DNA of 37,396 nt from Candidatus Methanomethylophilaceae archaeon (GTDB lineage: Archaea > Thermoplasmatota > Thermoplasmata > Methanomassiliicoccales > Methanomethylophilaceae), in contig JAFVZR010000153.1 of NCBI GenBank assembly GCA_017508065.1, forward strand, positions 1 through 37,396. The letters are read 5' to 3'. The notes below the pieces were generated by a model. It ran no database searches. It was not told the origin of the DNA and saw only the letters and a program-made list of their open reading frames with translations. Shown piece by piece: positions 1-37,396 of the stretch; position 1 is the stretch's first letter; each line of letters starts with the position of its first letter. The translations under genes and the position numbers were made by a program.

Positions 1-686
1 AGTAGTTCCTCATCCTCAGGGCCGATGACCCTCAATGCCGGGTCATATAGATTGAGGGTCTCGTCGTCGGAATCCACCCAAACACGGCAACCGCGTTTCA
101 TCATCATCCATGCGGACAACACTCCGCGATCCCCATCCACTCTCGCAAGCACACGACCCTGCGTGCCCATGGGGAGTCCGCCGGGGCAGGCGATGTACTC
201 ATCGAAGACGTAACCTTTGTTGTTCCTGATCTCGATGTAGAACGTCTTGTCAGGTGTGTTGAGGTTCACTGATATGCCCAGATGTTTGTTCTCGTTGAAT
301 ATGGCCGAACCTGCCTCACGGCCCACCATCTGACTGGTATAGGGGTGAGTGCCTTCACGTCTGGCTCTTACTGCGAAGGTCTGTCCTTCGGAGATCTTTC
401 CGCGTGAGAACTCCGCTGCGGTCCTACAGACGTCCTCCAGATCGGAGGTACAGGGTACCACAAGCGATACGGAAGCTATGCCGAACACTCTCCTGAGCGA
501 ACTGATGCACTTGTCTGGCTCATCGGTCTCGAAGAAAATCCTAGCATCTCCGAACGTCATCAATGCCTCCACATGGTCCCTTACGAACATGGAGAGGATG
601 TTCTCGCGGAGCTGTGTTTCGAAACGTCTGCGTACGGGAGTGCTCTTCAACCCGATCTCGCAGTATCTGACAAGTACTGTGGCCAC
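1..686 (-). CDS. ThiI-like THUMP protein with degenerate PP-loop (partial, 3' end beyond window)
   Basis: The 228 codons present read from a GTG at 686 and run off the left edge without a stop. The N-terminus (VLVRYCEIGLKSTPVRRRFE) and the PGGLPMGTQGRV segment at about 168-179 match the N-terminal ferredoxin-like plus THUMP part of ThiI, the enzyme that makes 4-thiouridine in tRNA using a PP-loop ATPase. The GTG start is preferred because a GGGAG ribosome site lies 4-5 nt upstream and the frame holds no ATG before the upstream TAG. Oddly, where ThiI has the PP-loop SGGxDSP this protein reads VDGDRGVL (about 183-190), although the following AWMMMKRG is kept. The ATP-activating motif is therefore missing. 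I infer a THUMP RNA-binding relative rather than an active sulfurtransferase; the rest of the gene cannot be seen. Confidence 0.75.
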   Translation of the reverse strand, partial: MATVLVRYCEIGLKSTPVRRRFETQLRENILSMFVRDHVEALMTFGDARIFFETDEPDKCISSLRRVFGIASVSLVVPCTSDLEDVCRTAAEFSRGKISEGQTFAVRARREGTHPYTSQMVGREAGSAIFNENKHLGISVNLNTPDKTFYIEIRNNKGYVFDEYIACPGGLPMGTQGRVLARVDGDRGVLSAWMMMKRGCRVWVDSDDETLNLYDPALRVIGPEDEEL

Positions 687-730
687 ACGACTCCCACGTA
701 TGCGAACGATATAACGATTCCGTCCAGATT

Positions 731-740
731 CCTATATACC
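731..740 (+). promoter_or_regulatory. TATA box for the TauE/SafE gene
   Basis: The palindromic sequence CCTATATACC sits about 25 nt before the ATG at 761, so the transcript is probably leaderless. Being palindromic, it could also serve the divergent ThiI-like gene, whose start is 45 nt to the left. Confidence 0.5.
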
Positions 741-760
741 TGTGCGACATTCCTTTGGTT

Positions 761-1576
761 ATGGAGCCCGTCATCATCATTGGCCTATTGATTCTGGGAG
801 TCGGTGCATCGTTCCTAGGTTCATTGTTCGGTATCGGTGGGGGCATCATATACATCCCGTTTCTGACGATCGTATTCGGTCTATCTCCATCGGAAGCCGC
901 TGCCATCAGTCTCATCGGAATTCTAGCGACATCTGCCGGTGCGGGTGCGTACTATGCGGAACATGGGATTTCGAACATACGTCTGGGTCTGTATCTGGAG
1001 ATCGGTACGACCATCGGTGCGATCGCGGGCGCCATAATATCCGCATATGTCGAGGATTGGTTCCTGTCCGTGTTCTTCATCGTGTTCATGCTGTTCAATG
1101 CCGCAAGGATGGCATTCGGTCACGGGAAGGATTGTGGCGATGAGGGGCCTGATCACGAATTCACCGTGTACGATCCCAAGTCCGGAAAGACTCTGGGTTA
1201 TGATCTGAAGAGGAAAGGGATCGGTTCCGCGACCTGTGTGGTCGCAGGTTTGTATTCGAGTATGACGGGTGTAGGCGGTGGCGTCATCAAAGTACCAGTG
1301 ATGAACAGCATCATGGGCGTACCAATGAAAGCCGCCACATCCACCAGCAGCTACATGATCGGAATAACCGCATTCAGCGGTTCCATCATCTATCTCATAA
1401 ACGGAACGATCCTATTGGACTACGCCGTCCTTGTCGCCATAGGTTCCTTCCTCGGTATGTTGGTGGGAACGCGCGTCTCCGCACATTTGGATACCAGCTC
1501 CATCAAGAAGTACTTCTCGATCGTCCTGGTCGCATCGGCCACGTCCGTTCTCCTCAAACTCATGGGGGTGCTCTGA
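761..1576 (+). CDS. TauE/SafE-family sulfite/sulfonate-type membrane permease
   Basis: A 271-residue polytopic membrane protein of the TauE/SafE (DUF81) family. It has two related halves, each opening with a glycine-rich helix: GSLFGIGGGIIYIPFL near the N-terminus and SSMTGVGGGVIKVPVM in the second half. A hydrophilic loop of about 40 residues containing HGHGKDCGDEGP-type charged sequence separates them. The family exports or imports small sulfur- or carbon-containing anions; the substrate cannot be told here. I start at ATG 761 rather than the in-frame TTG at 755 because the TATA box at 731-740 places the transcript start close to 761. The next gene begins directly after the stop and encodes the DUF1634 protein that commonly accompanies this family. 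Confidence 0.85.
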   Translation: MEPVIIIGLLILGVGASFLGSLFGIGGGIIYIPFLTIVFGLSPSEAAAISLIGILATSAGAGAYYAEHGISNIRLGLYLEIGTTIGAIAGAIISAYVEDWFLSVFFIVFMLFNAARMAFGHGKDCGDEGPDHEFTVYDPKSGKTLGYDLKRKGIGSATCVVAGLYSSMTGVGGGVIKVPVMNSIMGVPMKAATSTSSYMIGITAFSGSIIYLINGTILLDYAVLVAIGSFLGMLVGTRVSAHLDTSSIKKYFSIVLVASATSVLLKLMGVL

Positions 1577-1852
1577 ATGGATTTGGATAAGGCGACGGGT
1601 CGTGTTCTCAGATATGGGGTATATGTTTCGATCGTAGTGATGTCGATCGGGTTGTTCATCTCGTTATTCTGTAATTCGGTGGGTTCCGTGTTCCTCTATG
1701 CAGGTGTCGCAATCCTTGTGTTGACCCCGTTCTTCAGCATCATCGCATCCTCCTTGGCATTGTATTCGGAGAGGGATTTCAAATGGTTGCGCACCTCCAT
1801 GACTGTGTTGCTCATCACCATTGTCGGAATCCTTGTGGCATTATTCATCTGA
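1577..1852 (+). CDS. DUF1634 small membrane protein
   Basis: A 91-residue protein with three hydrophobic stretches (about 15-35, 39-60 and 72-91) joined by short charged loops. Its ATG immediately follows the stop of the TauE/SafE permease, so the two are almost certainly co-translated. The sequence matches the DUF1634 family, which occurs mainly as a partner of TauE/SafE permeases in archaea and bacteria. It is probably an accessory subunit of the transporter; its biochemical role is unknown. Confidence 0.75.
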   Translation: MDLDKATGRVLRYGVYVSIVVMSIGLFISLFCNSVGSVFLYAGVAILVLTPFFSIIASSLALYSERDFKWLRTSMTVLLITIVGILVALFI

Positions 1853-1903
1853 CACGATTCCTCGTCCAAACAGCCTAATAAAGTGGACGCGATACATTCT
1901 TTC

Positions 1904-2428
1904 ATGAAGAAATTGGAAGACTATGTGACCACAATTCCTGATTTTCCCAAGAAAGGGATCATGTTCAGGGATGTGACCACGATCATCCAGGACAAGGATG
2001 GTTTCAGGATGGCGATCGATGGACTCTCCAATCTTTTGAAGGGTGTAGATTACGATCTCATCGCAGCATCCGAATCGAGAGGTTTCATCTTCGGATCGCC
2101 GATCGCATACAGGGAGGATAAGGGACTCATCCTTTTCAGAAAGAAAGGCAAGCTTCCAAGAGAGGTGTATTCTCAGGAATACGATCTCGAATACGGTACC
2201 GCAACACTGGAAGTCCACGTGGATTCGATCAAACCCGGCGATCGTGTCGTGATCGTGGATGATCTCATCGCCACAGGCGGTACCACCGAGGCCATCATCA
2301 AGCTCATCGAGAGGATGGGCGGTATCGTGGTGAAGGTCGTATTCGTAATGGAGCTCATGGGTCTTAAGGGAAGGGAGTACCTTTCCGGATATGATGTGGA
2401 CTCATTGATCCAGTACGAAGGAATCTAA
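1904..2428 (+). CDS. apt: Adenine phosphoribosyltransferase
   Basis: A 174-residue type I phosphoribosyltransferase that converts adenine and PRPP to AMP in purine salvage. The N-terminal block DFPKKGIMFRDVTTII is the Apt signature, ESRGFIFGSPIA lies in the middle, and the PRPP loop VVIVDDLIATGGTT is at about 118-131. Length is typical. The ATG at 1904 gives the canonical MKKLEDYV start; an upstream in-frame GTG at 1883 is less likely. A weak AT-rich element (CCTAATAAAG, about 1873-1882) lies 25 nt before this ATG and could be its own promoter. A second purine phosphoribosyltransferase (Hpt) is at 14782-15339. Confidence 0.93.
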   Translation: MKKLEDYVTTIPDFPKKGIMFRDVTTIIQDKDGFRMAIDGLSNLLKGVDYDLIAASESRGFIFGSPIAYREDKGLILFRKKGKLPREVYSQEYDLEYGTATLEVHVDSIKPGDRVVIVDDLIATGGTTEAIIKLIERMGGIVVKVVFVMELMGLKGREYLSGYDVDSLIQYEGI

Positions 2429-2449
2429 ATCCATGTCTGGAGGGGATCG

Positions 2450-3031
2450 ATGGATCTGACAGCATTCATGCTGGACATCTTCGGGCCATACGGTGAGCCC
2501 GGGGTCGTCCTCATGGTCTTCCTCGCATTCCTGTTGGATGCGACATTGATCCCATTCCTTCCAGAGATCTTCATCATTCTAGGGTTCTCGTACAATCCAG
2601 AACCATATTTTGCTGTAGTACTGGTGACAGTATCGATATTGGCAGAGGTCCTTGGCAATTGTGTGCTGTATCTTATTGTCAAGAGGATACATGTCCCTAA
2701 AAGGATCAGATCCATTGCCAACAAGTACATCGGTATTCTGCTTGTGAACGATGAAAGGATTCTGCTGATCAACAGGATCGCACCGATGGTTCCCTATTCG
2801 GGGGCATTCATTGCGATGATGGACAATTGGAAGCTCTCCCGTGCCTTGTTCTATGTCGCACTCGGGTGCGTATTGAAGTATGGATTGATCCTTTCCATGA
2901 GTTCGGTCTTTTACGCGTACTTCTCCAGCAACATGGCCTCTATCATGATGATCGTGTTCGTCATCATCATTTTAGCTATCAGTCTGGCTCTATCGTATCT
3001 ACGCAAAAAGAGAGCCTTCGGTGATGAGTGA
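2450..3031 (+). CDS. DedA/VTT-domain-like integral membrane protein
   Basis: A 193-residue protein with about five hydrophobic segments. LIPFLPEIFIILGF near the N-terminus followed by a glycine-less GNCVLYLIVKR helix, and a second block RIAPMVPYSGAFIAMM, resemble the re-entrant loop and helix arrangement of VTT (SNARE-associated/DedA, YqaA-like) proteins, which are implicated in lipid scrambling and membrane homeostasis. A strong ribosome site (GGAGGGG) precedes the ATG, and the gap from apt is only 21 nt, so the two are probably co-transcribed. The subfamily assignment is uncertain; a small multidrug-export-like family is the main alternative. Confidence 0.6.
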   Translation: MDLTAFMLDIFGPYGEPGVVLMVFLAFLLDATLIPFLPEIFIILGFSYNPEPYFAVVLVTVSILAEVLGNCVLYLIVKRIHVPKRIRSIANKYIGILLVNDERILLINRIAPMVPYSGAFIAMMDNWKLSRALFYVALGCVLKYGLILSMSSVFYAYFSSNMASIMMIVFVIIILAISLALSYLRKKRAFGDE

Positions 3032-3047
3032 TGAGTTGGAAAAGTAG

Positions 3048-3131
3048 TGCAAGGGAAGGGATTCGAACCCTCGAACGACTAACGACTAGACCCTGAATCT
3101 AGCACCTTTGGCCAAGCTCGGTAACCCTTGC
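3048..3131 (-). tRNA. tRNA-Leu (anticodon CAG)
   Basis: Acceptor strands GCAAGGG and CCCTTGC pair fully. The anticodon stem CTAGA/TCTAG encloses loop TTCAGGG with anticodon CAG. A long class II variable arm follows and the T-arm GAGGG-TTCGAAT-CCCTT is perfect. The discriminator is A at 3048. No intron is present and the 3' CCA is not encoded, unlike in the other two tRNAs of the window. Confidence 0.95.
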
Positions 3132-3155
3132 GTATGAATTCCCACAGACAATAAT

Positions 3156-3166
3156 CCTATAAAAGG
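3156..3166 (-). promoter_or_regulatory. TATA box for tRNA-Leu
   Basis: On the minus strand this reads CCTTTTATAGG, centred about 28 nt before the tRNA 5' end at 3131, the usual archaeal distance. Confidence 0.55.
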
Positions 3167-3283
3167 GTATCTCGGACCACCATATGTTGGCTGGACGTAC
3201 GTACATGTGCACCATGGATCCGGTATACACAATCTTGAAAATGATGGTTAAATGAAAGGAGTTTGTTAGAACAGATCGGCCGA

Positions 3284-3502
3284 TTAGGCCTTCATGATCT
3301 TCATCCAACCGGCGGACTCGTAAACGGAGAGCCCCCTCTTCTCGAGGATTGCCTCGAACTCGTCCCAGTCGATGACATCAAGTCTGTTGTTGTTTCCCTT
3401 GGTGAACTGGATTCCCTCGGTTCCCTTGACCTTTCCGGGCTTGAGTCCTTTCTTTTCCGCAATAATCTTAGCCTTGGAGAATTCAATCTTTTCCATTGCC
3501 AT
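3284..3502 (-). CDS. Small charged protein of unknown function (72 aa)
   Basis: I do not recognise this family. The protein is rich in Lys and Glu, with a Lys/Gly-rich segment (KKGLKPGKVKGTEGIQFTKG) followed by WDEFEAILEKRGLSVYESAGWMKIM, which looks like a small alpha/beta fold with two tryptophans near the C-terminus. It has no cysteines or membrane segment. An in-frame ATG exists at 3532, but an AGAGGG ribosome site about 6 nt upstream supports the ATG at 3502. It stands alone between tRNA-Leu and the divergent phosphohexomutase-like gene, with a strong TATA element (about 3552-3560). The isolated strong promoter and the favourable codons suggest a real, well-expressed protein. Confidence 0.75.
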   Translation of the reverse strand: MAMEKIEFSKAKIIAEKKGLKPGKVKGTEGIQFTKGNNNRLDVIDWDEFEAILEKRGLSVYESAGWMKIMKA

Positions 3503-3551
3503 GTTTTTCCCTCTGAATCGCTTTCGCGACATCTACTTAATTCATATGTAC

Positions 3552-3560
3552 AATATATAA
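3552..3560 (-). promoter_or_regulatory. TATA box for the 72-aa protein
   Basis: On the minus strand TTATATATTG lies in a very A+T-rich stretch. It would set the transcript start near 3530, leaving a leader of about 30 nt that contains the AGAGGG ribosome site. Confidence 0.5.
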
Positions 3561-3769
3561 TACTTTTTAAAAACTCAATTATGCCAGTATTAGTCTGGCC
3601 GATTCTAAATTGCTACATTTTTTGTCATTTGTTGGATAATATATCCATCCTATCATTCGGTTATCGACTAATGGCCAGCCCATGTCTGTCCACGTATTTC
3701 AGAAGAAACGCGAATATTTACACATCAAAGTCTACCCAGGTGTCTGGAATTGAGCCAACCTTTATATTT

Positions 3770-3779
3770 ACGACTGTAT
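3770..3779 (+). promoter_or_regulatory. TATA box for the phosphohexomutase-like gene
   Basis: CTTTATATTT about 20-25 nt before the ATG at 3795 with no ribosome site between, suggesting a leaderless or very short leader transcript. The rest of 3503-3794 is A+T-rich and shows no gene. Confidence 0.55.
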
Positions 3780-3794
3780 CATCGCGTATTGGAT

Positions 3795-5195
3795 ATGAGC
3801 GTTACAAAAGACCCCAGAGATTCACTGAGAATCAACCTACAGGTCGAGGATGCATTGAAGATCGGAAAGCTCCTCGGATCACAGTATGATGCGGTCGCAC
3901 TGTGTCGCGACGGTCATCGCAGTTCTCAGATGATCGAGCAGGCGCTCATCTCTGGAATCCTCTCCACTGGTGGCAATGTGTATCTCGCAGGCGAATGTCC
4001 TGCGCCCGCTATGCCCTATGCACGTTCCGGTTGTGATTGTTATGTGACCATTGCAGCCGATGACAGGGAGAAGATGGGCGGCATCATCATCCATAACCCA
4101 GATGGGTCATACTTCGATGAGATGAAGATCCATTCCATGTTCTCCAAGGAGGGAAGGATCCTATACCCCGAATACGACGGTATCGGTGAAGTGCACAAAC
4201 TTTACGGCATATACAACAGGTACGTCGAAGAGGTATGCAAGAACGTCATGAAGGCAGATACACAGGTCGTTTTGGACGGAACACACGTTGGACCTACCAG
4301 GTTGGCCTCCACCATACTGAGGGAATGCGAGACCGACGTCCTTGTCTTCAATAGGTCCAGGGTCACCTCCGTGATGTCCATCTCCGAATATTCCAGCAGC
4401 GATCTGGAGAATGTGATGAAATCCTATCCCGGTTCCATCGCCGCTTCCTTGAGCAACGATGGCAGCAGGATCCTGGTTTTCGATGAGACTGGAAAACCGG
4501 TCAACAATTGGGCATTGGCCGCATTGTTGGTTAAGATCCTCCGTCCGACACAGATCATCGCACCCGTTGACGTATCCCTCGCAGTGACGGACCTGTTCGA
4601 TAATAGGGACAAAGGTGTCGATGACGATATCGAAGGTATCGGTAACGTCATCAAGGTCAACCGTAACATCAAGCGCATCGTGGACTATATGCACGAGAAG
4701 AACAGTCAGGCCGGAACGGACCATCTGAACGATCAGGTCCAGTTCGGTATGGATTCAAAGGGTCGTTTCGTTTTTCCCAACCTGTCATACACGCCCGACG
4801 GAATCTTCGCTTTGGCATTGTTGGCGGAGTATGCATCCGAGAACAACATCTCCGAAGCGGTCAAGGCATTCGCGATAAAGGACATAACGAACGAATACGA
4901 CGTTCCCGGAGAGGCGAGATACTATGTTGTTAGGAAGGATATGTTCGTCAACATCTCCGAGGAGAAATTCATCTCGCGCATGATGGACGAGGTCCTTGCA
5001 CTGGGTGACAGATCGATATTCCCCGTGATCATGGACGGAATCAGGTTGGAGTTCGAGGACGGTTGGATGTACTTCGATTTCGATGCCGAGAACCAGTCTG
5101 TCCACATATCCTGTGAGGCAAGGGACAAGGCGTATGTCGTAAGTCTCTTGGATATGGCCATCAGTTTCGTCGAGACGGTCACATCACTTGACTGA
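3795..5195 (+). CDS. Phosphohexomutase-fold protein (PMM/PGM/GlmM-like) with degenerate active site
   Basis: The 466 residues follow the four-domain alpha-D-phosphohexomutase layout: an N-terminal CRDGHRSS (37-44, usually DGR.SS), SRILVFDETGKPVNNWALAALL (224-245) of domain 2, and the domain 3 segment PDGIFALALLAEYA (334-347). The catalytic elements are not conserved. The phosphoserine loop TASHNP is replaced by TIAADD (85-90), the metal loop DGDADR by SNDGSR (220-225), the sugar loop GExSGH by GMDSKGR (318-324), and the C-terminal phosphate loop RxSGTEP is not recognisable. I infer a non-catalytic or repurposed homologue. The convergent JAMM gene overlaps its last 17 nt. The start is set by the TATA box; a longer in-frame start at 3750 lies upstream of that box. 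Confidence 0.8.
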   Translation: MSVTKDPRDSLRINLQVEDALKIGKLLGSQYDAVALCRDGHRSSQMIEQALISGILSTGGNVYLAGECPAPAMPYARSGCDCYVTIAADDREKMGGIIIHNPDGSYFDEMKIHSMFSKEGRILYPEYDGIGEVHKLYGIYNRYVEEVCKNVMKADTQVVLDGTHVGPTRLASTILRECETDVLVFNRSRVTSVMSISEYSSSDLENVMKSYPGSIAASLSNDGSRILVFDETGKPVNNWALAALLVKILRPTQIIAPVDVSLAVTDLFDNRDKGVDDDIEGIGNVIKVNRNIKRIVDYMHEKNSQAGTDHLNDQVQFGMDSKGRFVFPNLSYTPDGIFALALLAEYASENNISEAVKAFAIKDITNEYDVPGEARYYVVRKDMFVNISEEKFISRMMDEVLALGDRSIFPVIMDGIRLEFEDGWMYFDFDAENQSVHISCEARDKAYVVSLLDMAISFVETVTSLD

Positions 5196-5562
5196 CGACC
5201 TCCAGTTCCACCTCTTCCCCCAGTGAGTTGTACAACTTCCAACTCGTTCTATCGAATGGCATACATGTTATCAGGTGGAATCCTCCCATATTGCGGAACA
5301 GGTCCAGATCCGCGTCGGATGCCATGTTGCAGTAGTCCGGATGGGAATGGGCAGTGCCTACGATGTTGCAGTTCGCAGGGGCCATCCATAGGTTGAGGAA
5401 ACTGTGCTCGTCCCCATACACGGTGCCGGGCAGCATCACCATCTCGCATATCACCCCGTCCTCTGCCGACAGTGTGCAAAGGAACTCATCCGGATACACG
5501 GATTTGGCACTCTCGTTGATGTCATCGATCAGATCGATGTCTATGGCGTGGATCCTCATCAT
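5179..5562 (-). CDS. JAMM/MPN+ metalloprotease-like protein
   Basis: A 127-residue stand-alone JAMM domain. The zinc motif is complete: E26 in PDEFLCTL, then H72-S-H74-P, seven residues to S82, and D85, giving the H-x-H-x7-S-x2-D pattern of catalytically competent JAMM isopeptidases. Related archaeal proteins remove ubiquitin-like SAMP modifiers; others are of unknown function. Its ATG at 5562 overlaps the stop of the NADP phosphatase/NAD kinase (ATGA), so translation is coupled; ATG 5559 is an alternative. Substrate and role are unknown. The 3' end overlaps the convergent phosphohexomutase-like gene by 17 nt. Confidence 0.85.
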   Translation of the reverse strand: MMRIHAIDIDLIDDINESAKSVYPDEFLCTLSAEDGVICEMVMLPGTVYGDEHSFLNLWMAPANCNIVGTAHSHPDYCNMASDADLDLFRNMGGFHLITCMPFDRTSWKLYNSLGEEVELEVVSQVM

Positions 5563-7178
5563 ATCGTTCCAGAGAGCTTGTTCCTGACCCTGTCGTAGAA
5601 GTCGAAGTCCATCGATATCAACCTGGTGTACTTCGGTGAAAGGGTGAGTTCTATCTTGGTTCCTCCGGGGATAGGGATCTCGCTCTGACCATCGATGATG
5701 AGCAGGCAGTCCTTTTCCAACATGGTGGGCTCTATCGTCACCTTGGATGTGGTCGGTAGGATCAGAGGTCTGGACGAATACCTGAATGCAGCCATCGGTG
5801 TCAGGATCCAAGCGTTGTCGACACGCGGGTCCATGATGGGTGCCCCGAGACTCATGGAGTAGCTTGTGGAACCGGTCACGGTGGACATTAGGTATCCGTC
5901 CGCCTTGACCTCCGTGAGGAGCGAATCATCGATGTACACCCTGAAGGAACGGATCTTCGCAACAGAATCGGTATGGATCATAGCCTCATTGATGGCATCC
6001 CCGAGGACCTTACCGTTACATGTGACGCGGATCATCCCTCTTCTGTCGACAGTGTATTCGCCTCTCCTGAGACGTTCTATGCCCTCATCGATCCTGTCAC
6101 GTTCCACCGCTGTGAGGAATCCTACACTACCGACATTGATACCGATGATCTTGGACGATGTGTTGTGTGTGGCCCTCAGAAGGGTACCGTCGCCTCCAAG
6201 CACGATCACCGTATCCACCTTCATCTCTGAAAGGGGTTGGCCCTCGACACCGAGGAGTTTGGCCAATTCGGAATCGACGATGTATCTGTCGTCCTCCAGA
6301 CACGATATCACGTGACGTGCGATGTCCGCCACACCCTCTATGTTGCAGTTGGCATAGACCCCGTACGTCTGTTTGCGGACGCAGTCATGGCTGCATTCTC
6401 CCCTCATGATGTAGTCGAACACCCTCTTACTGGATGTTGCGAGGAAATTGCTCCTCATCTCGAGGTTCACAGGGAGGTCCAGGATGTTTCCGTCAAGGTC
6501 GTATATCTCCCCTCCCGCCTCTCTGAGTATGAGGGCACTGGCCGCGATGTCCACCACGCGGATCGAGTGAGTATAGTTCTCGATGTTGACGAGGAAACCG
6601 TCCGCCATACCCTGTGCCACAAGGCACATCTCCAGGGACGTGCAACCGAAGGAACGGGTTGCTCTGACGCGTTTGACCACATCGTACGATGTGGGGTTGG
6701 AGTGCGCTCCGATGTAGATCATCATGATGATGTTCTCGGGATCGTATCCTTCCTTCACACGGATCCTTTCGCCGTTGTAGAATGCGCCCTTGTACTTCTC
6801 GGCCCGATACTCATCGCCGGTGGCAAGGTTCCTCAGATATGCGGTATGCACATCGTTCATGGTGCCTGTGGTGACCGCCAACGATATGGTGTAGTACGGG
6901 ACGCCGAGTTCGGCATTCCTGGATCCATCGATGGGGTCGAGGATGAGTGTGTCCATCGCACCGTTGTCAACGAAACCGATCTCTTCGCTCAGGACGTTGA
7001 GCGGGACGTTGTTGGAGTTGATGTACATCAGAACAGCGTTCTCTGCCACCTTATCGATCTCGGATGTAGGTGTTCCATCAGCTCCCATGCAGAGCACCGC
7101 TCCCCTCTCCTCTATGGACGGGATCAGGTTGACCGCATTCTGCACCGCATCGGCAATCGCCACAAGGGTATCCATCAT
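5559..7178 (-). CDS. Bifunctional NADP phosphatase / NAD kinase (IMPase-NADK fusion)
   Basis: A 539-residue fusion. Residues 1 to about 255 form an inositol-monophosphatase/archaeal FBPase-type phosphatase with the metal motif DPIDGS (81-86), upstream acidic EE (65-66) and the second motif VVDIAASA (208-215). Residues about 270-539 form an NAD kinase with GGDGT (328-332) and the NE pair (396-397) that binds NAD ribose. The same architecture in Methanocaldococcus jannaschii (MJ0917) has both activities, NADP 2'-phosphate removal and NAD phosphorylation, so this protein probably balances NAD(H) and NADP(H). It starts at ATG 7178 after a GGTGA site and a TATA-like CTATAACG (about 7199-7206), and is coupled to the downstream JAMM gene. 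Confidence 0.92.
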   Translation of the reverse strand: MMDTLVAIADAVQNAVNLIPSIEERGAVLCMGADGTPTSEIDKVAENAVLMYINSNNVPLNVLSEEIGFVDNGAMDTLILDPIDGSRNAELGVPYYTISLAVTTGTMNDVHTAYLRNLATGDEYRAEKYKGAFYNGERIRVKEGYDPENIIMMIYIGAHSNPTSYDVVKRVRATRSFGCTSLEMCLVAQGMADGFLVNIENYTHSIRVVDIAASALILREAGGEIYDLDGNILDLPVNLEMRSNFLATSSKRVFDYIMRGECSHDCVRKQTYGVYANCNIEGVADIARHVISCLEDDRYIVDSELAKLLGVEGQPLSEMKVDTVIVLGGDGTLLRATHNTSSKIIGINVGSVGFLTAVERDRIDEGIERLRRGEYTVDRRGMIRVTCNGKVLGDAINEAMIHTDSVAKIRSFRVYIDDSLLTEVKADGYLMSTVTGSTSYSMSLGAPIMDPRVDNAWILTPMAAFRYSSRPLILPTTSKVTIEPTMLEKDCLLIIDGQSEIPIPGGTKIELTLSPKYTRLISMDFDFYDRVRNKLSGTI

Positions 7179-7226
7179 GATGTCACCGTAGCGTTTCCAT
7201 CGTTATAGGCATTTGTGACAGTCAAC

Positions 7227-7236
7227 GTAAAATATG
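7227..7236 (+). promoter_or_regulatory. TATA box for the fibrillarin-Nudix gene
   Basis: GTAAAATATG lies about 25 nt before ATG 7257 with no ribosome site between, consistent with leaderless transcription. The divergent NAD kinase promoter shares this 78-nt gap. Confidence 0.45.
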
Positions 7237-7256
7237 GATGTTGGATTCGATACGTC

Positions 7257-8258
7257 ATGGAGGAGCGCACAGGTACTAATGGAACGGTGTTCTGCGAAAG
7301 GGGCAGATTGTATACGAGGTCAATCGATCCCGGAAAGCGCGTATACAGTGAGAGGTTGGTCTCCATAGCAGGCTCGGAGTACCGCGAGTGGAATCCATCG
7401 CGCAGCAAGTTGGCGGCATACCTGTCCACGGGCGGTGCGAGTTATCCGTTGAGGAAGGACAGTAGGGTCCTGTACCTCGGTGCGGCCAACGGCACGACCG
7501 TATCGCATGTGTCCGATATCGTATGCGACGGCATCGTCTATGCCGTGGAGTTCTCTTCCAGATCGTTCAGGGACCTTGTGAGGATGTCCGAGACGAGGAA
7601 GAATGTCAATCCGATACTCGCGGATGCTACCAATCCCGGTGAGTACTCCTTCGCCGTGGATAAGGTCGATGTCGTGTACTCCGATGTCGCACAGAAGAAT
7701 CAGGCCGATATCCTTGCGGACAACATGGATATGTACGGTGCAAGGTTCGGTATGTTGTGCATAAAGGCAAGGTCCGAGGATGTCGCGGCCAAACCGGAGG
7801 AGGTCTTCGACATGTCCAAACACAGGTTGCAGGTTCGCGGATTCAAGGTCCATGAGGTCAGATCGCTCGAACCTTACGAGAAGGATCATGTCATGATCGT
7901 CGCGGAGAGGCCACGAACGTCCTATGCGGTCGTATTCAACGATGTGGGGCAGTTCATGATGGTGTACCATCCTCGTAGGAAAGGATGGGAGATGCCAGGT
8001 GGCAAGGTGGAATCCGGAGAGAGTTCCTCCGAAGCGGCTGTAAGGGAATGTCTCGAGGAATCCGGTTATGTCGTGGAGGCGATCTCCGATAAGGATATCG
8101 GGTATTGCGATGTATGTGCTGCAAGGGTAGTGAAAAAAGTCTCGGAGGGGGAGATGGAATCCCGTTTCTTCGATTCGATCCCGGACGAACTGTCGTTTGA
8201 TAGGGAGGAATACGAATCGGTCATACCTTGGGCAAGGTCCGAGGTTCTCAGGAATTGA
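7257..8258 (+). CDS. flpA: Fibrillarin (FlpA) 2'-O-methyltransferase fused to a Nudix hydrolase domain
   Basis: A 333-residue protein. Residues 1 to about 216 are archaeal fibrillarin: the N-terminal GTVFCERGRLYTR and PGKRVYSERLV, REWNPSRSKLAAYL, the SAM loop LYLGAANGTTVSHVSD (about 73-88), VYSDVAQKNQA and the closing YEKDHVMIVA. Fibrillarin methylates rRNA and tRNA ribose in C/D-box sRNPs. Residues about 219-333 form a Nudix domain with a full Nudix box from G249 (GKVESGE, then x7, RECLEESGY). Archaeal FlpA is normally about 230 residues without this extension, and no nop5 partner gene lies nearby. The start at ATG 7257 matches the family N-terminus and the TATA position; an upstream in-frame GTG at 7215 adds an unsupported extension. 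Confidence 0.92.
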   Translation: MEERTGTNGTVFCERGRLYTRSIDPGKRVYSERLVSIAGSEYREWNPSRSKLAAYLSTGGASYPLRKDSRVLYLGAANGTTVSHVSDIVCDGIVYAVEFSSRSFRDLVRMSETRKNVNPILADATNPGEYSFAVDKVDVVYSDVAQKNQADILADNMDMYGARFGMLCIKARSEDVAAKPEEVFDMSKHRLQVRGFKVHEVRSLEPYEKDHVMIVAERPRTSYAVVFNDVGQFMMVYHPRRKGWEMPGGKVESGESSSEAAVRECLEESGYVVEAISDKDIGYCDVCAARVVKKVSEGEMESRFFDSIPDELSFDREEYESVIPWARSEVLRN

Positions 8259-8272
8259 ACTCCTCTCCATCC

Positions 8273-8282
8273 TTTTATATAC
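8273..8282 (+). promoter_or_regulatory. TATA box for the S15 operon
   Basis: TTTTATATAC would place the transcript start near 8305, giving a leader of roughly 35 nt that contains a hairpin and an AGAGG ribosome site (8326-8330). Confidence 0.55.
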
Positions 8283-8314
8283 TAAAATAAGATAGGGTGA
8301 CTTAGCCTCGCCGC

Positions 8315-8327
8315 CTGAACTATTCAG
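8315..8327 (+). other. Leader hairpin next to the S15 ribosome-binding site
   Basis: CTGAA-CTA-TTCAG forms a perfect 5-bp stem with a 3-nt loop. It abuts the AGAGG ribosome site of rps15, so stem formation could affect access to it. It is too short to be certain. Confidence 0.3.
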
Positions 8328-8338
8328 AGGAATAAATC

Positions 8339-8794
8339 ATGGCAAGAATGCACGCAAGAAGAAAAGGACAGTCCGGATCCAAGCGCCCCTTGGTCACCGA
8401 GAATCCCGCATGGGTCGCCCTCACCGCCACCGAAATCGAGGACCTCATCGTGAAGATGGCCAAGGACGGAGAAGTCTCCGCAAAGATCGGACTCGTTCTC
8501 AGGGACCAGTATGGAGTTCCTGACGTAAAACTCGCAACCGGAAAGACCATCACCGCAATCATGAAGGAGAAGGGAGTCGCAGGAGCACTTCCCGAGGACC
8601 TCGCAAACCTCATGAGGCGCGCAATCGCTCTCAACGTTCACCTCAAGAAGAACAAGGGAGATCTCTCCAACAAGAGGGGACTCCAGCTCATCGAGGCTAG
8701 GATCAGGAGACTTGAGCGCTACTACAAGGCAAACAAGGTCATCGCTTCTGATTGGAAGTATTCCATCAACACTGCGGAACTGTTGCTCAAGTAA
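8339..8794 (+). CDS. rps15: Ribosomal protein S15 (30S; uS15)
   Basis: A 151-residue archaeal/eukaryal-type S15 with the N-terminal extension starting MARMHARRKGQSGSKRP and the conserved core LIEARIRRLERYYK near the C-terminus. It binds 16S rRNA during small-subunit assembly. An AGAGG ribosome site precedes the ATG by 8 nt. The RecJ-like DHH nuclease gene follows after 8 nt, a neighbourhood widespread in archaea that indicates one transcript. Confidence 0.97.
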   Translation: MARMHARRKGQSGSKRPLVTENPAWVALTATEIEDLIVKMAKDGEVSAKIGLVLRDQYGVPDVKLATGKTITAIMKEKGVAGALPEDLANLMRRAIALNVHLKKNKGDLSNKRGLQLIEARIRRLERYYKANKVIASDWKYSINTAELLLK

Positions 8795-8802
8795 GGTGAA
8801 TT

Positions 8803-10158
8803 ATGGTCGAATACGACCTACCTTCCAAACTTCTTTCAACTTTATCCATCGCTGCGGAACACATACGCAGTCATGACTTCATTCACGTATTCTCTCATCA
8901 CGATGCCGACGGCGTAGCCGCTGGAGGTATCATTGCATGTATGTTGCAGAGACTCGACATCGAATACCAGGTCACGTTCGTACCTGTCCTCGATGACGAG
9001 GTCCTTGCGATGATGAGGGATTCCAATTCAAGATGCATCCTGATGTCCGATATCGGTGCATCCTACCTCGATCAGTTCGAGAGTCTGGAGAAGGACGTCA
9101 TCGTTCTGGATCATCACAAGTCCGACAAGGTCGCCAATGGTATCACGTACATCAATCCACATCTTTATGACATAGACGGGATGACCTCCGGATGCGGATC
9201 CACGTTGGCGTTCCTTCTTGCCGTCACCGTTGACGAGAGGAACTGGGATCTCGTCAGGTACGCATTCGGAGGGATAGCCGGTGATAGGCAACACATCAAC
9301 GGACTCAGCGGATTGAACATCTACCTCGAGGAGGGTGCTAAGGAAAGAGGACTCATCTCCGTAGTCGACGGGTCACTCATACCTACGGGCACCCTGTCAC
9401 AATCCCTGTACGTCTCTACCGAGCCATACATCAGTGGTATCGGAGGAAGTAGCAGCGGGGTCAAGGCATTCCTGGATGAGGCCGGTATCGAGCAGACCAA
9501 GGATTTCCTCGATCTGATAGATGATGAGAAGCACAGGCTTTCATCGATGATCGCCGTGAAACTTTTGAAACAGGGTGTGTCCGTACAGACCCTTGAGGAG
9601 ACTGCTAGGACAAGATACATCCTGAAGGATATGGGCATGGATGCAGAGACCCTCAGCGACCTATTCAATGCATGCGGTAGGGAGAAGATGGGTGGCATCG
9701 GTGTCGGAATCTGTTTCGGTAATACCGATTCCATCACGTATGCCAGAGAACTCAATTACACATCAAAGAGGGACGTCATCGAAGCCACCGTCGAACTGGA
9801 CAGGATGAAGGTCACGCCCATGGAGAACATCCAGTTCTTCGACTCCACGTCCACAGGATTCACAGGCATCCTATGTAACATCGTGATGCATTATCTCGGT
9901 GACCCATCGAAGCCAACCATTGGAATCAACTATGGTACGGACGGTAAGGCCAAGGCAAGTGCCAGAGGTACATGGGACCAATTGGATTGCGGAATCGATC
10001 TTTCCGTGGCCATGAATGTGGCTTCGGAGTCAGTCGGCGGACAGGGAGGAGGACACAGGATCGCATCCGGTGCAAATTTCCCCAGTTCGAGAGGTCAGGA
10101 GTTCCTGAAGAAGTTGGACGAGATCGTTGGCGAGCAGAAGCTCAATCACGCCAAGTGA
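8803..10158 (+). CDS. RecJ/GAN-like DHH-DHHA1 single-strand nuclease
   Basis: A 451-residue archaeal RecJ homologue. The DHH domain shows SHHDADGVAAGG (31-42), a D in MSDIGAS, VIVLDHHKSD (about 98-107) and GDRQH; the DHHA1 domain ends with GGQGGGHRIASGANFP. Such proteins are Mn-dependent 5'-3' single-strand exonucleases, and in many archaea one of them (GAN) associates with the GINS part of the replicative helicase; paralogues act on RNA. The link to rps15 is conserved in archaea. The last 17 nt overlap the convergent kae1 gene. Confidence 0.88.
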   Translation: MVEYDLPSKLLSTLSIAAEHIRSHDFIHVFSHHDADGVAAGGIIACMLQRLDIEYQVTFVPVLDDEVLAMMRDSNSRCILMSDIGASYLDQFESLEKDVIVLDHHKSDKVANGITYINPHLYDIDGMTSGCGSTLAFLLAVTVDERNWDLVRYAFGGIAGDRQHINGLSGLNIYLEEGAKERGLISVVDGSLIPTGTLSQSLYVSTEPYISGIGGSSSGVKAFLDEAGIEQTKDFLDLIDDEKHRLSSMIAVKLLKQGVSVQTLEETARTRYILKDMGMDAETLSDLFNACGREKMGGIGVGICFGNTDSITYARELNYTSKRDVIEATVELDRMKVTPMENIQFFDSTSTGFTGILCNIVMHYLGDPSKPTIGINYGTDGKAKASARGTWDQLDCGIDLSVAMNVASESVGGQGGGHRIASGANFPSSRGQEFLKKLDEIVGEQKLNHAK

Positions 10159-11131
10159 CGTTCACCTCATCGGTCCTGAATCTCTGTTCCACAGCAGTGT
10201 CAGCAATGTCCATACGGACTCCCGATTCGTACATGATGTTTCCTAACCATGCGATCATGGCACCATTGTCCATGCACAATCTCCTGTCCGGTACGAACAT
10301 CCTGGCACCGCGTTCCTTGGCCATCTCGTCGATCATTGTGCGAAGGCGAGTATTCTGAGCCACGCCGCCGCCCAGAAGGACCTCATCCTTACCCACATGT
10401 GCCATTGCACGTTCGGTGACCTCCGCCAACATCGCAAACACGGTTTCCTGCACCGAGTACGCGATATCCTCCAGACGGTGTCCTTTCTTCCTCAATGCCA
10501 AGGCAGCGGTCATGATCCCGGAGAATGAAACATCCATCCCTTTGACCGAATAGGGGAGGTTCAGAAGTTTGTCCCCTTCAAGTGCCAATTTCTCTATGGT
10601 GGGTCCGGCGTAGAACCCCAATCCAAGTTCTCTGCCCAGCTTGTCCAACATGTTGCCTATGCCGACATCTATGGTCTCACCGAAGATCCTGTATTTGCCA
10701 TTAGAGAATGCGATGATCTGTGTATTCCCTCCGGAGGCGTACAGTAATGCGGGATCGGTACAGCCGGTAGTTGCCCTCCCGATCTCCACATGGGCGACAC
10801 AGTGGTTTACACCGATAATCGGTACCTTGAGGGAGCACGACAGTGCGCGGGCTGCTGTGGCAGCGGTTCTGAGACAAGGCCCCAATCCCGGGCCCTTGGA
10901 GAATGATACGAGTTCGATCTCAGAAAGGTTGACATTCGCTTCTTCGGTCGCTTTCACGATCAGGGATGCTACGACATCCCCATGGTGGTTGGCAGCCTCT
11001 CGAGGGTGCAATCCTCCTTCTGCGGGGCGATACATGTCAAGCACGTTGGCGATCACTTTCCTGTCGGTATCCACGATTCCGACCCCCAATGTGTGTGCCG
11101 TGCCTTCGATGCCCAATGTCAGCATACTCAT
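10142..11131 (-). CDS. kae1: Kae1, KEOPS tRNA t6A threonylcarbamoyltransferase
   Basis: A 329-residue ASKHA-fold protein, the catalytic subunit of KEOPS, which adds threonylcarbamoyl to A37 of ANN-decoding tRNAs. Metal-binding histidines H110 and H114 lie in NHCVAHVEIG, the nucleotide-binding YASGGNTQII and LLGGGVAQN blocks are present, and CMDNGAMIAW lies near the C-terminus. The protein ends soon after FRTDEVNVTW, so it is not fused to the Bud32 kinase as in many euryarchaea; bud32 must be elsewhere. The KEOPS subunit Pcc1 is encoded at 17974-18204. The start could also be the ATG at 11125 (third codon). Confidence 0.95.
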   Translation of the reverse strand: MSMLTLGIEGTAHTLGVGIVDTDRKVIANVLDMYRPAEGGLHPREAANHHGDVVASLIVKATEEANVNLSEIELVSFSKGPGLGPCLRTAATAARALSCSLKVPIIGVNHCVAHVEIGRATTGCTDPALLYASGGNTQIIAFSNGKYRIFGETIDVGIGNMLDKLGRELGLGFYAGPTIEKLALEGDKLLNLPYSVKGMDVSFSGIMTAALALRKKGHRLEDIAYSVQETVFAMLAEVTERAMAHVGKDEVLLGGGVAQNTRLRTMIDEMAKERGARMFVPDRRLCMDNGAMIAWLGNIMYESGVRMDIADTAVEQRFRTDEVNVTWRD

Positions 11132-11233
11132 GCATTAATACTGTGCACTATTTAGGTTATAGCAAAAGATATTCACCCACTCTGTGTGGATTTTGAATAT
11201 TTTTGTTCATCTATCGGTGGCCACAATCGTAAC

Positions 11234-11242
11234 CTATAATAA
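11234..11242 (+). promoter_or_regulatory. TATA box for tRNA-Val
   Basis: CTATAATAA lies about 28 nt before the mature tRNA 5' end at 11267. Confidence 0.5.
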
Positions 11243-11266
11243 TGAGAAGGTAATCTCCCATTTATC

Positions 11267-11342
11267 GGGCCCGTGGTCTAGGGGTTATGACGTCGCATTG
11301 ACATTGCGGAGGTCGCCGGTTCAAATCCGGCCGGGCCCACCA
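11267..11342 (+). tRNA. tRNA-Val (anticodon GAC)
   Basis: Acceptor GGGCCCG pairs with CGGGCCC. Anticodon stem TCGCA/TGCGG encloses loop TTGACAT with anticodon GAC. T-arm GCCGG-TTCAAAT-CCGGC is perfect. The 3' end ACCA is encoded (11339-11342). A T-rich stretch (ACTTTTGTTTCTTC) follows and probably ends transcription. Confidence 0.96.
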
Positions 11343-11469
11343 TACTTTTGTTTCTTCATGTTCAGTTTTGTTTTGTTCACATTCGAAACGATTGTGTCGT
11401 TCTATAAATCCGAGTGTTTTGATAATCATTAATATCCAGATTGTGATATGGTATCATAGAGAGATTATC

Positions 11470-12669
11470 ATGTACGCAATAAGAAATGTCACTGAGGATG
11501 TGATTTGGATTGGAGCCGATGACAGGAGCATGCCCATCTTCGAGGGTATGTTCCCTATTCCTAATGGTGTGTCCTACAACTCATACGTGATCAGGGATGA
11601 GAAGGTCATAATCATGGATACATGTGACGTCAGTGTCGCACCGCAATATTGGGAGAACCTCATGGCAGCTTTGGATGGGAAGGCGCCCGATTACTTCTTC
11701 GTGGGACACATGGAGCCCGATCACGGTGCACAGATCAAGCGTATCGTGGATACATACCCGGATGTCACGGTCGTCGCAAGTCCCAGAGCCATCGAGATGA
11801 TGAATGACTTCTACGGACTCGTTCCGAAGAACACCATGCCTATCTCTGAGGGGGACACACTTTCCCTCGGAAAGCACACGCTTACATTCGTACAGGCTAT
11901 GATGGTCCATTGGCCAGAGGTCATGTTCGCATACGATTCCTATGACGGGACCCTCTATTGTGAGGACGCGTTCGGATCATTCGGTGCATCGGACGGTCAG
12001 CTGTTCGCAGACCGTGAGACCTTCGACAGAAAATATCTCGACGACGCCAGAAGGTATTACACCAACATCGTTGGAAAGTACGGCAAGCACGTCCAGAAGG
12101 TATTGGGTAAGGCCGGCGGAATCAAGATCAATCGTTTCTGCCCTCTCCACGGTCAGGTATGGGACAAGGACCTCGATTACATCATCGATAAGTATCAGCA
12201 CTGGAGCACATATGAGCCAGAGGTCAAAGGTGTCGTGGTCGCATACGCATCCATGTACGGTAACACCGAGGCAGCCGCCAACCTCCTCGCACAGAAGTTG
12301 AACGAGAGAGGTGTCAAGGACGTATCCGTGATCAACCTCATGATGACCCACCCCTCCTACCTCGTTGCTGACGCTTTCAAGTACAGCAACCTGGTCCTTG
12401 CGGCCCCTACATACAACAACGGACTTCAGCCTATGATGAGGACAGCCATCGAGGACATGGCCTCCATGGCCGTTCAGAAGAGGAAGTATTCCCTCATCGC
12501 GAACGGTTCCTGGTCAGCAGCTTCCGAGAAGGTGATGAAGGAGATGCTGTCGGAGATGGAGGAGATGACCCAGATTGGGGAGACCTTCATCATCAGGTCC
12601 TCCATGAAACCTGAGCAGTCCGCGGATCTAGACGTATTGGCAGACGCGATCGTCAAGTCCCTTGAGTGA
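11470..12669 (+). CDS. fprA: FprA-type flavodiiron protein (F420H2 oxidase)
   Basis: A 399-residue two-domain protein. The N-terminal beta-lactamase-like domain carries the diiron ligands H80-x-E82-x-D84-H85 (HMEPDHG), H147, D166 and H227 (CPLHGQVW). The flavodoxin domain starts near 250 with the FMN phosphate loop YASMYGNTEAAA and AAPTYNNGLQP. In methanogens this enzyme reduces O2 to water with F420H2 and protects oxygen-sensitive enzymes, which fits the hydrogenase operon in this window. An AGAGAG site precedes the ATG. An in-frame TTG at 11368 is not credible because it would run through the tRNA-Val terminator region. The YqaJ-like gene follows after 12 nt. Confidence 0.95.
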   Translation: MYAIRNVTEDVIWIGADDRSMPIFEGMFPIPNGVSYNSYVIRDEKVIIMDTCDVSVAPQYWENLMAALDGKAPDYFFVGHMEPDHGAQIKRIVDTYPDVTVVASPRAIEMMNDFYGLVPKNTMPISEGDTLSLGKHTLTFVQAMMVHWPEVMFAYDSYDGTLYCEDAFGSFGASDGQLFADRETFDRKYLDDARRYYTNIVGKYGKHVQKVLGKAGGIKINRFCPLHGQVWDKDLDYIIDKYQHWSTYEPEVKGVVVAYASMYGNTEAAANLLAQKLNERGVKDVSVINLMMTHPSYLVADAFKYSNLVLAAPTYNNGLQPMMRTAIEDMASMAVQKRKYSLIANGSWSAASEKVMKEMLSEMEEMTQIGETFIIRSSMKPEQSADLDVLADAIVKSLE

Positions 12670-12681
12670 GTTGTTGATACG

Positions 12682-13461
12682 ATGGCATTCGACGGACGTA
12701 ACAACATCATCGAGATGCATGAGGACGAACGTTACATCGAGTTCGATACCTGGGCACCGAAGAAGATCACCGGACACAGGATCGGCGGGATTCTTGGCGT
12801 ATCTAGATTTAAGACTCCGTTCGCAGTTGCATGTGAGATCGCAGGATTCGGATACGAAGAGCCCTCTAACAAATACATCGTGGCAGGTAACGCTATCGAA
12901 CCCATCATGAGGGATCATGTTCGCAAGAACGTATCCATCGTATCGGATCTGCTGGGTATAGAGGGTGTAGCCGGTGTGGAGGATCCCGCTCCACCGGAAA
13001 GGTGTGGGTACGATCATTTCCATACAGAGAAGATGTTCGGCGGATTGGTCGACGGATACATCACGCAGAACGGAAAACGTATCGCCGTCCTAGAGATCAA
13101 GACGATGAACCGTAACAGGTGGGAGGAGGAGAAAGGCGATGTTCCAGATGTTCCGCAGGAATATCTGATGCAGGCAGGCCTATACACCAAACTCTCCGGA
13201 CTCAGCAAGATGATCTTCGCCATCGCCCTGTTGGACGAGGAGGACTATCGCGTACCAGATAAATGGGTTCCGAGCGAGGATAACATCGTGTTCATCTGCA
13301 AGGACCTTCCGGACGAGATGGACTCCTGGATGTCCGAGTGCAAAGTATGGTTTGACGAGTACATCAAGGCAGGATACACTCCGGATTGGGATGATGAGAG
13401 GGATGCGGACCTTCTCAAGTATCTCCGTGCAGGCGTCAAGAAACAGAAAAAGAAGAAGTGA
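12682..13461 (+). CDS. YqaJ/lambda-exonuclease-like PD-(D/E)xK nuclease
   Basis: A 259-residue protein with the motif order of the YqaJ viral-recombinase family: an early R-x-GGILGVSRFKTP segment, the metal glutamate in GNAIEP (E73), D124 in GGLVDGY, the catalytic E138-x-K140 in VLEIKTMN, and PQEYLMQAGLY (159-169) with the conserved glutamine. Members are 5'-3' or single-strand nucleases of phage recombination modules, sometimes domesticated in chromosomes. Here no recombinase, integrase or phage gene is adjacent, and the gene lies 12 nt after fprA. A chromosomal repair role or a phage remnant are both possible. A Lys-rich tail ends the protein. Confidence 0.8.
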   Translation: MAFDGRNNIIEMHEDERYIEFDTWAPKKITGHRIGGILGVSRFKTPFAVACEIAGFGYEEPSNKYIVAGNAIEPIMRDHVRKNVSIVSDLLGIEGVAGVEDPAPPERCGYDHFHTEKMFGGLVDGYITQNGKRIAVLEIKTMNRNRWEEEKGDVPDVPQEYLMQAGLYTKLSGLSKMIFAIALLDEEDYRVPDKWVPSEDNIVFICKDLPDEMDSWMSECKVWFDEYIKAGYTPDWDDERDADLLKYLRAGVKKQKKKK

Positions 13462-13462
13462 G

Positions 13463-14758
13463 TCACATCAGTCCCAGTTTGAATAGAAGTACTGGGACTA
13501 TGAGACAACCTGTCAAATGCATCCTGTTGGCATCGAACACCACTGGCACAAGGCCTAGTAAGGTACATGCCAACAGGAGCACCAATCCCCAGTATCCGGT
13601 GAACAGTATCGTCAGTACGATCATGAGGGTCAACACCGCTGCATTCATTTTGGAGACATCCACGTGCTCGATGACCTTGCATATTATCTTGCCCGCTCGA
13701 ATCATTATCAGATATGCCAGAATGGAGGATATCGCCATCGTTATCAGTATCGCTACGAACGTATCGTCAAATGGGCGGATGGGCGCACCATCGAGTATCC
13801 CGTTGACGACGGTCATCGTACCAGATCTCTCCTTACCGGATACGGCCAGTGCGATGAATGTGAACATCGTCGCAGATGTACCAATCGATGAGATGATCGA
13901 TACATATCCTCTCTTGTCCTCTTCTCCGAATACGCTGCTGGCGACAGAGGCTCCACAGGACGATGTGACTCCCGGATACCAGCCCATTATGCTACCTGTC
14001 ACGGTACCTTTCAATCCAGGTATCGGGCCTATCGGGAGGATCTCATCATCTTCCTGTGGGGGTATGTGTCCGGAAGGGGACGATATCAGAAGTGCCGGTA
14101 TCCCGAACAATCCTGAAAGCATCGGGAACATCGATTCGGGTTCCATGCCGAATACGTTAACGAAGGGCAGATCCATCGACATGGTCACACAACCTAACGC
14201 TCCTGAACCACAGATCAGTGCCAGACCGAGTATCCTGCGACCCTCGCGTTCCCTGTATATCATCAGTGCCAGAACGGATATCAGAACACCTATCGTAAGG
14301 CTGTCCAGATAATCTCCGAGCCCATTCGAGAGGAGGTAGTACATCGGAATCGAAAGTATTATCGATGCAAATGCTCCGACGAGGCTTCCGATGGCCGCAC
14401 ATCTTATCGCGACCATCCCATGGCCCTCCAACAGCATCTCCTGTCCTGGCATGATGTTCAATGTGTTCTCCGCATCTGGTACACCGAAGAACAGGCTGGG
14501 TATGAAATCAGTTGCTGAATGAACTACTGCAGCAGATACTACCATGCAAGCCAGCATCATAGGCACATAGTCATCGGGTACGATTATCGATATCAGGGAT
14601 TCCAGCGTGTCATTGAACACCAATATGAGTGCCGCAAGTGTGTTCACATGGATCCCTGGCACAAGTCCTGAGATGCTTCCTACGATCGCACCTATGGTGC
14701 ACACATAGAATATCATCAACAGTAGGTCCAGACACATAGATTTGGATGTCTGGCTCAT
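13463..14758 (-). CDS. TctA-family (DUF112) membrane permease
   Basis: A 431-residue polytopic membrane protein with the TctA-type glycine/proline motifs GLVPGIHVNTLAAL near the N-terminus and SIMGWYPGVTSSCGAS in the second half; about ten hydrophobic segments are visible. Bacterial TctA is the large channel subunit of tripartite tricarboxylate transporters. Archaeal homologues usually occur, as here, without TctB or the TctC binding protein, and their substrate is unknown. The gene lies 23 nt after hpt on the same strand and probably shares its transcript. Its 3' end is 1 nt from the convergent YqaJ-like gene. Confidence 0.8.
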   Translation of the reverse strand: MSQTSKSMCLDLLLMIFYVCTIGAIVGSISGLVPGIHVNTLAALILVFNDTLESLISIIVPDDYVPMMLACMVVSAAVVHSATDFIPSLFFGVPDAENTLNIMPGQEMLLEGHGMVAIRCAAIGSLVGAFASIILSIPMYYLLSNGLGDYLDSLTIGVLISVLALMIYREREGRRILGLALICGSGALGCVTMSMDLPFVNVFGMEPESMFPMLSGLFGIPALLISSPSGHIPPQEDDEILPIGPIPGLKGTVTGSIMGWYPGVTSSCGASVASSVFGEEDKRGYVSIISSIGTSATMFTFIALAVSGKERSGTMTVVNGILDGAPIRPFDDTFVAILITMAISSILAYLIMIRAGKIICKVIEHVDVSKMNAAVLTLMIVLTILFTGYWGLVLLLACTLLGLVPVVFDANRMHLTGCLIVPVLLFKLGLM

Positions 14759-14781
14759 CCATTATAAGGCGGATGTTACAG

Positions 14782-15339
14782 TTAATGCTTACAGATGATC
14801 TGCTCATCCACGATGTCCAGACCGATGACGTATTTCACGTTGATACCTAACATCTCGGACACTTTTTCCAGATTCGTGGATTTGTTCACGGCCACAACGA
14901 GTTCCGTAATCTTGCAACCATGTCCTCTCACGGCATCCACGATGCTTTTCAATGTACCTCCGGTACTTATCACATCATCGATCAATACCACCTTCTCGCC
15001 TGGTTTGATATCATTGATGAACATCGAATTGGATGAATAGCCAGTAGATTTGTCGATCCGGATCTCATCCTCAAATCCATATGACCTTTTTCTGATGATG
15101 GCATAGGGGATGTTCTTTTTCAGCGAGATTATGGATGCGAAAGGAATGGCCATCGCTTCCGGTGCCAGGATGAGGTCACAATCGAAATCGCAGATCTCCA
15201 ACATGCGATCTGTGATCTCACGAAGAACCTCCGGATCCATTCTGGGTACCCCGTCGAGAATGGGGTTGACCACATATGGATATCCGTTCTTCATGATGAT
15301 CGGACTGGATTTCAAACTGGACTCGGTCCTCTCAAGCAT
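14782..15339 (-). CDS. hpt: Hypoxanthine/guanine phosphoribosyltransferase (archaeal Hpt)
   Basis: A 185-residue type I phosphoribosyltransferase with the PRPP loop VVLIDDVISTGGTL at about 118-131 and the hood region PEAMAIPFAS/IIRKRSYG typical of the archaeal Hpt family (Apt-like sequence but hypoxanthine/guanine specificity). It salvages purine bases to IMP or GMP. It is divergent from tyrS and precedes the TctA-family gene. The assignment to Hpt rather than Apt rests on the N-terminal SLKSSPIIMKNGYPYVV block and on a canonical apt being present at 1904. Confidence 0.88.
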   Translation of the reverse strand: MLERTESSLKSSPIIMKNGYPYVVNPILDGVPRMDPEVLREITDRMLEICDFDCDLILAPEAMAIPFASIISLKKNIPYAIIRKRSYGFEDEIRIDKSTGYSSNSMFINDIKPGEKVVLIDDVISTGGTLKSIVDAVRGHGCKITELVVAVNKSTNLEKVSEMLGINVKYVIGLDIVDEQIICKH

Positions 15340-15360
15340 ACCTGTATAATGCCAGACAGA

Positions 15361-15370
15361 TAGATAAAAG
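15361..15370 (-). promoter_or_regulatory. TATA box for hpt
   Basis: CTTTTATCTA on the minus strand, about 26 nt before ATG 15339. Confidence 0.45.
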
Positions 15371-15386
15371 AAATGTCCTGACTTTC

Positions 15387-15394
15387 TTTTTATA
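15387..15394 (+). promoter_or_regulatory. TATA box for tyrS
   Basis: TTTTTATA about 30 nt before ATG 15423, divergent from the hpt promoter in the same 83-nt gap. Confidence 0.5.
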
Positions 15395-15422
15395 CGATGA
15401 TATCATCATTGTTTCGATTCAA

Positions 15423-16502
15423 ATGGATATCGAAGAGAGATATGCGCTTGTGATGAGAAATGTGGAGGAGCTCATAACGGAGAAAGAGCTCAGGGAACTG
15501 CTCGAGACTAAGGAACAGCCCACCGCATATATCGGATTCGAGCCGTCGGGACTTGTTCATATGGGATGGGCACTCGTGGCTGGTAAGATCCGTGATCTCG
15601 CTAACGCCGGATTCAAGGTCACTATCTTCTGGGCCGACTGGCACGCATATATCAATGATAAACTCGGGGGCGACCTTGAGAACATTCGTACATGTGCCAG
15701 GTACATGGAGGATTGTTTCATCGCACTCGGTGTTCCAAGGGAATCCGTCGAATTCAAGTACGCTTCTGAGGTCCTCAGTGAGATCGAATATTGGGAGAAG
15801 GTCATCAAGGTCGCAAAGGTAACTTCCCTCTCCAGAGTGAAGAGGGCTATGACCATCATGGGTCGTTCCGAGGACGAGGCAGAGGTGGATTCCTCCAAAT
15901 TATTCTATCCGATCCTGCAGGCAACCGATATCTTCTCCATGGATGTCGATCTCGCATACGCAGGAATCGACCAGAGACGTGCGCACATGCTCGCAAGGGA
16001 TGCAGCAGAGAAGCTTCACTGGAGGAAACCCATCGCTATCCATACACCCCTTCTCCCCGGTCTTGCCGGTGGAAACAGGATGGATCCCACCGCATCCAAG
16101 ATGTCCAAGAGTGATCCCAATAGGAACATCAACATCCATGACACTCCGGAGGAGATCAAGAAGAAGATGAAGAAGGCATTCTGTCCCCCAGAGCAGGAAG
16201 AGGAGGACACCAACCCGGTTCTGATGATTGCCAAATACATCATCTTCCCCACCATCGGACGTATGGACATCAACCGCCCCGAGAAGTATGGCGGTCCTGT
16301 CTCTTACGACTCGTACGAAGCACTTACCAAGGATTACTTCACCGTCGTGGATGGTAAGGCACTTCTGTCCCCTATGGACCTCAAGGATGGTGTAGCGGAC
16401 GGAATGAGTAAGTGTCTCGCACCTGTCGCGGAATACTTCGAGCAGCACCCTGAGAACTACAATGCAATGATTGAGGTTCTCAAGAAGCTCGGAAAACTTT
16501 GA
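15423..16502 (+). CDS. tyrS: Tyrosyl-tRNA synthetase
   Basis: A 359-residue class I synthetase of the archaeal/eukaryal TyrRS type. The HIGH motif appears as HMGW in IGFEPSGLVHMGW (about 38-50), the tyrosine-pocket block YPILQATDIFSMDVDLAYAGIDQRR is present, and KMSKS is within PTASKMSKSDP. It charges tRNA-Tyr. The short form without the bacterial S4 tail is normal for archaea. It has its own TATA box and ends in a stem-loop terminator, so it appears monocistronic. Confidence 0.95.
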   Translation: MDIEERYALVMRNVEELITEKELRELLETKEQPTAYIGFEPSGLVHMGWALVAGKIRDLANAGFKVTIFWADWHAYINDKLGGDLENIRTCARYMEDCFIALGVPRESVEFKYASEVLSEIEYWEKVIKVAKVTSLSRVKRAMTIMGRSEDEAEVDSSKLFYPILQATDIFSMDVDLAYAGIDQRRAHMLARDAAEKLHWRKPIAIHTPLLPGLAGGNRMDPTASKMSKSDPNRNINIHDTPEEIKKKMKKAFCPPEQEEEDTNPVLMIAKYIIFPTIGRMDINRPEKYGGPVSYDSYEALTKDYFTVVDGKALLSPMDLKDGVADGMSKCLAPVAEYFEQHPENYNAMIEVLKKLGKL

Positions 16503-16530
16503 ATGGGTGTTCAACACCCATCCTTTTTCT
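16503..16530 (+). terminator. Stem-loop terminator after tyrS
   Basis: ATGGGTGTT-C-AACACCCAT is a perfect 9-bp inverted repeat starting one base after the stop, followed by CCTTTTTCT. It could also act for the convergent DHH gene ending at 16549. Confidence 0.65.
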
Positions 16531-16548
16531 TCAATAGGTCAACCGACC

Positions 16549-17532
16549 TTATTCTTTCTTTTCAGATGCCTTCTTTATGTCGCGGAACACATCCATCGTC
16601 CTTTTCATGCACATGTGGAGCATAGCCTCGGCATCCCCGATACCGGACATTCCTGCGGCACCGCCGTGTCCTCCGCCCTCCGTACAGGTCTCCGTTCCGA
16701 GTCCTTTGAGGATCTCTCCGAGGTGAAGGCCTCTGCGCACGATATCCTGTGTGGTTCTGGCACTCAGTCTGAAAGAATCGTCTCTCTGTGATGCGACGAA
16801 TGCGACATCTGCTCCAGAAGTTAGGAGCGCTCTGCATCCGGATGCTTCAAAGCTTCCACCGATCGCTACAGCAACGATCATGTCTCCAACACGCTCGAAT
16901 CTTGATCTTTCCACACATTTCATCATTGCGATGCGTTCGGACATTCCAATCTCGGATTTGGTAAGGGCGAATGCTTCGTCCATGTCAATACCCGCCTCAT
17001 CCATGACATCCGCAAAGTCCCTGAGGAGCTCGGATGTGGAGAACTGGAAGTGTCCGCCATCGGTGATCATACCTCCGATGAGTGCGAGTCCGATCTCTTT
17101 TGTGATCGTCTTGCCGGAGGCTTTGATGATCCTCAGGATGATCTGTGTGCATGCGACCTTTGTGGTATCACAAAGTGTGTATTCCTCGTTCCATTTTCCA
17201 CTGGGTACGTGATGATCGATAACAATCGTGTCATCGGGAAAATCCATCTCTGTCCCATTGGAGAGTTGTTCAGGAGATGATGTGTCCACCACAATGACGC
17301 GCTCGAATTGAGACAGGTCGGCCTTTTCATGGATAGGTATGTCCATCTTGTCCGCTACCATTTTGGCCACACGGTCTATACCGTTCGGCGCATAGATCGT
17401 AGCATCACCAAATGCCAACGATAGAGCGTATGCGGATCCGATTGCATCCATGTCTGCGTTACCATGAACGAGAATGACCTTGCTGCAGTTCTCCAGTCTG
17501 TCAGCCACTGTCTTGTACATGATAGTGGGCAT
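16549..17532 (-). CDS. DHH-DHHA1 phosphoesterase (NrnA-like)
   Basis: A 327-residue DHH phosphoesterase: VHGNADMDAIGSA (22-34), the aspartate in VVDTSS, the DHH motif in VIDHHVPSGKW and the C-terminal glycine block GGGHGGAAGMSG of DHHA1. Relatives cleave short oligoribonucleotides, pAp or cyclic dinucleotides; which substrate applies cannot be told. In archaea it often follows prefoldin beta at the end of the rpoP-pcc1-prefoldin segment, as here. A TATA-like CCATATATCG at 17541-17550 in the 80-nt gap suggests additional transcription of its own and would favour the ATG at 17520 (fifth codon) as a leaderless start. Confidence 0.85.
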   Translation of the reverse strand: MPTIMYKTVADRLENCSKVILVHGNADMDAIGSAYALSLAFGDATIYAPNGIDRVAKMVADKMDIPIHEKADLSQFERVIVVDTSSPEQLSNGTEMDFPDDTIVIDHHVPSGKWNEEYTLCDTTKVACTQIILRIIKASGKTITKEIGLALIGGMITDGGHFQFSTSELLRDFADVMDEAGIDMDEAFALTKSEIGMSERIAMMKCVERSRFERVGDMIVAVAIGGSFEASGCRALLTSGADVAFVASQRDDSFRLSARTTQDIVRRGLHLGEILKGLGTETCTEGGGHGGAAGMSGIGDAEAMLHMCMKRTMDVFRDIKKASEKKE

Positions 17533-17612
17533 GCAATCCCGATATATGGCACTTGTTCGTAGAAGTGTGTCTAAAAGGAAGAAAATTGGGGAAAGGGGTT
17601 GGTTGAATGTGT

Positions 17613-17969
17613 TTATGCCTGCTGTGCAGGTGCCTGTCCCATTGCCTTGTTGATGGTCTCCTGGAGAGAGTCGTACTTCTCGCGGAGGCCCTTTTCCTGG
17701 CGTTCCAGAGACTTGATCCTGATCTCGAGGGTCTCCATGGACTCCTCGATATCGGCCTTGACAGCTGCCTTGTCATCTACTTTGACGAGAAGGGATCCGA
17801 CGTTCTTGTAGACATCGCCGGTGGATTTGTCGAGTTCCGCGATGGTCCTCTCCATCTCCTTCAACTGTGCGTTCATCTGGAGTTTCTGACTGCCGAGCTG
17901 CTGAAGCTGCTGCTGAAGCTGCTGGAACTGGGCAATCTGGTTCTGAAGCTGGGGGCTGATATTGTTCAT
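17613..17969 (-). CDS. pfdB: Prefoldin beta subunit
   Basis: A 118-residue coiled-coil protein. Two long helices flank a beta-hairpin region (DVYKNVGSLLVKVDD, about 52-66), and Gln/Leu heptads dominate the first helix, as in prefoldin beta. The hexameric chaperone delivers unfolded proteins to the thermosome. The ATG at 17969 follows a GGTGA site at 5 nt; the TTG one codon upstream is not needed. The start lies 4 nt after the pcc1 stop, so it belongs to the superoperon. The C-terminus ends in an Ala/Gln-rich tail. Confidence 0.93.
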   Translation of the reverse strand: MNNISPQLQNQIAQFQQLQQQLQQLGSQKLQMNAQLKEMERTIAELDKSTGDVYKNVGSLLVKVDDKAAVKADIEESMETLEIRIKSLERQEKGLREKYDSLQETINKAMGQAPAQQA

Positions 17970-17973
17970 CAAA

Positions 17974-18204
17974 TCACCTTGTGATCCTACTGATATCTTC
18001 CGTGATCCTGATGCAACCGAGGTATGAGTTCAATGCTGCTCTCATTGCCGAAGCATCGGTGGCATCGATGACCAGGGTCACCGACGCATCATCCCCCGAC
18101 AGGGAGACGTTGGTGCGTGGGAGTTCCCTTCCGACCTCCGGTTGGAGGGCAGAAAGGATGGTTCCTGCGTCCGATGATTCGACTCTGAGAACCGCTTTCA
18201 ACAT
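17974..18204 (-). CDS. pcc1: KEOPS complex subunit Pcc1
   Basis: A 76-residue Pcc1-family protein (alpha-beta-beta fold), the KEOPS subunit that dimerises and binds Kae1. Conserved features are the N-terminal ESSDAGTILSALQPE and the C-terminal ATDASAMRAALNSYLGCIRI. Kae1 itself is encoded separately at 10142-11131. The gene sits between rpoP and prefoldin beta, its common place in euryarchaeal genomes. Confidence 0.88.
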   Translation of the reverse strand: MLKAVLRVESSDAGTILSALQPEVGRELPRTNVSLSGDDASVTLVIDATDASAMRAALNSYLGCIRITEDISRITR

Positions 18205-18210
18205 GATTGT

Positions 18211-18336
18211 TCAGTCGGACTTGAGGACCTTCTTCACGTTAGGTCTCTCTTTGTAGAAGATCTTCGATCCGCACCTTTCGCACTGAAGGTTCTTCGTGTC
18301 CCTGATGGGCTCATTGCATTTTGAGCATCTGTACAA
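18211..18336 (-). CDS. rpoP: DNA-directed RNA polymerase subunit P (Rpb12-like)
   Basis: A 41-residue zinc-ribbon protein: MYRCSKCNEPI, then QCERCGSKIFYKERP and a basic tail ending KKVLKSD. Two CxxC pairs bind one zinc, and the KIFYKERP segment is the signature of archaeal RpoP. The start is a TTG at 18336; no in-frame ATG exists before the upstream TGA, and a GAGGTGA ribosome site lies 5 nt before the TTG. It is placed between L37Ae and Pcc1 as in other archaeal exosome superoperons. Its small size and TTG start make it easy to miss. Confidence 0.93.
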   Translation of the reverse strand: MYRCSKCNEPIRDTKNLQCERCGSKIFYKERPNVKKVLKSD

Positions 18337-18359
18337 TCAACTCACCTCTTTGGCTGGTT

Positions 18360-18611
18360 TCAGTTCTCGGATACCTGCGAGATTGCCTTCTTCGCCTCGG
18401 GAGTGTATGCTCCTGCTGCGAACTTGGCACTGCAGTGCCTGCATGCCCAGATGCCGGAGCTGACCCTCTTGACGGAGGCGTGGTGGCACACGGGGCACTC
18501 GTGGGATTTCTTCTGCTCAGCTTCGATGGTCTTCACCCTGTTGCGGATGACGACACCGTATCTTGCTCCGAACCTACCGGAGGTTCCTGCTTTGTTGGTT
18601 CTCTTTGCCAT
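18360..18611 (-). CDS. rpl37ae: Ribosomal protein L37Ae (eL43)
   Basis: An 83-residue large-subunit zinc-ribbon protein. The family N-terminus MAKRTNKAGTSGRFGARYG is followed by the zinc ligands CPVC and CRHC, and AAGAYTP follows them. The ATG at 18611 follows a GGTGA site at 5 nt; the upstream in-frame GTG at 18620 would overlap the rrp42 stop and is unnecessary. It lies 5 nt after rrp42. Confidence 0.95.
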   Translation of the reverse strand: MAKRTNKAGTSGRFGARYGVVIRNRVKTIEAEQKKSHECPVCHHASVKRVSSGIWACRHCSAKFAAGAYTPEAKKAISQVSEN

Positions 18612-18616
18612 TGGTA

Positions 18617-19405
18617 TCACCCGATGATTTTGTTGAGAGTTTCTCTGATCTCCTTACCCTTCTCGACTGCGATGTCGAGGCACTGTCCGAGTTCCGTCAG
18701 AGTGATGGAACCCTGGCCGCCCTTCTGCATAGCTCTGAAGTTTCCGTTGTCGTCGGTTGTGACCGTCAGACGTGCGGAGGAGATATGTTCTTCGTCGAAA
18801 TTTGGGTCCAGTATTAAAGTATTTCCTATCTTGCTGGAAGTGACCGAGATGGGCATGCAGGTAATGGGCAGGGGTCTGTCCCATTCAGGCAGTCCATATT
18901 GGGTTCCAGGGATCATTGCAGTCTTCAGTGCGAGAACTGCTGCGAGGTTGGATGCATCGAACAGGTTACCGTCGTAGTCGAGGGCGTACATATCGATGAA
19001 ACACATCCAAACCTTCTCACCCTCGGTGATGCAGAGTTCGTCGACATCGACCATTCCGGATTCCCTGATTCCACGGTCAACGACACGTGCGAGCTCGATG
19101 GCGTCCTCTCCAGGAGGTCCTGATTCGAAGGACTGGTGTGCCATGGGGATGAGCTCTGCACCGGTGGTTAAGACTCCGGATCTGGGGGTGTCACCGAAAG
19201 GTGCTCCGGGGATGATCTTGACTCCTGCAATGACCTCGGTGTTTCCGAGCTTGACTCTTGCGGATCCGTCAGCGGACTCGATGCAGTTGACGGATGCGGA
19301 GATCTCCCTGATGTCGCTAGGGGAACGACCGTCGGTCCTGGTTCCCTTAGCAAGGAGGTTGATGATGTGGTCGCGTTTGATATCGGAGATTGCCTGATTA
19401 CTCAT
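18617..19405 (-). CDS. rrp42: Exosome subunit Rrp42
   Basis: A 262-residue RNase PH-fold subunit of the archaeal exosome core; with Rrp41 it forms the hexameric ring. Recognisable blocks are [13 protein letters not shown] near the N-terminus, [12 protein letters not shown], and [18 protein letters not shown] in the C-terminal half. Rrp42 lacks the phosphorolytic active site and contributes RNA binding. Its ATG at 19405 lies inside the last codons of rrp41 (8-nt overlap), which indicates translational coupling and equal stoichiometry. Confidence 0.96.
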
Positions 19406-20144
19406 CTGAATCACTCTCCTCGTTCTTCACAGAGTAGCGTCTCTTGAGGGCATCCTTCTGGATGTCATACACTTCGTGGCATGCGTTGACCGCCATGCTG
19501 ATGGCCTTGTCGAACTCCTCGCGGGTCATGTTTCCATCCATCTGGAGGAGAACGATCTCGTCTGTGGAGGGTACGATTGCGATGGGGACGTCTGCCTGAC
19601 CATAGTTGTCCTCTTCCTTGTTGAGGTCAAGGAGGACATGTCCGTCGGCCTTTCCAGCTGCGATTGCGGGTACGATGTCCCTCATGGGGATTCCTGCGTC
19701 TGCAAGAGCGACGGATGCTGCGGTGAGTCCTGCACACCTGGTTCCAGCGTTTGCCTGGAGGATCTCGATGTAGACATCGATGGATGCGCGGGGGTAGAGC
19801 TCGGTCAGTACGACGTTCTCGAGAGCCTCTGCGGTGATCTTGGAGATTTCGATGGACCTTCTGTCGGTTCCGGGTCTCTTACGGTCACTGACTGAGAATG
19901 CCTGCATGTTGTACTTGCACTGCACAATTGCCTTGGTAGGGTTCTGCAGGTGCCTGGGGTGGCATTCCCTGGGTCCGTATACTGCTGCAAGGACCTTGTT
20001 CTTTCCAATCTCTACGTATGCTGATCCGTCGGCATTCTTCAATACGCCGGCCTCGATCTTGATAGGCCTGTGCTCGGTGGCAGTCCTGCCATCGATCCTC
20101 ATGCCGTTCTCGTCAACTAATACCATATCTGTGTGTCCGCTCAT
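19398..20144 (-). CDS. rrp41: Exosome catalytic subunit Rrp41
   Basis: A 248-residue RNase PH-fold subunit that carries out phosphate-dependent 3'-5' RNA degradation and tailing. Seen are [20 protein letters not shown], the arginine-rich [15 protein letters not shown] loop that binds phosphate and [22 protein letters not shown], and the acidic stretch [18 protein letters not shown] with the active-site aspartate region. The ATG at 20144 follows a GGAG site; the GTG at 20150 would overlap the rrp4 stop. The C-terminus ends in an acidic tail (EESDSDE). Confidence 0.97.
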
Positions 20145-20146
20145 GC

Positions 20147-20839
20147 TCACTCCTCCTCTGCTGGGAGTTTGCTTTCCAAATATACTTTGACCTTCTCGGT
20201 AAGGTCACGTGCCTGTGCCTTCTCCTCGATCATCTTGATTGCATCGGCAACGACAGCAGCCCTGTCCTCCTCGCCATCAATCCAGATTCTTCCGTTCTGA
20301 CCGACGAAGATGCGGCATCCGGACGCCGCTTTGAGCAACTGGATCATGGATCCGCTCTTTCCGATCACCCTGGATACCTTAGAGTGTGCAATCTCTACGA
20401 GGAGTCCGCCCTCTACCTTCCTGAGTCCGGAGTCGTTCATTGTGACCTGGATCTTCTTGCTCTCGTCGACGGAGAGGATCTTCAGGAAGACCACGTTTCC
20501 GATGTTCAGGAACCTGGAGGTGTCTCCGAACTCCACCTTCCACGGGACCTCACTGACGTGCAGTGGTGCGGGGTAGGGTGCGTTGATGTCAATCATCCAG
20601 TTCGATGGTCCGATGTCGTTTACGACTCCGATCACAAAATCTCCTGCGCTGGGCATGTATTGGCCCCACAGCGGGATGACGCTGACGCCGATGGGGGAGA
20701 CATTTTTTATCCCCATGACTGCAGCGTAGACCTTGCCCTCTCTGCTGTACGCGTACTCTCCAGCCTTTGCACCGGATTCGTCGATGACATCGCCGGGGAG
20801 GACGAGCTCGCGTTTGGGTTTGGCGTTTCTTCTTTCCAT
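20147..20839 (-). CDS. rrp4: Exosome RNA-binding cap subunit Rrp4
   Basis: A 230-residue protein with an N-terminal domain ([12 protein letters not shown]), an S1 domain (about 60-130) and a KH domain with [15 protein letters not shown] (about 155-169), the order that defines Rrp4. It caps the exosome ring and guides RNA in. The gene begins 18 nt after the SBDS stop and its stop is 2 nt before the rrp41 start. Confidence 0.96.
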
Positions 20840-20857
20840 TTTATCACTTCTTGAATG

Positions 20858-21556
20858 TTATGCGCGCAATTCCTTGAAGGTGGCGCTACCTTTCGTCTTG
20901 TTGCCAATCTTGAGTTTCAGCTCATCGATGAGTCCCGCAGGTATCTCGATTATGCCTATCCACGATCCGTCGGACTGCCATTCCTCTTTCTCTACGAGTC
21001 CGAAGTGGATGAGGTCGTCGTAGCATTTTCCATAATCGTCGCCCTTCATCTTGATCGCCACTTTCGTCTTCTCGAACTTGATCGGGAGGAGTGGCCTGAG
21101 AAGTTTCATCGCTTCCTCCACCTGTCTGTCCACGGATTTGAATGGATCAGCGTGGAATTTGGCTTCCTCGAGTGCCATTTCGATCCTCATTGGCGGATGA
21201 GGCAACTTAGTCTGCGGGTTGATCGCGTTCGCGGCGATGTATGTGATGACCTGCTGTTTCTTTGCCTGGAGCATCTCCTTGCGTTGTTCCGCAGTGATCT
21301 GTACTTCTCCCTTGGCAATGATCCTCTCCGCAATCTCTTTGACATCCGATGTTCCAAACGCCTCACGTATCTTGTCCTCCGCGGGTCTCGTACCCTTTCT
21401 GGCGTTGTTGAACACATCCTCGACGGCGAGGTATTCGAGGAGGTCGATCTCCTTCCCTGCCTTGAGGAGGTTCATTGCGGATGGATCGAGAAGGATCTCG
21501 AAGGTCTCGCCATGGGTTTCGAGGCGAGCCACGATAGCATCATCAAGATTGACCAT
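20858..21556 (-). CDS. sdo1: Ribosome maturation protein Sdo1/SBDS
   Basis: A 232-residue SBDS-family protein with the N-terminal FYSH-like domain ([38 protein letters not shown]), the three-helix middle domain, and a ferredoxin-like C-terminal domain. In eukaryotes and archaea SBDS helps release aIF6/eIF6 from the large subunit. It lies between psmA and rrp4, its classic superoperon position, 6 nt after psmA. Confidence 0.96.
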
Positions 21557-21562
21557 GTTATC

Positions 21563-22297
21563 TCATTCAGATTTCTCGGGAGTCTCATCGAGTTTCTTGA
21601 CGAATTCACCGATCTCGACTTCGTTCAGTCTTCTGAATGGTTTGTTGGGTTCAACAACACTGCATTCGACGGATGCGGGATCGAGTTTCTCCTCGATGGC
21701 GACGGACAGCGCCCTGAGTCCAAGGAGCATAGCCTCATCGTAGGTGAGGTCGTCCCTGTATTCCTTCTCGAAGATGTCCATGACAACGGGGCGTCCAGAA
21801 CCGATGGAGCCTGCCTTGTATGCGATGAGTGCTCCGGAGGGGTCAGTCTCGAAGAGGTGGCAACCGAGGTCATCGACTCCAGCCATGAGGAGTGCGGTTC
21901 CGAAGGGGCGTCCTCCTCCGTAGAGGGTGTAGTTCTGCTTGAGGTCACAGATCTTCTTGACCAATGCCTCAACCGTGATGTTCTCGTTGTATGTGACCTT
22001 GTGGACCTGTGCTGCCTTTCTTGCCTCATCTACGAGGACTCTTGCGTCAGCGACGAGTCCGGATGTTGCACATCCGATGAATTTGTCAATGTTGTAGATC
22101 TTTTCGATGGATTTGGGCTCGATGAGCCTGCTCGATACGCGTTTATCGACGATGAGGACCACACCATCCTTGTACTTCAGACCAATGGTGGTGGTACCTT
22201 TCTTGACGGCTTCGCGGGCATACTCGACCTGGAAAAGCCTTCCGTCAGGGGAGAAAACGGTAATTCCCCTGTCATAGTTCATCTGTCCTGGTTGCAT
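21563..22297 (-). CDS. psmA: Proteasome alpha subunit
   Basis: A 244-residue 20S alpha subunit. The N-terminal YDRGITVFSPDGRLFQVEYAREAV is the alpha signature (gate region plus helix H0), with KGTTTIGLKYKDGVVLIVDKR and the GGGRPFGTALL block following. It forms the outer rings that gate substrate entry for PAN/Cdc48. I start at ATG 22297, which has an AGGAGAG ribosome site 6 nt upstream; the GTG at 22330 adds an atypical extension. Confidence 0.97.
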   Translation of the reverse strand: MQPGQMNYDRGITVFSPDGRLFQVEYAREAVKKGTTTIGLKYKDGVVLIVDKRVSSRLIEPKSIEKIYNIDKFIGCATSGLVADARVLVDEARKAAQVHKVTYNENITVEALVKKICDLKQNYTLYGGGRPFGTALLMAGVDDLGCHLFETDPSGALIAYKAGSIGSGRPVVMDIFEKEYRDDLTYDEAMLLGLRALSVAIEEKLDPASVECSVVEPNKPFRRLNEVEIGEFVKKLDETPEKSE

Positions 22298-22379
22298 ATT
22301 TCGCTCTCCTATATTAGGAGCGGTTATCACCAGCGACTATATGTACTTTCATACGCGTGTTAAGAATGGATACGTTGTT

Positions 22380-22697
22380 TCAACGTCTCTTCGGTGGAGG
22401 TCTGAGGCGCATCAGTTCGGGATATCTGTTCCTGAGGGTGATGACAGTACCAGATGTGCACAGGGATGTAGATTTCGGGTCCACGGCCTTCATTATCGCG
22501 ATGGCATCTTCGCGCTCCTTGGGTCCACAACGGATGATGCACCATCCTTCGGAACATTGGACGACACGTGGTTCGAAAGGTAGGTCGGACGTCCTGAATC
22601 TGGCTATCAATGTCTCTTTGGTGAGTGACCCATCGACTGTGAACGCGATGTACCTTCTCCTTCCGCGCTTGGATTTGACGACCATCGTACACCACAT
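22380..22697 (-). CDS. rnp2: RNase P protein component Pop5 (Rnp2)
   Basis: A 105-residue Pop5/Rpp14-type protein, a subunit of archaeal RNase P that processes tRNA 5' ends. The segment KRGRRRYIAFTVDGSLTKETL near the N-terminus and VVQCSEGWCIIRCGPKEREDAIAIM in the middle match the family, and its place next to psmA in the superoperon agrees. The ATG at 22697 overlaps the TGA of the RING-like gene (TGATG), showing coupling; the ATG at 22685 with a GGTG site is an alternative start. The basic tail RLRPPPKRR could contact RNA. Confidence 0.82.
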   Translation of the reverse strand: MWCTMVVKSKRGRRRYIAFTVDGSLTKETLIARFRTSDLPFEPRVVQCSEGWCIIRCGPKEREDAIAIMKAVDPKSTSLCTSGTVITLRNRYPELMRLRPPPKRR

Positions 22698-23215
22698 CAC
22701 TCTTTCGGAAATAATGATTTGTCCGCCAAAGCGATACGTCTTTCGAAAGTCCTTCCACAATTGGGGCACCATTCCGATTCTTCGCGGAGTTCTTCTCCGC
22801 ACGGACAACGGAACGTCTTGTCCTTGAACGGTATCACTGTTCCGCATTCACAGATGTTGCCTTCGACAGCCCTTCCGCAACGGAAGCACGTCAGCATCCT
22901 GGATTCGCGTTCCTTGATCGGGAAGTTGTCGAAGGCGGTTCCACAATATGGGCATGAGCCAGTCGGTTCAGCGCACGTTCTATGGAACGTCTTTCCGCAG
23001 GTGCAGTCGCATACCGTCTCGCCCTTCACGTCATCGAAGCATATGTCACAACGGGTGTCGGCGTGATAGTCCTCCACATGGAATGCCGACCTGTCATCCA
23101 GGAGCCTGTGTTTCATCTCTTTGGAATGTTTGTCACGGCGAATTGTACCGATAGTACCGATGGCTGTTACGGCGAGGATGCAACCGCCCAGCATCAGAAT
23201 CGGTACGTCAATCAT
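22697..23215 (-). CDS. Membrane-anchored RING/PHD-like multi-zinc protein
   Basis: A 172-residue protein. A single hydrophobic helix (about 6-25) is followed by basic residues, suggesting an anchor with the rest in the cytoplasm. A C4HC3 cross-brace-like array then follows: C56-x2-C59-x9-C69-x-C71-x6-H78-x2-C81-x6-C88-x2-C91, similar in order to RING-CH/PHD fingers. Two more zinc sites come next: C110/C113 with C122/C124, and C137/C139 with C150/C153. It is the first gene of the exosome/proteasome superoperon and is coupled to rnp2 through TGATG. Whether it binds ubiquitin-like carriers, RNA or the proteasome is unknown. A plain zinc-ribbon protein is the alternative. Confidence 0.75.
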   Translation of the reverse strand: MIDVPILMLGGCILAVTAIGTIGTIRRDKHSKEMKHRLLDDRSAFHVEDYHADTRCDICFDDVKGETVCDCTCGKTFHRTCAEPTGSCPYCGTAFDNFPIKERESRMLTCFRCGRAVEGNICECGTVIPFKDKTFRCPCGEELREESEWCPNCGRTFERRIALADKSLFPKE

Positions 23216-23236
23216 ACGGTATCAATTGGGACGTTC

Positions 23237-23246
23237 GTTTAAATAC
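23237..23246 (-). promoter_or_regulatory. TATA box for the exosome/proteasome superoperon
   Basis: GTATTTAAAC on the minus strand about 26 nt before ATG 23215, predicting a leaderless first gene. It is the clearest promoter upstream of the twelve-gene run. Confidence 0.55.
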
Positions 23247-23462
23247 ATTTGCCGAATTGATTTTTTTAGTTCAAATAAATTATTTCGGAAACGTCCAAAA
23301 TTGTTTAAAATTTATAACTTGTATTTTGGTAGCATTATCATTAAAGATACTATATTTTTCAGTGTATGATTTGGTATGCTGGCTCATATGTTTTTGTGAT
23401 TATCTAAAAAAATAGTTCGTAAAAGTTTGTGACAAAATCGATTTGACGTTAGATAAATGAAT
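23247..23462. other. A+T-rich intergenic region upstream of hdrA
   Basis: No credible gene is visible in this part of the 343-nt gap. It is strongly A+T-rich with runs of T. The only structure I see is an 8-bp inverted repeat, TTATCTAA (23400-23407) and TTAGATAA (23449-23456), about 41 nt apart and close to the hdrA TATA box; these could be regulator half-sites. Confidence 0.4.
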
Positions 23463-23483
23463 CAATATTATATATACATATTG
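23463..23483 (+). promoter_or_regulatory. hdrA-mvhDGA promoter with palindromic flanks
   Basis: The TATA core TTATATATA (23468-23476) is embedded between CAATAT (23463-23468) and ATATTG (23478-23483), an inverted repeat. The transcript start would fall near 23500, giving a leader of about 60 nt. Confidence 0.5.
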
Positions 23484-23530
23484 TAGAAATGGTTAATATA
23501 CATAGATTCTATCTTGACTTTCGTTCCAAC

Positions 23531-23551
23531 ATACTTAAAGTATTAAGGAGG
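23531..23551 (+). promoter_or_regulatory. Palindrome and perfect ribosome-binding site before hdrA
   Basis: ATACTT-A-AAGTAT (23531-23543) is a perfect palindrome directly before the strong ribosome site AAGGAGG (23545-23551), which is 7 nt from the ATG at 23559. It could be an operator or a small RNA hairpin controlling translation. Confidence 0.45.
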
Positions 23552-23558
23552 CAAAAGA

Positions 23559-26500
23559 ATGACTAAATCAGCGTTGGTTATCGGTGGAGGAATCGCAGGT
23601 ATCCAGGCTTCGTTGGATCTTGCCGACAGGGACATCCACGTCTACTTGGTGGAGAAAGACCCCACCATCGGTGGAAAGATGTGCCGTCTCGACAAGACTT
23701 TCCCTACGAATGACTGTTCTGCATGTATCCTTTCGCCCAAGATGGCAGATTGTGCAGGCCACCCCAATGTCACCGTACTGTCCTATTCTGAGGTCGTTAA
23801 GGTTGACGGAGAGGCCGGAGATTTCAAGGTCACTGTCAAGAAGAAGCCCAGGTACGTCAACATGAGCTCCTGTACCGGATGCGGTGACTGTGTTAAAGCT
23901 TGTGTTCTCGGTGGAGAGAAGGCAAAGATCCCCGACGAGTTCGAGTACGGACTTGTTAACAGGGGAGCTATTTACATCCCTCACGCTCAGGCAGTCCCCA
24001 GGGTTGCACTGATCGATGCAGAGCACTGCCTTATGATTTCCAAGGGCAAGTGCGGTAAGAAGTGTGAGAAGGCCTGTATGAAGGGTGCAATCAACTTCGA
24101 CGACAAGGAAACCGAGGAAGTTATCGAGGTCGGATCCATCATCGCAGCAGCTGGATTCCAGCTCTGGGACGCAGGAATCGCAACCGAGTACGGATACGGA
24201 AGGTTCGACAACGTCGTCACCTCTATGGAATACGAGAGGATGATGTGCGCATCCGGTCCTGACCACGGTCACATCAAGTGCCCCTCCAACAAAGAGGACC
24301 CCAAGAAGATCGCATACATCCAGTGCTGCGGTTCCAGGTCCGAGAAGAAGGGCTGGAAGAAGTACTGTTCCTCTGTTTGCTGTACCTATGCAGCAAAGCA
24401 GGCAATCATTACCAAGGAGCACTCCGACGTTCAGGAAGACATCTTCTTCATGGACATCAGGTCCTACGGTAAGGAGTTCGAGGCCTACATCAAGAGGGCC
24501 GAGAGCCAGTACAAGATCAACATGCACAGGGGTGCACGTGTCTCCCACATCGAGGAGGACCCTGTCACCAAGCAGCTCACCGTCAACTACACCGACAAGG
24601 ACGGTAACGCAGTCGGAGCAGTCTACGACCTCGTCGTTCTCTCCATCGGACTTAACCCCCCTGCAGACGCAGAGAACCTCTCCAAGGTCCTCGGTGTCAA
24701 CCTGAACGAGTACGGATTCTGTGAGACCTCCGTCTTCAAGCCCCTCGAGACCTCCAGGCCCGGTATCCTTGTCTCCGGAGCATTCTCCGCACCCAAGGAC
24801 ATCCCGACCACCGTTGCAGAGTCCTCTGGAGCAGCAGCAAAGGCAGGATCCTACATCGTCGATGAGAACTTCGTGCCCTGCGCACCCAAGGAGTACCCTG
24901 CAGAGAAGGATGTCGTCGGCAAGCCCGTCCGCATCGGAGTATGGGTCTGCGAGTGCGGTATCAACATCGGTGCAACCGTCAACGTTCCCGAGGTCGCAAA
25001 GTACGCAGAGACACTCCCCAACGTGGTTTACTCCACTTCCACCATGTACGCATGTGCACAGGACTGTCTCCAGGCAATCTCCGAGGCAATCTCTACCTAC
25101 GATCTGACCCGTGTCGTCGTCGCATCCTGTACTCCCAGGACCCACGAGCCCCTGTTCAGGGTCGCTTGCCGCGAGGGTGGACTCAACCCCTACCTCTTCA
25201 ACATGGCAAACATCCGTGACCAGTGCTCCTGGATTCACATGCACGAGCCCGAGGCAGCAACCAAGAAGGCAAAGGACCTCGTCAGGATGGCTATCGCAAA
25301 GGCAGCACTCCTCGAGCCTCTCCAGGGATCCAAGATCCCCGTCACCAGCGCAGCAGCAGTCATCGGTGGAGGTATCACCGGTATGACCACTGCACTCGAC
25401 ATCGCAGCACAGAACATTCCTGTCCACCTTGTCGAGAAGGAGGGACAGCTCGGAGGCCAGGCACTCAAGTTCAGGCACAAGGAGGATGGAGTTGACACTC
25501 AGGAGTTCATCAAGGAGCTCATTGACAAGGTCAACAACAACAAGCTCATCACCGTTCACCTGAACGCAGAGATCAAGGACCTCCCCGGATTCGTCGGAAA
25601 CTTCAAGCTCCAGCTCATGGACGGAACCGACGAGGCAGTCGGAGCAGTCATCCTTGCAATCGGAGCACCTGCTTACCAGCCCACTGAGTACAACTACGGC
25701 ACCGATGCAAAGGTCAAGACCAACATCGAGGTCGAGAACGAGATCGCAGACGGAAAGTTCAACGCACAGGACGTTGCATTCATCCAGTGTGTCGGATCCA
25801 GGAACGACAAGGTCTCCTACTGCAGCCGTGTCTGCTGTACCTCTTCACTCAGGAACGCAATCGCAATCAAGCTGGCAAACCCCACTGCTAACGTCACCAT
25901 CTTCCACAAGGACATCAGGTCCTACGGATTCCGCGAGGAGATGTACAGAAAGGCATGTGAGGTCGGAGTCAGGTTCCTCAGGTACGACGAGGCCGCACCC
26001 CTGCCCGCATACGATGGTAGCACCGTTACCGCATTCGACGAAACCCTTGGCGCAGACGTCTCCGTCCCCGTCGACTGTGTCGTTCTTGCAAACGGTATCG
26101 CACCCGCACGCGAGGAGAAGGAAGTCATCGCAAAGATGCTCAAGATCCCAATCTCCAAGGACGGATTCTACTTCGAGGCTCACCAGAAGCTCAGGCCCGT
26201 CGACTTCGCAACCGAGGGTGTCTACGTCGCAGGACTCGCACACTGGCCCAAGCACATGGACGAGTGTATCGCACAGGGATCCGGAGCAGCTTCCAGGGCA
26301 CTTACCGTCATCTCCAAGGAGTTCCTTACTTCCGAGGGTATCGTTGCATCAGTCAACGAAGACTACTGTGACGGATGCGGTGTCTGTGAGGGATGCTGTG
26401 ACTACAAGGCAATCACCATCGTCGAGACCGATAACGGTCTGAAGTCCAACGTCAACGCTGGACTTTGTAAGGGATGCGGATGCTGTGTAGCATCTTGTCC

Positions 26501-26591
26501 GTCCGGAGCGATGGAACAGAAGGGATTCAAGAACAGCCAGATCATCGCAGAAGTCGATGCATGTCTTGACTTCCCTGTTGGAGGAGAGTGA
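23559..26591 (+). CDS. hdrA: Heterodisulfide reductase subunit A, double-length fused form
   Basis: A 1010-residue iron-sulfur flavoprotein containing two HdrA-like halves. Half 1 (1 to about 450) has an FAD loop GGGIAG (9-14), a ferredoxin site CTGCGDC-VKAC (105-115), Cys-rich GKCGKKCEKAC (163-173) and CCGSR...CSSVCC. Half 2 begins with the standard HdrA N-terminal domain (GVWVCECGINIG, 460-471), then a second FAD loop GGGITG (603-608), CVGSRN...CSRVCC, and two C-terminal [4Fe-4S] sites (CDGCGVCEGCC and CKGCGCCVASC). HdrA bears the bifurcating flavin that splits electrons from hydrogenase to ferredoxin and, through HdrBC, to CoM-S-S-CoB. No hdrB or hdrC is adjacent. mvhD follows after 4 nt. 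Codon choice is narrow, suggesting high expression. Confidence 0.95.
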   Translation: MTKSALVIGGGIAGIQASLDLADRDIHVYLVEKDPTIGGKMCRLDKTFPTNDCSACILSPKMADCAGHPNVTVLSYSEVVKVDGEAGDFKVTVKKKPRYVNMSSCTGCGDCVKACVLGGEKAKIPDEFEYGLVNRGAIYIPHAQAVPRVALIDAEHCLMISKGKCGKKCEKACMKGAINFDDKETEEVIEVGSIIAAAGFQLWDAGIATEYGYGRFDNVVTSMEYERMMCASGPDHGHIKCPSNKEDPKKIAYIQCCGSRSEKKGWKKYCSSVCCTYAAKQAIITKEHSDVQEDIFFMDIRSYGKEFEAYIKRAESQYKINMHRGARVSHIEEDPVTKQLTVNYTDKDGNAVGAVYDLVVLSIGLNPPADAENLSKVLGVNLNEYGFCETSVFKPLETSRPGILVSGAFSAPKDIPTTVAESSGAAAKAGSYIVDENFVPCAPKEYPAEKDVVGKPVRIGVWVCECGINIGATVNVPEVAKYAETLPNVVYSTSTMYACAQDCLQAISEAISTYDLTRVVVASCTPRTHEPLFRVACREGGLNPYLFNMANIRDQCSWIHMHEPEAATKKAKDLVRMAIAKAALLEPLQGSKIPVTSAAAVIGGGITGMTTALDIAAQNIPVHLVEKEGQLGGQALKFRHKEDGVDTQEFIKELIDKVNNNKLITVHLNAEIKDLPGFVGNFKLQLMDGTDEAVGAVILAIGAPAYQPTEYNYGTDAKVKTNIEVENEIADGKFNAQDVAFIQCVGSRNDKVSYCSRVCCTSSLRNAIAIKLANPTANVTIFHKDIRSYGFREEMYRKACEVGVRFLRYDEAAPLPAYDGSTVTAFDETLGADVSVPVDCVVLANGIAPAREEKEVIAKMLKIPISKDGFYFEAHQKLRPVDFATEGVYVAGLAHWPKHMDECIAQGSGAASRALTVISKEFLTSEGIVASVNEDYCDGCGVCEGCCDYKAITIVETDNGLKSNVNAGLCKGCGCCVASCPSGAMEQKGFKNSQIIAEVDACLDFPVGGE

Positions 26592-26595
26592 ATTC

Positions 26596-27015
26596 ATGGC
26601 AGATTTTGAGCCTAGAATCGTTGCATTCTGTTGCAACTGGTGTTCATACGCGGGAGCAGACGGAGCTGGAGTCGCAAGGCTTCAGATGCCTACCAACTTC
26701 CGTATCATCAGGACCATGTGCTCTGCACGTGTCGACCCCGAATTCGTCCTTAGGGCATTCTCTAAGGGAGCAGACGGAGTCATCGTCCTTGGATGTCACC
26801 CTGCAGACTGCCACTACATCGGTGGAAACTACAGGGCAAGAAGGAGAATCGCCCTTCTGAGGATGGTTCTCGAGCAGTACGGATTCGATCCCAAGAGATT
26901 GAAGCTCGAGTGGGTTTCTGCATCTGAGGGAGAGAAGTTCCAGAAGACCATCGTGGAGTTCGTTGACACAATCAAGGCACTCGGACCCACCCCCCTTGTA
27001 AAAGGAGATGAGTAA
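26596..27015 (+). CDS. mvhD: F420-non-reducing hydrogenase iron-sulfur subunit D
   Basis: A 139-residue MvhD with CCNWCSYAGADGAG near the N-terminus, MCSARVDPEFVLRAFSKGADGV in the middle and GCHPADCHY, which together bind a [2Fe-2S] cluster. It transfers electrons from the hydrogenase MvhAG to HdrA. The ATG lies 4 nt after hdrA, with the GGAG ribosome site overlapping the hdrA stop region. The usual length for the family is about 140 residues. Confidence 0.96.
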   Translation: MADFEPRIVAFCCNWCSYAGADGAGVARLQMPTNFRIIRTMCSARVDPEFVLRAFSKGADGVIVLGCHPADCHYIGGNYRARRRIALLRMVLEQYGFDPKRLKLEWVSASEGEKFQKTIVEFVDTIKALGPTPLVKGDE

Positions 27016-27016
27016 A

Positions 27017-28255
27017 ATGGGATTCGTTGACAAGCTTAAGGGCCTTTTTAAGGCAGGCGCTGCAGAGGCAAAGGCTCCCAAGGCAGAGCCCGCAGCAGCC
27101 CCCAAGGCAGCAGCAAAGGCAGCTGCCGCACCCGCAGCCGGCGGATCCACCATGCAGGGATCCAAGTACGCAGAGTCCTGCGCACTCCAGCCCATCCCCG
27201 GCTACGTGCCCAACCTTGGTGCACCCGCAAACGGAAAGATCAAGCTCGCCCTCTACTGGGCAGCAGCTTGTGGTGGATGCGATGTTTCGATCCTCGACTC
27301 TGATGAGAAGGTTCTGAACATCGGTGACATGGCAGACATCGTCATGTGGCCCGTCGCAGCTGACGGAAAGGAGCACGACATCGAGGAGATGGAGGACGGA
27401 TCCATTACCGTCTCCATCATCAACGGTGCAGTCAGGTCCTCCGAGAACGAGCACATGGTCAAGCTCCTCAGGAAGAAGTCCGCGCTCGTCGTCGCATACG
27501 GAACCTGCGCATGCTTCGGTGGAACTCCCGCACTCGCCAACCTCGTCGCTGGCGGAAAGGATGAGATCCTCGACTACGTCTACAAGAAGACTCCCTCCTC
27601 CGCAGCATTCTGCGAGGCATACCCCGAGAAGCCCCACGTCCCCCAGAGTGAGATCCAGGTCCCCGAGGGAACCCTGACCCTCCCCACTCTCTACAACTCC
27701 GTCAAGTCCCTTGACCAGGTTATCGACGTGGACTACTTCGTTCCCGGATGCCCTCCTACCCAGGAGACCATCGAGGGACTCCTTGACGCAGTCGTCAACT
27801 TCGTTTACAACGGAGTCGCACTGCCCCCCAAGGGAACTATGATCGGAGTCACCAAGAAGACTCTCTGTGAGGAGTGCCCCAGGACCAAGGAGAACAGAAG
27901 GATGGACAAGATCCTCGAGCCCTACCAGGTCGATGTCGACCCCGACCTCTGCCTGATGGACCAGGGAATCCTCTGTCTCGGAGCAGCAACCGTTGGTGGA
28001 TGCGGTGCAAAGTGTACCCGCGCAGGTCAGCCCTGCCGTGGATGCTACGGACCCACCGATGCAGTCAGCGAGCAGGGAGCATCCGTCTTCACTGCAGTCG
28101 CATCTCTGTTCCCCATCATCGACGAGGACCCCATCTGTAAAGAAGACAAAATCATTGACATCATGTCCAGCATTAAGGACCCTCTGGGTTACTTCTATGC
28201 ATTCACGATGTCCAAATCACTGATCAAGAGATCAGTCAAAGAAGGAGGTCAGTAA
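27017..28255 (+). CDS. mvhG: F420-non-reducing [NiFe]-hydrogenase small subunit
   Basis: A 412-residue small subunit that carries the electron-relay iron-sulfur clusters. Proximal-cluster ligands lie in AACGGCDV, YGTCACFGG and PGCPPT. Further cysteines come in CEECPR, DPDLCLMDQGILCLG and GGCGAKCTRAGQPCRGCYGP for the other clusters. Compared with typical MvhG there is an extra N-terminus of about 45 residues: a short amphipathic MGFVDKLKGLFKAG followed by an Ala/Pro/Lys-rich linker. I choose ATG 27017, about 10 nt after GGAG; the ATG at 27008 overlaps the mvhD stop and sits too close to the ribosome site. mvhA starts immediately after the stop. Confidence 0.94.
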   Translation: MGFVDKLKGLFKAGAAEAKAPKAEPAAAPKAAAKAAAAPAAGGSTMQGSKYAESCALQPIPGYVPNLGAPANGKIKLALYWAAACGGCDVSILDSDEKVLNIGDMADIVMWPVAADGKEHDIEEMEDGSITVSIINGAVRSSENEHMVKLLRKKSALVVAYGTCACFGGTPALANLVAGGKDEILDYVYKKTPSSAAFCEAYPEKPHVPQSEIQVPEGTLTLPTLYNSVKSLDQVIDVDYFVPGCPPTQETIEGLLDAVVNFVYNGVALPPKGTMIGVTKKTLCEECPRTKENRRMDKILEPYQVDVDPDLCLMDQGILCLGAATVGGCGAKCTRAGQPCRGCYGPTDAVSEQGASVFTAVASLFPIIDEDPICKEDKIIDIMSSIKDPLGYFYAFTMSKSLIKRSVKEGGQ

Positions 28256-29773
28256 ATGGCCGCACCTATCATTTGGGATGAGAAGAAGAAAGTAGATTCG
28301 AAGAGGATCTTGGTCGACCCCATCACCCGTCTCGAGGGTCACGGAAAGATCGAGATTTTCCTCGATGACAACGGAAACGTCGAGAACACCTACTGGCAGG
28401 TTCCCGAGCTCAGGGGATTCGAGAGGTTCTGCATCGGAAGGAAGGTCACCGAGCTCAACCAGATCACCGCAAGGCTTTGCGGTGTCTGTCCCGGTGCACA
28501 CCACCTTGCAGCAACCAAGGCAATCGACGGATGTTACAACGCTAAGCCTACCGAGACCGCATTCCTGATCAGGGATCTGTTCTACCACGCACACTTCGTG
28601 CACAGCCACATCGCACACTTCTATGCACTGGCTGCACCCGACTTCGTGCTTGGACCCGGAGCACCCGCAGCATCCAGGAACGTCCTCGGTGTCGTCGGTG
28701 CAGTCGGACTCGAGCTCGGAGGAGCAGTCCTCAGGGCAAGGTCCCAGGCACAGAAGATCCAGGCAATCATCGGTGGAAAGGCAACTCACCCCCTCATGGG
28801 AGTTCCCGGAGGAGTCTCCAAGGGAATCAACGCCGCCGAGCAGAAGGAGATCGTCAAGTACGCAGAGAACCTCGTTGAGTTCTCCAAGACCTCTCTGCAG
28901 GTCCTGAAGGACGTCGTTCTTGCAAACCCTGACTACGTCGACATCATCAAGAACCCCGACCTGTACTACCAGGAGTCCTACTACATGGGACTTGTCAACA
29001 AGGACGGAAATCTTGAGTTCCACGACGGACCCGTCAAGGTCATCGACCCCAAGGGAGCAGATTTCGCACAGTACGACCCCTACGACTACCTCGACAACAT
29101 CTCCGAGGCATGTGAGCCCTGGTCCTACGAGAAGTTCCCCTACCTGAAGAAGGTCGGATACAAGGGACTGTACGCAGGTGCCGACAACGGTATCTACCGT
29201 GCAACTCCTCTCTCCAGGCTCAACGTCTGTAAGGGAATCTCCACTCCCATCGCGCAGGAAGCACTCGACGAGTACCGCGGATTCTTCAAGGACCTCGGTG
29301 TCGAGGGACCCGTGCACTTCACCCTCGCAACCCACTGGGCAAGGATCATCGAGATGATCTACGCAGCAGAGAAGGTCCTCGAGGATGCACAGCACGCAGA
29401 TCTCCTCAATGGTGACATCAAGCAGACCGACCTCGTCCCCGGAGGACGCGGAGTCGGATGTGTCGAGGCACCCAGAGGAACTCTGACCCACGACTACACC
29501 TGCGACGAGAACGGAATCGTCACCGCATGTAACCTCGTTGTCGGAACTACCAACAACAACGGTTCCATGAACATCGATGTCAAGAGCGCCGCTAAGGGAC
29601 TCATCAAGAACTTTGAGGTCTCCCCCGGTCTCTTGAACATGGTCGAGATGGCCTTCAGGGCATACGACCCGTGCAACTCCTGTGCAACCCACAGCCTGCC
29701 CGGAAAGATGCCTCTGACCGCAGTCATCAAGGACCGCGACGGATCCGTCATCGAGACTATCTCTCGCAGCTGA
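28256..29773 (+). CDS. mvhA: F420-non-reducing [NiFe]-hydrogenase large subunit
   Basis: A 505-residue catalytic subunit. Nickel-iron ligands are RLCGVCPGAHH in the N-terminal third and DPCNSCATH near the C-terminus. Beyond that histidine an additional segment of about 25 residues (starting SLPGKMPL) should be removed by a maturation protease, as in other [NiFe] enzymes; no such protease gene is in the window. It oxidises H2 and passes electrons through MvhG and MvhD to HdrA. The ATG directly follows the mvhG TAA, and a UUCG-loop hairpin ends the operon. Confidence 0.97.
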   Translation: MAAPIIWDEKKKVDSKRILVDPITRLEGHGKIEIFLDDNGNVENTYWQVPELRGFERFCIGRKVTELNQITARLCGVCPGAHHLAATKAIDGCYNAKPTETAFLIRDLFYHAHFVHSHIAHFYALAAPDFVLGPGAPAASRNVLGVVGAVGLELGGAVLRARSQAQKIQAIIGGKATHPLMGVPGGVSKGINAAEQKEIVKYAENLVEFSKTSLQVLKDVVLANPDYVDIIKNPDLYYQESYYMGLVNKDGNLEFHDGPVKVIDPKGADFAQYDPYDYLDNISEACEPWSYEKFPYLKKVGYKGLYAGADNGIYRATPLSRLNVCKGISTPIAQEALDEYRGFFKDLGVEGPVHFTLATHWARIIEMIYAAEKVLEDAQHADLLNGDIKQTDLVPGGRGVGCVEAPRGTLTHDYTCDENGIVTACNLVVGTTNNNGSMNIDVKSAAKGLIKNFEVSPGLLNMVEMAFRAYDPCNSCATHSLPGKMPLTAVIKDRDGSVIETISRS

Positions 29774-29781
29774 AACTAAAT

Positions 29782-29797
29782 GGGGGCTTCGGCCCCC
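29782..29797 (+). terminator. GC-rich stem-loop with UUCG tetraloop after mvhA
   Basis: GGGGGC-TTCG-GCCCCC forms a perfect 6-bp stem 8 nt after the mvhA stop. No long T-run follows, so it may act as a transcript-stabilising 3' hairpin as well as a terminator. Confidence 0.6.
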
Positions 29798-29870
29798 TAT
29801 TACAAACCCTACTAGATTGTCTTCCGCTTTCGTATTCTGAAGGGCTCGGTTTTCAAAAGTGTATTCGGAC

Positions 29871-30626
29871 TCAGTCCTTCCACAAACGGCACTTCACCAG
29901 ATTATCGCCGCGTTTACCGATGTGGATCCCATCAAGAAGATAGATGTCCATATTGTCCATGTCAATGAACTCGGGTTTCATCAGAGGTCCAAGAAAATCT
30001 GTATTCTCTCCATTTACCGGTGATCCCCCCAATAATCTGTTGAACGCGGGAACAACGATGAACGATTCCGGATACTGTAGATAACGATTTCCTCCGGAGA
30101 TGAATTTCCCACGTAGCCAGCACGGTTCACTCATTTGTTTTTTAATCCCGTCCACAAAGGCCATAGCAGGGTGATTGTGGGCCATAACGAGGGTCTTGCA
30201 ACTCATTACCTCATTGGACGGCCATGTGTGGCCATGGATGTACCCAACATCGTCACGTATCATCCCAGTTGCTGGAGCTATTTCCACCTCGGGTGGAAGG
30301 TACTCTTCGATGTTGGTGTCGTGATTCCCGCGTACAACGGTGACCTTATTGAATACCTCTGTAAGTTTTACGAAGAATTCCGGAATCTCCGTATATTCCT
30401 GTTTGGATGAGCCAGGTACGGTGTTCTTGACATCTCCGAGAACTACGAGTTTGTTACAGTCTCCTGCGGATAACAGGATCTCGTCGTACATATCATCTGT
30501 TCTGGATATGAGGTGGAATCCTTTGCTTCTGAGGTGGGATTCCACGCCAATATGCAGATCTGCAATAACCAATGTAGAATCCACCGTCAATGCAGGCGAA
30601 CCGTACACAGGTTGGATCTCTGTCAT
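29871..30626 (-). CDS. Calcineurin-like metallophosphoesterase (COG1407 type)
   Basis: A 251-residue metallophosphoesterase with the metal motifs ADLHIG (23-28), LGDVKN, GNHD and HGHTW, plus a late AHNHP. The order D-x-H, GD, GNHD, GH matches the two-metal phosphoesterase fold. The archaeal COG1407 subfamily has an undefined substrate. Its ATG overlaps the Nnr stop by 4 nt (ATGA), so it is the last gene of the nnr transcript. The C-terminal part (ECWLRGKF-like region, then LLGGSPVNGENTDFLGP) is typical of this subfamily. Confidence 0.85.
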   Translation of the reverse strand: MTEIQPVYGSPALTVDSTLVIADLHIGVESHLRSKGFHLISRTDDMYDEILLSAGDCNKLVVLGDVKNTVPGSSKQEYTEIPEFFVKLTEVFNKVTVVRGNHDTNIEEYLPPEVEIAPATGMIRDDVGYIHGHTWPSNEVMSCKTLVMAHNHPAMAFVDGIKKQMSEPCWLRGKFISGGNRYLQYPESFIVVPAFNRLLGGSPVNGENTDFLGPLMKPEFIDMDNMDIYLLDGIHIGKRGDNLVKCRLWKD

Positions 30627-31999
30627 TCCAGGCCCTCTTTCAAAACATGTCCAATGTGAGCGATCACGTCTTCGGAGTTCATTCCGTACGAGTGTTCATC
30701 GAATGCCATCCTTCCGGCAAGCCCACAAATGTATGCACCCAGGCAGGCGGAATCAAAGTTAGACATCCCCTTGGATAATAATCCTGCAACTATCCCTGCA
30801 AGCACATCTCCCGTTCCACCGACTGTCATTCCCGAACACCCACTCTGATTGTAACGTATCTCGGTTCCGTTATAGATCCTGTCGATCCTTCCTTTGCGAA
30901 GGATCACAGTTCCGTTATCACATAGTCCTTGGATGACTTCATCGGATGGTCCGTCCTGTCCGATCAGGCGACTGAGCTCCCTCTTATGTGGGGTGAAAAC
31001 AACGTTATTGTAAAGGGGCTCAAATCCTGCAACATGAGTTATAGCGTCCGCATCAATAACGATCGGTATTTCTGCGGATTCCACAATGGCTCTGGTAGCT
31101 TCTGCTACGGTTGTTCCTTCGCAACCGAGTCCTGGACCTATCAGTAGTGCATCGGCACTCTTGCACGCATTCAGTATGGTGTTCACATCCTCCATACATA
31201 GGTTATCTGATGACAATTCCTTTACTATGTATGCGGTGGAATGTGACGCGATTGGGATGAAACTCCTTTTTGGTGTGAATATCGTTACAAGATCCGTACC
31301 TACCCTGGTAGCTGCCAACGCTGCTGAAATCGGTGCTCCTACAAAAGGCCCGCCACCTACGATGATCAACCGTCCATTCTGACCCTTGTGACTATTATCC
31401 TTTGGTATAGGGTATCTGAGAAAATCTCCTTTATTGAGGTGGGTCTTAGCTTCTTCTGGTATGCCTATGTCCGAAACGATAATTCTACCACAGTTCTGTT
31501 CTGACATACCGATCTTCTTTTCATGGAATGTGACTGTTATGTTCGCGATCACACTGTGATCTGTACCAAGTCCCGATGGGACATCACACGATATGACGTT
31601 CTTCTTCAAAGAATTGAGTGTATCGATAAAATCCACATATGGTTGTTTCAATGCCCCTTCGATACCCGTGCCCAGTACACAATCCACGATCGTATCATAA
31701 TTCGTCATCAGTTCTGGGCTATATCTCTGTGAGAATACCTTTTTGGATGTTTCGATGCATAGGTCACTTTTCGGCTCACGGAAGTGACAATAGTCCGCTT
31801 TAGTTTTTAGGAACTGTGATGCGGCATACCCATCTCCTCCGTTGTTGCCGCTACCACATATGAAAAGAATCTTTCCTGTGGCGAAAGTGTCCACTACTTT
31901 GGCCAATTCCCTTCCGGCATTTTCCATTAGAACATTGATTGGAACTCCAAGACATTCGGAGTTCTTGTCAAGGATTCTAGATTCCAACGGGGACAGCAT
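30623..31999 (-). CDS. nnr: Bifunctional NAD(P)H-hydrate repair enzyme Nnr
   Basis: A 458-residue fusion. The N-terminal epimerase domain (YjeF_N, about 1-200) has MENAGRELAK and CGSGNNGGDGYAAS; the C-terminal dehydratase domain (CARKD, about 215-458) has GRLIIVGGGPFVGAPISAAL, LIGPGLG and GGTGDVLAGIVAGLL. Together they re-epimerise and dehydrate NAD(P)H hydrates, restoring NAD(P)H. Start at ATG 31999, about 26 nt after a TATA-like CACTTTATCT; the longer frame from a TTG at 32041 would overlap srp19. Confidence 0.94.
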   Translation of the reverse strand: MLSPLESRILDKNSECLGVPINVLMENAGRELAKVVDTFATGKILFICGSGNNGGDGYAASQFLKTKADYCHFREPKSDLCIETSKKVFSQRYSPELMTNYDTIVDCVLGTGIEGALKQPYVDFIDTLNSLKKNVISCDVPSGLGTDHSVIANITVTFHEKKIGMSEQNCGRIIVSDIGIPEEAKTHLNKGDFLRYPIPKDNSHKGQNGRLIIVGGGPFVGAPISAALAATRVGTDLVTIFTPKRSFIPIASHSTAYIVKELSSDNLCMEDVNTILNACKSADALLIGPGLGCEGTTVAEATRAIVESAEIPIVIDADAITHVAGFEPLYNNVVFTPHKRELSRLIGQDGPSDEVIQGLCDNGTVILRKGRIDRIYNGTEIRYNQSGCSGMTVGGTGDVLAGIVAGLLSKGMSNFDSACLGAYICGLAGRMAFDEHSYGMNSEDVIAHIGHVLKEGLE

Positions 32000-32020
32000 A
32001 CATCCACGTATCACATTCGA

Positions 32021-32030
32021 AGATAAAGTG
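32021..32030 (-). promoter_or_regulatory. TATA box for nnr
   Basis: CACTTTATCT on the minus strand, about 26 nt before ATG 31999, between srp19 and nnr. It suggests nnr has its own promoter besides any read-through from srp19. Confidence 0.4.
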
Positions 32031-32037
32031 ACTACGT

Positions 32038-32328
32038 TCAACTGTTGGATACAAGAATCTTTGCAAGTTCGTTAAGAAGAGTGGTTTTAGGCATTTTACC
32101 TCTCTCGATACGTACGCATCCGGATTTGGCTGCCCAGTTTGCGGGGTATGCCATATCTTCGAATATTTTGTATTCGAGGTCTAGGATCATCGCACCTTTT
32201 GCGATGATATCTAGACTCGGTTCGTCGACGCACAGCTCAATAGGGAGTCTTCTACCTTCTGCGCGGGATCTCTTCTTGTCGAAGTATTCCGGCCACACCA
32301 CTATTGCGTTATCGTCGTCGTATGCCAT
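32038..32328 (-). CDS. srp19: Signal recognition particle protein SRP19
   Basis: A 96-residue SRP19. VVWPEYFDKKRSRAEGRRLP is the hallmark of the family (the RNA-binding loop), and AAKSGCVRIERGKMPKTTLL follows. It binds the tips of helices 6 and 8 of SRP RNA and promotes SRP54 binding. It follows rps8e after 41 nt on the same strand, so probably shares its promoter. Confidence 0.94.
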   Translation of the reverse strand: MAYDDDNAIVVWPEYFDKKRSRAEGRRLPIELCVDEPSLDIIAKGAMILDLEYKIFEDMAYPANWAAKSGCVRIERGKMPKTTLLNELAKILVSNS

Positions 32329-32369
32329 GTTGATCGTAAAAGAGAGTTAAGGGGGGTTTGAAAAGGTGT

Positions 32370-32750
32370 TTATGCAATCAGCACTGCGTTGACGGTTCCA
32401 TCCTGGCCAGGCCTGGATGTGATAACTGCCTCTCCGAGCTCAGTCATGATCGTAGCACCCTTGTTCATGATGTTACGCTGGACGAAGTTGGGGTCAGCGG
32501 GGTTAGTCTTAACGTTGGTGATCTTGACCTTGGAGACCTTTCCGGTCTTCTTGTCGACAACGTTTGCGAATTCTGCTGCGAGCATACCTACCTTGACATT
32601 TCCTCCGCAGGTGCGGTACAGCTTGAGGCTCTGCTTTCCGAGCTTGGTGTACTGCTTCTCTCTTCCGATTTCGAACTTCCTCTTGCCCTGTCTAGGGACC
32701 AGCCTTCCGCCGGTAGGTTTTCTGTTGGATCTTCCCTGCCAAAGTGCCAT
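32370..32750 (-). CDS. rps8e: Ribosomal protein S8e (eS8)
   Basis: A 126-residue small-subunit protein with MALWQGRSNRKPTGGRL at the N-terminus, then RKFEIGREKQYTKLG and the RNIMNKGATIMTELGEAVITSRPGQDGTVNAVLI end that defines archaeal S8e. Its promoter has a strong TATA element at about 32780-32790 and a GGAGGG ribosome site roughly 11 nt from the ATG. Confidence 0.96.
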   Translation of the reverse strand: MALWQGRSNRKPTGGRLVPRQGKRKFEIGREKQYTKLGKQSLKLYRTCGGNVKVGMLAAEFANVVDKKTGKVSKVKITNVKTNPADPNFVQRNIMNKGATIMTELGEAVITSRPGQDGTVNAVLIA

Positions 32751-32779
32751 GATTACTCAACCCTCCTCAATTCAGGTTC

Positions 32780-32790
32780 TATATATAAAT
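32780..32790 (-). promoter_or_regulatory. TATA box for rps8e-srp19
   Basis: ATTTATATATA on the minus strand, about 30-40 nt before the rps8e start, leaving a short leader with the GGAGGG ribosome site. Confidence 0.55.
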
Positions 32791-32805
32791 CTTACTTTTT
32801 GAAAA

Positions 32806-33453
32806 TCAGTCGAGAGGCCCGATCAATCTCGCATCTATCGAATCTCCGTCGATAGAGACTATCGCACATCTTCCATCCCTCACTGCACCTGGGTTGATGA
32901 AAACGGTTCCATCCATCTCTTTCTTTCCGAACGACTCGTGGATGTGTCCCGAAAGGACGAGCTTGGGACGGTATTTCTTGACGATATCCAGGATGGCTTT
33001 GCTTCCGACACTGATTCCGGACGGGATGACGTCGTTGAACCCATACGCGGGTGCGTGCACCATCAGGATCATGCCCTCCTTTGAGATCGCATTGAGCTTT
33101 TCGAAGATCTCCTCCTCCTGTAGTTCGAACGGTGTATCGAAGATGGTGGGGTTGGAACCTCCAAGGCCTGCGATGTATAGGTCTCCGAGCTGCTTTCCCT
33201 TTCCGTGCATGTTCTCCGCGACCGTGTCAAGTATATCGACGAGTCCGGGCGAATCTATGTTACCGGGGATCGCAAGGATTCTGTCGCTATCGATGAGGGA
33301 GATCATGTTCGCGGATTCCTGTGCCGCACAGGGCATCTCCACTGCGTCTCCAAGGAACAGGACGTAATCTATGTTCTCTTTGGTGATCATGGGGTTGATC
33401 CATTCAAGAGCCGATTTCTTTCCGTGAAGGTCTGTGAGGACTAGGAACTTCAT
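32806..33453 (-). CDS. Calcineurin-like metallophosphoesterase (YfcE/MJ0936-like)
   Basis: A 215-residue phosphoesterase: TDLHGKKSAL (7-16), LGDAVE, PGNIDSP, VHAPAYG and the closing SGHIHESFGK. The compact architecture matches the YfcE/MJ0936 group of archaeal phosphodiesterases active on model substrates; the natural substrate is unknown. The FxNPGAVRDGRCAIV segment near the end is typical. It is a different subfamily from the metallophosphoesterase at 29871-30626. Confidence 0.85.
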   Translation of the reverse strand: MKFLVLTDLHGKKSALEWINPMITKENIDYVLFLGDAVEMPCAAQESANMISLIDSDRILAIPGNIDSPGLVDILDTVAENMHGKGKQLGDLYIAGLGGSNPTIFDTPFELQEEEIFEKLNAISKEGMILMVHAPAYGFNDVIPSGISVGSKAILDIVKKYRPKLVLSGHIHESFGKKEMDGTVFINPGAVRDGRCAIVSIDGDSIDARLIGPLD

Positions 33454-33473
33454 AGTCGTTAATCCTCACGTGC

Positions 33474-33482
33474 TTTATAATA
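33474..33482 (+). promoter_or_regulatory. TATA box for the DUF5714-like gene
   Basis: TTTATAATA about 26 nt before ATG 33504, consistent with leaderless transcription. Confidence 0.5.
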
Positions 33483-33503
33483 TCTTACGACATAGTCTTC
33501 CGT

Positions 33504-34079
33504 ATGGAGGAGTGGTGTGTACGCCTTATGTCCATATGCAAAGACAATGCGTGTTCGGACCCGGTGAAGCTGTTCAGGATGATGGTCCGTGATGATCATG
33601 TGCCTATGCATGGGCCGATCCACCATTCCATCGTACCTTTGGCGATGGTGACTGCCGTTTGGTCAGTAAAACCCGATTTCGATCTGGACAGCTATCTTAC
33701 GGAGGTCATATCGCGCTCCTCCGAGGTCCCTCAGGCTGTGTGCGGTCTGTGGGGATGTTGCGGTTCCGCAATAGGTGCAGGGATCTTCGAGAGCATCATG
33801 ACCCGTACGGGCCCGTTGTCCAGAGGAAAGAGGTGGGGGAACTGCAATCTTTCCACATCCGATGCACTACGGGCCATCGGTGATGTAGGTGGTCCGAGAT
33901 GTTGTAAGCGCAATGCCGTTCTGAGCATAATCTCCGCATGCAATTCCGCCAAGGAGCATCTGAAGGTGGAACTGTCTCCTTCCGAGTTCGTATGTACAAG
34001 GTATCGTGATTCCGAGGAGTGTATCGGTTCCAAATGCCCTTTCTTTTCGACAAAGAATATCCCGAAGGATGTAGATTGA
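33504..34079 (+). CDS. Cysteine-rich DUF5714-like methanogen protein
   Basis: A 191-residue protein with about a dozen cysteines, including GLWGCCGSAIGAG (81-93) and GGPRCCKRNAV, and a His cluster MHGPIHHSIVP (35-45). The pattern is that of DUF5714, a family I know mainly from methanogens and other anaerobes. Paired cysteines, the histidines and a C-terminal ECIGSKCPFF suggest metal or iron-sulfur binding, but no function is established. It is followed after 5 nt by the CMD-like gene and is probably co-transcribed with it. Confidence 0.6.
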   Translation: MEEWCVRLMSICKDNACSDPVKLFRMMVRDDHVPMHGPIHHSIVPLAMVTAVWSVKPDFDLDSYLTEVISRSSEVPQAVCGLWGCCGSAIGAGIFESIMTRTGPLSRGKRWGNCNLSTSDALRAIGDVGGPRCCKRNAVLSIISACNSAKEHLKVELSPSEFVCTRYRDSEECIGSKCPFFSTKNIPKDVD

Positions 34080-34084
34080 CATCC

Positions 34085-34426
34085 ATGAGATTCACCAGGG
34101 AGTACTTCCGTGAATATGCGGAGGCGATAGACGAGGTCGAGACCGTAATGGATATCGAATGTCCTTTCGATGAGAAGACCCGTCGTTTGATCGCATTCGC
34201 TTTGGCGATCAAGGATCGTAACGAGACTGCTGTGAAGGCACAGTTCAATGCCGCGTTGAAGGTCGGTGTCAAGTTCAAGGACCTTGCGTATGTGGCATCC
34301 ATGGTGGAGTTCGAGGCCACCCGTTTCGGTAACACCTGGTTGCACGAGGCTTTGGGGGATTGGACACAGCTCACCCGTGATGACTACGATTCCGGTTGCA
34401 CATGCGGAGTGGTACGGAAGTACTGA
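34085..34426 (+). CDS. Carboxymuconolactone-decarboxylase-like small protein
   Basis: A 113-residue mostly helical protein. FDEKTRRLIAFALAIKDRNETAVKAQFNAALKVG followed by FKDLAYVASMVEF and a Gly-containing TRFGNTWL resembles the AhpD/CMD fold, in which small oxidoreductase or decarboxylase subunits form oligomers. The CxxC motif of AhpD is absent in the core; a CTCG sits instead near the C-terminus (about 105-108), so redox activity is doubtful. It lies 5 nt after the DUF5714-like gene. A longer in-frame start (34019) overlaps that gene. Confidence 0.55.
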   Translation: MRFTREYFREYAEAIDEVETVMDIECPFDEKTRRLIAFALAIKDRNETAVKAQFNAALKVGVKFKDLAYVASMVEFEATRFGNTWLHEALGDWTQLTRDDYDSGCTCGVVRKY

Positions 34427-34470
34427 TCGCGGACAGGAATCTATTTACCCCCCATGCGGGTGTGCGTGCG

Positions 34471-34480
34471 TAATATAATA
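34471..34480 (+). promoter_or_regulatory. TATA box for the ABC exporter
   Basis: TAATATAATA about 28 nt before ATG 34504; a GGAGAG ribosome site lies between. Confidence 0.5.
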
Positions 34481-34503
34481 TGTAGTAGGTATGGAGAGTT
34501 GAA

Positions 34504-35241
34504 ATGAATGACGCTTTGGTAGTGAAGGATGTACACAAGCGTTACGGGGATCATGAGGCCGTGAAAGGAATCAGTTTCACGGTCCATGAGGGGGAGATCT
34601 TCGGACTGATTGGTCCGAACGGTGCTGGTAAGACAACCACGCTTCGTATGATCTCCACCCTTCTGAAGATCAGTTCCGGAACGATTGAGGTCTGCGGATA
34701 CGATGTGTCCTCCCAATCCGATGATGTGAGGGAGGTCATATGTTATCTGCCTGAGGACGCCGGTGCGTACAAGGACATGACTGGAAGGAGGTATCTCAAC
34801 TTCATGGCAGGTTTCTTCGCATCTGGTGAGAAGAAGCAGGAGTTGGTCAGAAAGGCCATCTCGATAGCGGACCTTGGCCCCCGCATAGATTCGAAGGTCG
34901 ACACATACAGTAAGGGTATGATGCGTAGGCTTCTGATCGCAAGGGCCATAATGCCGTCTCCCAAGTTCGCTATCCTGGATGAGGTCACGTCCGGATTGGA
35001 TGTGGTCAACGCACACGAGATCCGCGACATCATCCGTGACATTGCGGATTCGGGTGTGACTATACTCCTCTCATCGCACAACATGCATGAGGTCGAAGTA
35101 CTCTGTGATCGTGTTGCAATGATCGATGGCGGGGAGATCATCCTTACCGGCACTCCTGATGAGATGAAGGCAAGGTATGGCGCCAGAGATCTGGAGGAAG
35201 TGTTCATACGTGCTGTAAAGGAAAGGGAGGGGTCCCAATGA
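34504..35241 (+). CDS. ABC transporter ATP-binding protein (NatA/CcmA type)
   Basis: A 245-residue ATPase: Walker A GPNGAGKTT (37-45), signature region YSKGMMRRLLIARA (135-148; the usual LSGGQ is degenerate to YSKGM as in many NatA-type exporters), Walker B FAILDEVTSGLD (155-166) and the switch histidine in LSSHNMHEVE. It powers the adjacent ABC-2 permease, whose ATG overlaps this stop (ATGA). The substrate is unknown; sodium, drugs or lipids are possible for this class. Confidence 0.92.
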   Translation: MNDALVVKDVHKRYGDHEAVKGISFTVHEGEIFGLIGPNGAGKTTTLRMISTLLKISSGTIEVCGYDVSSQSDDVREVICYLPEDAGAYKDMTGRRYLNFMAGFFASGEKKQELVRKAISIADLGPRIDSKVDTYSKGMMRRLLIARAIMPSPKFAILDEVTSGLDVVNAHEIRDIIRDIADSGVTILLSSHNMHEVEVLCDRVAMIDGGEIILTGTPDEMKARYGARDLEEVFIRAVKEREGSQ

Positions 35242-36569
35242 GCGATCTTACGAATGTAATGAAGAAGGAGTTGAGGGAATATCTCAGTCTATCTTCCGTT
35301 ATCTCCGTCGTGTTGGTGGTGGTCATCTTCGCATTCATGGGCACGATGATGTCCGGTGAAGCGGATAAGATAACCTCTCCATCCGACCTCCTGGTCATCA
35401 ACTGCGACGACAACTCGTTCGCAGTGGACGAGATCAGGGATGTGTATGATGTCATATTCGATGGTACGTCTGGAGAATATGTACATGTCGTCGACGGTAA
35501 CGGGTCCGTTGTGGACGCAGAGTATGTCCAAAGGCTGATGTCCGAGAATGGGTATACTGATGCAATAGTCATCTGTCCCGATTTCCGTAACAACATCTGT
35601 AGTACCCCGGTGATAAAAGGACAGATGATGTTGTACTTCCAGTTCGAGGCCACCGGATTGTTCGGAGGGGCATCCTCGTCAATCGCGCAATCCATCGTCT
35701 CCGCGGTCAACGAGAGGATCTCTCAGACGTTGGTATCGTCCGTTACCGATCTCGGTCCGAATGCATCCAGCCCTATCGACATGGGTTCCACGTACACTTA
35801 TGTCAACGGAGAGGTCGTGGAGAATGTGACCCCTATCGAGATCAGCTCCGCTCTGATGAGTCAGAATTTCATCATGCCGTTGATCATCATGGTCATCCTC
35901 ACAATGATCGGAAGCATCGTCATCAGTTCGATGGGCAACGAGAAGGAGAACAAGACCTTGGAGACCCTTCTGACCATGCCCGTCAAACGTACCACCATCG
36001 TCACCGGTAAGTTGATATCCGCAGCGATTGCAGGACTGGTCTTCGGTGCCGCATACATGGTGGGCATGATGTTCTACATGGAGGGTATGACCTCCACGAT
36101 GATGACGTCCGTTGACCTTGCAGAAATCGGATTGACCTTGAGCGTCTCCGATTGGGCCATAGTCATGGTGATGATGTTCCTTGCCATCCTTTCGGCACTT
36201 GGTATGTGTATGATCCTCGGTGCATTTACCAAGAACTACAAGGCTGCACAGACGATGATCCTGCCCCTGGCAATAATGGCCATGATCCCTATGTTCATCA
36301 TCATGTTCATGGGTTGGGAATCACTTCCGTCGATTGGTAAGATCCTTCTTTCATTGATCCCATTCACTCACCCCATGATGGTTGTGAACAATCTGATGTT
36401 CGGTGAGATGACCATGGTGGCAATAGGTATCGGTTATCTGTTGGCATTCTCCGCATTGATGGTGTTCATCACAGTGAAGGTGTATAGGTCCGATATCCTG
36501 ATCACAGGTATTGGGCAGACCAGATTTGTCGTGGCAATGAAGAAGTTCTTCGCCAAGAAGTCCGAATGA
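35238..36569 (+). CDS. ABC-2-type permease (NatB-like)
   Basis: A 443-residue membrane protein. One helix near the N-terminus (about 18-38) is followed by an extracytoplasmic domain of about 170 residues, then five or more helices from about residue 210, including the ABC-2 segment NEKENKTLETLLTMPVKRTTIVTGKLISA at the cytoplasmic coupling region. This layout is that of NatB and related ABC-2 exporters. It is the partner of the preceding ATPase and the transcript ends in a hairpin with a T-run. Confidence 0.88.
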   Translation: MSDLTNVMKKELREYLSLSSVISVVLVVVIFAFMGTMMSGEADKITSPSDLLVINCDDNSFAVDEIRDVYDVIFDGTSGEYVHVVDGNGSVVDAEYVQRLMSENGYTDAIVICPDFRNNICSTPVIKGQMMLYFQFEATGLFGGASSSIAQSIVSAVNERISQTLVSSVTDLGPNASSPIDMGSTYTYVNGEVVENVTPIEISSALMSQNFIMPLIIMVILTMIGSIVISSMGNEKENKTLETLLTMPVKRTTIVTGKLISAAIAGLVFGAAYMVGMMFYMEGMTSTMMTSVDLAEIGLTLSVSDWAIVMVMMFLAILSALGMCMILGAFTKNYKAAQTMILPLAIMAMIPMFIIMFMGWESLPSIGKILLSLIPFTHPMMVVNNLMFGEMTMVAIGIGYLLAFSALMVFITVKVYRSDILITGIGQTRFVVAMKKFFAKKSE

Positions 36570-36575
36570 TTTAAT

Positions 36576-36601
36576 GAGGGGGCGGTACCCCTCCTTTTTT
36601 C
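36576..36601 (+). terminator. Stem-loop terminator after the ABC exporter
   Basis: GAGGGG-GCGGTA-CCCCTC forms a 6-bp stem followed by C and a run of six T, starting 6 nt after the permease stop. The convergent gene ends 15 nt further on, so it may serve both. Confidence 0.7.
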
Positions 36602-36615
36602 TTATTATAATTTGT

Positions 36616-37194
36616 TCATTCAACGGGTTTACAGATAATCCTGTCGATCTTGGTCTTCAGTATCTTGCTGGAAACTTCCGGTCTCAGAACGACGGCCGTA
36701 TCCGCACCTTTTGCTGTTCCGCCTATTGCGATGACCCTTTCCCCTCCCGTTACAAAACCTGCATCTGCGGCCATAGCGGAGATCTCCACGCAAACTTTCA
36801 TCCCTTGTCCGAACATCCTCAGGGTATTGGTAACGATCTCTGCCGGATATATGCCTCCGAATGTGGTGGAGAGTGAACGTTCCACGCCACTGAGTGCATG
36901 GGCAGCAGTACAGATGTGGAATCCTTTCCCTTTGAGGTCTTCACGTAGTTTGGACGGCATAGGGTTCACACCAGGTTCTTTCTGACCGAATGCATATGTA
37001 ACGATGATTATCGATATTCCATCGTGTTCCACATCGTTGGCCATCATTTGGGCTGTCATGCCACTGGTGGATGCAATGACGATCCTGTCGATCCCATTCT
37101 TTTTGGCGTGTTCGACGGCCAATTCCAGAGTCGCCCTTGTGTTCTCGACGCCGGCTCTTTCGAAATACGTAGAACTGTCTTGTATCATGGACAT
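36616..37194 (-). CDS. Pyruvate-kinase C-terminal-domain (PK_C-like) protein
   Basis: A 192-residue protein resembling the free-standing pyruvate-kinase C-terminal (alpha/beta) domain of COG1751. Seen are TLELAVEHAKKNGIDRIVIASTSGMTA near the N-terminus and VIAIGGTAKGADTAVVLRPEVS near the end, with a nucleotide-type glycine motif. In pyruvate kinase this domain binds allosteric effectors; the stand-alone archaeal protein has no assigned function. The ATG at 37194 is chosen; the frame extends to a TTG at 37224, and ATG 37188 is also possible. Confidence 0.78.
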   Translation of the reverse strand: MSMIQDSSTYFERAGVENTRATLELAVEHAKKNGIDRIVIASTSGMTAQMMANDVEHDGISIIIVTYAFGQKEPGVNPMPSKLREDLKGKGFHICTAAHALSGVERSLSTTFGGIYPAEIVTNTLRMFGQGMKVCVEISAMAADAGFVTGGERVIAIGGTAKGADTAVVLRPEVSSKILKTKIDRIICKPVE

Positions 37195-37284
37195 TTCGTA
37201 GGTAAATCGTGTTGTGGAATGCAATACTTTTGGACGACTCTTTCGAAAAATTCAGTCTTTTTGTAATGATGGATGAGAATAAGA

Positions 37285-37372
37285 TGGCGTGGGGAGCGAG
37301 ATTCGAACTCGCGTGTCCTTTTGGGACAATAGATTAGCAGTCTATCGCCTTACCAGGCTGGGCCATCCCCAC
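37285..37372 (-). tRNA. tRNA-Ser (anticodon GCT)
   Basis: Acceptor GTGGGGA pairs with TCCCCAC. The anticodon stem ATAGA/TCTAT encloses loop CTGCTAA with anticodon GCT. A long class II variable arm (TGTCCCAAAAGGACA) follows, and the T-arm is CGAG-TTCGAAT-CTCG. The discriminator is G, as expected for serine, and CCA is encoded (37285-37287). Confidence 0.95.
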
Positions 37373-37396
37373 AAGGTAAAACCACTAACAGCAAGA

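Follow-up and report, generated by a model that had tools for sequence, protein, structure and literature searches.

A membrane-anchored RING-like protein heading a proteasome-exosome operon in Methanomethylophilaceae is a candidate E3 of a co-inherited ubiquitin-like conjugation system

Among described archaeal systems, the closest is that of Caldiarchaeum subterraneum, where an E1/E2/RING cascade has been reconstituted (Hennell James 2017, PMC5654768) and where an Rpn11-like protease is also part of the system (Fuchs 2018, PMC6043591). Prokaryotic JAMM genes occur in operons with homologues of Ub, E1, and E2, and RING E3-like proteins have been named only for Caldiarchaeum and the Asgard archaea (Fuchs 2018, PMC6043591); RING genes have been noted in one marine group II euryarchaeote (Grau-Bove et al.). 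Our literature search, which covered main texts, found no paper linking the Methanomassiliicoccales to a ubiquitin system and no description of a link between a RING protein and the proteasome; the distribution of the operons may therefore be partly published. Here we analyzed a 37,396-nucleotide stretch of DNA (the window) from a gut methanogen, a Candidatus Methanomethylophilaceae archaeon; the stretch encodes a small membrane-anchored protein with a RING-like domain. Sequence comparison and a modeled structure suggest, with a probability that we put at roughly 0.6, that this protein is a RING-type E3 or an E3-like scaffold of a compact ubiquitin-like conjugation system.

The gene lies in a unit with the order RING gene, rnp2, psmA, SBDS, rrp4, rrp41, and rrp42 (Table 1). 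An earlier reading of this DNA from sequence only had proposed a gene for a membrane-anchored zinc protein, leading the unit from its own promoter and overlapping rnp2, and these points held. The 172-aa open reading frame (translation MIDVPILM...FPKE) is the first before the divergent hdrA. An in-frame rnp2 ATG overlaps its TGA stop (22699-22697), and the conserved MVVKS start of rnp2 follows 11 nt downstream. Besides the TTTAAA at -28, the sequences upstream of 27 RING-gene homologues share an AT-rich stretch from -31 to -23, a pattern consistent with a TATA box, a near-leaderless transcript, and the RING gene as the lead gene.

Table 1. Positions in the window of the RING gene, its encoded domains, and its neighbors
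Feature	Position	Strand	Basis or remark
Membrane-anchored RING and double zinc-ribbon gene, 172 aa	22697..23215	-	ORF and translation, homologues
Single transmembrane helix, residues 4-22	23150..23206	-	hydropathy; AlphaFold helix 3-40
RING domain, C56 C59 C71 C73 H78 C81 C88 C91	22943..23050	-	invariant columns; Foldseek RING E3 matches
Zinc ribbon 1, C110 C113 C122 C124	22844..22888	-	invariant columns
Zinc ribbon 2, C137 C139 C150 C153	22757..22807	-	invariant columns
rnp2 (Pop5 of RNase P)	22380..22696	-	start overlaps RING stop or lies 11 nt past it
psmA, 20S proteasome alpha subunit	21563..22330	-	
SBDS homologue	20858..21556	-	
Exosome rrp4	20147..20839	-	
hdrA-like gene, divergent, upstream border of unit	23559..26591	+	
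TATA-like TTTAAA at -28 of RING gene (putative)	23238..23243	-	upstream comparison of homologues

The single hydrophobic helix (Kyte-Doolittle 2.19) is followed by RRDKHSK, and the positive-inside rule accordingly predicts a cytosolic C terminus. By hydropathy, an N-terminal membrane helix was present in 28/28 homologues from the family and in 11/23 more distant ones, and the wider RING-protein family can thus do without an anchor. All sixteen zinc ligands, those of the RING and of the two further sites that the sequence-only reading had recognized, were invariant in an alignment of 28 homologues, and since these homologues are only 28-48% identical, the array is beyond chance. The C4HC3 pattern of that reading was thus real, but one of its ligands was misassigned: C69 is particular to the window sequence and is not conserved in the homologues, and the ligand is C73. 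Two homologues from family f3 (L068 and L077) have no C73 (CGTGK and CGSGR), and the second zinc site there may be altered.

The window protein has the zinc ligand order C-x2-C ... C-x-C/H ... H/C-x2-C ... C-x2-C. Its best Pfam match was zf-RING_2 (E = 3e-4), and no cut-off of a curated RING family was passed (zf-RING_2, 21.3 versus 27.3 bits; Prok-RING_1, 7.1 versus 29.1 bits). We modeled both the whole protein and the RING by itself with AlphaFold2 from 15 sequences, and the mean pLDDT was 80.8 for the former and 79.5 for the latter (about 85-89 over the RING core). The best PDB matches of the full-length model in Foldseek were RING E3 domains, and the 50 best matches of the RING-only model were RING/U-box E3 domains (probability 0.75-1.00, best E = 0.0097), among them TRIM21, TRIM25, TRIM69, RNF165, APC11, and one U-box, several crystallized with E2. 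None of the PDB matches of the RING-only model fell below E = 0.001, as is expected for a domain of 59 residues, and the fold call therefore rests on the consistency of the matches. In PHD fingers, which are C4HC3 domains too, a conserved Trp precedes the last C-x2-C by two residues and the C6-C7 loop is long; the window protein has a six-residue C6-C7 loop and no such Trp, and no PHD domain was among the 50 best fold matches. A plain zinc ribbon does not describe the first domain either, since it matches RING and only the two C-terminal sites are ribbons. The predicted structure, compared with known folds as had been proposed for this protein, thus supports a RING-type fold for the first zinc domain.

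We also looked for residues that function in RING E3s. The first zinc loop carries a hydrophobic residue (I58; mostly I or L in the homologues, with A in one family member), the equivalent in the Caldiarchaeum protein srfp being I30 (PMC5654768). There was no Trp before the seventh ligand, in the loop C81-AEPTGS-C88 or in the homologues, and no Lys/Arg linchpin after the eighth (C91-G92), a position at which K/R is not conserved in the homologues; in the Caldiarchaeum E3, the linchpin and the E2-contact Trp are both needed (PMC5654768). The rarity of such domains, as the sequence-only reading had it, finds no support in these archaea, because many Thermoplasmata proteins carry a RING-like domain, including proteins from genomes in which no E2 was detected (G113 and G112). 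The same RING-like domain also occurs as the cytosolic tail of Ig-fold surface proteins or fused to TPR repeats (L098, L100, L104, and L106).

The genome from which the window comes encodes, unlinked to the RING gene, a complete and tight E1-Ubl-E2-JAMM operon (contig C41, L136:4467-6479), in which the Ubl stop overlaps the E2 start and E2 and JAMM overlap likewise. The E1 matched ThiF at 167 bits, the E2, the only protein in this genome over the UQ_con cut-off, matched at 40.5-40.7 bits (cut-off, 27), and the JAMM protein matched JAB at 49.3 bits (cut-off, 22.5); no E2 was found in any of 14 control genomes. The HPN motif and the catalytic cysteine were kept in 18/18 aligned members of the E2 family, whose profile matched eukaryotic E2s at 4e-15 and in whose loop 7 WSF/WDF takes the place of WSP. 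The JAMM motif (E..HSH..S..D) was intact, and the nearest PDB sequences were Rpn11 and CSN5. In 14 Ubls, the sequence PDPEGG was invariant, followed in the window genome by nine residues; a profile of these Ubls found ubiquitin among PDB sequences, and the single Ubl proteins, that of the window genome included, scored under the Pfam ubiquitin cut-off. The full set of E1, diglycine Ubl, HPN/Cys E2, and JAMM was thus present in the window genome and its relatives. Elsewhere, the arrangement varied: in family f29 (L155:3811-4878), a zinc-ribbon protein (356 aa) encoded upstream of the E2 has a Ubl fused at its C terminus, and family f20 (L150) has a distinct E2 that is more like those of eukaryotes (84 bits), its gene directly followed by one for a JAMM protein and preceded, at a distance of about 3 kb, by a ThiF-like gene.

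A profile search, with spurious ribbon-only matches set aside and three weak RING matches (G041, G064, and G076) left out of the count, found RING-gene homologues in 54/102 family genomes; the named relatives are uncultured Methanomassiliicoccales/Methanomethylophilaceae. In every family locus that was checked with enough flank, the gene lies between hdrA and rnp2(-psmA), and in RING-less family genomes, where the contig extends far enough, hdrA faces rnp2-psmA with no RING gene between. Homologues from elsewhere in the order are longer (about 230-310 aa) and have four ribbons, and in the one such locus examined in detail (L061) an ftsZ paralogue separates the RING gene from rnp2. The gene and its position are thus conserved across the family and the order, and, given the RING-like fold matches as well, the data show neither plain zinc ribbons throughout nor a gene or position confined to this genome. 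In other Thermoplasmata families, the order is RING gene, ftsZ, rnp2, and psmA, or else the RING gene is convergent with ftsZ. An ftsZ paralogue recurs beside the RING gene outside the window family (L061, L126, L128, and L131), and most Thermoplasmata examined have several FtsZ paralogues, with almost none in the window family; the loss of the canonical paralogues in this family brought the RING gene to adjoin rnp2.

Next, we asked how the RING gene and the E2 were distributed across genomes. Among the 102 family genomes, 52 carried both, 44 neither, 2 the RING gene only (G045, 68% complete, and G099), and 4 the E2 only (G018, G020, G090, and G095). Because psmA was also missing in 4/4 of the E2-only genomes, their proteasome locus is simply missing from the assembly; among the 88 family genomes with psmA, 50 had both genes, 36 neither, 2 the RING gene only, and 0 the E2 only. 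We also sampled 120 genomes of the class, assigning RING status by full-length profile score and ORF length and inferring negatives from genome numbering; an E2 was present in 40/43 RING-bearing genomes versus 17/77 others. Fisher P values for RING/E2 co-occurrence (1e-21 and 1e-14) overstate it because the genomes are related. On a locus tree, with the E2 labels of G045 and G099 set negative, the RING label needed 4 changes and independent pairs agreed in a mean of 3.9 of 4 cases (sign test, P = 0.125, not significant alone). Further joint absences were seen in family f3 (G243, G306, and G354), and some E2-bearing genomes (f12, f20, f23, and f29) had no short RING protein. Since the RING gene is kept or lost together with E1-Ubl-E2-JAMM, it probably encodes the missing E3 that would link tagging to the proteasome, and this co-inherited operon lends strong, if indirect, support to the suggestion of the sequence-only reading that the protein could bring modifiers to the proteasome.

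Family f11, which has no short RING protein, provided a second link between a RING and an E2. There, 6/7 genomes have a gene for a protein of about 1460 aa with a C-terminal RING-like domain right beside a Ubl-E2 fusion gene and divergent from it (L196-L202), the available sequence of the seventh ending near the E2 gene. In one of these fusions, the Ubl part passed the Pfam ubiquitin cut-off. The catalytic cysteine was lost or shifted in most f11 E2s, and the adjacency thus supports association of a RING with the E2 fold and not catalysis.

This last case bears on whether the window protein is a ligase at all. A membrane adaptor without ligase activity, which concentrates E2, modifier, or proteasome while the E2 conjugates directly, would show the same RING/E2 co-inheritance; the lack of the catalytic helpers (linchpin and Trp) and the four tandem ribbons of most relatives outside the family would suit it, and a RING beside an E2-fold protein that has no cysteine makes binding without catalysis plausible. 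The predicted domain nevertheless matches catalytic RINGs, and noncanonical RINGs can still be ligases. RING and E2 may each have changed at the surface where they meet, the E2 having WSF/WDF in loop 7, or the RING protein may be a noncatalytic adaptor; these departures hold our estimate of ligase activity at about 0.6, and we consider the adaptor role unlikely but a genuine contender. Counting further against an E3 role, the RING gene stands outside the E1-Ubl-E2-JAMM operon in the window genome, and since nearly all archaea have the psmA operon, a gene next to it need not act on the proteasome.

The position before rnp2 is itself conserved, and many relatives have an ftsZ paralogue between the RING gene and rnp2 or convergent with the former, as would be expected if the protein served the co-transcribed RNase P/exosome/SBDS/ribosome genes or, ancestrally, FtsZ, by holding RNA processing or division at the membrane. 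Yet the RING gene vanishes where the E2 vanishes while rnp2, psmA, SBDS, and rrp4 all stay, which speaks against the tethering of RNA-processing machinery that had also been suggested from the sequence. The RING gene likewise survives in the family after the canonical FtsZ paralogues are gone, and we set an FtsZ tether aside for the window protein; SepF was not found in the window genome, and a role as FtsZ anchor is accordingly possible for the relatives. Taken together, a service to RNA processing or division seems to us improbable. Shared ancestry and genome reduction could also account for the co-occurrence, with the domain as one of many Prok-RING_1-like Thermoplasmata modules that have unrelated roles: independent losses are few, and RING-like domains exist in E2-less lineages, one of them passing the Prok-RING_1 cut-off. 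Against this stand the near-perfect pairing within one family, the additional joint absences in f3, and the gene adjacency in f11, and we think coincidental inheritance very improbable.

Returning to the RING protein as an E3 or E3-like component, we infer E2 binding, ligase activity, a class of substrate, and delivery to the proteasome in a scheme of the following kind. The JAMM protease would trim the modifier to its diglycine, the E1 would activate it, and the E2 would carry it; the RING protein, on the cytosolic side of the membrane, would bind the E2 and promote Ubl transfer while its zinc ribbons hold a substrate or a partner machine. Tagged proteins, perhaps those near the membrane, would then pass to the PsmA proteasome, a product of the transcript that also carries the RING gene. 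If this is true, a RING inherited with a Ub-type operon and beside psmA supplies an E3 placed at the membrane and physically couples ubiquitin-like tagging with the proteasome in archaea other than the Asgard archaea and Aigarchaeota, and whether archaeal tagging feeds the proteasome becomes directly testable with five small proteins. A bolder picture, which we offer tentatively and hold somewhat less probable than its contrary, is that the Methanomassiliicoccales and related Thermoplasmata have a ubiquitin-proteasome pathway (E1-Ubl-E2-Rpn11-like JAMM), lost or kept as a unit. Its E3 would be a RING that is anchored in the membrane, has no linchpin, and shares a transcript with the 20S proteasome, and the whole would be the euryarchaeal equivalent of quality control for membrane proteins.

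Compared with known RING families, the window protein resembles Prok-RING_1 (PF14446) in its binuclear, treble-clef-like C4HC3 arrangement with H-x2-C and a short following loop, but its score is far below the cut-off, which one Thermoplasmata relative (L107) passes. With RING-v/MARCH-type and TRIM-type E3s, some of which are membrane anchored, it may share the cross-brace RING fold, as the prediction has it, and it differs from them in falling below curated cut-offs, in its shorter C6-C7 loop, and in having no linchpin. The conjugation operon has the same gene set as the RING-less Ub-E1-E2-JAMM operons of the JAMM-3 group (Fuchs 2018), with a JAMM closest to Rpn11/CSN5 by sequence search, a likeness drawn by gene set and not by JAMM-3 membership, and unlike those operons, it is accompanied by an unlinked RING candidate. 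With the Caldiarchaeum E1/E2/srfp operon, it shares a compact set of E1, Ub, E2, and Rpn11-like JAMM, a small RING as candidate E3, and a modifier with extra residues after the diglycine. In contrast to Caldiarchaeum, the window genome has a more divergent modifier (below the Pfam ubiquitin cut-off) and a RING that, unlike srfp, is membrane anchored, is C4HC3, carries two zinc ribbons, and has no equivalents of W58/R69, its gene standing outside the conjugation operon and heading that of rnp2 and psmA.
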